A stretch of DNA of 53,717 bases from Planctomycetota bacterium (lineage in GTDB: Bacteria; Planctomycetota; Planctomycetia; Pirellulales; Pirellulaceae), in assembly GCA_026692905.1 (NCBI GenBank), contig JAPLNL010000063.1, positions 1 to 53,717 of the forward strand. Direction: 5' to 3'. Position numbers and translations under genes: made by a program. Below are positions 1 to 53,717 of this stretch, in pieces (positions within the stretch are counted from its first letter, which is position 1; each line of letters opens with the position of its first letter). The notes under the pieces were generated by a model. The model did not search any database. It had not been told where the DNA came from and saw only the letters and a program-made list of their open reading frames with translations.

Positions 1-429
1 GGCAGTACCACACCTTCAAATCAGCTGCCTTTCTTTTGCGATCTTTGTGCTCTCTTGCGGCCAACACAATACTGCAATGGAAATGGATTCTAGCCAGTCG
101 CGCTCTGTCGATGCCATCGACAAACTTACATCAAACACGTTTCCAACTTTCCTAGGATCGCCGCAAAAGAGCGCAGAGAACGCAAAAGGTAGAATACGGA
201 GGCAGTACCACACCCTGAAATCAGCTGCCTTTCTTTTGCGATCTTTGTGCTCTCTTGCGGCTAACACAATACTGCAATGGAAGTTGTGTTTCGAAGGTTT
301 TCAGCCAGAATGTTGAATCATAGCATTTAGGAGATTCTCCTTGCCGAACCTGTCGATACTTTGAATCGCAACTGCGATCGGGTGGCTAAGACTGGACTCC
401 AACAAATTGACAACCACGAGCAAAACAAA
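1..429. repeat. Non-coding region with an 82-bp direct repeat and an inverted partner
   Basis: Bases 1-82 recur at 201-282 with only a few differences, so the repeat period is 200 bp. Between them, 161-190 (gccgcaaaagagcgcagaga and following) is an imperfect reverse complement of the core of each repeat (about 29-61 and 229-261), so transcripts could fold into long hairpins. Sequences of the type 'ctttgcg..ctttgcgctcttttgcgg' are dispersed repeats in many bacterial genomes. The short ORFs over this stretch have no recognisable features and are not called. The left copy is cut by the window edge, so the true repeat may be longer. Bases 283-429 hold only the leader of the next gene. Confidence 0.8.
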
Positions 430-798
430 ATGAAAAGCACAAGCGATCACGACGAACGATTCGCGAAAATGACGTTCTCCTCAGTTTACCCTCTCTATCT
501 TGCGAAGGTCGAAAAGAAAGGGCGAACGAAGGAAGAACTGCAACAAGTGATAATATGGCTGACTGGATTCAATGAAGCCATGCTGCTGAAACATATTGAC
601 GACAAACTGACTTTCGAGCAGTTCTTCAAGAAAGCCAAATTGAATGCAAATGCAAGCCTGATCACCGGGGTGATTTGCGGCTGCCGCGTAGAAGAAATCG
701 AAAATCCATTAACGCAAAAAGTTCGGTATCTGGACAAGCTCGTGGATGAGTTAGCCAAAGGACGAAAAATGGAAAAGATCTTACGAGTCGAGTCGTGA
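430..798 (+). CDS. DUF2200 family protein
   Basis: A 122-residue cytosolic protein matching the whole length of the DUF2200 (COG4898) family. Family features visible are the N-terminal FSSVYPLYLAKVEKKGRT stretch, the WLTGF segment, LITGVICGCRVEEIE and the C-terminal YLDKLVDELAKGRKMEKILR. The frame is open back to a TTG at 361, but homology starts only around the ATG at 430, so that start was chosen. The biochemical role of the family is not known. It stands alone, with about 200 bp before the next gene on the same strand. Confidence 0.85.
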   Translation: MKSTSDHDERFAKMTFSSVYPLYLAKVEKKGRTKEELQQVIIWLTGFNEAMLLKHIDDKLTFEQFFKKAKLNANASLITGVICGCRVEEIENPLTQKVRYLDKLVDELAKGRKMEKILRVES

Positions 799-1002
799 TG
801 CCATCGTGGAGTCATGGGCCTACAATCGCTACCGCCTGAACAATCGCGCAAGACCGCGTCTTTCGGCGAAATCTATTCCTGTCAGATAAAGTTGGAACTG
901 GCTGAATCAGAATCCGGAACCTATATCTTGAAAGTATTTCGGCTGGCTACCGATTGCTGACTCACACTTTCTCAATGGTTCTACGGCTGAGGATAAACGT
1001 CC

Positions 1003-1956
1003 ATGCTGATTTTATGCGCTATCATTGGCACCCTGCTTTGCCTAACCTGTTTCTTCTTTATACTCTTGCATCCAATGATATGTATCGTTGAATGTGCGAT
1101 TTCCAAAAATCTCTCGGGTGGCCAGAAAGCTTTATGGATCTTTCTTTCGTTTTTCATCGGCATTGTCGGCTCCCTACCTTACGCCTTGTTTGCAAGCGGC
1201 TCAACTAGGATTCGATCCTTGACGTGGAATGGTATAAAGTTCGGAGTACTCAATCTTCTTCTTGCGATCGGCGTTTTTGTAGCTACTCCCGAAATCCGCG
1301 AAACGCTAAACCTTTTCATTGCCCAGGCTTCTATGCAATCTATGGACTTTGGCTCGGAGGAGATGGCAGATTCCTTAGGCGAGATATCAGCCACCCTCAG
1401 CGAACAAACAAATGGATCGACCCATGCGGAGCAACCTCGATTCGTTAGTATTCATGAGCCAGTACCGACAGCAAAAAAGGAAGTCGTCTTCAGCAACTTT
1501 GCAGAAATGGCTCGTAAGCTAAAGAATAATCTCGAAAAAACATCGTACTTAGTAGACCTTTTTGCAGAGACGGCTGAGACAGGTGGGATTCCTGATCGTG
1601 CTAGGTTGCCCGAAGAAATCGCGAATTTAACGGTAAGACAAAATAGCATAAAACGCATGCCAAAAAAGCCGTTCGAATCGCAAACGACTACGGACAATTC
1701 AATTGCCTCCAAGCGTCAGGAGAAGCCACTCGCAATCCCTGATTCAATCGAAGCCAAAACGACAGACGTCGCACCAGCACCACAGCCTGAACGTCGCCAT
1801 ACACCAATCTCCGTGATGACCAAACCTGAAAAGCCTTCGAAAAAGAAACCCGTCAATCGATACCAAACGAAAGGTTACGATGTAGAGGAGATCACTTTGC
1901 CAAACAACAGGATGCCACAACCGCTAACGGGGAGCAATCGCTACAAGGATTCATAA
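1003..1956 (+). CDS. Membrane-anchored protein with long disordered C-terminus
   Basis: A 317-residue protein that I cannot assign to a family. Three hydrophobic segments lie at about residues 1-32, 43-65 and 78-96, so the N-terminal third is membrane-embedded; the arrangement resembles short PLDc_N-type membrane domains, but that is only an impression. From about residue 110 the chain is polar, rich in Lys, Pro, Thr and Glu, and probably disordered, ending in a basic segment. A GAGGAT ribosome-binding site lies about 10 nt before the ATG. A palindromic hairpin follows the stop. Confidence 0.6.
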   Translation: MLILCAIIGTLLCLTCFFFILLHPMICIVECAISKNLSGGQKALWIFLSFFIGIVGSLPYALFASGSTRIRSLTWNGIKFGVLNLLLAIGVFVATPEIRETLNLFIAQASMQSMDFGSEEMADSLGEISATLSEQTNGSTHAEQPRFVSIHEPVPTAKKEVVFSNFAEMARKLKNNLEKTSYLVDLFAETAETGGIPDRARLPEEIANLTVRQNSIKRMPKKPFESQTTTDNSIASKRQEKPLAIPDSIEAKTTDVAPAPQPERRHTPISVMTKPEKPSKKKPVNRYQTKGYDVEEITLPNNRMPQPLTGSNRYKDS

Positions 1957-1982
1957 AAACGATCAGGCCGGGAGGGCGATTG

Positions 1983-1998
1983 GGCAGCTTCAGCTGCC
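1983..1998. repeat. Small palindrome ggcagct-tc-agctgcc
   Basis: A perfect 7-bp inverted repeat with a 2-nt centre between the membrane-protein gene and the cytochrome gene. It has no U-tract, so it is not a clear terminator. Palindromes of this gcagct..agctgc type look like small dispersed intergenic repeats. Confidence 0.5.
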
Positions 1999-2035
1999 TA
2001 AAGCCGGTACACCAACGGTTTGTTACAATGGGTCC

Positions 2036-5000
2036 ATGATCCGAATTCTTACTTGCCTCGCAATGTTTGCGTTTTCAGCAATGCACTTGGTGCACGCGGC
2101 TGATGATGCGCCTAACTATGATGGGCAAATTGCTCCTTTACTCAAGGCTCATTGTGTCAAATGTCATGGGCCGGCGAAAAAAGAAGGGATGCTCAATCTA
2201 AGCACCTCGATCGGTATCGCCCACGGCGGCGAGGATGGTGCCGTAGTCGTTCCGCATGATCTCGAAGCCAGTCGAATGTGGCAGCAGGTTCAAAGCGATG
2301 AGATGCCGCCCGAAAGCCCACTCCCGGATGAGCAAAAGAAATTGCTTCAACGTTGGATTCTCTCAGGCGCACCTGGCTTATCCCCTGCCCCGACAAATAA
2401 CGAAACGGATGGACATTGGGCCTTCCGACCTTTGAACGACATTGCCGTCCCAAAAGCCCACCACTCTGACGGACTCATCAATGAAATCGACAGCTTCATT
2501 CAAGCGGCTCTGGAATCGCGAAACCTTTCCGCGAACTCCGAAGCGAACAAGCAAACGCTCATCCGTCGCCTCAGTCTTGATGTGACCGGACTGCCTCCGA
2601 CATCCAGTGAGATCGAGAACTTTCTATCGGACACCAGCAGTGCAGCCTATTCAGGAATCGTGGATCACTTTTTGGCCTCGCCACAATTCGGAGTTCGTTT
2701 TGGGAAAGGCTGGCTCGACGCCGTTGGCTACGCTGACTCGAACGGCTACTTCAATGCGGACAGCGATCGCCCCCTTGCTTACCGATATCGAGATTATGTT
2801 GTTCGCAGTATCAATCAAGATAAACCATTCGATCGCTTTATCATCGAACAAATTGCCGGTGACGAAGTAGCGCGTTTCGTACCCGGTCAGGCCATTACCC
2901 CTGAAACAATCGAGCTCCTGGAGGCGACGCATTTTCTTCGCAACGGTCAAGATGGTTCGGGGGAAAGCGATGGGAATCCTGACGAGGTGAGAGCCGACCG
3001 TTACTACGCCCTCGAGTCGGTGATGCAGAACACATCGTCCGCTCTGCTCGGTCTTACCGTCCAGTGCGCCAAGTGCCACGATCATAAATTTGAACCGATT
3101 ACACAAAACGATTACTATCGTTGGCAAGCCATCTTTTACCCGACGTTTCACATTGAAAAGTGGGTTAAGCCCAATGACCGTTTCGTCTATGCACCCCTAC
3201 GTGAGGAACAAGAGCATTGGGAACGGCACAAGCAAATCGAACAGGCGATCGTTGCGGAGATGCGATCGGAGCTAGCAGATTGGGTCAAAACCCATCGAGT
3301 CGGTGGTGAAGTTTTGTTTGAAGATCGCTTCGATTTGGATTCGGCACGTGTCGCGGATCAATGGAGTGCGACGGCCCCAGAGGACGATTCTCCTGGTGGC
3401 AGTGTTGTGGTCAAACTCGATTCCGAATCACTACCTGCGGCTAAGCTTAACGATGGCAAGTTATTGGTGATCGAGGGCGGAACTCAAGGGGACAGTTGGC
3501 TGTCCACGAAAACCAAGTTCGATTGGACGCCCGACAAATTGGGCGAGGCCATCCAGGTAACCTTCGACCTAGTAGATAACAAACTGCCGGACGGCCAAGC
3601 GGCACAACGCATTGGATACTTTATTGCGTTGCACGATTTCGACGACAATAGCCCGATCTCAGGCGGGAACCTTTTGATCGATGGTAACCCAACGGCGGGC
3701 ACTTCGGTCCATCTCGACTATCCGGGCCCAGATAGCCGCTCGCTCGGTACTCTTGGAACGACGGGCTACACTCCTGGTCAAAACTATGGCGTTCGTGTGA
3801 CTAACATCGACAACGAAAAATATCGAATAGAACAGTTGGTGAATTCGTTTCCTGACGAGAAACCGATCGAGGTCAAAAAAGAAGACCTGCCAGACGGTGG
3901 CTTCGGATTCGAATATTGCTGCGGGCGTAGCTTTATCGTGGACAATGTTCTCATCGAGCGAATCGAAAGCTCACCGAAAGAAGATTCGACTGCTGAATTC
4001 AAGAAACGACAAAAGGAATTAGCGAACGCCTTAAAGCGGCAAAAGGAACAAGCGGAAAAACGTCCCGGAAAAATTGCTTGGGGCGGAGACATGGCTCCGG
4101 AGCTTCCCGTGGTGCATTTGCTGGCGCGAGGTAACTATTCCGACCGGGCTGAAATCGTAGAACCAGGAACTTTTTCTGCACTAAAAGACCCATCCCATCC
4201 CTTTGACTTAACCGAACGGCATTCGAGCCTGCAATCATCGGGACGCAGGCTTGCTTGGGCGAAGTGGGTTACACGTCGAGACTCGAAAGCCGCTGCATTG
4301 TTGGCCCGCGTGCAAGTCAACCGGCTTTGGCAACATTACTTTGGCAGAGGAATCGTAACCACTCCAGACAATTTCGGCATCAGTGGTGCCCCGCCGTCTC
4401 ACCCTGAGTTGCTAGATTGGCTTGCATCCGAATTGATCCGCAACGATTGGAGCATGAAAGCCATCCATCGGAAGATTCTCCTTTCTGCAACTTACCGGCG
4501 TTCGGGGCAACTGCACGACGAGACCTATAAGATCGATCCAAACAATCGGCTTCTATGGCGATTCACTCCGCGAAGATTGGACGCGGAAGCGATTCGAGAC
4601 CAGATGCTCGCTGTCAGCGGAGAACTCCGTTTTACGCTGGATGGTCCCTACGTTCCAACAAAACGTCTTGAAAGCGGCGAAGTTGTCGCGGCGGAAGATT
4701 CGGTAGCTTCTCATCGTCGTTCGTTGTATCTCAATCAAAAGCGGACGCAGGTCGTCAGTTTTTTGAATATCTTCGATGCTCCCTCAATCGTGTTCAATTC
4801 GGTGCGTCGAAACACATCCACCATGTCGTTGCAGTCTTTGGCGTTGTTGAATTCCGATTTCGCCGTGAAGCGATCCAAGGCAGCCGCATCCCGTCTGCAA
4901 GCCGAAACGCTGGATGTGCACAATCGCCTGAAGCTTGCGTTTCAGTTGTTTTACTGTCGCGAGCCGAGCGACAACGAGTTGACCGAATCGGCTCGCTTTC

Positions 5001-5110
5001 TTGACGAACAGACAAAACACTATTCCGAATCCCCCGAAGCGCTTGACCACGCATGGCAGGAGCTACTTCAGGCGATGATGGCAAGCAGTGAGTTTCTCTA
5101 TGTTCAATGA
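2036..5110 (+). CDS. Planctomycete cytochrome PSCyt1/PSCyt2/PSD1 (DUF1549/DUF1553) protein
   Basis: A 1024-residue exported protein of the planctomycete-specific cytochrome family. Residues 1-21 are a signal peptide (ends VHA). PSCyt1 carries a heme c motif CVKCH at residues 40-44. PSCyt2 (DUF1549), about 150-375, carries a second motif CAKCHDHKF at 344-352. Residues 425-650 form a LamG/concanavalin-like insert starting at VLFEDRFDLDS. The C-terminal PSD1 (DUF1553) domain spans about 735-1010, with NRLWQHYFGRGIV and the typical FYCREPSDNE ending. The partner DUF1501 gene follows 44 nt downstream, the usual two-gene unit. Such pairs are thought to act in periplasmic oxidation of complex substrates; the substrate here is unknown. 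Confidence 0.93.
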   Translation: MIRILTCLAMFAFSAMHLVHAADDAPNYDGQIAPLLKAHCVKCHGPAKKEGMLNLSTSIGIAHGGEDGAVVVPHDLEASRMWQQVQSDEMPPESPLPDEQKKLLQRWILSGAPGLSPAPTNNETDGHWAFRPLNDIAVPKAHHSDGLINEIDSFIQAALESRNLSANSEANKQTLIRRLSLDVTGLPPTSSEIENFLSDTSSAAYSGIVDHFLASPQFGVRFGKGWLDAVGYADSNGYFNADSDRPLAYRYRDYVVRSINQDKPFDRFIIEQIAGDEVARFVPGQAITPETIELLEATHFLRNGQDGSGESDGNPDEVRADRYYALESVMQNTSSALLGLTVQCAKCHDHKFEPITQNDYYRWQAIFYPTFHIEKWVKPNDRFVYAPLREEQEHWERHKQIEQAIVAEMRSELADWVKTHRVGGEVLFEDRFDLDSARVADQWSATAPEDDSPGGSVVVKLDSESLPAAKLNDGKLLVIEGGTQGDSWLSTKTKFDWTPDKLGEAIQVTFDLVDNKLPDGQAAQRIGYFIALHDFDDNSPISGGNLLIDGNPTAGTSVHLDYPGPDSRSLGTLGTTGYTPGQNYGVRVTNIDNEKYRIEQLVNSFPDEKPIEVKKEDLPDGGFGFEYCCGRSFIVDNVLIERIESSPKEDSTAEFKKRQKELANALKRQKEQAEKRPGKIAWGGDMAPELPVVHLLARGNYSDRAEIVEPGTFSALKDPSHPFDLTERHSSLQSSGRRLAWAKWVTRRDSKAAALLARVQVNRLWQHYFGRGIVTTPDNFGISGAPPSHPELLDWLASELIRNDWSMKAIHRKILLSATYRRSGQLHDETYKIDPNNRLLWRFTPRRLDAEAIRDQMLAVSGELRFTLDGPYVPTKRLESGEVVAAEDSVASHRRSLYLNQKRTQVVSFLNIFDAPSIVFNSVRRNTSTMSLQSLALLNSDFAVKRSKAAASRLQAETLDVHNRLKLAFQLFYCREPSDNELTESARFLDEQTKHYSESPEALDHAWQELLQAMMASSEFLYVQ

Positions 5111-5140
5111 CAGCGTTCAATGACAGCGTTCAATGACAGT
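5102..5140 (+). repeat. Three tandem copies of a 13-bp unit containing the stop codon
   Basis: gttcaatgacagc is repeated at 5102-5114, 5115-5127 and (last base t) 5128-5140. The first copy holds the last codons and TGA stop of the cytochrome gene, so the duplication copied the gene end into the spacer before the DUF1501 gene. This looks like replication slippage. Confidence 0.9.
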
Positions 5141-5154
5141 GGAGACAAACCAGA

Positions 5155-6570
5155 ATGAACATTCAAGACAAAAATCACTCGCGGCTGTTGAGGCGTGCGT
5201 TCTTGAGTCAGTACGCGGGTAGCCTTGGTGGACTGGCCCTTGCCCATCTACTTCAACAGGGAGATCGAGCGGCTCAAGCTCAGGAGATCAGCCAAAAGGT
5301 GATCCGTGGAAAAGCAAAGTCGGTCATTTGTCTCTTCCAGCATGGCGGTCCAAGTCAAATGGATCTATTCGATCCTAAACCGGAGCTAACAAAGTGGAAC
5401 GGGAAGCCTTATCCGGGCGGAAATCTGGAAGTTCATTTTGATAAGCAAATGGGGAATGTGCTCGGCAGCCCATTTGGTTTTCAAAAGCATGGACAATGTG
5501 GGATGGAATTGTGTGAGTTATTGCCATATACAGCTAAGATTGTTGACGACATCACCATGGTGCGGTCCATGACCACCGAATCGGTCGACCATGAATCCGC
5601 TCTGCGGTTGATCCACACCGGACGATTTTTAGCTGGCATGCCGGTGATGGGGTCGTGGGTTGTGTATGCTCTCGGCACCGAAAATGCAAACTTGCCCGCC
5701 TATGTTGTACTTGGTGATCCTGGAGGACTGCCGGTCGATGGTGAACGCAATTGGTCATCAGGTTGGCTGCCGGCAGTGCATCAAGGGACGATGTTCCGCT
5801 CGGGCAAGTCACCTGTCCTGCATCTAGAAACGCCGCAAGGAGTCATCGAGCCAGCGCGACGCAATCAGCTTAAATTCGTCGAGGAATTGAATCGCCGTTT
5901 TTTGAACCAACATCCGGAAAGTACCGAACTAGCAGCCCGCATCGAGAACTTCGAAACGGCTGCCAAGATGCAGACGACGGTGCCCGAAATTTTGGACTTG
6001 TCGACAGAGACCGAATCAACACGAGAGCTCTATGGGCTGAATCGTCCTGAGACCAAAGAGTACGGAACACGTTGTCTTCTGGCACGCCGATTGGTCGAGC
6101 AAGGAGTTCGATTTGTCCAAATCTTTCTCAACGGCCAACCTTGGGATACGCATAGCAAGAATGCCGAAAGCCTCAAAGGCTTGTGCGCCAAAACCGACCA
6201 ACCGAGCGCGGCCTTGGTCCAGGATCTAAAACAACGCGGGCTGCTGGATTCCACCATCGTATTGTGGACAGGAGAGTTCGGACGCTTGCCGGTCTCGCAA
6301 GGTACCGACGGCCGCGACCACAATCGTCATGCGTTTTCGCTATGGATAGCTGGCGGTGGATTTCGCCAAGGCTACACGCATGGAGCAACCGACGAATTCG
6401 GATACAAGTCGGTTGAGAACATTGTGACGGTGCACGATCTTCAGGCAACGCTGCTCGAATCGCTCGGGATCGATCATCGTCAGCTTACGTATCCACACGA
6501 TGGCCGCGACGCAAGTTTGACGGACGCGGAAGTTACCAAAGCAAGGGTCATTCGTGAGTTGTTGCTCTAG
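5155..6570 (+). CDS. DUF1501 domain-containing exported protein
   Basis: A 471-residue DUF1501 protein, the standard partner of PSD1 cytochromes. The N-terminus has a Tat-like signal (LLRRAFLSQYAGSLGGLALAHLL, with an RR pair), followed by the family signatures LFQHGGPSQMDLFDPKP, GMELCELLPYTAKIVDD, RSMTTESVDHESALRLIHTG, GEFGRLP and DGRDHNRHAFSLWIAGGG. The fold belongs to the alkaline-phosphatase/sulfatase-like superfamily, but the reaction is not established. It lies 44 nt after the cytochrome gene in the same direction and is probably co-transcribed. Confidence 0.93.
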   Translation: MNIQDKNHSRLLRRAFLSQYAGSLGGLALAHLLQQGDRAAQAQEISQKVIRGKAKSVICLFQHGGPSQMDLFDPKPELTKWNGKPYPGGNLEVHFDKQMGNVLGSPFGFQKHGQCGMELCELLPYTAKIVDDITMVRSMTTESVDHESALRLIHTGRFLAGMPVMGSWVVYALGTENANLPAYVVLGDPGGLPVDGERNWSSGWLPAVHQGTMFRSGKSPVLHLETPQGVIEPARRNQLKFVEELNRRFLNQHPESTELAARIENFETAAKMQTTVPEILDLSTETESTRELYGLNRPETKEYGTRCLLARRLVEQGVRFVQIFLNGQPWDTHSKNAESLKGLCAKTDQPSAALVQDLKQRGLLDSTIVLWTGEFGRLPVSQGTDGRDHNRHAFSLWIAGGGFRQGYTHGATDEFGYKSVENIVTVHDLQATLLESLGIDHRQLTYPHDGRDASLTDAEVTKARVIRELLL

Positions 6571-6607
6571 GCGTTTCCGCCATGGGATTTACCAATGCGA
6601 TTTTCTC

Positions 6608-6634
6608 CCCCTCGCCCCGTTTCGGGGAGAGGGG
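6608..6634. terminator. GC-rich hairpin between convergent genes
   Basis: cccctcgccccg (6608-6619), loop ttt, cggggagagggg (6623-6634): 11 of 12 stem pairs match. It lies 40 nt after the DUF1501 stop and before the convergent amidohydrolase gene. There is no U-tract, so it may be a bidirectional terminator or a REP-like repeat; sequences of this ctcccc..ggggag type are widespread as dispersed repeats. Confidence 0.55.
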
Positions 6635-6778
6635 AGCAAGATCAAAGAGAGGCTCAAACTGCGACGGCGCGATCACTGGGTTGTTCAAAATTACGATCGC
6701 GTTCAAAGTCGCACCCGGCAGGTGCGACCCACGGAGCTTTAGCGTGCGTACGATCCTTTTCAAGTGACCGACGGTACA

Positions 6779-8509
6779 TTATTTCTGATAAACCATCTTT
6801 CCGCCAACATACGTCGATAGCACCTCGGCACTTCGAAGATCGTCGATCGGGCAGCTCAAGATATCTCGGTCCAGAATGATAAAGTCGGCAAGCTTATCAG
6901 CCTCGAGGGAACCTTTTTGTTTTTCCTCAAAGGTCAAGTATGCGTTGTTGATGGTGTACAAGCGAATCGCTTCTTCACGGCTAATCCTTTGCTCCGCATG
7001 GAAAACTTGGTCCGTCCGCCTTGGTGTTCGCTGGACAGCGATCCACATCCCTAAGAATGGATTGTATGGGTTGACGGCACGAAACGAGCCGACTTTTTGC
7101 ATATGATCTGATCCTCCCCCCACGATAACCCCTTGATCGATCAGAGTACGATAAGGCTGAAAGTACAGAGTGCGATCTTCGCCAAATTGATTAAGTAGCG
7201 TTTGGCCATCTAGCCATAACCAGGCGGGTTGTAAGTCTGCGACCAACCCCAGTTTCTTCATCGACGCGATTGCCTCGGCGCTCAGGAAATTGCAATGCGT
7301 GATGCAAGGTCGTTTGCCCTCGAGCGATATCTCCTGGTTCACACGGGCGTAAGCATCGATCAATGCGTGGATCGCGCCGTCACCGACGGAGTGAGCCGTC
7401 ATTTGGAGTTCGTTCGCGATTACGGCCTTTGAGATACGATACAGTTTGTCTTCTTGGACATACAAAAGCCCACGATAGTCAGGGTCGGTGATCGAGTAGA
7501 TTTCGCTTTTGCCCCAGGGCTTTCGCATGTAGGCGCTCCCTGTCAGCATTCCTCCATCCAAGAATATCTTGACACCGCGCAGCCATAGCATCGAATTGTA
7601 TTCGCGCAGCGGATGTTTCCCTATCGTAGGTATCTTCTCCTCGAGCGTCTCGATTTTTTCTTGTGCGTTAATGCCGTAATAAAGATAAACACGGCAGCTC
7701 AATTCGTTTTTGGCAAGCAACGCCTGATAGAGTTCGATCCCAAGATCGCTGGCATTGCGATCACTGACGCTGGTCAAACCAACGCGATTGTAGTCATGCA
7801 ACATTCGTTTCAAAGCGATGGCTTTTTCGTCGTTCGTCGGCGATTTCCCAGAGGGCTTTGATTGGATCAATCGCGAACAACTGCGGAGAATACCATTGAG
7901 TCTGCCCGTCTTGGGATCTCGCTCCAAGTGCCCAGGCTCGCCATCTGAGATTTGAAAATCCTCTCCGATACCCGAACGTTCGAGAGCCAAGGAGTTCAGC
8001 GCCGCATCGGGGCCGGTGCGGAATGCGACCGGATGCTTCGGGGCAACTTGGTCCAATTCCATCCGAGTGGGAAACCTTGGCTCTTTCAAGCGAGTCACAA
8101 AGACTTGACTGACCGAGATCCATTCGCCCTCAGGGACCACTTGGGTGCGAGTGCGTAGATAACTTAGGACATCACCGATCGATTCCATTTCAGGGACAAC
8201 ATGATCAAACTCATAAATGGCAGCATCTGGTGCATGCACATGCGAGTCGATCAAGCCCGGAAGTACCATCTTTCCCGCCAAATCGATCAGCTTTGTATTG
8301 GGGCCTTTTCTCGCGAGCACCGCCTCATTGCTTCCGACAGCGATGAGGCGGTCGCCCGCAATAGCCATCGCTTGTGCAATCGAGAATTGATTATCAACGG
8401 TTACGATCCGTCCATGATGAAAAACAAGGTCGACTTCCTGGGAATTCGCTGGGCAGAATGGAATGATTACGTACGCGAGGAACGCCATACGTTGGAGACG
8501 AAGAAACAT
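6779..8509 (-). CDS. Exported amidohydrolase family protein (YtcJ-like)
   Basis: A metal-dependent hydrolase of the COG1574 type, with LVFHHGRIVTVD, the metal-binding GLIDSHVHAPDA (HxH), LRGVKIFLDGGM, MTAHSVGDGAIHALIDAYA, CITHCNFL, GGGSDHM and the C-terminal ADFIILDRDIL. The frame is open up to 8569, but the ATG at 8509 is preferred because it begins a signal peptide (MFLRLQRMAFLAYVIIPF...ANSQ); the upstream start would bury it. The product is probably periplasmic. The substrate cannot be told from sequence; relatives act on amide or carbamate bonds. It is convergent with the DUF1501 gene and divergent from the HemW-like gene. Confidence 0.88.
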   Translation of the reverse strand: MFLRLQRMAFLAYVIIPFCPANSQEVDLVFHHGRIVTVDNQFSIAQAMAIAGDRLIAVGSNEAVLARKGPNTKLIDLAGKMVLPGLIDSHVHAPDAAIYEFDHVVPEMESIGDVLSYLRTRTQVVPEGEWISVSQVFVTRLKEPRFPTRMELDQVAPKHPVAFRTGPDAALNSLALERSGIGEDFQISDGEPGHLERDPKTGRLNGILRSCSRLIQSKPSGKSPTNDEKAIALKRMLHDYNRVGLTSVSDRNASDLGIELYQALLAKNELSCRVYLYYGINAQEKIETLEEKIPTIGKHPLREYNSMLWLRGVKIFLDGGMLTGSAYMRKPWGKSEIYSITDPDYRGLLYVQEDKLYRISKAVIANELQMTAHSVGDGAIHALIDAYARVNQEISLEGKRPCITHCNFLSAEAIASMKKLGLVADLQPAWLWLDGQTLLNQFGEDRTLYFQPYRTLIDQGVIVGGGSDHMQKVGSFRAVNPYNPFLGMWIAVQRTPRRTDQVFHAEQRISREEAIRLYTINNAYLTFEEKQKGSLEADKLADFIILDRDILSCPIDDLRSAEVLSTYVGGKMVYQK

Positions 8510-8818
8510 GTGTTTATCTTTCAGGTTGGTGAAAACGCTCGCCGCATGACCACTTCCATTGGTTTCCATTTTGGGATTGTCTCTATTGGATCACAAGTTC
8601 CGGGCCGGTGCACTTGTCGGCATCGATTTTTCAACGGCTAACGAAAAGGGTTTTTCCATGCCGCGCTCGCAAGACTTCGAAAATCGACTAAAACCACTGA
8701 TGAAAAACATTGCTTCCAGTCGACGGTTGATTTCACTTCCCGCAGGCTCAGGAAAAAATCCGTGGCAAAGAAACGGAGCGATGGCTCTCAGCATTGTTGA
8801 TGCCACGGTATACTTGTC

Positions 8819-9976
8819 ATGATGGAATCCTACCGAAGTTTAAATGAGCACTTATCATCACCAAAGGCAGCTTATCTCCATGTCCCATTCTGCCACTCTC
8901 GTTGCCCCTATTGTAACTTTACCGTTGTCGCGAATCGATTGGACTTGGTGGATCGCTACATCGACGCCGTCACGCGTGAGCTAACTGCTCTCGGTCGCCC
9001 GAACCCGGTAAACACGATCTTCATTGGTGGCGGAACACCGACCCTGCTACCTCGCGAACCGATGTTGCGATTGTTCGAAGTGATCCGCCGATGGCTTCCA
9101 CTGGCAGACGATGGAGAATGGAGTATCGAAGCGAATCCTCAAGACGTTGATCGGGAACTGTGTCTTCTTCTACGCGATCAGGGTATCAACCGCATCAGTC
9201 TGGGGGGACAAGCGTTTGATTCGGCCAAGCTAAAGATGCTCGGTCGCGATCATACGGGCGATCAACTTGCGAGCTCCATCGACATCGCGTCGCAATGGTT
9301 CGGTGAAGTCTCGGTCGACTTGATTTTCGGGGTACCCGGTGAAGAGTTGCAAGTTTGGAAATCAGACCTACAAGCAGCTACGTCGCGCGGCGTAAGCCAT
9401 CTCTCCACCTATGGCCTGACCTACGAGAAAGGTGCTCAATACTGGTCGCAGCTTCAAAAAGGCCAGATCGTAGCTGTCGCGGAAGAAACAGAACTGGAGA
9501 TGTATCTCTATGCCATTGAAACACTCACTCAGCATGGCATGAATCACTACGAAATTTCGAATTTCGCGAAACCGGGAAGCGAGTGCCTCCACAACCAGAC
9601 TTATTGGAAGGGCGATGCCTGGCTAGGCTTTGGACCAGGAGCTGCAGCCTATGTTGGCGGCACACGTTCGGTCAATCACCGAAGCACTCTCAAGTATCTT
9701 CAGCGAATCGAGACCGGACAGTCACCCGTAGCAGAGTCGCAATCGCTGGACTGGGCAATGCGAACCCGCGAGCGATTTATCTTTGGTATGCGTCAATTAA
9801 AAGGAGTCGACTGGAGTTCGCTCGCCAGCTCAGGTGAACCCACATCCCTGGAAGCTATCGCACAGCAACTGCCCAAACACATCGCATTGGGATTCATGGA
9901 GTGGCACGAAGGCCACATTCGACTAACGCCTCAGGGGCTACCCATCAGCGACTCGCTGTGGCTGGACTATTGGTAA
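8819..9976 (+). CDS. hemW: HemW-like radical SAM protein (coproporphyrinogen III oxidase-like)
   Basis: A 385-residue radical SAM enzyme of the HemW/HemN-like family, usual length for HemW. The [4Fe-4S] motif CxxxCxxC is at residues 25, 29 and 32 (HVPFCHSRCPYCNF), followed by FIGGGTPTLL, IEANPQD, INRISLGGQAFD and DLIFGVPGE, ending in the HemW C-terminal domain (HYEISNFAKPG, GFGPGAAAY). Family knowledge: HemW binds heme and is a candidate heme chaperone rather than a true oxidase. Start codons at 8819 and 8822 are both possible. Confidence 0.88.
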   Translation: MMESYRSLNEHLSSPKAAYLHVPFCHSRCPYCNFTVVANRLDLVDRYIDAVTRELTALGRPNPVNTIFIGGGTPTLLPREPMLRLFEVIRRWLPLADDGEWSIEANPQDVDRELCLLLRDQGINRISLGGQAFDSAKLKMLGRDHTGDQLASSIDIASQWFGEVSVDLIFGVPGEELQVWKSDLQAATSRGVSHLSTYGLTYEKGAQYWSQLQKGQIVAVAEETELEMYLYAIETLTQHGMNHYEISNFAKPGSECLHNQTYWKGDAWLGFGPGAAAYVGGTRSVNHRSTLKYLQRIETGQSPVAESQSLDWAMRTRERFIFGMRQLKGVDWSSLASSGEPTSLEAIAQQLPKHIALGFMEWHEGHIRLTPQGLPISDSLWLDYW

Positions 9977-10333
9977 CTCACGTCAATATTTTGTTGAAGA
10001 GACTCCTCTTACCTAGCAAATCTCAAGAAGAAAAAACAGTTCTCCTCTTCTTGATCGTCTCCACCACAACGATGCCCTTGATCGTGGTTGATTCCACTTT
10101 CAAGCGGTTTGAGCCCATGTCAAAACGAACGCCGCTGAGAGAGACAGATTGCCCCAAAATCTCACAAAGCCCTAACTATTGAGAAGTATCGCAGTGAATC
10201 GCGAATTAGCAAAACGCTAACCGGTCTAGTTCACTAGCGAAACCTTCTCAACGATCTAGGCGGACTTCAAAAAAGCATGGTGTTTCCCACTTAGGAAATT
10301 CCAATCAGGCCCGGGCCCTCAAAGTGTCCGGAA
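9977..10333. other. Intergenic region, nothing recognised
   Basis: Spacer between the convergent HemW-like gene and the Tad operon. It has no ORF with coding features and no clear terminator; only a weak A/G- and T/C-rich inverted match appears near 10024-10054. Confidence 0.5.
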
Positions 10334-12271
10334 TTACAAAAAGGGAGCAGGAGTTGTTGGAGTTGTTGGTGTTGTTGTGGGTGTTGTCGTCTTTGGTACG
10401 GTCGTTGTAGGTGTGGTCGTTGTAGGAGTGGTCGTTGTAGGAGTGGTCGTTGTAGGTGTGGTCGTCGTAGGTGTGGTCGTCGTAGGTGTGGTCGTCGTAG
10501 GTGTGGTCGTCGTAGGTGTGGTCGTTTTAGGTACGGTCGTTGTAGGTGTAGTCGTTGTAGGTGTGGTCGTTGTAGGTGTGGTCGTTGTAGGTGTGGTCGT
10601 TGTAGGTGTGGTCGTTGTAGGTGTGGTCGTTTTAGGTACGGTCGTTGTAGGTGTGGTCGTTGTAGGTGTGGTCGTTGTAGGTGTGGTCGTTGTAGGAGTC
10701 GTCGTTTTAGGAACGGTCGTTGTAGTTGTAGTCGTTGTAGGAGTAGTAGTCGTCGTCGGCGTCGTTGATCCAGAGCCTGAACCTCCGCCACCACCGCCAG
10801 AAGCTACGGTTGTGCCACTTGTCGCTGTACCGCCGACCGTACCAGTTCCTGCTCCTACGCCAGAGCCTGTACCGGTTCCACTACCTGATCCGATACCAGA
10901 ACCACTCCCTGTCCCGATACCAGATCCCGTGCCAGATCCGATTCCGGTTCCGGTTCCAGTTCCAATTCCCGTTGATCCCGTGGCTGTGCCGGTGCCTGTG
11001 CCGGATCCACCACCTCCTCCACCCCCGACGCCTGTAGTTGTTCCCGCGGTCGTACTAGAGCCCGACCCAACAACCGATCCAGTGCCCGTGCCAACTCCAG
11101 ATCCGGTGCCTGTACCGACGCCAGATCCAGTACCGGTGCCAATACCTGTTCCCGTACCGCTCCCAGTTCCAGTGCTCGAGGTGGTCCCAGTCGGCGTCGT
11201 AGCTGTCGTCGTAGGAGTAGTCGTTGTAGGTGTGGTCGTTGTCGTCGTTTTAGGTGCGGTTGTTGTCGTCGTAGTCGTTGTAGGAGCGGTCGTTGTAGGT
11301 GTAGTCGTTGTAGGTGTAGTCGTTGTAGGTGTAGTCGTTGTAGGTGTAGTCGTTGTCGTCGTTTTAGGTGCGGTTGTTGTCGTCGTAGTCGTTGTCGTTG
11401 TAGGAGCGGTCGTTGTAGGCTGGGTCGTTGTAGGCTGGGTCGTTGTAGGTGTAGTCGTTGTAGGTGTAGTCGTTGTAGGTGTAGTCGTTGTAGGTGTAGT
11501 CGTTGTAGGTGTAGTCGTTGTAGGTGTAGTCGTTGTCGTCGTTTTAGGTACGGTCGTTGTAGTCGTAGTCGTTGTAGGAGTCGTCGTTGTAGGAGTCGTC
11601 GCTGTAGGAGTCGTCGTTGTTGGAGTGGTCGTTGTAGGAGTCGTCGTTTTAGGTACGGTCGTTGTAGTCGTAGTCGTTGTAGGAGTCGTTGTTGTAGGAG
11701 TCGTCGTTGTAGGTGTCGTCGTTGCAGGAGTGGTCGTTGTAGGTACAGTCGTTGTAGGTGTGGTCGTCGGGGTCGTTGTTGGAACAGTCGTCGTTGGCAC
11801 AACTACAGGGGGTGGCGGCAAACTGGCAACCGCGCTCACTTGAGATGCTGGGCCTCGTTCGGTGACCAACGTCGTATCTCCGCTGATCGTTAAGTTTTTT
11901 GAGAAGGCAGCGGAGGACCACAAATTGGTCGAAGCTGGTATGGAAACACTCACCTTGATGCTTTGGGTCGTTTCAAGGATCGGGTTGGGCTGAACCGTCA
12001 CCGTCGCCCCCGAGACCCCGCCGATCTTCATAATGTTATTCGCGATCGCTTGCGCTTCTGCAACCGTTGCACCAGGGACCATCGCAGCCCGCGCTGCTTC
12101 ATAGGAAGCGTTGTCCGCAATGTGCTTGATGATCTGCAACCGTGCAAACTCGATCCCTCCTAGAAAAAGGGCAAACACAATCGGCAGCATCAAAGCCATC
12201 TCCAAGGTGTGCGCACCTTGACGACGAAACTGCTCTCGAGTGACTGCCATACATTTCTTAACGAGGATCAT
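10334..12271 (-). CDS. TadE-like pseudopilin with very long Thr/Pro/Gly repeat tail
   Basis: The first ~140 residues are a TadE-type minor pseudopilin: a short basic leader, then [25 protein letters not shown] (processing-type Glu followed by a TM helix), [14 protein letters not shown] and a beta-rich region. The remaining ~490 residues are almost entirely PTTTT-type repeats broken by a Gly-Thr-Gly-Ser block (about residues 365-510) and occasional VPK or APK units. The tail is mucin-like, probably extracellular and possibly glycosylated. It is the last gene of a three-gene operon after a TadE and a VWA/TadG gene. An ATG at 12250 is an alternative start. The C-terminal length is likely unstable because the DNA repeats in 15-bp units. 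Confidence 0.8.
10386..11775. repeat. 15-bp tandem repeat arrays flanking a GC-rich dipeptide-repeat block
   Basis: Two arrays of the 15-bp unit gtcgttgtaggtgtg and close variants lie at about 10386-10760 and 11200-11775. They encode the PTTTT repeats of the minus-strand TadE-like protein. Between them, 10780-11165 encodes Gly-Thr/Gly-Ser dipeptides. The unit length is a multiple of three, so slippage changes length without breaking the frame. Confidence 0.93.
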
Positions 12272-12311
12272 AAACTTCTATCCTTACAGCGATGCCGATA
12301 AAGTGTGAAAA

Positions 12312-13433
12312 CTACTGGGTCAGGAGCAAAGGGAGACCTTTTGCGATATCCTTGAAGACGTTTTGCAAGTCGGCGGAAGAAGTCGCGTGGGCGTACTTCC
12401 CCAAGCCGATTTGGGCGATTTTCGCCATCGTGGTTTTGTCCGCCTCATTGGAAAACGTGACGGTGCAAAGAATGATTTTCTTGTCCGCTGCCGTCTGGGC
12501 TGCTGCAAATACTTGGGCTTGAGTTCCGACATTGTTGATCCCATCGGTCAGTAAGATCATCACTTTGGCTGCATAAGGCCGCGAAAGGCTACTCAAAAGC
12601 GTCAGTCGACCACAATCCAATCCCGAAGTAATATTCGTTCCGCCTGAGTAGAAATTCTTGCTGTAATTACCCATCGCTTCAACGATTGGGGGCTGTTCCG
12701 TTGTCAAGAAGACATCGGTTCCAGCATCGGTATTGTACGTAGAGAGTGAAACCTGCTCTTTCATTGGCGTCTTTGCAATCTCCGCCATAAAGACATTAAC
12801 CGATGCAACCGCATCAAGCCATCGCGAGTTCGGCGGGACCGCCTGACCAAAGGCCCATCCCGTCGGTGCTGACTTTGGCTTAGTTCCGTCTGCGATTTCA
12901 TCCGCCGCATAGGCCATCGAGCCCGATCGATCGAGAACAATCGCAATGTCCGCTTCCAACGGATTCGATCGCGAGGTTTTTGTCGTTTCAATCGAAGAAA
13001 CCCCTCCGAAAATCATCGGAAGAGGTATCGCCAACTTTCCATTTGTTGACGAACTGGTTTTGCGAAGCGTCACCTCTATCGCGTTGGGAAATTTCCCTGA
13101 TGGATCGAACGAGTAACGCTTGGACAAATCAGGTCGAGATGCCTCACCAAACACAAAATCCGAATCCGCTAACTTCATCTCCAGACCGTTCACCGTGTTC
13201 AAGGTCGCCGCCTGGCGCCCAACCTTCATCGCATTCGTTTTGTCTCCAGAAATCGCAAAATCCCTCCCGGCAGCTCGGGTTACAGAATCCGCGCAAATAA
13301 ACATCTCGGTTCGGCTTAACTCGATATAAGCAATGTTGACCGCGAACGCGCTCAACATCAATGTAACGGGAAGAAGTAGTGCCATCAGTGGCATTATACT
13401 ACCTCGGCGTTCAATTTTATATTTTCTCATCAT
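12312..13433 (-). CDS. TadG-like protein with von Willebrand factor A domain
   Basis: A 373-residue Tad-associated protein. The N-terminal RRGSIMPLMALLLPVTLMLSAFAVNIAYIELSRTEM is the TadG/Flp-like leader and TM helix, followed by ADSVTRAAGRD. A VWA domain starts near residue 168 with ADIAIVLDRSGSM, giving the DxSxS metal-ion-dependent adhesion site, and continues with STYNTDAGTD, GGTNITSGLDCG and VMILLTDGINN. It is predicted to be surface-exposed or periplasmic and anchored at the inner membrane. It is the middle gene of the operon, 65 nt after the upstream TadE gene and 40 nt before the next. Confidence 0.88.
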   Translation of the reverse strand: MMRKYKIERRGSIMPLMALLLPVTLMLSAFAVNIAYIELSRTEMFICADSVTRAAGRDFAISGDKTNAMKVGRQAATLNTVNGLEMKLADSDFVFGEASRPDLSKRYSFDPSGKFPNAIEVTLRKTSSSTNGKLAIPLPMIFGGVSSIETTKTSRSNPLEADIAIVLDRSGSMAYAADEIADGTKPKSAPTGWAFGQAVPPNSRWLDAVASVNVFMAEIAKTPMKEQVSLSTYNTDAGTDVFLTTEQPPIVEAMGNYSKNFYSGGTNITSGLDCGRLTLLSSLSRPYAAKVMILLTDGINNVGTQAQVFAAAQTAADKKIILCTVTFSNEADKTTMAKIAQIGLGKYAHATSSADLQNVFKDIAKGLPLLLTQ

Positions 13434-13498
13434 GAGGATAGGTTCTGAAGATGGGTTCTAAAGAAGTGGGAGATGAATTACGAATCAAAAAATCAGTG

Positions 13499-13942
13499 TC
13501 AAAACTCCTTCATAAAATCGACAGAACCGACAATATTCGCGTTCTTGTAAAAGATGCTTCCGAACAAACTGTTGTCGACTACAGGAGCACTTACGGTGAC
13601 ACGGATAAACGAGCCATAGGGCGCGGATTGAAAACTGGTCGGGTTCACCGTGATCACACAATTCTTTATCTTTCGCGATGTTAACAAGGACGAAGCCGCC
13701 GACTGAACATTGAGTACCGTCGTTTGGGGCAATACCGCAGTCCGAGACGCCTCGTAAGCAGCCAACTCCACCGACTGTCGCAAAAAAATCATTGAACACG
13801 CCTCCATCGTTCCCAGTAGGATCAAAACAAAGACAGGAAGGACAACTGCGCACTCTACGGTCGCGGTCCCGCGTCGCTTCGCTCCAGTGCCTCTCGCTCT
13901 GCATTCGTTTCGGTTCGACCCAAAATCAATCATTCGTGACAA
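13499..13942 (-). CDS. TadE-like pseudopilin
   Basis: A 147-residue protein with a basic leader (AKRRGTATVECAVVLPVFVLILLGTMEACSMIF), the conserved Glu of the TadE processing region, a single TM helix, then ELAAYEASRTAVLPQ and a beta-rich C-terminus. This is normal TadE size, unlike the 645-residue paralogue at the end of the same operon. Probably the first gene of the operon; the core tad genes (secretin, ATPase, flp pilin) are not in the window. An ATG at 13933 is an alternative start. Confidence 0.85.
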   Translation of the reverse strand: MSRMIDFGSNRNECRARGTGAKRRGTATVECAVVLPVFVLILLGTMEACSMIFLRQSVELAAYEASRTAVLPQTTVLNVQSAASSLLTSRKIKNCVITVNPTSFQSAPYGSFIRVTVSAPVVDNSLFGSIFYKNANIVGSVDFMKEF

Positions 13943-14299
13943 TCCAATTCATATCAATTGCAAAATTAAACATCACAAACCCACCTTATGTCGAAATCTT
14001 AAACTCAAATCGTTCAGCTTATGAAACGTAGGTCAGGTTACTCCCTTCGTCCAATAGGATTTTATAAAAACTGGAGCAACACAATCTGTACCGGAAAACA
14101 TTATCCCAAACCTGCTCGCTCCTCGCGGCTAGGCTCGGTCCATTCCCAGTGCGATAGTGATCTTTAGCGCGTAGACTCGGCCAATCGGGTGGACAGACCA
14201 TTGAGAGGGATTGACGGTAGTCTGCTCTTTTAGCGAGCCCAAACGTGTCGATACAACGGCAAGAATCGCAGAGGCGGATTTTGTCAGAACGGCCGGCCT
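13943..14299. other. Intergenic region upstream of the Tad operon; possible terminator at its right end
   Basis: AT-rich near 13950-14010, where the promoter of the minus-strand Tad operon should lie, though no confident -35/-10 pair was picked. At 14271-14300, gaggcgg and ccggcctc form an imperfect hairpin directly after the stop of the outer-membrane protein gene and could act as its terminator; it lacks a U-tract. Confidence 0.4.
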
Positions 14300-15697
14300 C
14301 TAGTACCGCATCACAAATTGATTGTAGAAAACAACACCTCGATTGTCATTAAGCGTCACGTAGTCTGTATGACGATAGTCGACTTGGAAGCTGTACTGCA
14401 GGAATTTCGTGACATCCCAGAACATGCTTGCAAAGTAAGCGGAATTCTTGAAAATGCCGGTACCTACCGCCGGCAAGTCTTGGCGAAGTGGTCCTTCGAC
14501 ACCATACCCAGCATGAACTTGCAATCGGTCGTTCCAATAATGGAACATTTCGAGGAAACCACCCCGACCACGGATCACTCCATAGGTTTCTGGATTATAG
14601 GTTTGGAAAATATTACCCGCGTAATTGCCGAGGCCTTGCCCAATGTAACCTTCACCGATGAGTCCGGTATTGGCAGTGAGATTTATCTTGCCATCGACTG
14701 ACAAGCCATCGACATTGATGACCGATCGGACAGGGATATTGGGATTGATATCCTCTAAATCGAACACGTTTTGCGTATTTCGAATCTGGCCCACCAACCC
14801 GGCAACTCCTAGCTCTACCGGCCTTTCGGTTCGTCCACCCACCAATTTCTCTTTTGCCCCCAACCCCAATACACCTCGTATTTCTAAATTGGGCCAACCG
14901 TTCGCCTCGGTTGTACGGCGCGTCGCATCGAGCAACACAGTTGATATCGGATCGCTAAGTGCGGCCTGCAAGGTCGCTTGAAAGTCGTCACTAGGCGTGT
15001 AAAAGCGTTCCAGGCGAATTTGGCCTCGAAAAGTACCTGCATTTCCGGCGCCACCCATCAGCGTCATCGGAATTACGCCCGGATCGCGAGGGGCGAACAA
15101 GTCGGGTTGCAGACCGATCGCGAAACGCCAATCGTCATTCCTCATTTCGCCGAATGCAACTATCGGTAAAATGCCGTAGGTGTCCGAAGTGAGGCTTGAG
15201 TTGGACATGTAGAGCTTCGTTAGCGCGCCCGTCTTCCATCCTTCTATCTGCGGTCCATCATAGAGCAGTTGAAAATTCGATTGCCGAGCATGCATCTCGA
15301 ACGTCGAGGTATCGAGTCCAAATGGGGACGGCGGAAGAAGAAAGAGGGGGCTCCATGGCACGAAGGCTCGTTGTGTTCCGTTGACCGTTAGAATGGACAA
15401 CGACCCGCTGGCCTTAAGTGTCCCAGCACCGAACAAAAGTTCCATCTTACCATCGGATGGAGGCGCGACCCTTGGCTCAGGCAGCGTGATGGGCTTACCG
15501 CTAGCGGAACCCATGTCCCGATCCACCCAAGTCCCGCTCGATCGACTCGAGATGGTATACGGAGCTACTTTTGCATCAGCGTTGTCAGTGTGTTCCGCGG
15601 ACGCAGCGTCTCCCGTTGCGAGAGGGGACTGCGCAGAGAGGGTGAGAGGAGCAGTTCCGACGAAGACGAGAAATCCGAAACAAATCAGGGCTCGCAT
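14300..15697 (-). CDS. Outer-membrane beta-barrel protein (porin-like, DcaP-type)
   Basis: A 465-residue exported protein with a signal peptide (residues 1-22, ends LSAQ), a short linker and a long region of alternating amphipathic beta strands that finishes in an aromatic residue (NQFVMRY), as expected of an outer-membrane barrel. Segments such as NFQLLYDGP, WRFAIGLQPDLFAPRDPG and FLEMFHYWNDRLQVHAGYG recall DcaP-type trimeric porins, but the family assignment is tentative. A strong AAGGAGGA ribosome-binding site lies 8 nt before the ATG, suggesting high expression. Confidence 0.72.
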   Translation of the reverse strand: MRALICFGFLVFVGTAPLTLSAQSPLATGDAASAEHTDNADAKVAPYTISSRSSGTWVDRDMGSASGKPITLPEPRVAPPSDGKMELLFGAGTLKASGSLSILTVNGTQRAFVPWSPLFLLPPSPFGLDTSTFEMHARQSNFQLLYDGPQIEGWKTGALTKLYMSNSSLTSDTYGILPIVAFGEMRNDDWRFAIGLQPDLFAPRDPGVIPMTLMGGAGNAGTFRGQIRLERFYTPSDDFQATLQAALSDPISTVLLDATRRTTEANGWPNLEIRGVLGLGAKEKLVGGRTERPVELGVAGLVGQIRNTQNVFDLEDINPNIPVRSVINVDGLSVDGKINLTANTGLIGEGYIGQGLGNYAGNIFQTYNPETYGVIRGRGGFLEMFHYWNDRLQVHAGYGVEGPLRQDLPAVGTGIFKNSAYFASMFWDVTKFLQYSFQVDYRHTDYVTLNDNRGVVFYNQFVMRY

Positions 15698-16106
15698 GTC
15701 GCCATCCTCCTTGGATCTCCTTCTTTAACCGCACGCCGCCAACCGAACTAGCGCAAAGGTTGACTTATAGAATTAGGTAAAATATCGAGTCAAGAGGAGT
15801 TCTGCTATTTCTCAAAAAGCCGATGTGATCTACCACGCACTCCGAGCCGTCAGGGAGTATGGTGTCAGGTTCGAGGTCAGGTGCGGGACATTGAGGCCGC
15901 ATTTGTTTTTTATATTAACTTAGCCGATGGAGGCTAAGCCCGAATGTCGATCGATTGGAAAACCGGGGCTAGCTAGCGCCCTACGGCTAAAGCAGCTTGG
16001 TAGATTGGTCTCGGTAAGCGACAGCGGACAGCCTCATATCGTGTTCAGGGGTTGCGTCGTTTCGTCCTGGTTTCAATTCCAAAAACAACACGCAAGAAAG
16101 CAAACA
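15698..16106. other. Divergent intergenic region between barrel-protein and esterase genes
   Basis: Holds the ribosome-binding site of the minus-strand barrel gene and an AT-rich part (15765-15815 and 15903-15925) that could carry promoters. The esterase frame is open from 15927, but that part lacks coding character. Confidence 0.4.
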
Positions 16107-17042
16107 ATGAATAGCCCAGCCGTAGCGTTAACCTTGTTACTAGTTAACCATCTGTGTGCGTCTTCCATGGCGCAGGAACCCAAGCAGCAGGTCCAAGCCC
16201 AGGCACGGTTCGCATGGGTAACGCCCGAAGTAAAAGCTTCGCGCGTGTCGTTTCATACTTTTGATAGCGACGCTGCCAAGAGCAAAGTCAGCTACCACAT
16301 CTACACGCCATCGGCATACGATCGCGAGGGGCAACGACGATTCCCAGTCGTCTATTGGCTGCATGGTTCGGGCGGCGGACTCGCGGGACTCGCAAAAGTC
16401 GTAGGTCACTTTGATGCTGCCATCGAAGCGGGCAAGACGCCGCCGTGTTTTGTGGTCTTCGTCAATGGGCTCGTCGAAGGCATGTACGTCGATTGGAAGG
16501 ATGGATCGGTTCTAATGGAGACCGTGATCATCAAGGAACTCGTACCGCATATCGATGAAACCTATCGCACCATCGCAACACGCGACGCAAGATTGCTCGA
16601 TGGCTACAGCATGGGTGGCTATGGTGCAGCAAGACTCGGTTTTAAGTACACCGATCTATTCCGCTCGGTGTCCATTATGGGTGGCGGTCCGTTGCAAGCC
16701 GAACTCGTCCAAGCACCTCGTGCCGGTCGGCAACGAGCAGCCGAAGTTTTGAAGCAGGTGTACGGAGGCGATCAGGAGTATTTCAAAAGCGTCAGTCCAC
16801 GGCGACTTGCCGAGCAAAACGCTGCAGCGATTATCAAGAGCTCGCTGGTTCGTCAAGTTTGCGGAGACCAGGACGAGACGTTTGGCCCAAACCGCAACTT
16901 CCACGAACACCTTGAACGCTTCATGATCCCGCATACTTGGACCGTGCTACCGGGCGTGGATCATAACCCGATGAAGACGCTCGAAGCGCTGGGCGACTCC
17001 AACTGGGCTTTCTATCGCGAGGCCTTCAGGGGCCTTAAATAA
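16107..17042 (+). CDS. Exported esterase (esterase D / enterochelin-esterase-like)
   Basis: A 311-residue alpha/beta hydrolase. The ATG at 16107 was chosen because it starts a signal peptide (MNSPAVALTLLLVNHLCASSMAQ); the frame is open 60 codons further up. Family marks: SYHIYTPSAYD, FPVVYWLHGSGGG (oxyanion region), the nucleophile elbow GYSMGGYGAARLG, and the late His in PGVDHNPMKTLEALG. Family members hydrolyse esters of carbohydrates or siderophores; the substrate is unknown. Confidence 0.87.
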   Translation: MNSPAVALTLLLVNHLCASSMAQEPKQQVQAQARFAWVTPEVKASRVSFHTFDSDAAKSKVSYHIYTPSAYDREGQRRFPVVYWLHGSGGGLAGLAKVVGHFDAAIEAGKTPPCFVVFVNGLVEGMYVDWKDGSVLMETVIIKELVPHIDETYRTIATRDARLLDGYSMGGYGAARLGFKYTDLFRSVSIMGGGPLQAELVQAPRAGRQRAAEVLKQVYGGDQEYFKSVSPRRLAEQNAAAIIKSSLVRQVCGDQDETFGPNRNFHEHLERFMIPHTWTVLPGVDHNPMKTLEALGDSNWAFYREAFRGLK

Positions 17043-17265
17043 TCGAACATTTAGGCTTGCGATTCTTGCAAAATCTTCGCCAACGACTTCGCACGCATCT
17101 ACATTTCCTCGATCCGTGCCCCTGGAAATTGGGTTACCATGGGTGCGAGGCACGCGATAGTACATCAGCCTTCTTTCGCTCAACTCTAGCCGGCTCCCTA
17201 AAGTAGAGCGGATCGCAATTCGGCTTCGACTCCCGTAGTGGGACATTTTTTCGTAGGAAAAGCAA

Positions 17266-17877
17266 ATGAAACACAAGCAAATGATTTACCTTTCAGCGAT
17301 GGCGATTTTCGTTGCGGTCGGCGTTTTCGCCTGGAATACGATGGCGAGGGCTGCCTACGAGTCAGCCGAATACAAGATCGTTACTTCAGACGGAAAATTT
17401 GAAGTCCGAGAATACCCTGACCTGATGCTCGTCGCCACCAAAACCAAACTAGATGCGCAAGGTCGAGATGGCAGTTTCATGAAATTGTTTGGCTACATCA
17501 GCGGCGCGAACCAATCCCAAAAAAAGATTTCGATGACAACGCCGGTCTTCATGGAAAACAACAAAGCGGATTCGGCAGTCCAAATGGGCTTCGTGATGCC
17601 AAAACAGCTCGCCGAAGATGGAGTACCAGCGCCAACCGGCGAAGGAGTTGACGTTTGCAAACGAGTCGGAGGACGCTTTGCCGTTCTGCGATTTTCCGGG
17701 CAGCTCAATGCCAAACTAGCCAAGGAATCAGAAGCCAAGCTTCGCACTTGGATGGAAAGCAAAGGTCTTGTTGCCGATGAGTCAACCGAATCCAGCGGCG
17801 TGGAAACCGCGGGCTACGATCCACCCTTCACTCCAGGTCCGTTGAGACGAAACGAAGTTTTAATTCGCTTGAAGTAG
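17266..17877 (+). CDS. SOUL heme-binding family protein
   Basis: A 203-residue protein with an N-terminal signal anchor (MIYLSAMAIFVAVGVFAW) and a SOUL domain: YESAEYKIVTSDGKFEVREYPD, FMKLFGYISGANQSQKKISMTTPVF, MGFVMPKQ, RFAVLRFSGQLN and the ending RRNEVLIRLK. SOUL proteins bind heme or other tetrapyrroles; exported bacterial members are of unclear function. An AGGAAAAG ribosome-binding site precedes the ATG, and a hairpin follows the stop. Confidence 0.9.
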   Translation: MKHKQMIYLSAMAIFVAVGVFAWNTMARAAYESAEYKIVTSDGKFEVREYPDLMLVATKTKLDAQGRDGSFMKLFGYISGANQSQKKISMTTPVFMENNKADSAVQMGFVMPKQLAEDGVPAPTGEGVDVCKRVGGRFAVLRFSGQLNAKLAKESEAKLRTWMESKGLVADESTESSGVETAGYDPPFTPGPLRRNEVLIRLK

Positions 17878-17894
17878 GTCGTAGCAAGCCCAAC

Positions 17895-17914
17895 GGGGCG
17901 AAATGAAACGCCCC
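17895..17914 (+). terminator. Hairpin after the SOUL gene
   Basis: ggggcg (17895-17900) and cgcccc (17909-17914) pair around an A-rich loop, 18 nt after the stop. There is no U-tract, so it is a possible rather than a certain terminator. Confidence 0.45.
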
Positions 17915-18040
17915 TCATGTCGTCCCTTCAGGGCAACACTTTCATTACGAATGCGGTATTGAATCAAGCATGTTAGGGCTAAAATCTGTTACACTTGATG
18001 AATTGATCTCGAACCTAACCCATTCCCACAAGTCAAACAG

Positions 18041-18259
18041 ATGAATTCCTCGCTTTTCAAGAACCTGTCGACCCTTTGCTTCGTGCTCGGATTCGCATCC
18101 ATTATTGGTTCGATAGCCATATGGTTTCTGACTGGAGGAGAAACAGCCGAATCGAAGGCACACGCGGAACGCTTTGGTATCTTCGTTGGACTTTGGGCTC
18201 CGACTTTCTTTGCGCTTTCAAGTAGATTAGAGCGATCTTCCGAGATTGCTAAGAAATAG
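18041..18259 (+). CDS. Small membrane protein
   Basis: A 72-residue protein with two predicted TM helices (about 9-31 and 46-59), a polar loop rich in Glu and Ala between them, and a basic C-terminus. No family recognised. It is called because both hydrophobic segments are well formed and the spacing to neighbours leaves room for a promoter; a chance ORF is still possible. Confidence 0.5.
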   Translation: MNSSLFKNLSTLCFVLGFASIIGSIAIWFLTGGETAESKAHAERFGIFVGLWAPTFFALSSRLERSSEIAKK

Positions 18260-18453
18260 TTTGAAGTGCCTTTGTCCGTCTTCATCGGCTTGGAGTAAAG
18301 CGACGAGTCTTGCCAACCAATTTCAATTTCCACCCGTTCGTGCTGACCAACATCTGTTAACCAATTTGCCGTAATCGCACAACAATCCGCCCAAACATGT
18401 AGCTATCCGGTAGGCGTACGACGCTTCCACAGTTAATCGGGGTTTTTATGCCA

Positions 18454-18969
18454 TTATCTAAGCTCTTCGCTATCCTGGCCGATGAGATGTAACAACGTTC
18501 GAACGCCAGGCTCGACCTCGCCATCTTGCAGATGCTCTAAAATGTTCATGCCAACGGAATAAATGTCGGGCGCAAATTTCATGTAGTTTCGCACGGTGGC
18601 CTTAAAATGAAAGCACTCCAGAACGTTGCGTTCCCTTTGTAAGAAAAACGAAAGCAGAAATTCTTGTCCCGTCGGCTCTTTGAAAAAGAAGAGTCGAACG
18701 CCATGATCGCTCATGTCTCGCGAAATACCCATATGCGATTCGGCATTGCTGGTTTGATTTCCACGCCAGGGCGTGATCAAGACAGGCAATGCCCTCTTGT
18801 ACCGATCATGAATTCTTTTGTCGTTCGCGATGTCACTTCGTTCAAGCGATAAGTCCATCAACCGCCTGAGCTTCGCCTCCGCTTCGACCATTTTTTTTCG
18901 AAATAGAATCGATTCAAACATGAGGAGGGCTCGAAAGGCGGGAATGGATGAATAAAGAGAGGCAAGCAA
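18454..18969 (-). CDS. PilZ domain protein
   Basis: A 171-residue protein with an N-terminal helical region and a PilZ-like domain from about residue 52. The c-di-GMP-binding pattern is visible as RYKRALPV (RxxxR-type) followed by SRDMSDHGVRLFF (DxSxxG-type). The barrel continues through FHFKATVRNYMKFAPDIYSVGMNIL. It is likely a cytosolic c-di-GMP receptor; a Met at residue 17 is an alternative start. No neighbour points to a target process. Confidence 0.68.
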   Translation of the reverse strand: MLASLYSSIPAFRALLMFESILFRKKMVEAEAKLRRLMDLSLERSDIANDKRIHDRYKRALPVLITPWRGNQTSNAESHMGISRDMSDHGVRLFFFKEPTGQEFLLSFFLQRERNVLECFHFKATVRNYMKFAPDIYSVGMNILEHLQDGEVEPGVRTLLHLIGQDSEELR

Positions 18970-19296
18970 CTGGCCAAGACGCCTTTTGTTATCGTCGGTT
19001 TCACATACGATACTGTAGGCAAGTCTTAGCCCCCGAAATGAAAAAATAATTTTTCAATCGCAGCTTGTGAGCCAAAACACCCATTTTGAGGATTGGTGCA
19101 GCCATTCAGGGGGGCCTGTCGCATCGCCCAGCAAGACCCTGATTCTGGTAGTCTTCAGGCTGTTAATCATCTGATGTCGAATCGTAAATCATCCTGTACA
19201 TCCTGTTTATCCAGGTTCTTTTCTCCAGTTGTGTCACAAGCGCGTAGGTAGAAATGGACCGGCGATGGTTAGGATGGTTTATTCATGAATAGATGC
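18970..19296. other. Intergenic region with a short dispersed-repeat-like sequence
   Basis: No gene seen. At about 19186-19216, the run atcatcctgtacatcctgtt followed by tatccagg has internal 'atcctgt' repetition (three copies spaced 8-9 bp). Sequences like this are common dispersed repeats in unrelated bacteria. Confidence 0.45.
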
Positions 19297-19497
19297 TTAG
19301 GTGCCGGTCGGCTTTTCGGAATAGGTACTATCGCCGACTCGCAAAGTCCGCGTATGATCGCCGGCAGTGAGTTTGCCATCGCCGTGTGTGTCGAGCTGTT
19401 TGAATCCCTCGGTAGGTGCAACGTCTTGCGCGAAGAGATTGCCGCAGGAGAAGACAAGGAACAGTGGTACGATGGAGCGATTGAATCTTGTTTTCAT
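19297..19497 (-). pseudogene. Truncated exported protein with one EF-hand
   Basis: A 66-residue ORF with a signal peptide (RSIVPLFLVFSCGNLFAQ) and a single EF-hand-like loop (FKQLDTHGDGKLTAGD), after which the sequence loses character. Its ATG overlaps the TGA of the upstream esterase remnant (ATGA). It looks like the beginning of a larger EF-hand protein of the sulfatase/esterase-associated type that has lost its 3' part. Confidence 0.5.
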
Positions 19498-19861
19498 GGG
19501 GTCGATTTCGGATGGGCTTGGAAAAAATCCCAGACGGCATCGTTGGCGTTGAGGCGGCTTGTGGCCTTACCAAGGATGAATGCTGGCAAGGGGCTTTTTC
19601 CGCCTTTCCAAATGTGGCCGTGGCCTTCGATGGTGGTAAAGATGACTTCCGTTCCATCGCGTCCTCCAGTGTGGACGACTGTCGTGGTGCCTTCGATGGT
19701 GTTAGCAAGTGGCTTCGCTTCCTCTTCGCAGCCAAGGGCGGTCGCTCACCTGGCACCTGTCCGCGAACATCAGCGGCAGGCAGCATGCTAACTAGCAGAG
19801 CCGCCAGACTCAGTGCTGATTTTGGCAATTTGCAGCGTGATCGTTTCACTTTTTTTGCCAC
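19494..19861 (-). pseudogene. Remnant of an LpqC/PHB-depolymerase-type esterase: 5' end plus frameshifted 3' end
   Basis: A GTG at 19861 overlaps the stop of the upstream hydrolase and starts a signal peptide (SALSLAALLVSMLPAADVRGQ). After about 40 codons this frame turns meaningless, but the neighbouring frame reads as a typical LpqC-family C-terminus: VVHTGGRDGTEVIFTTIEGHGHIWKGG (catalytic His region), then LNANDAVWDFFQAHPKSTP and a TGA at 19494. The central part with the nucleophile Ser is absent. So a deletion and a frame change have inactivated the gene. Confidence 0.7.
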
Positions 19862-20814
19862 TGGTCGTCCTTTTCGAGAACGCTTCGCACCGCGTCGCTA
19901 TCAAGCCATTGTCGAGCCTCTTCATCCTCGCGCAAATAAGCGTCCCAAAACGCGGTCGTGACGGCAAGCATTGCGCGGTGATGATTGGGGTTCCGCCGCT
20001 CGGTCTCGCCCGGCAGAGCCCGTTCGGTAAAAGCCGAGTGTTCGGCGTTGTCGAGCACCAGTTGATACTTCGAGCCTGGTGAGAGGTCGGGGAAGACTAT
20101 GAGCCGAGTCTTCGCATCGGCTCCGTTAATCGGATTGGAGTCTTTCGTGCCGGTCAGCAGCATCCAGGGGATCGTCACGCTGCCGAACGCCTGTTTCGTG
20201 TTGCCGTTCGCTGGACCGCTGGGGCTCATGATCACTGCCGCTTTAATGCGGCTGTCCGTGAATCCCTTTCCTAGTGGAGCCACCTGTCCGCTGACCGCTT
20301 GCGTCGTCACTGCTCCAAACGAATGCCCCGACATGCCGACATGGTTCAGATCAAACCGTCCCGCCAGCGCGTGTGTGGTGTCCTTGTTCCAAACTTCAAG
20401 TTGATCCAGAACCACTGGCACATCTTGTACTCGCAAGAGAAACTCCTTGAGCCCAGCCGCTTTCTTCAACGCCGCCATGCGTTGGGCGACCGGCAGGTCT
20501 TTCCATACGCTGTCATCGCTTCCCGGATGTTGCAGAAACACGGCCACATATCCCCGCGACGCCCAATGCTTGCCGAGAAAGGCGGAGCCTTCGCGATTGC
20601 CGCCTAGCCCGTGACTAAAGAGCACTACTGGCGCGGCCTTCTTGTCCACAGGCAAATAGACACGGATCGGAATCTCACGCGAACGTTTCGCGTCCTTAAC
20701 TCCCAAATCCACTTGCTCCGTTTTCACATCGGTCGTGAGCAGTGGGTCGTAGTCGGCCCACAGTCTTGACGACATCACCAGGCTTAACATCAACAACGCG
20801 AATGTACGACTCAT
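19846..20814 (-). CDS. Exported alpha/beta hydrolase (PAF-acetylhydrolase / dienelactone-hydrolase-like)
   Basis: The ATG at 20814 has a good AGGTGA ribosome-binding site and starts a signal peptide (ALLMLSLVMSSRLWA); the frame is open to 20883 without coding features. The hydrolase core shows IPIRVYLPVDKKAAPVVLFSHGLGG, GYVAVFLQHPGSDDS, the nucleophile elbow GMSGHSFGA, an acid region PWMLLTGTKDSNPI and a late His (NAEHSAF). It is 323 residues long. It overlaps the start of the downstream LpqC remnant by a few bases, so both belonged to one hydrolase operon. Confidence 0.87.
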   Translation of the reverse strand: MSRTFALLMLSLVMSSRLWADYDPLLTTDVKTEQVDLGVKDAKRSREIPIRVYLPVDKKAAPVVLFSHGLGGNREGSAFLGKHWASRGYVAVFLQHPGSDDSVWKDLPVAQRMAALKKAAGLKEFLLRVQDVPVVLDQLEVWNKDTTHALAGRFDLNHVGMSGHSFGAVTTQAVSGQVAPLGKGFTDSRIKAAVIMSPSGPANGNTKQAFGSVTIPWMLLTGTKDSNPINGADAKTRLIVFPDLSPGSKYQLVLDNAEHSAFTERALPGETERRNPNHHRAMLAVTTAFWDAYLREDEEARQWLDSDAVRSVLEKDDQWQKK

Positions 20815-21066
20815 TGTATCACCTAAAAAAATCTCATGGCTTCGGCATTTCCTGGTTACGACGGCTGGAATAACCTTGATCATCGTTGATCAAGGTTTTG
20901 CGTGGCATAGGCTTCCAGTCGCGGCATCCAGTACTGTGTGTTCAATTCCGTTGGTATATGACCTGCCATTCGAGGCATGTAACCGCGCGAGTCGAAATTG
21001 TGTTCTGCGATCCAGTCTCCAGGCTGGGGAGCACGCTTGATCGTTCACGCGGTGCGGCCGTGCGCT

Positions 21067-21960
21067 TCAGCAGCGACGGCGCATCGACTTCATCGAGCGC
21101 TCGTGCGAAGCTGGCGATCCAAACTTCGCTCCGGAGCGTGCCCACATCTTCTCGACGGTTTGGGCGACGTCCGGTGTCTTGCAGGCGGTGTCGCCGTGGT
21201 CGACGGTCACTTCGCCGATTCGTTTCGCCGCAGCGAGCACGGCCTTCCGCATCGTGGAACTCCGGCCGCCAATCGTGATCAGCGACCGGTTCATATCATT
21301 CTTCACGTCGTTCGGCGCGGAGTGGATCGACTTCTCGATCACTTCGATGCCACCGAGAAGTTGGTCCTCCGGGAACGACTCGTCTAGGTCGGAGAGGCGG
21401 CCAAGAAGCGTCCACCCCGACGCGCGCAGCCGCTCGTTCGACGAGCTCAGCCACTCGCGCACCTTGGTACGCGCGTGCGGGCCTTCGGCCGCGAGCGTCG
21501 CGACGTAGAGGCTGCACATGCGCATCGGATTCTCGATCGCCCATAGGTCGAGTTCGTCGGGCGTCATCGCCATCGGATCAGCAATCTTCATCGCAAGGTT
21601 CCGCGCGTCGACGTTGCCGGTCGCCCACAACTCTCGCGCCAGTTCGTGATCGACGTCGATCCGCTTCATCAACTTGAAGAGTTCGCCGAAGAGGACGCCC
21701 TTCGCGCCGTGCCGCGCCCACGTCTTGCGGGTCTGCTCCGTACCAATATTCTCGAGAATGGCCATGACTTCCGAAAGCGACATGCGCGCTGCCGGGGCTT
21801 TCGCGGCGGAGGACTTCGCGGCGGAGGACTTCGACTGTGCGTTCTTTGGCGTTGCAGCCTTCGACGCGGACGTCCTCTTAGCCGCCGGCTTCGAAGCCTC
21901 CGCAGCGGGCTGTGCGGACGCCTTTTTCACGGGTTTTTTCGTGGTCTTTTTCGTAGGCAT
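21067..21960 (-). CDS. AlkD-like DNA alkylation repair protein with Lys/Ala-rich N-terminal tail
   Basis: From the ATG at 21960 (GGGAGA ribosome-binding site) the protein has 297 residues. The first ~60 are a Lys/Ala/Ser-rich, histone-H1-like tail with tandem SSAAK units; the rest is a helical HEAT-like repeat domain resembling AlkD/COG4912 (VLFGELFKLMKRIDVDHELARELWATGNVDARNLAMKIAD, YVATLAAEGPHARTKVREWLSS, ASGWTLLGRLSD). The AlkD family removes alkylated bases; activity here is inferred only. The DNA is clearly GC-richer than its neighbours (about 65% in sampled lines against about 50%), suggesting transfer. Confidence 0.75.
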   Translation of the reverse strand: MPTKKTTKKPVKKASAQPAAEASKPAAKRTSASKAATPKNAQSKSSAAKSSAAKAPAARMSLSEVMAILENIGTEQTRKTWARHGAKGVLFGELFKLMKRIDVDHELARELWATGNVDARNLAMKIADPMAMTPDELDLWAIENPMRMCSLYVATLAAEGPHARTKVREWLSSSNERLRASGWTLLGRLSDLDESFPEDQLLGGIEVIEKSIHSAPNDVKNDMNRSLITIGGRSSTMRKAVLAAAKRIGEVTVDHGDTACKTPDVAQTVEKMWARSGAKFGSPASHERSMKSMRRRC

Positions 21961-22069
21961 ATGGTTCTCCCAAACAACAGGCTTCAAGACATACACCGTT
22001 TTACCGCAATCTGGGTAGAGTATGCAAGCCAGTCTATCAGCGAGAACTATGTCTCTCAGTCGTCCTTCA

Positions 22070-22306
22070 TTACGGAGAAAAGGTCTCTATCTTGAGTTGG
22101 CTGCAAAGGTCCTTTACCGGTGAGCTGAGCGTTGATCCCGCACACCTTCGTTCGATGCGACCGGCAAGCAGCAATGTGTCGCTAGGAATTAAACCCACTG
22201 AAGGAGCCCCCGATGTAGATTCAACGTGCAAAGCGATGCTGCGTGACAGGTCGAATACCGTCTCAATCGGTGCCGCAATCGTGGTTGTTAGCTTAATGAC
22301 TGGCAT
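22070..22306 (-). pseudogene. 5' fragment of an SRPBCC-family gene
   Basis: The first ~30 residues (MPVIKLTTTIAAPIETVFDL and the SRSIALHVEST that follows) match the start of SRPBCC/polyketide-cyclase-like proteins, which begin with this strand and 'IDLH..ST' helix. After that the frame continues into unrelated sequence, so only the N-terminal tip remains of a ~150-residue protein. Confidence 0.55.
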
Positions 22307-22325
22307 GCGTATGGAGCTTTTTCGT

Positions 22326-22436
22326 TTACTTGTTCTCAAGCAATTTCTTTGATTCCAAAAGCCTAGCTTCCAGCCTGCGATTGGTTTCCTGCAATGACTT
22401 GAGCCTTTCCTTGGCACGCTCGACTTCCACTTGCAT
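22326..22436 (-). pseudogene. Coiled-coil fragment
   Basis: A 36-codon stretch encodes a strongly helical, Glu/Lys/Leu-rich segment (ERAKERLKSLQETNRRLEAR) ending in TAA; an in-frame TAG lies just upstream of its ATG. It reads as the C-terminal tail of a larger protein whose body is gone. The family is not recognised. Confidence 0.35.
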
Positions 22437-22542
22437 TCGAACTGTGTTGTCGGTAGTCGAAAGCTACTCTAGTAGTTTTGAGCGGTAGGAATTAGGATGG
22501 AGTGGCAAACGAGGTAAGTTCTCAAAAGGTACCAGGCCCGAT

Positions 22543-25359
22543 ATGTACAGAAAACTACACGTAGAAGTTTTGGACCAGCGTCTATGCCAAGCATTTGGCG
22601 ATATGGATTTGAACTTCGCTGATCAAGGCATTTATAGAACGAGCTACGATTTTCAAAAGAATGCGCCTGAAAACACCTTCAAGTCCTTTGAGGTTAATGG
22701 TGGATTCCTGCATTTCGCGAGCTCAAATGCGGGTAGTGGCGCGATCTTATCTATTGCGAGAACGGACACAAAAGGGGAATTGGTGCCGAGCTTTGGGCAA
22801 CAAGGCATGGCACGTATCGTTAGCAAAAATTTTGTTTCCACTGCAATCGATGCTATCCAGCTTGCTGACGGCAGTTATGTCGTCATGAACGCTGCGCAGA
22901 CTTTCCGCCCTGGACAACTTATCGGCGTGCTTGCTGATGGCAGCCTGAACACAGCATTTGGAAACAATGGTTTTCTAAGCCTAAGCTACGAAAAATTTGC
23001 ATTTCTCTCCAAGATTTTCCCCGACGCGACGGGCGGCTTCTTTATCCTTCAAAGTTTCGACTTCAACTGCGAACTCACTAAATATGATTGGCACGGAAAC
23101 GTAGAACAGGCTTTCGGCGCGCAAGGCACTGTCGCATTTCCACGATTGTCAAATTTGGACGCACTCGTCGCACCGACTGGTGAGATCAAGATTACAGGAC
23201 TTGCTTTCAACAATACGGCCCAGTCGGTGGTGGCAATCCAGTTGCTATCAACTGGAGGTCGAGACTTACAGTACGGCCCCAATGGCACACGATCAACGGA
23301 CAATGTGGCCTTCAGCTATCCAAAAATTGATCCGTTGGACGGGTCCGTCTTTATTGTCACCAACGCGGCTTCCACTTCTCCTTCTACCTATCTTGCCGTC
23401 CTAAAAAAGTTTTCTCCCAACCTACAGCCAGACCAAGCATTCGGTCAAAGTGGAGGTGCTGAAGTTGAGATTCCTCGTGTTGCTAACGAACCGGGTGGCG
23501 CAAAGATTGTTTTTGATGGCGCGGGGGGGGCCTATATCAATGCGTCGTGGACGAATACGCCTCAGTCGAATTTCCTCACTGCTTTTACGGCGAAGATAAC
23601 CAGCAGTGGATTGCTCGACTCCTCCTTTGGAGACGGAGGAAAAGCACTCTTCAACCTGCCGGTCCGTGGGGTATTTCAATTCACCGATGTGGATTCGTTC
23701 GGCAATCTCTACTGGCGAGCCGTCATCCAGCCAAACTCGAATGCAAACTACATCTACGATGAATTGATCATGAAGTTGGATCGAAATGGAGCGCTCGATC
23801 GATCGTGGGGTGCGAACGGATTACTGCAGCGCGATTTGACTATTGCTTCGAAAACCATTTCCGAGGTTCAACTGCATCAACGTAGCGGTGGCAAAATGAG
23901 TCTAGTTTCCGGTTGGCCTCCTTTTGGAGCTAGCGACTACTTCCTGGGCAAGGCGACAACGCTGGACAGCGCAGGCGATGTGATTGTTGACGGTGTCTTC
24001 GGCAGTCACGACTCGCAAGTCAACATCGTTCATTCGCCAAGCAACGATGGTGGCTATTTTGTAGCCCAACTCTACTCAAGCAATGGCGGGAGCTTCGTTA
24101 GGATTTCGAAAGCTCTTGCGTCCGGTGCGTTGGATCTCACCTTTGGCACCAATGGACGAATGTTAGTCCCTACGGATCGAATGGAGGGGATTTTCATGAA
24201 AACAGCTCGCGACGGTTCGGTCATTATCGCCGCGGGCAACTACGAAGCATCAGCGAACCCTGCAACCAGCCAAGGGGTCGCGGTCGCAATCCGATTGAAT
24301 GCAAACGGCGATTTGGATGCTCGGTTCGGAAACATAGGTATCTTACGACTCTACGAAAAAACGGGAACGTTGATCGACGTTCTGCATGATAATGCATTGG
24401 GTACTATTTTGGTGTTCGAGAATAGTGACCTTCGCGACCCACTTTTTGGGATCCATTTCAAAGCGCTCGATGCTTTTGGCTTGCCGAAAACTTCCTTCGG
24501 TAACCAAGGGATCGCAAATACGGTAATTCCCGGCGCAACATGGAGATGCGGCGCGATCGATGAACAAGGGAGACTCATTGCCGCTGTCACCTATGACCGC
24601 TATTCCAATGCACCGAAACATCAGCTTTACAAAATTGACACCGATGGTGCGCTTGTAAGCAATTTTGGGACCGCGGGTATCGTCAACTTGCCGATCGATT
24701 TCAATGCCAGTTTCGATAACCTCGACTTGTCGCTGCGACATGGCATTATCGCTGTGGTTGGAACAAACTCGTTGTTCGATGCAAAGGTCCGACTTGTTGC
24801 ATTAGACTACTCGGGCAAGCCGATGACCGAACTCGGCCCACTTGGGGTACGTGATTACGAATTCTCCGAGTACGGTGAGTCGATCCAAGACATCCAGTTC
24901 GCGGACGACGGTAGTTTGTGGTTAGCTGTGATGGAACGGCAGAAGTACGATAAATTTTCAACGGTGGTTCGGCTCAAGAAGTCCCAAGCGAAATCGACAC
25001 ACAACTGGAACAGTGCGCTCGATGTAGACGACGATGGCTCTGTTAGTCCGTTGGACGTCCTCGCAATCATTAATCACCTAAATGGTTCCGGGCCAGCGAA
25101 CCAAGACAAACACTTCCCTGATGTCGACGCTGACGGATTCGTTTCCCCGCTCGACGCGTTGATCGTGATTAATGCGATTAACAACCTGAGGCAAGGCGGT
25201 GAAGGCGAATCCGCTGTTGCTAAAGGACGCGAGAGTCAGTCAAACCAACGCGGTGTGGAACGGATTGCAAGAGACGAACTGTTTTCTGCTTACCAATACG
25301 ACTTAGAGGGGGTCAGCTCGCACCCAGTCAATCGCAAGAAAGGACAGACACAGCGCTGA
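22543..25359 (+). CDS. Exported delta-60-repeat protein with C-terminal dockerin domain
   Basis: A 938-residue protein. The N-terminus has the planctomycete 'VEVLDQRLCQA' leader motif instead of a classic signal peptide. About eleven delta-60 repeats (pattern GxLdxxFGxxGxxxx) follow, e.g. GSLNTAFGNNGFLSL, GLLDSSFGDGGKALF, GALDLTFGTNGRMLV and GDLDARFGNIGILRL, likely forming propeller-like folds. A type I dockerin comes near residues 825-885 with two calcium loops (DVDDDGSVSPLDVLAIINHLN and DVDADGFVSPLDALIVINAIN). The final residues KKGQTQR are encoded by a copy of the RAYT-end repeat, so the original end was probably altered. Function unknown, probably cell-surface. Confidence 0.87.
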   Translation: MYRKLHVEVLDQRLCQAFGDMDLNFADQGIYRTSYDFQKNAPENTFKSFEVNGGFLHFASSNAGSGAILSIARTDTKGELVPSFGQQGMARIVSKNFVSTAIDAIQLADGSYVVMNAAQTFRPGQLIGVLADGSLNTAFGNNGFLSLSYEKFAFLSKIFPDATGGFFILQSFDFNCELTKYDWHGNVEQAFGAQGTVAFPRLSNLDALVAPTGEIKITGLAFNNTAQSVVAIQLLSTGGRDLQYGPNGTRSTDNVAFSYPKIDPLDGSVFIVTNAASTSPSTYLAVLKKFSPNLQPDQAFGQSGGAEVEIPRVANEPGGAKIVFDGAGGAYINASWTNTPQSNFLTAFTAKITSSGLLDSSFGDGGKALFNLPVRGVFQFTDVDSFGNLYWRAVIQPNSNANYIYDELIMKLDRNGALDRSWGANGLLQRDLTIASKTISEVQLHQRSGGKMSLVSGWPPFGASDYFLGKATTLDSAGDVIVDGVFGSHDSQVNIVHSPSNDGGYFVAQLYSSNGGSFVRISKALASGALDLTFGTNGRMLVPTDRMEGIFMKTARDGSVIIAAGNYEASANPATSQGVAVAIRLNANGDLDARFGNIGILRLYEKTGTLIDVLHDNALGTILVFENSDLRDPLFGIHFKALDAFGLPKTSFGNQGIANTVIPGATWRCGAIDEQGRLIAAVTYDRYSNAPKHQLYKIDTDGALVSNFGTAGIVNLPIDFNASFDNLDLSLRHGIIAVVGTNSLFDAKVRLVALDYSGKPMTELGPLGVRDYEFSEYGESIQDIQFADDGSLWLAVMERQKYDKFSTVVRLKKSQAKSTHNWNSALDVDDDGSVSPLDVLAIINHLNGSGPANQDKHFPDVDADGFVSPLDALIVINAINNLRQGGEGESAVAKGRESQSNQRGVERIARDELFSAYQYDLEGVSSHPVNRKKGQTQR
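25339..25354 (+). repeat. RAYT-end-type repeat (solo copy)
   Basis: aaaggacagacacagc differs by one base from the left end of the RAYT element at 25794-25809. It overlaps the last codons of the delta-60 gene. Confidence 0.7.
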
Positions 25360-25441
25360 TTATGACGGCGTTGCTCGAGACTTTGCTCCCGAGATGGAAG
25401 CAGCGTTATTCCAGACCGGATTTTTAATGGCTGCAAAAGAG

Positions 25442-25792
25442 TTAAAAGGGATGATGGTTATCGCCCTGGAATCGATCCAAGATGTTCAGTGCACCTGACG
25501 CTCGTTTTTTGAGTACTTTCAGGTAGGCTGGCCACATATCCGTGCACGCATATATGATGCCCGCGATCGTCTCGGAGTTCAAGATGTTGAAGAATCCATT
25601 CAGGCTCTCTTCCGTGCGATCTTTGCAAACGTACAGTAATCGTTTAGCACCTTGGTCGAGTTGATAGACCAGAGTCAGGTAGTTGTGGCCTCGTCGGTAT
25701 CGAATCTCATCGACTCCAATGGATTCGATACCAGACAAGTCGCGATGAATGAGTCCCCATTGAAGTAACCATGAAAACAAAAAAGAAAACAA
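25442..25792 (-). pseudogene. ISL3-family transposase fragment
   Basis: The ORF encodes a central piece of an ISL3-type DDE transposase: SIGVDEIRYRRGHNYLTLVYQ (first catalytic Asp), TEESLNGFFNIL, ACTDMWPAYLKVL (second Asp) and ASGALNILDRF. The N-terminal zinc-binding/HTH part and the C-terminal part with the catalytic Glu are missing, so it cannot be active. Confidence 0.82.
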
Positions 25793-25793
25793 A

Positions 25794-27182
25794 AAAGGAC
25801 AGGCACAGCAATTCCGTGACTAACAAACTCGCATCCGTCAGCTTAGCCTACTTCCGATACTATCAACGGACGCCAGATGGGCTGCACATGAGGCGCTTCG
25901 CCGAGAAGTTGCGAATAAGAAGCCATTAGCTGATGCACAGCTCGCTAAGAAAAATGGCAATTGAAAGGCGGATATATTGGCTGCCCGAATGAAATAGGCA
26001 GCATCGACGCGAAGCACTCGCCCCCGCAGACTCGACTCCGCAGACTCGATCGAAATCGAACCCCAGCGGATCAACCTACATTGGCAAGATGCCGAACTTG
26101 CAACTTCCCTGCCAACTCACGCAACTTGTCCCGGGTCGCCGCAAGAAATCGACCCAGCAACCGGCCTCCTGCAAGCTTCGACATCCGAACTCCCCAAGTC
26201 TCCGGCGTGCAACCAAGCCTCGCAAAAACATCCGCAACCTCAGCCGAAATCGCCGCTTTACCATCACGCAACATCCGACCTGTGTACTCCACCAACATCA
26301 CATACTGCCCCAGCGTAAACCCACTCCGCATCCCTTCACGTACCGCACCAAGCCCTCTGCGATCCTCAACCGGAACCAGCCAAAGCTCATCTTCAAGCCC
26401 ACCACTAACCCGAACCGCCGCCACACTACCAAGCTCCGCCGCCTGCAAATCCTCGGCCCGACCGTTCGAAACGACATGATCCACCCGAGCCTTAATCGAA
26501 GTGTGCTCGCTAGCTTCCGGAGTCGCCGCAATCCCAGCCGCAACCGGATTTAGATCAATATAAGCACACACTGAAACAAGCGACTCTTCATCCAGAATCG
26601 TAATCGATTTGAAACGTCCCTCAAAGAAAGCACCCGTGCACTTGTCTTGCTTATTTGCAAGACGAGCCAAAGGCTCTTTGAGGCACTTCATAAACCAACC
26701 CAGCGACGACAATCGCTCACGCGCACCCGCCACCCACTCCATGTTGCCGACACGAGCCGCCACCAGCTCCTTGGAAACCTTCATCGGCTTGCGGTCCGAC
26801 CCACGAGGCGGAAACAGTCGAAACCAACGCTCAACCACTTCCGAATCCGACCAGCCATTGGCAACCTCAGGATCGATACGCAGCAGCAAGTGCAAATGGT
26901 TGTCCATCAGACTGAATCCGCCCACGGAAACAGCAAAGATCTGGTCAAGTTCCTTCAGTCGATTCTCGATCCAATCCTTACGCCCCGGAGCCGCTTCATC
27001 GCCCATGAGATGAGCCCGACGAACGCAACGAGAAATACAGTGATACCAACGACTTACGGTGGCATCAACCAGTCGAGAACGGGAGATAGTCATAGCAAGA
27101 CTCCTAAAAGAACAATCAAATCAATCCGCATATCTTACCAAATTCAACCCGCCCGACAATCGCTGTGCCTGTCCTGTCCTTT
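25794..27182. mobile_element. REP-associated tyrosine transposase (RAYT) element with short inverted ends
   Basis: The left end aaaggacaggcacagc (25794-25809) and the right end gctgtgcctgtcctgtccttt (27162-27182) are inverted copies; the right one has an extra 5-bp aggac duplication. They flank one IS200/HUH-type transposase gene. No target-site duplication was identified. The ORF on its right continues directly into the right end, consistent with insertion into a gene. Confidence 0.65.
26071..27093 (-). CDS. IS200-like (Y1/HUH) transposase, RAYT type
   Basis: A 340-residue protein with the REP-associated transposase layout: WYHCISRCVRRAHL at the start, the HUH-type metal motif in FSLMDNHLHLLLRI, a downstream catalytic-Tyr region around LVSVCAYIDLNPVAAGI, and FFEGRFKSI. 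The long C-terminal part (about 200-340) is typical of planctomycete and cyanobacterial members. It is expected to nick and join single-stranded DNA at the palindromic ends. The frame is intact, so it may be active. Confidence 0.85.
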   Translation of the reverse strand: MTISRSRLVDATVSRWYHCISRCVRRAHLMGDEAAPGRKDWIENRLKELDQIFAVSVGGFSLMDNHLHLLLRIDPEVANGWSDSEVVERWFRLFPPRGSDRKPMKVSKELVAARVGNMEWVAGARERLSSLGWFMKCLKEPLARLANKQDKCTGAFFEGRFKSITILDEESLVSVCAYIDLNPVAAGIAATPEASEHTSIKARVDHVVSNGRAEDLQAAELGSVAAVRVSGGLEDELWLVPVEDRRGLGAVREGMRSGFTLGQYVMLVEYTGRMLRDGKAAISAEVADVFARLGCTPETWGVRMSKLAGGRLLGRFLAATRDKLRELAGKLQVRHLANVG

Positions 27183-27305
27183 CTGTCTGTCTGAATCACA
27201 ATAGAATACATCAACCTCGTCGGTGTCGTCCATATCTCCAATGCGGCTCAATAGCCTTTGTTGATCTAGATCTGTGGAAGGAGGTTCGTAGGGATTTTTC
27301 GACAT
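27144..27305 (-). pseudogene. 5' fragment of an 'NPYEPP' membrane-protein gene, cut by the RAYT element
   Basis: The ATG at 27305 starts MSKNPYEPPSTDL, the hallmark opening of planctomycete small membrane proteins. Within 40 codons the frame runs into the RAYT right end (QKGQDRHS is encoded by the repeat) and stops. The hydrophobic body expected downstream is absent. Confidence 0.6.
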
Positions 27306-27319
27306 GTGTTTTCTAGTGC

Positions 27320-27409
27320 ACGAACGACCGACATCACCGAGGACGAGGCGTGAACTCAACGCAAGTTCGCGCGGTCGACCGAGTCCTTCGTGTGCATGTC
27401 ATTGTTCGT
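27320..27409. repeat. Long imperfect hairpin with attC-like architecture
   Basis: The left arm 27320-27344 (acgaac-gacc-gacat-caccgaggac) pairs with the right arm 27383-27409 (gtcc-ttcgtgtgc-atgtc-att-gttcgt). Outer and inner paired blocks are separated by short unpaired spacers, the general plan of integron attC sites. It sits exactly between two minus-strand genes. The outer boxes (GTTCGT/ACGAAC) do not fit the canonical GTTRRRY/RYYYAAC, so attC is a hypothesis only. Confidence 0.5.
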
Positions 27410-27422
27410 TAATTCCATTGTA

Positions 27423-28073
27423 CTATTTCGCCCATGGGACCCCACTTGGTAGTGGTTCCTTCGCTTTCTTCAGGATCTCGAGAGTTTCATGCAACCAATC
27501 AAGCTCGACAGAGGGGTACTTGGTTCTTTCCTTTGATTCCGCTTCGATCACCCACTCAAGAACTTCGATCTGCAACTGCAACAGTGTCTTGTTCTCTAGT
27601 GAGTTAATCCAATTCTGAGTTTTTTCTGGATCGCGGAGGTCTAGTTTTGAAAGATAATGAGGGCGCCTTGGGCGGTTGCGAGGATCTCCTTCGCCACGAG
27701 AGTAGGTCTTGTACGGTTGAAGCTGCAAATCAATTGCACTGAAGCAGAGCTGCCCAACTGTAAAGTTGACATCAGCAGCTCCGCCATCTGCCGTAAGGGA
27801 ATACCGCTTGTCATCAAGATGCGGAATGATAAATGGAAATGCTTTCGGGCCAAGTTCGCGCAGCTCACGATAAGCCAGGAAAACTTCCTCCTGGCCCGCT
27901 TTGTCGTATCCTCTTGGGTACAACGCGCTCGGACCACGAGTTTTGGGAGGTTTGTTCTTGGATGCAAGGCGAGCTACTAGGCTATCAACTGTCTCTTTGT
28001 CTACGGTTTCCTGAGCGCCACAAACGGAAGTGACTATCACGAACAACGTAATCAAGATAGCCGCGTATCTCAT
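27423..28073 (-). CDS. Exported protein of unknown function
   Basis: A 216-residue protein with a clear signal peptide (AAILITLFVIVTSVCGAQ). The mature part is helical and polar, with FLAYRELRELGPKAFPFIIPHLDDKRYS resembling one HEAT-like repeat, followed by VNFTVGQLCFSAID, which fits the same fold. No enzyme motif. It is framed by the attC-like hairpin on its 3' side and an inverted copy of the intergenic element on its 5' side, so it looks like a one-gene cassette. Confidence 0.72.
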   Translation of the reverse strand: MRYAAILITLFVIVTSVCGAQETVDKETVDSLVARLASKNKPPKTRGPSALYPRGYDKAGQEEVFLAYRELRELGPKAFPFIIPHLDDKRYSLTADGGAADVNFTVGQLCFSAIDLQLQPYKTYSRGEGDPRNRPRRPHYLSKLDLRDPEKTQNWINSLENKTLLQLQIEVLEWVIEAESKERTKYPSVELDWLHETLEILKKAKEPLPSGVPWAK

Positions 28074-28106
28074 CGAACACCTAAATTCAACGAACTATTA
28101 ATTCTC

Positions 28107-28164
28107 AGGCGCCCGCGCCTGTAAACGAAGTGTTATCGTACCGCATTTGGCTGGTCGAATGGGC
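28107..28164 (-). repeat. Intergenic element, copy E (inverted, partial)
   Basis: Reverse complement of 28138-28164 reads gcccattcgaccagccaaat then gcggtac, matching the 3' half of copies A-C. It is followed (minus strand) by the hairpin aggcgc-gg-gcgcct (28107-28120) and an attaat run, as in copy B. It lies directly upstream of the gene ending at 28073. Confidence 0.7.
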
Positions 28165-28710
28165 TGTGGGACAGGTTAATTTGCGACTCATCGTCTAAAA
28201 TGTAGAGGTGCTTCATTTCTAGAGAATTGTGCTTCCAAATAGCCTGTGAGGTCCAACTTTCGTAAGACGCTTGCCGCCAATCGGCTATGTCCACAGTGTG
28301 GGTGGGAAGCTTGCGGCCTAGGGAATAGGCTAGGTTGCTGGCTAGGCCGATCCTGCAGGAGTACGACGCTTTCAAAGTTGATGAGCTAGCCGTGAATCCA
28401 GCGCTCCAACCTGTGGAAATCAAAGAAGAGTGTCGGAAAGAATCGGACGCTTCATAACGCTGAGGTAGGATGTTCCAATCCCGTTCGAAAGGTTTGACGA
28501 GTGGTAGCGAACGAAGTCGAGCGAGCGCGCGGGGGAGAGCCTTAGGGTGCTTGTCGGAGCAGGTTCGACCGGAAACACGCCAACGTTGAATTGGCCAAAG
28601 CCCGGTCGTGAAAAAGCGTTTCTTGCGGTGCCGTTGTTGAAAGGGGTCAGTCTCATCCACAGATCGCGAGCCGGCTAAGTTTTCAAGCTCGGTTTTACCG
28701 ATACACGGTT
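28165..28710. other. Region without a convincing gene
   Basis: Overlapping minus-strand ORFs exist, but they lack family features, signal peptides or ribosome-binding sites, and the two frames compete. It may be decayed gene or repeat DNA between inverted copy E and copy A. Confidence 0.5.
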
Positions 28711-28854
28711 ACGGCGAACTCGCTACGGTTTGACACGCCGGTGCGGCCGTGTTCACGCGGCTCCAAGCCAATCATTCACTTCCGAGTAGCTCGACTGCCC
28801 ATTCAACCAACCAGATTGGGTACATTAAGAATGTGTTTACCGGCGGCTCGCCGG
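28711..28854 (+). repeat. Intergenic element, copy A
   Basis: Begins cggcgaactcgctacggttt and contains gacacgccgg, attcacttcc, gcccattcaaccaacc and gggtacatt, and ends with the hairpin ccggcg-gct-cgccgg (28840-28854). It shares order and spacing with copies B and C. It lies 98 nt before the next gene. Confidence 0.75.
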
Positions 28855-28952
28855 AAAACTACCAGTTCTGTCGAAAAGAAAGGAAGTCATTGCTGAATCC
28901 ATACGATTGTTCACGCTCGACGCTTGCAACCACCCCAAGGCCCGACGCGACC

Positions 28953-29288
28953 ATGCTTGTACCCCGGACATCTTTTTCGTTGGTCGTTGGGGTCACGGTA
29001 ACTGGGGCCTTGCTTACTGGCGTACTAATACTGCTTCAGTGGTTCGTGCTCGACTGGGTCAGTGTTCGAGTACTTCGATATCCTGAAGATTTAGGGAAAT
29101 ACGATTGGGCGTTTATTGGTTCACTAATCTTACCTCTCTTATTGCTTTCCGTCTTCAGTTGGATATCGCCGAGGCTTTGGACACTGAAACGCATTGTCGC
29201 AATGACGATTGTTGGATGGATTATCGCTGTCGTCTTGATTGCCACAATCGGCATTGGGTACCATTTCTGGATCGGAGGAACTTTGTAA
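28953..29288 (+). CDS. Small membrane protein
   Basis: A 111-residue protein with three predicted TM helices (about 10-32, 48-70 and 80-103), ending YHFWIGGTL. No family recognised. The ATG at 28953 was chosen as the first that precedes the hydrophobic region. The stop is 2 nt from the start of the next membrane-protein gene, so the two are probably translated together and may form a pair. Confidence 0.6.
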   Translation: MLVPRTSFSLVVGVTVTGALLTGVLILLQWFVLDWVSVRVLRYPEDLGKYDWAFIGSLILPLLLLSVFSWISPRLWTLKRIVAMTIVGWIIAVVLIATIGIGYHFWIGGTL

Positions 29289-29290
29289 CG

Positions 29291-29677
29291 ATGGAATCGA
29301 GCCACAAGCCCAAGTCTGACACAAAGAAATCCGGCAGAAACCCTGAATCACCGGCAAACCTGCCTAGTGTGCCGGAATCCAGAACCAACGGGCCCTACTA
29401 TTCGCCTGAATACAACGCAGCGTTTAAGACGGCGCTTTTGAATCAAACAGCGCTCGCGGTTATAACCTTGCTCGTTCTGGATTTCGGCCAAACCCATCGT
29501 GCATTCTGGATTGCGTTTCTTTGCCAATGGGCGATGGTCTGGATCATACTATTCCGACGTGCAATGCACCCCTCGTGGTTTGACCTAACACTCGTACGTT
29601 ACGGAATCGTTCCGCTACTGTTCATTGTTGCGATCGCAGGGCCTTGGTTCCTACATCTGCTCGGCGTGAGAACTTAA
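29291..29677 (+). CDS. Small membrane protein with polar N-terminal tail
   Basis: A 128-residue protein: a Ser/Pro/Lys-rich cytosolic tail (1-45), then hydrophobic segments at about 52-68, 70-86 and 101-122. No family recognised. The start at 29291 follows the previous stop by 2 nt. The pair resembles small-membrane-protein cassettes found in integron-like arrays, which is an inference from position only. Confidence 0.6.
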   Translation: MESSHKPKSDTKKSGRNPESPANLPSVPESRTNGPYYSPEYNAAFKTALLNQTALAVITLLVLDFGQTHRAFWIAFLCQWAMVWIILFRRAMHPSWFDLTLVRYGIVPLLFIVAIAGPWFLHLLGVRT

Positions 29678-29722
29678 GACGCGACGAACAACACGGTCTT
29701 TTGAAATTGGGATGTTACGGCA

Positions 29723-29941
29723 ATGAGCAAGACGATTCACGCTGTGTTCGAGAACGGTGTTTTTCGCCCGGTGGAATCTGTGGATCTACCGGAAAAGGCC
29801 GAGGTCGAATTTGAACCTAGACTGGTTGCAAAAAATGAAGGGTGGCCAGCGGGCTATTTTCAGCAGACTGCGGGCGCATTCGCGGGCGAAATCTTTGAGC
29901 GCCCAAATCAAGGCAAATTACCAGACCGGGACCAATGGTAA
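29723..29941 (+). CDS. AF2212/DUF104-like antitoxin
   Basis: A 72-residue protein whose start MSKTIHAVFENGVFRPVESVDLPEKAEVEFEP is the DUF104 (AF2212-like) signature of small VapB-type antitoxins. The stop codon overlaps the start of a PIN-toxin remnant (TAATG), the usual toxin-antitoxin coupling. With the toxin destroyed, the antitoxin is now an orphan. Confidence 0.8.
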   Translation: MSKTIHAVFENGVFRPVESVDLPEKAEVEFEPRLVAKNEGWPAGYFQQTAGAFAGEIFERPNQGKLPDRDQW

Positions 29942-30012
29942 TGCAGTACTTGCTCGATACGAACGCCTGGATCGTGAACTGCGGAGCAGTGTCATTTGAT
30001 AGCCACGGATGA
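29941..30012 (+). pseudogene. PIN-domain (VapC-like) toxin, only first ~15 codons left
   Basis: The ATG overlaps the antitoxin stop. MQYLLDTNAWIV is the classic start of a PIN toxin, with the first catalytic Asp. At about codon 18 the frame runs into a palindromic repeat (from about 30001) and stops at TGA inside the hairpin. The other acidic residues of the nuclease are absent. Confidence 0.72.
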
Positions 30013-30090
30013 AATCCGTGGAACGTATAACACCAACTCGGCGAGAGTCGCGTAGCGACGGCATTCCCACATAATGCGTAAGGAACACGC
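30001..30090. repeat. Two-hairpin dispersed repeat that truncates the toxin gene
   Basis: Hairpin 1: ccacggat-gaa-atccgtgg (30003-30021). Hairpin 2: gtcgc-gta-gcgac (30047-30059). This combination looks like a compact dispersed element. It replaces the rest of the VapC-like gene. The following stretch to 30300 has no recognisable gene. Confidence 0.65.
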
Positions 30091-30303
30091 CAAACAACAT
30101 CAAATGGAACGAATGGACCATCTCATTTAGGCATCACCGACAGAGGATGGTGCGATAGATGGCCGCTCACGCCGAATATCCCAACGAAATCCGGCCAAGT
30201 GCATTCCATACAAACAGAAAACGGCAAGCAAAAAACCTGGGGGCTACTCTCTCGAAAGAAAGCTTGGATCAGGGACGCAACAAACATAGGTAAGTTCGCC
30301 TAA

Positions 30304-30458
30304 CCGCCAACTCGCTCCGGTTTGTCACGCGTTTGACACGCCGGAGCGTCGATGTTTACTCGGCTTTCGTCCAAACATTCACTTCCAGTTGCTCGCCTGC
30401 CCATTCAGCCAGCCCAAGATGGGGTACATTTAGAGTGAATTTGCTGGCGCCGCGCCGG
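30304..30458 (+). repeat. Intergenic element, copy B
   Basis: Contains cgccaactcgctccggtttg, gtttgacacgccggagcgtc (the 8-bp stem cgctccgg/ccggagcg), aaacattcacttcc, gcccattcagccagcc, ggggtacattt and the terminal GC hairpin near 30444-30458. It ends 35 nt before the next start codon. Confidence 0.8.
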
Positions 30459-30493
30459 AGACTTATTAATTATTTGCTACGGGGAGATCGCCG

Positions 30494-31105
30494 ATGCGAC
30501 AACGGAGATTGAATCGAGTCGCCATCGCACTTGGCGTCACCTTTACGTTGGCTTGGGTTGCAGTTGCCCAACAGAAACCGATAGAGGTGCCGAAGCCGTC
30601 GGCTGTCTCAATACCAGCAAGACCCGAAGGCAAATACGAATTCGTCTCTTCAATGGTACAGGAAGAGCACGCTGATGGAATTCGGGAAAGAATTCCATTT
30701 GAATACATCGAATTGAAACAGTGGGGACAATTTGATCCTTTTACCCACCAACCAGGCGGCACTGAGTATCGGATTTTGCTTTGGCGGGACGGCAAGGCAG
30801 AGTACGAAGGAACTACAGGCGTAAAAATGATAGGACTACACCGAGGCAAAATCGGGATTGAAGAATATGGTAAGCTGGCACTATTGCTTGAGTTGTTTAA
30901 ATTTGATTCCGAAAAATGCGATGTTGGTTTTGAGGTGATGGTTTCTCACCCGGTGGTTGCCGCAATCAACGTCGGTTTTGACAAAAAAGACCCCATGACA
31001 AGACGAAATGCAAATGGGTTCGGCGACTATCGATTTTGGTTAATACAGTCTGCGATCGAGAATGTGGCCAATACAGTCACTTGGAAACCCGACGGAAGCA
31101 AATAA
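30494..31105 (+). CDS. Exported protein of unknown function
   Basis: A 203-residue protein with a signal peptide (RVAIALGVTFTLAWVAVAQ), a Pro-rich linker and a compact mixed alpha/beta region (KYEFVSSMVQEEHADG, YRILLWRDGKAEYEGTTG, KLALLLELFKFD, FWLIQSAIENVANTVTW). No catalytic motif or family recognised. A GGGGAGA ribosome-binding site lies in front of the ATG. It is delimited by copies B and C of the intergenic element. Confidence 0.72.
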   Translation: MRQRRLNRVAIALGVTFTLAWVAVAQQKPIEVPKPSAVSIPARPEGKYEFVSSMVQEEHADGIRERIPFEYIELKQWGQFDPFTHQPGGTEYRILLWRDGKAEYEGTTGVKMIGLHRGKIGIEEYGKLALLLELFKFDSEKCDVGFEVMVSHPVVAAINVGFDKKDPMTRRNANGFGDYRFWLIQSAIENVANTVTWKPDGSK

Positions 31106-31272
31106 ATCGGGTAAGCATTCCCGTTACCGGGCACCCTCCCACACCATCGTCCAACTCGCTCCGGTTTGACACGCGTTTGACACGCCGGAGCGTCAATGTG
31201 TGCATAGCTCCCCGCCAAACAGTCAATTCCAAGTGACTCCCCTGCCCATTCAACTAGGCAGATGCGGTACAT
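31106..31272 (+). repeat. Intergenic element, copy C
   Basis: Starts at the base after the preceding stop codon with atcgggtaagcattcccgtt and accgggcaccctcccaca. It continues gtccaactcgctccggtttg, gacacgccggagcgtc, gcccattcaactaggc and gcggtacat, then switches abruptly into hydrolase coding sequence at 31273. The terminal GC hairpin of copies A, B and E is missing. Confidence 0.8.
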
Positions 31273-31776
31273 TTCGACTACCGAGGATACGGACGAAGCG
31301 AAGGTACGCCAACCGTTGAAGGCGTAATGAAGGATGCCGCGGCTGCTCGTGCAAAGCTATGCGAACTCGCAAATATCAAAGATTCGGAAATGCTTTTGAT
31401 GGGTGAATCTCTTGGTGGTGCAATCGTCGTTCAATTGGCGGCCGACTCGCCTCCGCGAGGCCTGATCCTTCAAAGCACTTTCTCGTCTCTTCGCGACGTT
31501 GCTGACGTCCACTATCCGAAACTATCGTGGCTAGTTCCTGTAAAGAAACTTGATTCGGTGGCGCAGATTGCGCGTTATCGCGGCCCATTGCTCCAAAGTC
31601 ACGGAAGCGTGGATCAAACGATTCCATTCCCCTCGGGCGAAAAGCTATTCCGGGCGGCGAACGAACCAAAACAATTCATTACAATTGATCATGCTGATCA
31701 CAACAATTGGCTCACCGACGCGTACCTAAAACAACTTGAAGGATTCGTCACACGCGTTGCCGCTGCCAAGAAATGA
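31273..31776 (+). pseudogene. Alpha/beta hydrolase lacking its N-terminal part
   Basis: In-frame coding sequence starts at 31273 with FDYRGYGRSEGTPTVEGV, a typical alpha/beta-hydrolase segment, directly at the end of repeat copy C. An internal ATG at 31327 would give 149 residues with the nucleophile elbow MGESLGGA, LILQSTFSSL, LLQSHGSVDQTIPF (acid) and IDHADHNN (His). The first ~80-100 residues of the family, with the oxyanion strand, are missing. The triad is present, but a correctly folded enzyme is unlikely. Confidence 0.7.
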
Positions 31777-31782
31777 CCAATG

Positions 31783-31866
31783 AAATCGGGTATGGATGCC
31801 CGTTGCCGGGCACCCTTTCCCACAACTGCCCAACTCGCTCCGGTTTGACACGCCGGTGCGTCGAGG
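31783..31866 (+). repeat. Intergenic element, copy D (5' part)
   Basis: Starts 6 nt after the hydrolase stop: aaatcgggtatggatgcccg (perfect hairpin tgcccg-ttgc-cgggca), then gcccaactcgctccggtttg and acacgccggtgcgtcgag. The 3' half of the element is absent. Confidence 0.78.
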
Positions 31867-31960
31867 GTCCTAGGTTTTGGCGATTCGTGCGGCAGCCTAA
31901 GACCTTCGATCCAAGATCTGACGAAACTCAGGAAATCGCTTGAACAAGAACTTAGGGACT

Positions 31961-32404
31961 TCACTTGTGAACTACTTCTTCAAAACCCTCAGATTGATAA
32001 CGAAGCACGCAGTAAATCTGCTTCCAAGCAGCCCGCTGGTCTTCCCAGTGGAGCATGGCTGCGATCGGTCGCAGTCGCTTTTCGTGGATCTCGGGCTTGC
32101 CCTTGGTGGCCGGCAGGTTGAGTAGGAGTTCTTGAATGTCCGGCGCGAGTTGGTTGAGAGCCATTATCTGGCTCATTCGTGGCTGCGTCACGTGTCCACA
32201 CCGAGCTAACTCGATCATGTCTGACGCCTCGCCGGTTCGAATCATCTCGTTGAAGCGAATCGCCAGTGCCATCAGCTTGGAGATGCGAGGTACTTTACTC
32301 GTTGGTCTTGGGCGAGGGGGTTCAGCGTTGGGATCGATTGGACGAATCGCAATGCGTCCTCGTGAAGCGATGCTAACATTCATTTTGCGTTTGATAGTGA
32401 CCAT
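31961..32404 (-). CDS. Recombinase-associated helix-turn-helix protein
   Basis: A 147-residue basic protein. The region MALAIRFNEMIRTGEASDMIELARCGHVTQPRMSQIMALNQLAPDIQELLLNLP is a helix-turn-helix of the kind encoded directly downstream of large serine recombinases in planctomycetes and other bacteria. Its ATG overlaps the recombinase stop (TAATG), so the two are translationally coupled. Probably DNA-binding and accessory to recombination; role inferred from context. Confidence 0.65.
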   Translation of the reverse strand: MVTIKRKMNVSIASRGRIAIRPIDPNAEPPRPRPTSKVPRISKLMALAIRFNEMIRTGEASDMIELARCGHVTQPRMSQIMALNQLAPDIQELLLNLPATKGKPEIHEKRLRPIAAMLHWEDQRAAWKQIYCVLRYQSEGFEEVVHK

Positions 32405-33126
32405 TAAACCTCCTCAGCTTGTTGTTCAAGCGACTCGATGCCGCTTGCGTGGAATGAAATTGCAAGCGTGCAGTCGCTTTGATCGAACTCGACCTTCGAC
32501 ACCAGCAGCGCTAACAGTTGCGATTTTTCTCGCGTAGTCAGTGCGTCCCAGATGCGATCGAAGTCAATGAATGCTTCCTGGATCTCGTCAGTCGTTAGCT
32601 GTTGCTTATCAAGATCCAACAGTTGGCGGTTTACCTTGGCCAGTTCGTGCTCTGCCTTCTCGATTCGCTCCTGTATGTCGACGATGCGATGAGTAATCAA
32701 GTTATTTGGCTTTTGATCTAGAGCCAGTTCACGAATCTCGCCATGGTCGCGGGTTAGTTGCCGCGTGAGTTGAACGCGATGCGATTCAAGCTCCAATCGA
32801 CCTTGTTGAGTGGCAACCATCGCTTGGTGAATAATTTCATCTCGGAGCTTGATGTCTCGGGAGATGTCTCGCACTTGATCAACTACAGCAGCTTCGATCT
32901 CGCCCGCTGGGAGCGACGGATGCCTACACGATTGAAGGCGACTGATCTTCCTTTCATAAACTTGAGAACGAAACAATCTCCTGTTCCCATCTTGTACATG
33001 TGGACAGTACGTCCGGATTTGTTGGCCTGTTATCGATCGTCTTGCCTGCTCTTGCACGGTCCGCTTCGAGCATTGCCGACAAGCACAGGTTGCGGCATCG
33101 ACGGAGTACCCCACCCGGAGCGTCAA
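32404..33126 (-). pseudogene. Large serine recombinase, C-terminal remnant
   Basis: Only the 3' part of a large serine recombinase remains: HPSLPAGEIEAAVVDQVRDI, the long coiled-coil stretch (ESHRVQLTRQLTRD...IVDIQERIEKAEHELAKVNRQLLDL), IWDALTTREKSQLLALLVSKVEFD and CTLAISFHASGIESL. Upstream of the first motif the reading frame shifts: Zn-ribbon-like Cys residues occur in more than one frame. The catalytic resolvase domain is absent, so it cannot recombine DNA. Confidence 0.78.
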
Positions 33127-33188
33127 GCAGCATCACTCGCGCATTGGGAAAAAGGGCGAGGCAAAAGCGGGGTAGTGTTTAGGTGGAC

Positions 33189-33420
33189 TAAGTAGTCCTT
33201 TGGGGGCACTGGCTGCGGATTCACGTCGGGCAGGCGGTCTATCACCCGGACTCACTGCGATATTCCGCGGAGTTCAACCGCTCGGCGAATCTCGGCATCG
33301 CCTTCGCTCCGCATCATCTTTACCGTTGGCAAGAGGAAATTCCGAAGCTTATCCGCGACCTCGGCGCGAAGCAGATCCGAGCGACGTGTTCCGATTTACC
33401 AAAAGAAGTAGGTTGGTAGA
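33189..33420 (+). pseudogene. Coding-like fragment without start codon
   Basis: A plus-strand frame from just after a TAA at 33186-33188 to a TAG at 33418-33420 reads like real protein (QAVYHPDSLRYSAEFNRSA, LGIAFAPHHLYRWQEEIPKL, IRDLGAKQIRAT) but has no start codon. The family is not recognised. The rest of the gap 33127-33642 shows nothing else. Confidence 0.4.
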
Positions 33421-33642
33421 TACTAGGCACATTCCTGGTCACACCGGTAGTTTTAACGAAGCTGTCATCGAAAGGGAAAAAAATCCGTGTTTCGCTCCGT
33501 TCCGTTTCGTTCCTAGACTCTGTGTAGGCGATGAAAATTTGCAAAAAAAACGAGTTGCTACAGTTGCGAAAGCGGCTTTCTTGCGTTAGCTTGATTTCCT
33601 TGGCCTGAAACAAACGTTTTTTATTCAGCGAATAGGCTCGTA

Positions 33643-34494
33643 ATGTACCGAATAATTAAGGAAGTGATTCAAGCTGTTTCAGTTTTCGTTTGTCTTTCAC
33701 CTTTATCGTGGGGATTAGATAATCCAACCGGTAGTGGCACATCATCTGATCCGTATGTGTACTTCTATTTTGATGGGCCTAACAACGTCACCAAAACGAG
33801 ATGGCAAGATATTCAAATTGAAGAACCCGTTGTAGTAGGTGACGCAGTATGTTATGAATATCTTATCGAGCAATTGGATGAGATATTGGTTCAGGATTTG
33901 GCTGGTGATTATATCCGCAGGTTTGAGGTGCATAATTTTTACAAACAAATTAGCGTTTGGGTCCCGGGTCGCCAGACTGGTGGTCATATAACTGAAGATT
34001 GGGATCAAATTAAAGGATCAATCAAATCAGGGGTTTATCGTGAAGATCTCGATTTGCGATCATCGCAATCGACGATGACTTGTAATACTTATGGAAGTTT
34101 GGGGCAAGTGAAAGGGGAGGGAAGCTGGATTAAACACATTGGGCTGGCTGCCGCACCAACATTAGTCTTCAATTTGTCTGAGGTGAAATTTAATTTTGAT
34201 TTCGATTATTTCGGGGCAGACAATGGCTTTTGGGATCTAGACCTCCTTGCGATTGATCGCAACTCAAGCAGCACGGACCTTTGTGATCACTATACGGGCG
34301 ATCTTTGTGGAGACTTGGGGGTCGTTCCGTGCCCCCCCGAAAAGCAGAATCATGATGCGGACCTAAGTATTGTACTTGGATGGCGCCCAACCGACTACTT
34401 GGACTTAGTCTACAACTTTTCATCTCCGCTTCCGATTTACGTGCCAGAGTGGAGTGAGGAGTACTTAAGAGAATTTATGGATGAGGATGAGTGA
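33643..34494 (+). CDS. Exported acidic protein of unknown function
   Basis: A 283-residue protein with a signal peptide (AVSVFVCLSPLSWG), then a beta-rich, acidic region with many aromatic residues. Several Cys residues (at TCNTYG, LCDHYTGDLCGD and VPCPP) may form disulfides, fitting an exported location. The C-terminus is strongly acidic (EFMDEDE). No family recognised. AT-richer than its neighbours. Confidence 0.7.
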   Translation: MYRIIKEVIQAVSVFVCLSPLSWGLDNPTGSGTSSDPYVYFYFDGPNNVTKTRWQDIQIEEPVVVGDAVCYEYLIEQLDEILVQDLAGDYIRRFEVHNFYKQISVWVPGRQTGGHITEDWDQIKGSIKSGVYREDLDLRSSQSTMTCNTYGSLGQVKGEGSWIKHIGLAAAPTLVFNLSEVKFNFDFDYFGADNGFWDLDLLAIDRNSSSTDLCDHYTGDLCGDLGVVPCPPEKQNHDADLSIVLGWRPTDYLDLVYNFSSPLPIYVPEWSEEYLREFMDEDE

Positions 34495-34607
34495 TCGTCA
34501 TATCGTTTGTCCTTCGCTAGAATACTTTTATAGGCATTGAATCGAGCAGGCATGTCAAATACTTAGCCGATTTCAATAGCAGCCACAATCATTCAGGGAG
34601 AACACAC

Positions 34608-35729
34608 ATGATGTATTTGGTTGTTGTTTCCATGATTTCAGGGCTTTGCGCGATAGTTCAGCAGGGGCCAACTTCGGAAGTGGTCTTGCCGAGTTTGAAC
34701 TTATATAATCAAACGGCAAAGCTCTTGAATTCAACAGCGATGCAGCGACAGCTTCAGCTTTCCGAAGAACAAATTGCATTCGTAGAGAGAAGCTTTGAGG
34801 AGCAGAAGAAGGAGATTGCAGACGTCTTTCGAGTGAGGCGAAGCCAAAGGATTTCCCTCAAAGCGAACGACCTATTGAATCAAATTCGGTCGGAAACGAA
34901 TACCAAATATCGATTGATTCTTGAAAAATCACTTTCTGGCTTCCAGATCGAACAGCTCCAGCGAATATCTGTACAAGCTAGGTTTCCTACCGCCGAAAAA
35001 CCCTTTCAAGATCGCGAGGTGTTGAGTTATTGCGGTGCATCAGATAAAGAGCGGGATGATCTGAATAAGCTAATCAAGGACCTCGGTGCTGATTTGTACA
35101 AGCGACTTTCGGTTGCACGCACCAACTCCATTGAGGAGCTCGGGGAATCACTAAGATTGTTGAATCCCACACAGATGAAGGCTTTGGTGAACTTAGTTGG
35201 AAACAAATTTTTTCCGGAGATCGCACTTGAAGAAGATTCTCTGGACGAATCAATTCCCTTTCCGAGTAAAGTTCGGTCGATTTTTTTACTGAACTGTTTG
35301 GTTGATGATCGCGAACTGCAAAAATTTCTCAGATTGTCTGACTCACAAATCAATAAGTTAGTGGAGATTTACGCACATTTTGATCAGAGTCAACGTGAGT
35401 CTAAAGGCCCAACTGGACTTTTCGAGCGATCCTCAAATGAAATGCTCGCGGTTTTGAATCCTACTCAAAAGCAAGGAGTCCTTCGATCCCTAATGTCCTA
35501 TGAATTTGAAAACGACTTTGTATCGGTCTTAGGGGATCCAAAGGTCGTTGCTTATCTTAAGTTGTCGGAGGCGGATGAAAGCGCGCTCAAGCTTTTAGCT
35601 GAAACAGCGGCCGAAAAACTGAAGTCGAAGCGAAGTGAAATTAATAAAGCGTTTTTTGAGCGTTTATGTGAATCGCTTTCGCCAAAGTGCGGAAAAATTA
35701 TGCGATCCCTTTTCGGGGACTGCTGGTAG
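34608..35729 (+). CDS. Exported helical repeat protein of unknown function
   Basis: A 373-residue protein with a signal peptide (residues 1-17) and four copies of a helical module, each with an 'LxLSxxQ...L' helix followed by an 'LNPTQ...L' helix: residues ~48-125, 141-206, 237-304 and 312-370. The clearest matches are LQLSEEQIAFVERSF / LRLSDSQINKLVEIY / LKLSEADESALKLL and LNPTQMKALVNL / LNPTQKQGVLRSL. This pattern is seen in planctomycete periplasmic proteins that recall Spy/LTxxQ-type helical proteins, but identity to that family is not established. AGGGAG lies 7 nt before the ATG. Confidence 0.72.
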   Translation: MMYLVVVSMISGLCAIVQQGPTSEVVLPSLNLYNQTAKLLNSTAMQRQLQLSEEQIAFVERSFEEQKKEIADVFRVRRSQRISLKANDLLNQIRSETNTKYRLILEKSLSGFQIEQLQRISVQARFPTAEKPFQDREVLSYCGASDKERDDLNKLIKDLGADLYKRLSVARTNSIEELGESLRLLNPTQMKALVNLVGNKFFPEIALEEDSLDESIPFPSKVRSIFLLNCLVDDRELQKFLRLSDSQINKLVEIYAHFDQSQRESKGPTGLFERSSNEMLAVLNPTQKQGVLRSLMSYEFENDFVSVLGDPKVVAYLKLSEADESALKLLAETAAEKLKSKRSEINKAFFERLCESLSPKCGKIMRSLFGDCW

Positions 35730-35944
35730 TTCAATGCTGCCGATGGATTGGCAATGGCGGCGCGATTTCCTCGAGGAACGAAGCGGCTGAGGTCGATTAA
35801 CCGGTGGTCAAAGGCCAGTGTCTGGCCGACGTCGAGACGTTCGTCGCGAGCCACGGGAGATGACGACATTGGACACAAGCCAACCGTAGGCAGTAGAATT
35901 AGAATCATTGGCAAGGGTTTATTCGTTTACCCAACGTTTACCTA

Positions 35945-36370
35945 GTGCCAGAAGTGTCGCACGACAATTCAAATCGGTATAGGGACCAACTCTCGTACTG
36001 CCATTGGAAGGATTCCTTGATCAAGCTGCCCGAGCCAACCGTTGCAATGGTGGAATTCTACGAGCTTCGCACACATGAACACATCGATCGCTACGAACTC
36101 ACAATGCAGGTTCCCGTACAAATCGACTCGGCAACGAGTGGTCACACTGTCGGTGAACCGAAGTTCTATTTGAACGAAATCGCTTCAGTCGCAATTTCCC
36201 CGACCGGGGAAATCAGCGTTTCATTTGCACGCAACCTAGATTTCGACGCTAAGGAATGGGAACAAGTATACGACGGGCGCGGTGACTTTGGTAAAATCGG
36301 TTTCGCCGTAAACGCTACGTCAGTCGCAAACTTTCAAAAATACGCTGATGCTTCACGACCATCCAATTGA
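35945..36370 (+). CDS. Unknown protein, first gene of a three-gene operon
   Basis: A 141-residue acidic protein from a GTG start. Mixed alpha/beta with no signal peptide or known motif (e.g. YELTMQVPVQIDSATSGHTVGEPKFYLNEIASVAISPTGEISVSFARNLDF). Its stop overlaps the TTG start of the next gene by 4 nt (TTGA), indicating translational coupling. Function not recognised; the start could also lie further in. Confidence 0.6.
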   Translation: MPEVSHDNSNRYRDQLSYCHWKDSLIKLPEPTVAMVEFYELRTHEHIDRYELTMQVPVQIDSATSGHTVGEPKFYLNEIASVAISPTGEISVSFARNLDFDAKEWEQVYDGRGDFGKIGFAVNATSVANFQKYADASRPSN

Positions 36371-36861
36371 AATCGCGACGTAACGAACGGGTAAAGCCAC
36401 CATTACCTTTCCCGGTCTCCCAGGATGACTCGGGGGATAAACTACAAGCTAGCATACCGAAGGAGCAATGGGGACAAGTTTCGAAAGCATTTGCCAAGTG
36501 GATTGAAGAGTCCGATGCGAATGCAGTCATTCAAGCCCGCATTTTGATGCCAACGAGCCGGGTCCAAGAATACCTAAGCGAGGGGCCGTTCGTAGACGGT
36601 TGCTTTCAATTTCAGATCGAAGGTACGATTTCCAAAGCTATGCAAAATTCTCTATCGGGAACGGGCGTTCCATTTATTGGGTTTTGTCCCGCGTTTGAGT
36701 GCTTTGCAAAAAATGGCCCCTGTTTTCGAATTTGCTTTCAAGCCAGCGAAGAAACCGCCGAGTGCATCCTTGGCATCGGCGATGCGGCAGAGCCATGGAA
36801 CGCCGAGGTCTTTCGAACGTTTGTAAATGATGTCGGTCTAAGTCCCATTTTTCCAGCGTAG
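36367..36861 (+). CDS. Unknown protein, second gene of the operon, paralogous to the third
   Basis: A 164-residue cytosolic protein. The segment VIQARILMPTSRVQEYLSEGPFVDGCFQFQIEGTISKAMQN...GTGVPFIGFCPAFEC aligns with a C-terminal part of the 36882 gene product (LIACRLEMSRDQWSQLALEKGLFMGRYEFRFEGTLSSEAKE...FEGYLPALRYV). The two genes therefore share a domain with an 'F.F..EGT.S' core. Start is a TTG coupled to the previous gene. Function not recognised. Confidence 0.62.
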   Translation: MKSRRNERVKPPLPFPVSQDDSGDKLQASIPKEQWGQVSKAFAKWIEESDANAVIQARILMPTSRVQEYLSEGPFVDGCFQFQIEGTISKAMQNSLSGTGVPFIGFCPAFECFAKNGPCFRICFQASEETAECILGIGDAAEPWNAEVFRTFVNDVGLSPIFPA

Positions 36862-36881
36862 CAAGGATCTCGATCCAATCC

Positions 36882-37937
36882 ATGTTCCTCGAATATTCGT
36901 CTCCGATTGAGACAAAGCATATCCACAAGATCATGGCCGACATCCGAGATCAATTTCAAGAGTTGGATGACTATGACGTCGACCTTGATTTCTCCGATGA
37001 AGTCTCCTCGTCCTACTTGTGTGGAGCACTTGCCAATCTGCCTAAGTTGGATCACGTGGTCTTTGACAACGTGGTCGAACCGTTGCATGTCTGGATCTCT
37101 TCGGACGATGTCCACACCAGAAAAATAGGTAGCGTGTTTCGGGAGTGGACGGATCTGTGCGAGCGTCTATTGTTGATGCGTTCAGTCGAGCAGGCCTTCT
37201 TTCGAGTCGCCTTTATTGGCGGATACGACGATTTGCCGATAAGCTTTCGAACGGCAAATGATGACACGATTGGGTTTGATATAGAATTAGAAGTTGGCGA
37301 GGTAGTGGTTGAAGAGGAGGTCGTAACCCGACGCGATTGCCTAAACCAAGTACTTCGGTCGCTGCAGCCAGTTACTGAGGATCGTTCGGAGTTTTTTGTT
37401 GACACCGCAAACGAAATGCTCCTGAAGCTTAAGCAGGACCTGGATAGTACCATCGTAGAAGTAGAGGTGAATCGGTGGAAGCTCCCAATTCCACGTTCAA
37501 TGGCCCTCCAAGCGAAGGAATCCATGATGGGTTACGTTCAAAGCGTTGATTCGTTTTGTTTAATTGCTTGTCGGTTGGAGATGTCTCGAGATCAGTGGTC
37601 TCAGCTCGCCTTGGAAAAAGGACTGTTTATGGGAAGATATGAATTCCGTTTTGAAGGAACTCTGTCGTCCGAGGCCAAGGAGTTTTTGAGGCATGGAAGC
37701 GATTCCTTTGAAGGATACTTACCTGCATTGAGGTACGTCGTGAATAACGCTTCGCCGCAATTTGAATTGAATGTGGGAGTTCTCTGCATGGGCGACTCCT
37801 CACGTATCGTATTGAGTGCTGGCGACGAGGACAACTCGATCACCGAAGACGAAGATGATATCGCAGAACGAATTGGCTCAATACCAGCGCTTAAGGATGT
37901 ATTTGCGAAAAAGAAGGCGAAACGTAATTGGAAATAA
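36882..37937 (+). CDS. Unknown two-domain protein, third gene of the operon
   Basis: A 351-residue acidic cytosolic protein. The N-terminal half (about 1-175) contains IHKIMADIRDQFQELDDYDVDLDFSDEV, LPKLDHVVFDNVVEPLHVWI and VEEEVVTRRDCLNQVLRSL. The C-terminal half (about 190-330) carries the domain shared with the 36367 gene. It ends in a basic KKKAKRNWK tail. It follows 20 nt after the second gene. No family recognised; the layout (three small coupled genes beside insertion sequences) is typical of undescribed accessory or immunity-type modules, but nothing in the sequence proves that. Confidence 0.66.
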   Translation: MFLEYSSPIETKHIHKIMADIRDQFQELDDYDVDLDFSDEVSSSYLCGALANLPKLDHVVFDNVVEPLHVWISSDDVHTRKIGSVFREWTDLCERLLLMRSVEQAFFRVAFIGGYDDLPISFRTANDDTIGFDIELEVGEVVVEEEVVTRRDCLNQVLRSLQPVTEDRSEFFVDTANEMLLKLKQDLDSTIVEVEVNRWKLPIPRSMALQAKESMMGYVQSVDSFCLIACRLEMSRDQWSQLALEKGLFMGRYEFRFEGTLSSEAKEFLRHGSDSFEGYLPALRYVVNNASPQFELNVGVLCMGDSSRIVLSAGDEDNSITEDEDDIAERIGSIPALKDVFAKKKAKRNWK

Positions 37938-37940
37938 TGC

Positions 37941-39179
37941 TTGGTAGCTTCATTGCAGCGAATCGCAAACTCACTCCAGGAGCCCGGAAATTCGGATGAT
38001 CAACACAAGAGCAAAAATCACCGTTTCGAGCTTTCCCTACAACTACATGATCATCGACGATCTGTTCGACGACGGAGTAGCTACTGCAAGGACTCCGCAG
38101 CTCAGTTGGCAACCATCATTCACCCGCTATTAACGCTGCTTGCGTCGGTTACCCGACAGCAGCTCCTGCAGAAGATCGCTTACCTTCTGGCGGAGAATCG
38201 GATCCTGCGAAGTAAACTACCTGATCGGATAAGCCTAAACAATCAAGAACGTCTTAAATTGGTCCGAGCTGGAAAAAAGCTCGGAGCCCGAATCAAGGAC
38301 CTAATTTCGATCGTCAGTTATTCGACGTTTCGCAAGTGGGTTCGGAGCATCGAAGACTCCAGTCCGAAGCGGCCGAAATCCAAAACTGGAAAGCCTGGAA
38401 GACCTCGAATCGAGGAAAGCCTGAGTGATGTGATCATTCGAATCCGCACTGAAACAGGATGGGGATATACCAAGATAATCCAAGCGCTGAGAAGACTTGG
38501 CCATCAAGTATCTCGCCAGACGGTCAGGAACGTACTGGTTGCCGCCGGTCTTGGGCCACAGCCACATGATCATCCCGATACTTGGTCGGAATTTCTGAAA
38601 CGCCACGCTGAAACACTGTGGCAATGCGATTTCGCAAGCAAACGAAAGTGGACCATCACTGGAATGATCGACGTCTACTTCCTCGTCTTCATCCACCTTG
38701 GCTCTCGACGCATTTGGATTTCGCCAAGTACCGACAATCCGTCCGGCGACTGGACGAGTCAGCAAGCTCGCAACTTCCAAATGCACATCGACGACAATGA
38801 TTTGAAATGCAATTATCTCTGCCGGGACAATGACACCAAGTATGTGAAGGACTTTGACGCGATCTTCACAAGCTCCAATTGCAAGATAAAACGCATCACG
38901 CCCAGGTCACCCAACTTGCAAGCTCACGTGGAGCGAGTCATCCAAACGATCAAACACGAAGTGCTCAACGGATTCTGTATCGTTAGTAATCGGCACATGG
39001 ACCTAATTCTTCGAACGGCAATGGATTGGCATAACAAACGTCGCGGACATTCGGCTCGTGACAACCTGCCGCCTGTTCGGGACAGCGATCCGCCGCTACT
39101 GGCTGCTTTTCCTGGTGGGGAAATCGTCTGCGATTCTGAACTTGGAGGGCATTTGAAGTCTTATCAGCACGTTGCGTAG
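37941..39179 (+). CDS. Integrase-core (DDE) transposase of a planctomycete insertion sequence
   Basis: A DDE transposase with helix-turn-helix regions (GWGYTKIIQALRRLGHQVSRQTVRNVL) and an rve domain: Asp in LWQCDFASKR, Asp in CRDNDTKYVKDF and Glu in HVERVIQTIKHE. It ends in the conserved GGHLKSYQHVA. Homology to relatives begins near IIHPLLTLLASVTRQQL (about 38118), so the likely start is the TTG at 38106; the frame is open back to 37941. No terminal inverted repeats were found by eye. A 3' fragment of a second copy lies at 42159-42374 in the same orientation. Confidence 0.85.
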   Translation: MVASLQRIANSLQEPGNSDDQHKSKNHRFELSLQLHDHRRSVRRRSSYCKDSAAQLATIIHPLLTLLASVTRQQLLQKIAYLLAENRILRSKLPDRISLNNQERLKLVRAGKKLGARIKDLISIVSYSTFRKWVRSIEDSSPKRPKSKTGKPGRPRIEESLSDVIIRIRTETGWGYTKIIQALRRLGHQVSRQTVRNVLVAAGLGPQPHDHPDTWSEFLKRHAETLWQCDFASKRKWTITGMIDVYFLVFIHLGSRRIWISPSTDNPSGDWTSQQARNFQMHIDDNDLKCNYLCRDNDTKYVKDFDAIFTSSNCKIKRITPRSPNLQAHVERVIQTIKHEVLNGFCIVSNRHMDLILRTAMDWHNKRRGHSARDNLPPVRDSDPPLLAAFPGGEIVCDSELGGHLKSYQHVA

Positions 39180-39418
39180 GTGGCAACTTAAAAGTGTCAT
39201 TTAAACCACTGAGACAACTCAATGACTAGGGAATGGCCTCAAGCTTAACCATTTACATATAACTGTTCCTTCACTTGGGCCGATTTGATCAGTTCCGTTT
39301 TCAACACAATCTTAGCATTGCCTTCATCCGTTCTGAATACATCCGTGAGACATTCAGCTTGGGTGGTACCACACTGCCTAGGATTATCTGACTCTCTATC
39401 TGTTTGGGAAACATCACA

Positions 39419-40474
39419 ATGAAATGCAATCGAGTTCGGCCCGCAGCGTTTACGCTTGTAGAACTGCTCGTTGTTATCGCCATTATCGGTATCCTCGTCG
39501 GCTTGCTCTTACCTGCCGTGCAAGCTGCGAGAGAAGCAGCTAGACGAATGCAGTGTGGCAACAACATGAAGCAGATTGGTTTGGCTGCCCTCAACCACGA
39601 AAGCGCCTACAAGCGTTTGCCGCCAAGTTTGTTTGTCGACATCGGTCTGCCACCAGGCTCATCCGGTCAACCCGGATCGCCTTACCCAGCCATCGTACAT
39701 TGCTGGAGCATCTATCTGCTTCCATACATAGAGCAGAATCAAGTTTACTCCGCATACGACCAAAAATTTCCGTGGTTTTCTTCACCTAGTATTGTTCCAG
39801 GAACTCCAAACAACCAAGCGGCCCTCAAGAACGTCATTCCAGGTTTTATCTGTCCATCGACACCGGGCGGATCAGAACGCAAGATCAGCGGAACCTTCTC
39901 GTTTGGTGCACCGTTCCCTTTCCAAGATTTTGCAGCGACAGACTATGCAACATGTAGCTCTATCAACCCAGGAGCCATCACTTTCTTTGGCTATGCGGCA
40001 GGAACAGCACAAAGCGATCTGTTTAGTTCTCTTGGACCCGAGGTCAAAGGGGCGGGTGCCATTCCAGTGCTTGCGCAGCAGCCAAGACGAGCAAATTCGA
40101 TGGCTTTCGTCACTGACGGCACGAGCAACACTCTCTTGATGTGCGAATGTGCGGGTCGGCCAGATTTCTACATAGGAAACAAAAAGGATGCATCCAAATA
40201 TTTGAAGGATGGAGGATGGGGACATCATGAAAACGATTACGGCCTCGATGGTGCCATCGCTGGCTCGACCACCTCTCCTGGAAACTGTGTCATCAACTGT
40301 CACAACGACAACGAGACATTTTCGTTTCATACAGGGGGAGCAACGCACGGATTGACGGACGGAAGCGTCCGGTTTTTGAACGCAAGCATCTCACCGCAAA
40401 TTTATGCTGCATTGATCACCGCGAGCGGCGCAGGCAAGACTCCCGCAGAAGTATCTCCAAACTCGGAACAATAA
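39419..40474 (+). CDS. DUF1559 prepilin-type protein
   Basis: A 351-residue protein of the planctomycete DUF1559 family: type IV prepilin leader and helix ([38 protein letters not shown]), then NNMKQIGLAALNHESAYKRLP, and the C-terminal H-x9-DG region (FHTGGATHGLTDGSVRFLN). The ATG at 39419 is preferred over the TTG at 39404. It is processed like a pseudopilin and probably placed at the cell envelope; the function of these very numerous proteins is unclear. A small lipoprotein gene follows 39 nt downstream, the usual pairing. Confidence 0.93.
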   Translation: MKCNRVRPAAFTLVELLVVIAIIGILVGLLLPAVQAAREAARRMQCGNNMKQIGLAALNHESAYKRLPPSLFVDIGLPPGSSGQPGSPYPAIVHCWSIYLLPYIEQNQVYSAYDQKFPWFSSPSIVPGTPNNQAALKNVIPGFICPSTPGGSERKISGTFSFGAPFPFQDFAATDYATCSSINPGAITFFGYAAGTAQSDLFSSLGPEVKGAGAIPVLAQQPRRANSMAFVTDGTSNTLLMCECAGRPDFYIGNKKDASKYLKDGGWGHHENDYGLDGAIAGSTTSPGNCVINCHNDNETFSFHTGGATHGLTDGSVRFLNASISPQIYAALITASGAGKTPAEVSPNSEQ

Positions 40475-40513
40475 CTGCCAGAGTCGCTCGTCCTTTAACA
40501 AAAAGTTTTTCCC

Positions 40514-40951
40514 GTGAAAATTGCGATATTGACGTTGCCTCTCCTGCTGTCGTTTGCCTTCGGTTGCGCACCATCAGGACCGGCACCGGTCGCTTCCAAA
40601 GGAATTGTAAAAACAAAAAATGGACGTCCTTGTGACAATGCTCTGGTCGTCTTCCATCCCCGTGATGTCGGTCGATTGAACGACCCAAAGCCGGTTGCAA
40701 AGACCGATGGCGAAGGTCGTTTTGTTCTCAGAACACTTTCCGAAAACGATGGTGCACTTCCAGGTGAGTACGCCGTGACAGTCGTGTGGCCAGGCAAAGA
40801 TGCAAAAGCGTCTAAAATTTCGATGACCGGTGAGGGGGAAGCCGTTGGTACCGATCAACTCAAGGGAAAATTTGGGGATCCGAATAAGCCGCTCCTGAAT
40901 GCGACCATCCCAATTAAGGGTGCGTCAGACATTATGCTTGTGGTAGATTGA
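40514..40951 (+). CDS. Small lipoprotein with carboxypeptidase-regulatory-like fold
   Basis: A 145-residue protein from a GTG start with a lipoprotein signal (LPLLLSFAFGC, lipobox Cys at residue 18). The mature part (GIVKTKNGRPCDNALVVFHPRD, KTDGEGRFVLRTL, LPGEYAVTVVWPG) follows the beta-sandwich pattern of the small planctomycete lipoproteins that accompany DUF1559 genes. Probably anchored to a membrane as a partner of the upstream DUF1559 protein. Confidence 0.85.
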   Translation: MKIAILTLPLLLSFAFGCAPSGPAPVASKGIVKTKNGRPCDNALVVFHPRDVGRLNDPKPVAKTDGEGRFVLRTLSENDGALPGEYAVTVVWPGKDAKASKISMTGEGEAVGTDQLKGKFGDPNKPLLNATIPIKGASDIMLVVD

Positions 40952-40997
40952 AATTTGGAGAATCTAAGTCTTAAACCGTATTCGAAACCAACAGTCC

Positions 40998-42158
40998 ATG
41001 ATTCAATTCTCAAAAAGTGAGTTTGCTTTCTCATTTCTCCTCGCGGTAACTTGGTTGACCTGCAACGCATTGGCACAGGATGCAGCCAAACTTACAACCC
41101 ACGAGCTCAGACTCAACCATATCCAAGTTATTGGTACACACAACTCATACCACCTAGCACCGGAGCCAAAGCTACTTGGCCTGATCGCTGCGGCAAGCCA
41201 ACCAGCCGCCTTGTCGATCGATTACAGCCATGCTCCAATCGAGATTCAACTAGCCAACTTCGGTATTCGGCAATTTGAACTGGATGTGTACGCTGATCCG
41301 CAAGGCGGGCTGTTTTCAAACCCTGTAGGCAAGTCGTTGCTCGAATCCAATGAGAGCGATCCGAGAATGCAATTCGACTTTCCGTCCGCAATGTCGAAGC
41401 CGGGTATGAAAATTATCCATTCGCCCGGCTTTGACTTTGCAACGACCGTCCCAACTTTGAAGGAAGCCTTGTTGCAGATTCGGAATTGGTCCGAATCCAA
41501 CCCGCAGCATGTGCCGATTTTAGTCATGATCGAACTAAAGGAAGACGTCACTGGGCCCGCTGGTGTCAAGCCGCGAACGTTCGATTCCGACTTGCTCAAC
41601 GCACTCGATTCAGAAATCCGATCGATTGTGCCAGCGGTAGGTATGCTAACCCCCGACGATGTTCGGGGAGAATTCACCACACTTTTGGCCGCTGTTTTGG
41701 AAAGGGGATGGCCGAAGCTCGATGACTGCCGAGGCAAGTTGCTTTTCGCTTTAGACAACGAAGGGGCCGTTTGTGATCGTTATCTCGAAGGTCATCCGAT
41801 CTTAAACGATCGTGTGATGTTCGCTTCCGTGAGCGAATCCCATCCTGCAGCGGCCTGGATGAAGATTAATGATCCTATTCGCGAATTTGAAAAAATTCAG
41901 ACGATGGTTGCAAAAGGTTTCTTGGTTCGAACAAGAGCTGACGTTGAGACTAAGCAATCACGAACCAACGATACTACCCAACGAGAGAAAGCATTCGCAA
42001 GTGGCGCACAATTTGTCAGCACGGACTATCCGCGAGCTGATCCGCGTTTCTCCGAATACTCTGTTCAATTTGAAAATGGAAGCATGGTTCGCATCAACCC
42101 AACATCGCGACCATCGCTGGTCGACCTAGCAAGAACTCAGCTGGAACCCCACAATTAG
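40998..42158 (+). CDS. Calcium-dependent phosphoinositide phospholipase C-like protein
   Basis: A 386-residue exported protein (signal peptide through NALAQ) with the PI-PLC TIM-barrel pattern: LNHIQVIGTHNSYH (catalytic His 48), YSHAPIEIQLANFGIRQFELDVYADPQGG (Glu/Asp pair), MKIIHSPGFDF (second His), VPILVMIELKED and FVSTDYPRAD. It fits the bacterial 'Ca2+-dependent PI-PLC' family, which cleaves phosphodiester bonds of lipid head groups; the substrate here is unknown. It is downstream of the DUF1559/lipoprotein pair. The next base after its stop is transposase-fragment DNA. Confidence 0.85.
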   Translation: MIQFSKSEFAFSFLLAVTWLTCNALAQDAAKLTTHELRLNHIQVIGTHNSYHLAPEPKLLGLIAAASQPAALSIDYSHAPIEIQLANFGIRQFELDVYADPQGGLFSNPVGKSLLESNESDPRMQFDFPSAMSKPGMKIIHSPGFDFATTVPTLKEALLQIRNWSESNPQHVPILVMIELKEDVTGPAGVKPRTFDSDLLNALDSEIRSIVPAVGMLTPDDVRGEFTTLLAAVLERGWPKLDDCRGKLLFALDNEGAVCDRYLEGHPILNDRVMFASVSESHPAAAWMKINDPIREFEKIQTMVAKGFLVRTRADVETKQSRTNDTTQREKAFASGAQFVSTDYPRADPRFSEYSVQFENGSMVRINPTSRPSLVDLARTQLEPHN

Positions 42159-42374
42159 ATCAACGGATTCCGAATCGTCAGCAATCGGCAAATTGACCTA
42201 ATTCATCGAACTGCAATGGATTGGTACAACAAACGTCGTGGCCATTCGGCGAGAGATAATCTGCCGCCAGTTCGAGACAGCGATCCGCCGCTAATGGCTG
42301 CATTTCCTGCAGGAGAGATCGTCTGCGATTCTGAGCTTGGTGGGCATTTGAAGTCTTACCGGCGTGTGGCGTAG
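42159..42374 (+). pseudogene. 3' fragment of a second integrase-core transposase copy
   Basis: In-frame sequence from 42159 to a TAG at 42372-42374 corresponds to the last 71 residues of the transposase at 37941-39179 (SNRQIDLIHRTAMDWYNKR, GHSARDNLPPVRDSDPPLMA, GGHLKSYRRVA) with a few differences. The N-terminal and catalytic parts are missing. It begins at the base after the stop of the PI-PLC gene. Confidence 0.9.
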
Positions 42375-42544
42375 GTGACTGTTGTTCGGCTCGGAAAAAG
42401 CCGGGAAAATCGCTGTCGAAACATGTGGAGGAGCTTTTGCATTGCGCGGTAGGTAGCTCGCAAAACTTGGCGTTCCAAAACATTGCATGCTTGCAGCTAC
42501 GGCGAGCATCAGCAGGACTGATTGTCTAGTTCTCGTCTTGTACA

Positions 42545-43438
42545 CTACTTAATGACTGCCGTCACTGGAAAATGATCGGATGGAGTGCGGCCATCTCGTT
42601 CGGTGCGATCGATGGCTGCGGCATGCACACTAAAGCCTCGTGAACATCCGATCCAATCAATGCGTGGACCGGAAATGGCCGTCGATTTGAAACCTGAGAA
42701 AGTCCCTTGGTCTCCATTGTATTTCGGATTCGCAAGCGAAAAAGTGTCTACCACTGGCGATGCCTGTTCACCTTCGTCAGCAAACAAAGAACGATAGACG
42801 TCGCTATCTGCCCCTGCGTTGAAATCACCCGTTACGACTAAGTCGCAATCGGCGCCGAGCTCAAGTATCTTCTTTCGAATAAGCTTGGCGGACTCCCTCC
42901 TTGCCTGTTGACCCTGATGGTCAAAGTGCGTATTCAGAAACAGAATCGGCTTGGCTTGATCGTTCACACGATCTCTTAACTTAACCCATGTTGCAATGCG
43001 AGGAAGTGCGGCATCCCAGCCCTTGCTTCCCACCGTATCTGGACTTTCGCTCAACCAGAAATGACCACCTGCTACTTTTTCGAATCGCGCGGTACGGTAG
43101 AAAAGTGCGGCCATTTCACCCGCCTCTTTCCCGTCATCGCGTCCCGCCCCAAAGCTCTCATAGCCAAGTAGCTTCGAAGCGATAAAGTCTCGCTGGTCCA
43201 AAAGTGTCTCTTGGGTTCCAAGTAAATCCGGGCCAAATGCACTGATGGTCTCGATTAGGAAGTCCTTCCGCTTGCTCCAATGATTTTCACCATCTTTGGC
43301 AGTCCCATATCGAATGTTGAAGCTCATGACACGAGTGGTGTTCCCGTTATTCAATTCTGTATCCAAATTCGGTTGTTTACCAATGCAAGTCCCTCCAAAG
43401 ACAGTTAAGAAAAGCAGGATTGAAATAGCGAAAGCCAT
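42545..43438 (-). CDS. Exported endonuclease/exonuclease/phosphatase (EEP) family protein
   Basis: A 297-residue protein with a signal peptide (AISILLFLTVFGGTCIG) and the EEP fold motifs: VMSFNIRYGT (Asn), LLGTQETLLDQ (metal Glu), ILFLNTHFDHQG, DLVVTGDFNAG and the final SDHFPVTAVI (catalytic Asp-His). The ATG at 43438 has an AAGGTG site at the right distance; a GTG at 43444 is also open. Exported members cleave nucleic acids, phosphoesters or lipid head groups; the substrate is not evident. Confidence 0.9.
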   Translation of the reverse strand: MAFAISILLFLTVFGGTCIGKQPNLDTELNNGNTTRVMSFNIRYGTAKDGENHWSKRKDFLIETISAFGPDLLGTQETLLDQRDFIASKLLGYESFGAGRDDGKEAGEMAALFYRTARFEKVAGGHFWLSESPDTVGSKGWDAALPRIATWVKLRDRVNDQAKPILFLNTHFDHQGQQARRESAKLIRKKILELGADCDLVVTGDFNAGADSDVYRSLFADEGEQASPVVDTFSLANPKYNGDQGTFSGFKSTAISGPRIDWIGCSRGFSVHAAAIDRTERDGRTPSDHFPVTAVIK

Positions 43439-43700
43439 CGGCACACCTTGGGTTTGGAAATGGGAGTGAAGTTGTAGAAAGGCTCAGTCTAGCGATCTAT
43501 CTGTAGTATGCACAAATTTGAAGTACTTGCCTCTGCTAATTTGCGATGAAGATTTTTGGGCATTCAATGTCCAAAGTGGACTTCAAAAAAGAAGTTTTGG
43601 TTAGCACTTGAATCCGATCCTTTGAAAAGAATGCTGCTGATAGTAAATTGGTCCCACGCGATCGTCAGAGAGAACAGACTCATCGAAAGGTCTTTGCACT

Positions 43701-43988
43701 ATGGTTTCAGCAAAAAAAATCGCAGCCGGATTCACGTTAGTCGAATTGCTGGTCGTCATCGCGATCATAGGCATTCTTGTCGGCCTTTTGTTGCCGGCGG
43801 TACAAGCTGCTCGGGGGGCCGCTGCGCGAATGAGGTGTCAAAACCACCTCAAGCAATGGGCACTCGCCGCACACAATCACGAATCAGCCCTCAAGGCATT
43901 TGACGCTCGTAGTATTCAAAGCGGATTGCGACCACCATTCCGATTGGATGGTCTTTCGTTTGTCCGAAGTCCTGAGTGTTACCCGTGA
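43701..43988 (+). pseudogene. Truncated DUF1559 gene (N-terminal third)
   Basis: 95 codons. Residues 1-70 are a normal DUF1559 start ([57 protein letters not shown]). After that the frame enters the opposite-strand kinase fragment and stops. The C-terminal region with the H-x9-DG motif is gone. Confidence 0.82.
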
Positions 43989-44160
43989 TGGGTGGTTCAA
44001 GAAAGTCTCCTACATCTGGCTGAGCAGCAAGCAGTGCTTCCACACGCTGACGGAGTTCGCCGTCGGAGCCGCAATGCGAGTCCAAGTATTCCGACCGCTC
44101 GGCTTGGTCCAAACTGACAGCCCCCAGAAAGATCTGTTCGATTTTCGATACATCAATCAT
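43891..44160 (-). pseudogene. Stub of a Ser/Thr kinase gene (N-terminal ~55 codons)
   Basis: From the ATG at 44160, MIDVSKIEQIFLGAVSLDQ, ERSEYLDSHCGSDGELRQRV and EALLAAQPDVGDFLEPP match the N-terminal extension of the intact kinase at 44819-48343 (YLKAVQILDPIQRAAYLDA, LRRKVEELLNAHANVGKFLEP). No kinase domain follows: the frame ends within 90 codons where it meets the truncated DUF1559 gene from the other side. It is 58 nt downstream of the intact ECF sigma gene. Confidence 0.78.
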
Positions 44161-44218
44161 GACTTGCTCCGTGTTGCATGGTTTCTTCCACCAATGCGAG
44201 GATACGATGCGAAACCCA

Positions 44219-44806
44219 TCAGTCAGGATCGATATTTTCTGAGTTTTTCCTCGGTTCAGCCAAAGCTGCATACAGTCGGACGCGAGCGAAGGCCCAATAT
44301 CGCTCGGCGGTTGCGACCGAGATGCCTAACGCGGCAGCCGCCTCAGGAATGGTCAGTCCGGCGAAGTAACGAAGTTTTACGAGTTCCGCCCGGACGGGTG
44401 ACTCCGCAGCGAGCTGTTCGAGGGCTTCATTGAGGTCCAGCAGATCGATATCGTGATCGCTTGCACTCAATTGGTCGATGTTGGCATCGACTCTTCGCAG
44501 GCCTCCGCCGCGTCGTGGACCCTGTTTGCGCCGTGCGTTCTCGATCAGGATTCGCCGCATCGCTTCGGCGGCACTTGCAAAGAAATGCCCTCGACCATCC
44601 CACTTCAGTTCTCGATGGTTACCGATCAGTCGCAAGTAGGCTTCGTGAACCAGTCCGGTAGGTTCAAGCGTTTGTCCTGGCTTCTCACCCGCTAGCCGAG
44701 CAGCCGCAAGCCGTCGCAACTCCGCATAGACGAGAGGAAGAAGGTCGGCGGAGCCTTGCGGATCGCCGGAGTCGATGGCATTGAGGATGTGGGTGATGTC
44801 GGTCAT
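44219..44806 (-). CDS. ECF-type RNA polymerase sigma factor (planctomycete/acidobacterial type)
   Basis: A 195-residue sigma-70-family protein: region 2 (LLPLVYAELRRLAAARLAGE, VHEAYLRLIG, FFASAAEAMRRILIENARRK) and region 4 with a helix-turn-helix (LRYFAGLTIPEAAAALGISVATAERYWAFARVRLYAAL). This subtype is usually encoded directly in front of a Ser/Thr kinase rather than with an anti-sigma factor. Here it lies 12 nt after the stop of the intact kinase and 58 nt before a kinase stub, so its present partner may be the upstream kinase. Confidence 0.92.
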   Translation of the reverse strand: MTDITHILNAIDSGDPQGSADLLPLVYAELRRLAAARLAGEKPGQTLEPTGLVHEAYLRLIGNHRELKWDGRGHFFASAAEAMRRILIENARRKQGPRRGGGLRRVDANIDQLSASDHDIDLLDLNEALEQLAAESPVRAELVKLRYFAGLTIPEAAAALGISVATAERYWAFARVRLYAALAEPRKNSENIDPD

Positions 44807-44818
44807 GGCGAAAAATAA

Positions 44819-47800
44819 CTACGGCTGCGATTTTGGGGCATCAGATGCTGAAGAGTCTCCTGAAAAGGTTGATTGTGATTCTTCAGTGAGCGGGACTGGA
44901 CCGGGCGTTCGCCAGGTGTCATCATCTTCTCGTAAGAAGCGACGGCGGCCCGTGCGGCTTTGCCATTCTTGAAAGTAGGGTATCCTAGGGTCTTTCCCGA
45001 GATCCACTTCGGTCGCCCGAATACGGTACCACAAGTTCGGCTCGGTCGCGGCCCAGCCAGGAAACGGAAAGTCCGCATATGGCTGCTTCATCGCGGCTAG
45101 CTCTTGCTGCTTCGTCGCCCATGTTGGCAGATCCCACGGCTGGAACACATCGGCCTCATCTAATTCTCCACCCACGATAACTTTGGCCCACAGTTCGAGC
45201 ATATCGGCAGGGAAGTTCAGCCTTTTCGGGTCTGGGGGGATATGAAATTGCAATTCGTTGTACCTACAGTATTCAATTCCTTCGAGTACTTTTGATCTTG
45301 ATTCTTGAAGTGATATCTGGCCGGTGCCAGGAAAAATGAGGTCGCCATTTTCTCTAGGCAGCTCTTTTTCCGTGACTGTGTCAAGATCCTCGAAAAAGCG
45401 GCCGTCTAAGGAGATCTTGGCCAGCTCGGAAGCGTACTTTCGACCCGGTGACGGCTTGATGCGCTGGACCGGATTGGTAGTGAATAGTTGCCGTGCTCGT
45501 CGCATAAGTGTGCCGCCTAATTCACCATTCAGCTCATAGTCAGGCGACATCCCAGATTGGCTTAGCACAGGATCTGGTAGCTTTTGCCACGACCCAGGCT
45601 TGCCGATCCGGACTGTACTTTCGATTTTGCCATCGAATGAAAACCCAAGAACCTCATCGGTAATGAATTTGAGAGTCGTCAAACCGACCGTAAGTTTCAA
45701 TGCCTCATTGAGAGCAGTATCATCGATTTGTATCCAGTCAGAAGTTCTCCAAAGAATAGCGTTAATTGGCGGCCCGTCTTGATCGATACCACCGATCGCC
45801 CAATCTGATTGATCGTTCACTATTAACCACTTGCCCGATTGGCTGACGGAGAAGTTGATTTCTTGATATTCAGTCGGTGGCTTAGCCGGGTGCTTAAGGC
45901 GATGTACTTCGCGGCCATCCGTGGTGGAAACAATAACGAGTTCCCAGTCAACCTTCTGGGGTGGAAGCTCGCCCCGGACGTCAGCTGACTTCGCGGTGTA
46001 CTCCGTGAAGATCAACCAACGACCGTCGGGTGAGTGCTGGGGAGGGGCAATCGTTCGGCCGGGCCGGTCAAGTCGACGGATCAATTGGCCGGTGCGAGTA
46101 CTGTAAAGATCCATCGGTCCAGCGGGTTGTAGATAGTTATCAATGTACCTGCGTTGAAACAATACTCCTTCGCTATTGCTGAAAATATCCTTTGGAGTAG
46201 CGGGTTGTAGATAGTTAACCGGTCCAGCGGGTTGTAAACCGTTATTAAGGTTCCTCCGAAAGATGCTGTCCGCACCCGGCACGGGAGCTTGCGACCAAAC
46301 GACAACGATGCCATCGGACATGAATATCGGATTCGCGTAGTCGGCTATCTTCCGAGCTTCCTTGAGTGACAGCCCGGCAGGGTAAACGAATCGTTCGAGC
46401 CGCAGCGGGGTCTTGGCTCGCAGGGTGCCATCCGTGTTCCAAAATCGAATGACACTGTCCGTGTCTTGCGTCCAGGCAGTCTGCCCATCCGGGCTGAACC
46501 CCCATTTCGTTAGCCGCTCGGTGGCTTCCCGGAGCACCGCAATACTTTTCAAACTTGAGAAGGCCACGAGCTGCAAGCCTTGCGATTCTGATCCGATGAT
46601 TGCATGATTTGCGTTCTGAACACTCGTGTAGGTGGGTTTTCTAGAATGTTCTAACTCGTCAAGTGCCGGTACCAGCGGCACAAACCGCTGCCCGGCGAAG
46701 ATCACTGCAGCAGCCTGGAACTCGCGGAGCTTTTGGAGTTCCGGTACGTCTTCGAGGCTGGGCCTGTACGTTGTGGTGCCAGTGTCGTCGGCAACTCCTG
46801 GAGCAATTAGCGGTAGTGGGCCCACAAAGTCTTTAAGTGGTCGAGCAAGTCGCAATAAACCCACCCGAGCGTCCGATTTGATTTCGAGTAGGTCGGCATC
46901 GAGGCGCGCGCTATTGCCGCGAATCTCTGCCTCCATCGCTAGATTCAGGTAAGCTCCATTCGCTTTGAAAAAGGCATCCCCATTCTCCTCCGCTTTTTTT
47001 CTTTGCTCTTCCGCTTCAAATCGCTTGGCTTCGGCCAGCGCTTCGGCTCGTCGAGCCTGAATGGCTGAGAGGCCGCTTACCACAGCAGCTCCCACGATGA
47101 GTACCGTGAACGCGGTGGCGACCAGTACCGCCGCACGATTCCGTCGGTAGGCTTTCTTGAGCCGATAGCCGAGCGATGGGGGCACGGCTTGGACTTGTTC
47201 GCCTGCTAGATAGCGTTGGATGTCGGCTGCGAAGCCGTTTGCACTCTCGTAACGCCGCGAGCGGTCCTTTTCCAAGGCCTTCATCACGATCCAATCGAGT
47301 TCGCCTCGCATCATCTCGGAGAGTTTCATTGGCTCGCCGCCTCGCGTGACAGCAATACTGGCTTTCGTCCGCGAAGTGCTCAGCCGTTGACTTGGTCGCG
47401 GTGGTTCCTCGTCCCGAACGATCCGTAATACCTCATCCAGAGCCGCTTTCTTTAGCCGTTCAGATTCGATCGGTGGGCTACCGGCAAGCAACTCATAGAG
47501 CACGACTCCCAGTGCGTACACGTCGGCACGCGTATCGATGTCGATCGCATTAAAGGTCGCTTGCTCAGGAGCCATGTAAGTTGGAGTACCAACGAGCGCT
47601 CCAAAGCCGGTATAGATTGTCTTTTCAGTGAGTTGCTGCCCAACAGCTTTCGCGACACCAAAGTCGATCACCTTGGGCACGAGCCTGTCGTCGTGGAGTT
47701 CCACGAGCACATTCGAAGGCTTGATGTCGCGGTGGATGATCCCTTTCATATGCGCGTGCTGAATCGCTTGACAGACCGGAACGAACAATTCCAATCGTTC

Positions 47801-48343
47801 GGTCGGTGTCAGCTTGCGAGCATCGGCGAACTCGGTGATCGGAGTCCCTTTGACCAGCTCCATGACGAAATAGGGTCGGCCGTCGCCAGTGGTCCCAGCG
47901 TCAAGGACCTTAGCGATGTTTGGATGGTCCATCACGGCTAGCGCCTGTCGCTCCGCCTCGAACCGAGCCAAAACGCTGCGGCTATCCATACCGGGCTTAA
48001 TCAGCTTCAGAGCCACGCGCCGTTTGATCGGTTCGGCCTGATCGGCGACCCAGACTTCTCCCATGCCCCCTTCACCGATCTTCTCCAGCAGCTTGTAACG
48101 GTTGCCGATCAGCACGCCCTCGTTCGTTGGTGGCTGTCCATGCGGCGAGTAGACCTGTGTGGACTGCGGTTGAGGCTCGAGAAATTTGCCGACGTTGGCA
48201 TGAGCATTCAGCAGTTCCTCGACCTTGCGGCGAAGATCGGGCTCGTTCGCGCAAGCCGCATCCAAATAGGCCGCACGCTGGATTGGATCGAGAATCTGGA
48301 CGGCTTTGAGGTACAGCTCTTCGATGAATGTGACTTCGTGCAT
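44819..48343 (-). CDS. Large membrane Ser/Thr protein kinase with C-terminal sensor region
   Basis: A 1174-residue kinase. Residues 1-75 form the helical N-terminal extension typical of sigma-linked planctomycete kinases. The kinase domain (about 83-370) has the Gly loop IGEGGMGEVW (from 89), Lys113 (VALKLI), the catalytic loop IIHRDIKPSNVLV (about 203) and DFG in KVIDFGVAKA. A TM helix follows near 405-425 (AAVLVATAFTVLIVGAAVVSGL). A coiled-coil (RRAEALAEAKRFEAEEQRKKAEEN) and a ~700-residue degenerate propeller-like region complete the chain. Around 665-745 it has repeated (N)YLQPAGP-type units. Likely a membrane receptor kinase acting with an ECF sigma factor. Confidence 0.92.
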   Translation of the reverse strand: MHEVTFIEELYLKAVQILDPIQRAAYLDAACANEPDLRRKVEELLNAHANVGKFLEPQPQSTQVYSPHGQPPTNEGVLIGNRYKLLEKIGEGGMGEVWVADQAEPIKRRVALKLIKPGMDSRSVLARFEAERQALAVMDHPNIAKVLDAGTTGDGRPYFVMELVKGTPITEFADARKLTPTERLELFVPVCQAIQHAHMKGIIHRDIKPSNVLVELHDDRLVPKVIDFGVAKAVGQQLTEKTIYTGFGALVGTPTYMAPEQATFNAIDIDTRADVYALGVVLYELLAGSPPIESERLKKAALDEVLRIVRDEEPPRPSQRLSTSRTKASIAVTRGGEPMKLSEMMRGELDWIVMKALEKDRSRRYESANGFAADIQRYLAGEQVQAVPPSLGYRLKKAYRRNRAAVLVATAFTVLIVGAAVVSGLSAIQARRAEALAEAKRFEAEEQRKKAEENGDAFFKANGAYLNLAMEAEIRGNSARLDADLLEIKSDARVGLLRLARPLKDFVGPLPLIAPGVADDTGTTTYRPSLEDVPELQKLREFQAAAVIFAGQRFVPLVPALDELEHSRKPTYTSVQNANHAIIGSESQGLQLVAFSSLKSIAVLREATERLTKWGFSPDGQTAWTQDTDSVIRFWNTDGTLRAKTPLRLERFVYPAGLSLKEARKIADYANPIFMSDGIVVVWSQAPVPGADSIFRRNLNNGLQPAGPVNYLQPATPKDIFSNSEGVLFQRRYIDNYLQPAGPMDLYSTRTGQLIRRLDRPGRTIAPPQHSPDGRWLIFTEYTAKSADVRGELPPQKVDWELVIVSTTDGREVHRLKHPAKPPTEYQEINFSVSQSGKWLIVNDQSDWAIGGIDQDGPPINAILWRTSDWIQIDDTALNEALKLTVGLTTLKFITDEVLGFSFDGKIESTVRIGKPGSWQKLPDPVLSQSGMSPDYELNGELGGTLMRRARQLFTTNPVQRIKPSPGRKYASELAKISLDGRFFEDLDTVTEKELPRENGDLIFPGTGQISLQESRSKVLEGIEYCRYNELQFHIPPDPKRLNFPADMLELWAKVIVGGELDEADVFQPWDLPTWATKQQELAAMKQPYADFPFPGWAATEPNLWYRIRATEVDLGKDPRIPYFQEWQSRTGRRRFLREDDDTWRTPGPVPLTEESQSTFSGDSSASDAPKSQP

Positions 48344-48450
48344 GTTCTTGGTCTCGACATAGGATGGGTTTACCCCTCAAGGCGAGAGATGTCATCCAAT
48401 CCCCTCATAAAACTTTCGCAATATTTACTTAGGCAGATGCTTCCGTTGGT

Positions 48451-48600
48451 TCAATGACGTTCGGCAGTCGCACATGAGGTGCCGAGTGCAGATGCTATTT
48501 CAGGCACAGGCAGGCCTGCACAGAATCGCTACTTGACCACTTTCGCACGAATGGGTGATTCCGCCACTAGCTGTTTGAGGTCATCGTCAAGATTGAGCAA
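48451..48600 (-). pseudogene. ECF sigma factor remnant (region 4) with internal stops
   Basis: One continuous minus-strand frame reads LLNLDDDLKQLVAESPIRAK, VVK, stop, RFCAGLPVPEIASALGTSCATAERH, stop. It matches about 30 of 50 positions of the intact sigma factor (LLDLNEALEQ...ATAERYW). Stops are at 48529-48531 (TAG) and 48451-48453 (TGA). No region 2 was found upstream. It lies about 110 nt upstream of the kinase start, where a cognate sigma gene is expected. Confidence 0.82.
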
Positions 48601-49748
48601 TGCAGGATGTTACGACACGGCGGCTGCTCTGTGAATGTTATCAGGTCAGCATCGTCTTCATTCGTTCAAATGGGGATTTTGCCGTGCCGTGGTTACAACT
48701 CCATTTCTGGCATGCCAGAAAAAGATCAGAGAATATCCGAATTTCTTCGGTTCACATTTGTTGCGTAGTGACTCTTCAGTCATCTTGATGCCTGAACCTT
48801 TGTCGCGAAGCAGTCGGCACGTCGTGCTGGGTTATGGAATCGCGAACCAAAAGCCGCGCTACGGCACGCAGGTTATCGTTGCCGCGATGCAACAATAGCA
48901 TCTTCGCAGTCGAACTCTGATTTTCCGAACATGGGTTATGAAGTTAGAGGCAATTCCATAACCCCAGGGTCAAGAGACTTTGAGACTCGGGAGAGTTTTG
49001 GGCGGAGGTAGAGAAAACAGCCCTAGCCGATGTCGCGCCGGCGGTCGGAGAGTGGCCGCGATGGGGAGAGTTCGAGAGGTGAGAAACTCGCGAAACACTG
49101 TGAAAACATGGGCCAGAAACGCGAACAGGCCGACGTTTTGAAACGTCGGCCTGTTGGTATAACACGAGGGTCAAACTGAGTTTGAAACCCTAATTTCAGT
49201 TGCGGGAGCCAGACTCCAATCAAGCGCAAAACATGGTGCTTTTTTCGCTAAAGAGAGACCAACCCCGGGCAGCTGTTTCGAACAGAGAGACTGACAATCG
49301 GACCAACTTTGGCCGTTGATCGAAGCAAAACGACAATGCCGCTGACCAAACCAGAAAGCGAGAGTTGTTACATGCGCGCCATACTGCATGTTGCATGCGG
49401 GACCGTTTGAGTTCGCACTCGCTAAACTCATCCACCTTCTTCAAAATTTCAAAATGTAGTTTCAACGATGAATCTCGCAAATGCCGGGAAAACCGTTGCT
49501 TAGCTTGACAATCTTCAGAACCCTCCGCATTTTGAAAACCGGACTCGCTCGACGGCATTCATTTCACTGAAAACCTGGTAACGCCCAAATAACGTTGGGG
49601 GACTTTGGGAGCGAAAATTTGTTACAGGTCCTGTCGGCCAATTGCTTGCATTTCGGAATCTGCACAGTTATACAAGTACGCCATTTAAGAACTCAATTGC
49701 GATGACCAAGTAGATCTTCACGATTTCTAGAGATTTCAAAGTACTCCT
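48601..49748. other. Long non-coding interval with one strong hairpin
   Basis: Short ORFs on both strands show no family, signal-peptide or codon-pattern support. The part at 48601-48900 may include decayed upstream parts of the sigma pseudogene, but none could be recognised. The interval also contains the perfect palindrome at 49125-49154 and should hold the promoter of the multicopper oxidase gene. Confidence 0.5.
49125..49154. repeat. Perfect 14-bp inverted repeat
   Basis: acaggccgacgttt (49125-49138), centre tg, aaacgtcggcctgt (49141-49154). It is a perfect palindromic hairpin followed by tggtataac. Not next to any gene end, so more likely the core of a dispersed repeat or a protein-binding palindrome than a terminator. 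Confidence 0.75.
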
Positions 49749-52700
49749 ATGAATAAGAATCGCCGGCAGTTTTTTCAAGTTACAGCAACTGGCGCGGCGG
49801 CCGTCGCCGCCACCACTATCCAAGAGAAAGTCGCTGTTGCGGGCGATCCATTCCAGCCCGCCGAACCTGGGTTGGCTGCAAAATTCTTCAACAAGGGGCA
49901 GCAGCATATCCTTCCTCTATGGGCCTTCACACGAAGCAAGGAAGGTTCACCAACTTGGTTTGTATCAGCTACGCCAAGACCCGTGCAAACTGCTACATGG
50001 GGCGAACTCAGTGGTGCAGAGACACACAATCCATCTGTGAAGCCGTACCATTTGATCGGTGATGATATTCCCGTGGGAAAGGTAATGCATGGAACCGCAG
50101 TTGAATGGAACGGAAAGATTGTGGGAGGGAATATGAAGTATGACACCGCATCCAAGATGTGGACAGCAGCGTCATCTGCTTGGGAGGCAATGCGTGAACG
50201 AGTAAAGCCAGATGAAGCAGCCAGTGATTATGGAATCACAGACCTGGGTAATTGGGGGAAGTTCGGTGAAAACAATGGCGTGGATTGCAAGAAAAGTCTT
50301 GTTCGATGCTACAAGATTGAGATGTTCGAAAAGTTGTTCAACATCCTCCCCGGTTCTAGGCCGACGCTTGCCTACACCTACCAAGGAATGCTTCCCGGAC
50401 CTACATTTCGATTCCGGCATGGGATGCCCGCTGTCGTACGATTTGAAAACAAACTCCAGACAGAGACTTCAATCCATCATCACGGAGGACATAACCCAAC
50501 GCATAGCGACGGGTTCCCCAGTTACTATGTCTTGCAAGGCGAGGCTCGAGACTATCTCTACCCAAATATTTTGCCACTTCGCGTTAAAGATGAAACAACG
50601 GGCGCGACAGAGATCGACTTTGGTGAAGGGCAATCGACAACTTGGTATCACGACCACGGGCTTGATGCAACCGCCTTCAACGTGTCGCACGGGCTGTCTG
50701 GTTTTGCACTGTGGTTTGACGAATTCGAACTGAAATTGATTCGCAATGGGATTTTGCCAGGGTTCGGAGTTGTCGTAGACGAAAAGAAGAATGTAGTCAA
50801 ACAGAGCATTTCGGGTTTCGATCCGGAAATCGACGGAGAGAGCCAAAAACTTGATTCGCTCTGGAAATTTTGGAAAGCTCAGAACCCAGATTCCTACTGG
50901 TCCAAGCGACACGACCTTGCGATCAACAAAAAGCCTGATCGCGATGAGCCTCGGAACGATGATGTCAAGAAAGACATAGATCCTACAGTCAAGGATGACA
51001 TCGCTAGATTCTATAGAGAAGCAGTAACACCTTACTTTAACCCCTACGATCTTCCGATCGTTCTTCAAGATCGAATCTTCAACACAGATACCGGCCAGAT
51101 TGTCTACGATAGCAATGGACACAACGGGTATATCGGCGGAACCCAGTTGATCAGCGGAACGCCGTGGCCTGTCTATGAGGTGAAGAGTCGAAAGTACCGA
51201 CTTCGAATTCTCGACGGCTCCAATTCGCGAATCTATAGACTTCGCTTTTTAGATTCGCAGACTTTTGGCCTTCAACTAAATGCAGACGGAAACCTTGAGC
51301 CTGCAACGATTCCAGAAGCTGCGCTCGAAAGCAAAGCGATGGATTTCTACCGAATCGGAAAAGACAGTTGGCTCTTTCCAACACCTCAAGTCAAAAATGA
51401 TCTCTTGCTGAATATGGCAAATCGTGCCGACTTAGTTGTCGATTTCAAAGCATGGTTTGAGTCCGCTAAGGCAGCAGGCCGGCTTAATGCGGAAGGCCAT
51501 GCCGAATACTACTTGGTCAACACGATGCCGCAGTTCGACGGACGAGGTCCAAAGACGAAGCTAGCCGAAGATGCCGGCGACCCAACTGTATTCCCTCTTC
51601 CTTTTGTGCTCAATCCTGCGAACCCTGTCGTTCGAAACATGGTAAACGCTGGAGTGATTCCCGCAGCCTTTCTTGGAGCTGGCCCTCTCGGTCAACTGAG
51701 CGAGTTGAATCAACCCATCGGCTTGGTCAAATTCATTATCACGCCTGACATGGGCGAAGGTGCTGATGCAACGATTGACGAAACAACAATCTTACGTCCA
51801 CGACATCCGATCGACGACGACGACGTCATGGTTGTTCGTGAGTTTGTTTTTGAACGCGGCAAGGGAGCTTGGATGATCAATAGTCGTTTTTACGACCCGA
51901 CGATCAGCAACGCGAGCACCGTAGTTGGGATTAAGGGCCAGAACTTCAAAGTGCCCTCTGGCGACGCGACGGCCTCCCCGAAAATGAAGCCATCGCTCAC
52001 TTATGCTGAAGAATGGATTCTCAAGAATGGTGGGGGTGGTTGGTGGCACCCAATTCATATTCACCTCGAAGGACACCAGCTGATCAGCTACGAGAAAGAC
52101 TTCGAGGCTGATGGCCTGGTGGGAGCCGATGGAATTCTTGGCGCGCGGGCCCAAGCACAGATGGCTGGCTTGCCAGCCTGGCCAGAACTGGTTGGTAAGT
52201 TTGGCTTCAATCCGCTTCTGGCGACAAGCATCACAAGTAAAGATGTTATTCGCGATCTTCGCGATACGCTCTCGGGAATCGTGCGGATTTCCACTTTGGT
52301 CGCAAAGAGAGCTGAATTTCAAACAGCAGCAGCGGGCCCGCTCGGAGCTTCGTTGTCGGCATCACAACGAACCGAGTTACTGTCGTGGACAAACTCGTTG
52401 AATTTCACTACAGCCGCAGCTTGGTTTGATTCGCTTTCGCCGCAAAGCCAGCGCGTTATCGGAGCATGGTCCTTGGAAATGTTCTACTCCGATGAGATTT
52501 CTGCAACTCCAGCGTTGAAAATCTTGTTGAATCGACCGGGATCAGGGGCAGCGTTGTTTCCTATCATCGCGAAGAAGCTAACGAAGGAGATCACAAATTT
52601 GCCAGCGCAGGCTAAACGCATATTTGATGCATTAGAAGTCCTTCGTCTTGAGTGGGCTGGCGAGATTGTTGCCAACCACGACACTCAAGCGTTGGGACCA

Positions 52701-53048
52701 AATACTGCAGTTCGTATACGAATGCGATTTCGAACTTGGACTGGGCCACTGGTGTTTCATTGCCACAACGTTGAGCATGAGGATATGCGAATGATGGTCA
52801 ATTTCGAAGCAACGATGAGCGACCGGGTCGACAAAGACAATCTACATGACCCAAACATCGCTCCAACGCAACGCACTCACGGACAAGATGTAACGGATCT
52901 AGAAACGAATCCTTACGCAGTTGGTGAAATGCCATGGGAAGCCATCGATGGATTCCCTCAATATCGCTGGGAAGAAAAGCCAGTCCCAGGCACGAACGTT
53001 GACGAGGCTCGCGACTCGCTGATTAAGCCCCGTAAAGCAATCAAATAA
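49749..53048 (+). CDS. Oversized multicopper oxidase
   Basis: A 1099-residue protein with a Tat-like signal (NRRQFFQVTATGAAAVAA) and all four copper-ligand motifs: IHHHGGH (~242-248), WYHDHG (~298), HPIHIHLEGH (~766) and the type 1 site HCHNVEHEDMRMM (~1003). This marks a laccase/bilirubin-oxidase-like multicopper oxidase, about twice the usual 500-600 residues. Extra length lies between motifs 2 and 3 and especially in a ~220-residue, mostly helical insert (about 780-1000) between the third and fourth motifs. The substrate (organic, Mn or Cu) cannot be told. A SCO-type copper chaperone gene follows 25 nt downstream. Confidence 0.92.
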   Translation: MNKNRRQFFQVTATGAAAVAATTIQEKVAVAGDPFQPAEPGLAAKFFNKGQQHILPLWAFTRSKEGSPTWFVSATPRPVQTATWGELSGAETHNPSVKPYHLIGDDIPVGKVMHGTAVEWNGKIVGGNMKYDTASKMWTAASSAWEAMRERVKPDEAASDYGITDLGNWGKFGENNGVDCKKSLVRCYKIEMFEKLFNILPGSRPTLAYTYQGMLPGPTFRFRHGMPAVVRFENKLQTETSIHHHGGHNPTHSDGFPSYYVLQGEARDYLYPNILPLRVKDETTGATEIDFGEGQSTTWYHDHGLDATAFNVSHGLSGFALWFDEFELKLIRNGILPGFGVVVDEKKNVVKQSISGFDPEIDGESQKLDSLWKFWKAQNPDSYWSKRHDLAINKKPDRDEPRNDDVKKDIDPTVKDDIARFYREAVTPYFNPYDLPIVLQDRIFNTDTGQIVYDSNGHNGYIGGTQLISGTPWPVYEVKSRKYRLRILDGSNSRIYRLRFLDSQTFGLQLNADGNLEPATIPEAALESKAMDFYRIGKDSWLFPTPQVKNDLLLNMANRADLVVDFKAWFESAKAAGRLNAEGHAEYYLVNTMPQFDGRGPKTKLAEDAGDPTVFPLPFVLNPANPVVRNMVNAGVIPAAFLGAGPLGQLSELNQPIGLVKFIITPDMGEGADATIDETTILRPRHPIDDDDVMVVREFVFERGKGAWMINSRFYDPTISNASTVVGIKGQNFKVPSGDATASPKMKPSLTYAEEWILKNGGGGWWHPIHIHLEGHQLISYEKDFEADGLVGADGILGARAQAQMAGLPAWPELVGKFGFNPLLATSITSKDVIRDLRDTLSGIVRISTLVAKRAEFQTAAAGPLGASLSASQRTELLSWTNSLNFTTAAAWFDSLSPQSQRVIGAWSLEMFYSDEISATPALKILLNRPGSGAALFPIIAKKLTKEITNLPAQAKRIFDALEVLRLEWAGEIVANHDTQALGPNTAVRIRMRFRTWTGPLVFHCHNVEHEDMRMMVNFEATMSDRVDKDNLHDPNIAPTQRTHGQDVTDLETNPYAVGEMPWEAIDGFPQYRWEEKPVPGTNVDEARDSLIKPRKAIK

Positions 53049-53073
53049 CTCCATCTACTTCGACGAGACTGTC

Positions 53074-53703
53074 ATGCCGTTTTTAACTTCACTACTCGAA
53101 GCCTTCGCTGGCGATGAATCGCCAATACGTCCTCGAAGGTCAGATCTTTTTGCCGATGTTTCTGTAACGAATCAATTCGGAAAGGAGTTTCGATTCAAAT
53201 CGGATCTGATCAAGGATCGGGCTGTTGTCATCAACACGATGTTCACAATCTGCCGAGGGAGTTGCCCAGGCACAAGTGCGACACTCCAGCGCCTTCGAAA
53301 GCCTTTGAGCAAATTGTTTGGAAAAAGAGTCACCATCCTTTCGATAACGATCGATCCCGAAAACGATACCGTTGCCCTGATGAGAGACTATGCGGACATC
53401 TATGATGCCGCGAAACCTGCGTCAAAGGATCAGTGCGATTGGTACTTTATCACCAGCACTCCAGCGAACATAGAGACCTTGCGTCGAAGCCTTGGCTTCT
53501 ACGATCTCGATCCCAAGATCGATTCTGATATCTCTCGGCACGCTTCGCTTCTGTTTTTTGGAAACGATACAACGGATCGATGGGCAACGTCGCCAGTACA
53601 GATTCGGGATGGGCTCATTTTCGAGCCTTTACGTCGCATACTTGGGACAACGGTCCAAGAGCGTTTTGGATTACAACCGCAGAAGACCCAACAGAACGCT
53701 TAG
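53074..53703 (+). CDS. SCO1/SenC family copper chaperone
   Basis: A 209-residue thioredoxin-fold protein with the copper-binding CxxxC (Cys60, Cys64 in FTICRGSCPGTSA) and the distal His156 (SDISRHASLLFFG), the three SCO1 ligands. ITIDPENDT is also typical. No clear TM anchor or classic signal peptide is seen at the N-terminus, which is unusual for an exported SCO protein. Immediately downstream of the multicopper oxidase, so it may help load copper into it. Confidence 0.9.
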   Translation: MPFLTSLLEAFAGDESPIRPRRSDLFADVSVTNQFGKEFRFKSDLIKDRAVVINTMFTICRGSCPGTSATLQRLRKPLSKLFGKRVTILSITIDPENDTVALMRDYADIYDAAKPASKDQCDWYFITSTPANIETLRRSLGFYDLDPKIDSDISRHASLLFFGNDTTDRWATSPVQIRDGLIFEPLRRILGTTVQERFGLQPQKTQQNA

Positions 53704-53705
53704 CC

Positions 53706-53717
53706 ATGAAAACCCGA
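53706..53717 (+). CDS. Possible start of the next gene (cut by window edge)
   Basis: An ATG 2 nt after the SCO-type stop reads MKTR before the window ends. The tight spacing suggests a third gene in the copper operon. Confidence 0.3.

Follow-up and report, generated by a model that had tools for sequence, protein, structure and literature searches.

We found that a dispersed non-coding repeat, which is not an attC site, occupies five out of six cassette junctions in the window, that is, the whole stretch of DNA analysed (53,717 nt from a Planctomycetota bacterium of the Pirellulaceae; GCA_026692905.1, contig JAPLNL010000063.1, positions 1–53,717). With a probability of roughly 0.55, we take the region to be a decayed, integrase-less cassette array in which a non-autonomous repeat with links to group II introns has overwritten the attC sites. 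The genome to which the window belongs is 96% complete, and the comparison set comprised 27 genomes of the genus (siblings are labelled G0xx, and loci Lxxx or Cxx). The first-pass annotation had proposed an integron cassette array without its integrase. The cassette genes, the one true attC and the missing integrase of this proposal stood, no IntI and hence no integrase gene of a complete integron being found above the TIGR02249 cut-off in the own genome, but its elements A–E are not attC sites. The own genome has at least four attCs (150 of 4037 candidates scored), and the 53.7-kb contig has one.

The five elements had been described as copies of one sequence, and profile, BLAST and pattern counts agreed: A–E are copies or pieces of a single 152-nt repeat that opens with CAAC and closes with GTT. 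Read along the cassette-sense strand, a complete repeat consists of a left tail followed by this shared 152-nt core, and many copies carry the tail (B, C, and D in the window). Copy B had 18 BLAST matches in its own genome at E ≤ 1e-3, itself included. A 23-nt core pattern with at most three mismatches was matched 17 times there and 120 times in sibling G021, while the reversed pattern gave no match in any of the 27 genus genomes under the same search. Because of these BLAST matches and the difference between the pattern and its reversal, the likeness of A–E is not a matter of chance. The search for further copies that had been suggested raised the core total to about 20 in the own genome. Among 57 copies of G021, the 5' edge was conserved as A (0.91) and A (0.96) and the 3' edge as G (0.93), T (0.86), and T (0.93); these copies were picked by fuzzy match to the core and end strings, and the GTT figures are biased upwards because the end string includes GTT. 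The repeat thus bears AAC at its 5' edge and GTT at its 3' edge, as an attC does. The 24 core copies chosen for comparison diverge in a star-like manner (pairwise identity 75.7% vs. 73.3% expected). The core was rejected as a known RNA family, its sole matches being two to a single miRNA family (E 0.19 and 0.27), and the exact core was not found in viral contigs.

Cassette 1 of the window (27320–28095) is common to sibling G008 at 88% identity, the shared unit extending from the GTT after E to the R' of the attC. Its gene (27423–28073, minus strand, 216 aa) had no Pfam or NCBIfam match. E is the 3' part of a core (28093–28173, minus strand; core positions 73–152, the last 80; nhmmer score 42.9, E 3.6e-12) and stops at the GTT where cassette 1 starts. 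A is a complete core (28717–28867, plus strand; nhmmer E 8.9e-42). It is followed on the same strand by two ORFs (28953–29288 and 29291–29677, taken from the ORF list, with internal ATGs identified in the sequence as starts), whose containing frames (28749–29288 and 29105–29677) matched no family in the scans, and by a small AF2212-like gene of antitoxin type (29723–29941; PF01954, E 1.5e-10). After the latter come the first codons of a partner ORF; the segment 29714–29976 matches G005 and G002, and the similarity to G005 ends at 29976. B (30256–30471, plus strand) combines a left tail of the g51 type with a complete core (30308–30471, E 1e-36), a variant with an 11-nt internal duplication; its tail and core together show a 75% match to a copy in L098. 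The 203-aa cassette gene next to it (30494–31105, plus strand; DUF6438 similarity below the curated cut-off) has an 84% match in G006, with an attC in front there. C (31101–31279, plus strand) has a short, partly deleted tail and a right-truncated core (positions 1–117, at 31152–31279), and where it joins the alpha/beta-hydrolase cassette gene (31327–31776, plus strand; PF12146, E 5.9e-8) the gene is a remnant without its 5' part; the G016 match spans 31273–31780. D (31780–31866, plus strand) has a short tail and core positions 1–36 (31831–31866). The tails of C and D are assigned to the g24 type by their resemblance to longer g24 tails.

These copies are real, as is their reported position, starting near stop codons and ending ahead of start codons; the ends given earlier deviate by as much as about 14 nt, and the spans of C and D are tail plus core. 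The elements had also been said to separate single genes and, for A–D, to point in one direction. The former is partly true, since the gap between A and B holds three ORFs plus a second repeat. The latter applies to the larger arrays of G021 (L098 and L100), which have one orientation and gene-sized gaps, but in the window, C55, L105, and L110 the copies lie on both strands.

The long hairpin at 27320–27409, noted at first as different and attC-like, is a genuine attC. It occupies 27319–27410 on the minus strand (R''=GAAC, R'=CGTT) and scored 81.3 bits with filters off (E 1.2e-23) under R2, a model trained on 12 attCs that did not include it; R2 is specific to the genus and is not that of IntegronFinder. 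A Planctomycetes attC model has been reported (PMC8352920). The proposed covariance-model check, carried out with R2, thus identified this site, whereas A–E gave no match with filters off and E ≤ 10. Bottom-strand pairing of R''/L'' with L'/R' (at least four expected pairs) was seen in 1 of the 24 chosen complete cores, compared with 13 of 13 attCs and 14% of shuffled cores. Compensatory change was present in 1 of 11 predicted core pairs, and a scan of all pairs in 57 cores yielded no helix, the pairs it returned being scattered and incompatible with one another. The lack of a model match and of an end-to-end fold, together with the little covariation and the star-like divergence, rules out A–E as attC sites.

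The same genes are found in sibling genomes behind classical attCs, and where a gene was comparable with a sibling, the repeat spans the attC place from R'' to R'. Outside the repeat there were 177 matches, a figure that counts self-matches of one window gene; 11 + 9 of these were inspected closely, and 18 boundary comparisons were made. In the clean set, with an intact core 3' end on our side and a model-located attC on the other (L255, L258, L219, L224, and L242), homology sets in at the G of R' or within 3 nt of it in five of five (offsets, sorted by size, of 0, 0, 1, 1, and 3 nt); in L219 and L258 the R' of the compared attC is itself altered. In a second set, with a core 3' end in front and no model attC sought on the other side, homology starts after the G of GTT by about 4 nt in L218 (89% identity), 11 nt in L217 (90%), 16 nt in L243 (76%), 20 nt in L244 (71%), and 35 nt in L232 (69%). 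The remaining eight comparisons involved a truncated core, a gene second in its gap, a locus end, no near core, or a match of the repeat itself. For L019/L131, the match begins 4 nt ahead of the GTT position. On the 5' side, the attC and composite versions diverge no more than 3 nt from the R'' AAC in L225, L232, L221, and L258 (three of these attCs were located by the model and one was read by eye), and in a fifth comparison, L244, homology stops about 10 nt before R''. The compared genes are integron cassettes with their edges at the crossover, each a unit bounded by G|TT and exchanged singly in these between-species comparisons. By extension, all cored junctions were presumably once attCs.

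The tails lead to group II introns. We grouped 16, 13, and 12 chosen flanks into the tail families g24, g51, and g3, respectively. The g24 tail is the antisense 3' end (domains V–VI) of a group II intron by sequence match. The 3' end of a maturase-bearing intron remnant in G002 had ten matches at E ≤ 0.05 in 458,719 bases of array loci (best E 4.4e-8) and none in the reversed database; each of the nine best is antisense to a core and lies 6–157 nt away on its 5' side, and the tenth has no core near. This remnant, apparently a 5'-truncated antisense intron, is located some 0.5 kb downstream of a piece of core. In L221 and L258, g24 tails are placed at the R'' of an attC. An antisense domain V–VI 3' end at R'', as in IIC-attC introns, was found for g24 tails only; the g51 tail is linked to introns by resemblance and the g3 tail to none of them, the formal intron match being confined to g24. 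Rfam group II models detected the intron of G006 as a control, found no tail and no D1–D4 match in seven array loci, and also missed the G002 remnant. The core had no significant match in the full G006 intron and does not contain GUGYG, the intron 5' end given in PMC7923331, so it is not simply a part of an intron; neither the 5' end nor domain I of an IIC-attC intron was found in the repeat. No GIIM maturase match was obtained in G021, the genome richest in copies.

According to PMC7923331, IIC-attC introns enter the attC bottom strand at R'' (TTGT/T), run opposite to cassettes and are also present in CALINs. The orientation and site of the g24 tails are the same, and group II introns that target attCs apparently helped the repeat to take the attC places. 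We infer that the core spread through this IIC, attC-targeting machinery. A putative class IIC enzyme would act on the attC bottom strand, a candidate "core plus tail" RNA would be placed there by target-primed reverse transcription, and the attC hairpin would be lost in the process; the element would then be a non-autonomous, SINE-like group II intron derivative. Against this, an intron that inserted in the normal way would still have the attC hairpin next to it. A 5' truncation should produce an excess of right-truncated cores, and we counted 41 of these and 9 left-truncated ones after setting aside 10 at contig edges, but among truncated cores keeping at least 60 nt the numbers are 14 and 8, so detection bias may explain the asymmetry. 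A fuller version is offered tentatively, as a possibility below even odds: the composites might be bacterial counterparts of SINEs, short non-coding RNAs with one body and interchangeable intron-derived 3' tails, which intron reverse transcriptases would copy in trans into attC hairpins, erasing the sites and freezing the array.

The same arrangement could arise, though we think it unlikely, if the core were the worn body of one attC. Introns in it and behind many genes would have recombined homologously, joining that attC to many genes, and would then have shrunk to tails, an account built on the cassette-birth idea in PMC7923331. The order of gene, antisense intron tail, core, and GTT is as predicted, and the core opens with AAC and closes with GTT at R'. 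However, recombination between introns should drag along the sequence after the core, and different cassettes come after different cores; moreover, the core has no attC fold and little covariation. Less probable again is a core moved by a transposase, as a miniature element of the DNA type (MITE or REP). A RAYT-like gene identified by family scan (26071–27093) adjoins the array, RAYT-like copies occur no more than about 3 kb from two further arrays (G000 C40 and G021 C70), and the core is small, hairpin-rich, and present in many copies. Yet the RAYT-like copies L252, L253, and L267 end at CTGTGCCTGTCCT, unrelated to the core, L254 starts at the matching AAAAGGACAGGCACAG, and the other compared copies end elsewhere. 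Since its visible copy ends bear a different signature, the RAYT-like gene was rejected as the mover.

A new cassette-type repeat system, the other suggestion of the first-pass annotation, we regard as having a slim chance. The core with its tail would then be a non-canonical recombination site still used by an integrase, a second kind of cassette system. The repeat does occupy the attC place from R'' to R' where compared, and some units preceded by a core occur again, either in two G021 arrays or in both G021 and G023. Against such a site, the core has no attC model match even with filters off, end-to-end pairing is rarer in the cores (1/24) than in their shuffles (14%), the complementarity between the head and tail of a cassette, the sign of R''/R' pairing, was not above shuffling, no core was found beside the integrase in 15 integrase loci (contig pieces of 3.6–12 kb), and IntI is missing above cut-off from the own genome. 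That the repeat is kept as a terminator and promoter through which silent cassettes are expressed is very improbable: its position between a stop codon and the following start, its hairpins, and the TTGACA hexamer of the consensus loop speak for such a role, but the many truncated copies, the star-like decay, and the single compensated pair in 11 argue against selection.

We found no description of this arrangement in the open PMC literature on Pirellula integrons or on attC replacement by repeats (titles and abstract beginnings). Integrase-less cassette arrays are well known, and their origin is hard to see. In this genus the overwriting of attCs can be followed from one cassette to the next, because siblings keep the same genes with intact attCs, and it would offer a direct route from mobile cassette to fixed gene. 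If the tails are functional, they would point to high-copy non-autonomous group II intron derivatives in a bacterium. The results also carry a warning: in genomes of this kind, a search with an attC model can overlook many of the cassette junctions.

Among known systems, a CALIN comprises at least two attC sites with no integrase on the element. The region resembles one in its mobile genes edged at the G|TT crossover, its true attC, and the lack of an IntI above cut-off in the genome, but a single attC is left in the window and the other junctions are a non-attC repeat. IS1111-attC insertion sequences are mobile DNA that targets attC sites; here no transposase was seen, and the attC is replaced rather than merely interrupted. 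With IIC-attC introns the repeat shares its antisense direction to cassettes, its place at the R'' of attC, the domain V–VI 3' end (g24), and its presence in arrays. It differs from them in having no ORF, no intron 5' end that we could find, a very high copy number, and a foreign 152-nt core standing where the intron body and the attC hairpin would be. The eukaryotic CORE-SINEs have one shared body and different 3' tails borrowed from autonomous retroelements. Our repeat is bacterial, with just one tail formally tied to an intron and its mobilisation putative, but by analogy it may be likened to them in the joining of a shared body to varied tails.

Between 27.3 and 31.9 kb of the window, which is one entire contig (C63) of a 5.96-Mb genome in 148 contigs, small genes alternate with copies of a single repeat. 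A profile of its 152-nt core, built from 57 complete copies in the sibling genome G021, placed all five pieces that the first-pass annotation had taken for copies of one element, and that view is upheld: A (28717-28867), B (30308-30471), C (31152-31279; profile positions 1-117) and D (31831-31866; positions 1-36) on the plus strand, and E (28173-28093; positions 73-152) on the minus strand. Searching the own genome for more copies gave 18 matches to copy B at E ≤ 1e-3, B itself counted. A 23-nt core pattern (≤3 mismatches) was present in 16 of the 27 genomes of the genus, 17 times in the own genome and 120 times in G021, while its reversed form had 0 matches in the same 27 genomes. The exact core was found in 46 stretches of the genome collection, from which the window's near relatives may be missing; all were planctomycete records, the siblings being named Pirellula sp., Planctomycetaceae bacterium or Planctomycetota bacterium. 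It was absent from the viral contigs searched.

The core copies occur in clusters. Two G021 contigs of 12.7 and 13.5 kb carry 16 and 14 copies or pieces, respectively, in a single orientation throughout. Own-genome contigs C116 and C40 have four cores apiece in the same orientation (C116 with an additional short piece), and the window has four plus the inverted E; cores lie on both strands in contig C55 and in loci L105 and L110. The spacing between consecutive cores, measured end to start in 56 gaps, ranged from 372 to 1726 nt, and the A-B gap of the window holds three ORFs.

Other repeats and genes were also observed. A further dispersed repeat, about 133 nt long (29977-30109, plus strand) and with 84-86% identical copies in own-genome contig C15 and five G021 contigs, sits where the partner ORF of an AF2212-like gene stops resembling its G005 counterpart. 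Another recurring module (TTTGGGTAACNGGAGCG...; L023 and L132), 95% identical between own-genome C15 and G021 C160, terminates within the first hairpin of the core. A RAYT-like (REP-associated) Y1 transposase gene lies at 26071-27093 on the minus strand (Pfam over the cut-off, NCBIfam below), with copies in own-genome C116 and C40, G021, G002 and G015; some of them end with CTGTGCCTGTCCT or start with AAAAGGACAGGCACAG, a signature that bears no relation to the array repeat. The interval 10353-11797, with internal repeats and many self matches at 70-87%, is apparently a repeat-rich gene.

Thirteen classical attCs (integron recombination sites) of about 92 nt were gathered via a loop motif, 7 of them on integrase contigs, and they showed strong covariation, with changes on both sides in 10 of 22 pairs. 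A covariance model trained on 12 of them, the window's own site being held out, located 27319-27410 on the minus strand (81.3 bits, E 1.2e-23). Thus, the different long hairpin (27320-27409) described earlier as attC-like is a real attC. Matches to attC occurred in all 27 genus genomes, at least 143 in G002, at least 64 in G021 and at least 4 in the own genome, these being lower bounds with at most 150 candidates scored in each genome. An integron integrase over the TIGR02249 cut-off was found in 14 of the 27, and the own genome had no match over it, in line with the earlier suggestion that the array lacks an integrase. On G021 C416 (L113), an integrase gene adjoins an attC and a region, read by us as IS91-like, between 125-nt direct repeats (98%); the array repeat is absent there.

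The reading of A-E as attC sites did not hold, given no model match, almost no end pairing and little covariation. The attC covariance model found nothing over A-E at E ≤ 10 with filters off. The two ends paired on the bottom strand in 13 of 13 attCs versus 1 of 24 chosen cores, the cores doing no better than shuffled letters, and both-sided changes affected 1 of 11 predicted core pairs. The first attC model, run over 214,707 bases from 20 array loci, gave 15 matches at E ≤ 1; none of these coincided with a core, and one (L101) directly adjoined a core start. Divergence among the copies is star-like, as from a single master: pairs are on average 75.7% identical, versus 73.3% expected from identity to the consensus. 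This is the pattern of a repeat that was copied and afterwards decayed.

The array genes are integron cassettes. Their content had been said to resemble a cassette array, and the same genes were indeed found behind attCs in siblings, with shared sequence starting at the crossover (G|TT, at the R' end box). The unit 27320-28095 (gene 27423-28073 and its attC) has an 88% identical counterpart in G008; the gene is preceded by E in the window and by an attC in G008, and homology starts at GTT in both. The G006 counterpart of the gene after B (30494-31105) sits behind an attC, as do counterparts of three G021 array genes in G002, G016 and G012. In these five cases, which stand beside other, less clean boundary comparisons, shared sequence began at offsets of 0, 3, 1, 0 and 1 nt relative to the G of the model-located R'; the box itself was altered in two of them (L219 and L258). 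On the side of the other end box, R'', attC and repeat-bearing versions of a gene diverged within 3 nt of its AAC in four comparisons (L225, L232, L221 and L258, the attC of the last being identified by eye after the covariance model missed it). Therefore, in the compared cases, the core and the tail to its left, together a composite, stand where the attC would otherwise lie, spanning R'' to R'.

The 134 deduplicated left flanks fell into recurrent classes and 39 singletons, and we grouped the larger classes into composite families g24, g51 and g3, which have one core in common. Copies C and D carry short forms of g24, assigned by resemblance to longer tails, and B a g51 tail. One gene exists in three states: G021 has it with a g24 composite, G012 with an attC and G023 with what resembles a g3 tail. 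On its opposite strand, the g24 tail is the 3' end of a group II intron. We searched the array loci (458,719 bases) with the terminal 90 nt of a G002 intron remnant that bears a maturase and obtained 10 matches at E ≤ 0.05. The best 9 were antisense to a core and 6-157 nt to its left, and the remaining one had no core close by; the reversed database gave no match. A second query, from a G006 intron, matched weakly at two places, each adjoining a core (E 0.011 and 0.028). That intron exists in 11 equal-scoring copies with a 465-aa maturase frame; copies L209-L213 lie on C1 of this one-contig genome. Across the five copies that we compared, its length is about 1.94 kb, it lies downstream of hairpin and T-run sequences and is recognised by Rfam, and the core had no significant match in it. 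Rfam recognised neither the array tails nor the G002 remnant. Among the three families, g24 alone has an intron sequence match; the g51 tail is akin to an intron 3' end by resemblance only.

IIC-attC introns are described as inserting at R'' (TTGT/T) of the attC bottom strand, opposite to the cassettes, also in CALINs, the arrays without an integrase (PMC7923331); the orientation and site of g24-type tails agree with such insertion. A plausible intermediate is seen in G002, where about 0.5 kb separates a core piece from a downstream antisense intron that is apparently 5'-truncated and retains a maturase remnant. The main rivals are that one worn attC was joined to many genes through recombination between introns, and that the repeat originated as a DNA transposon. 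We propose instead that group II intron machinery targeting attC hairpins placed the composite at the attC site; the hairpin would then have been lost, and the composites would have decayed and shortened, the start of the next gene also going at C. Composite junctions should no longer be usable by an integrase, which fits an own genome without one. Integrase-less cassette arrays and attC-targeting introns are already known; in the portions of the literature searched, we found no earlier description of a repeat that is present in high copy number, has exchangeable tails and takes the place of attCs from R'' to R'.
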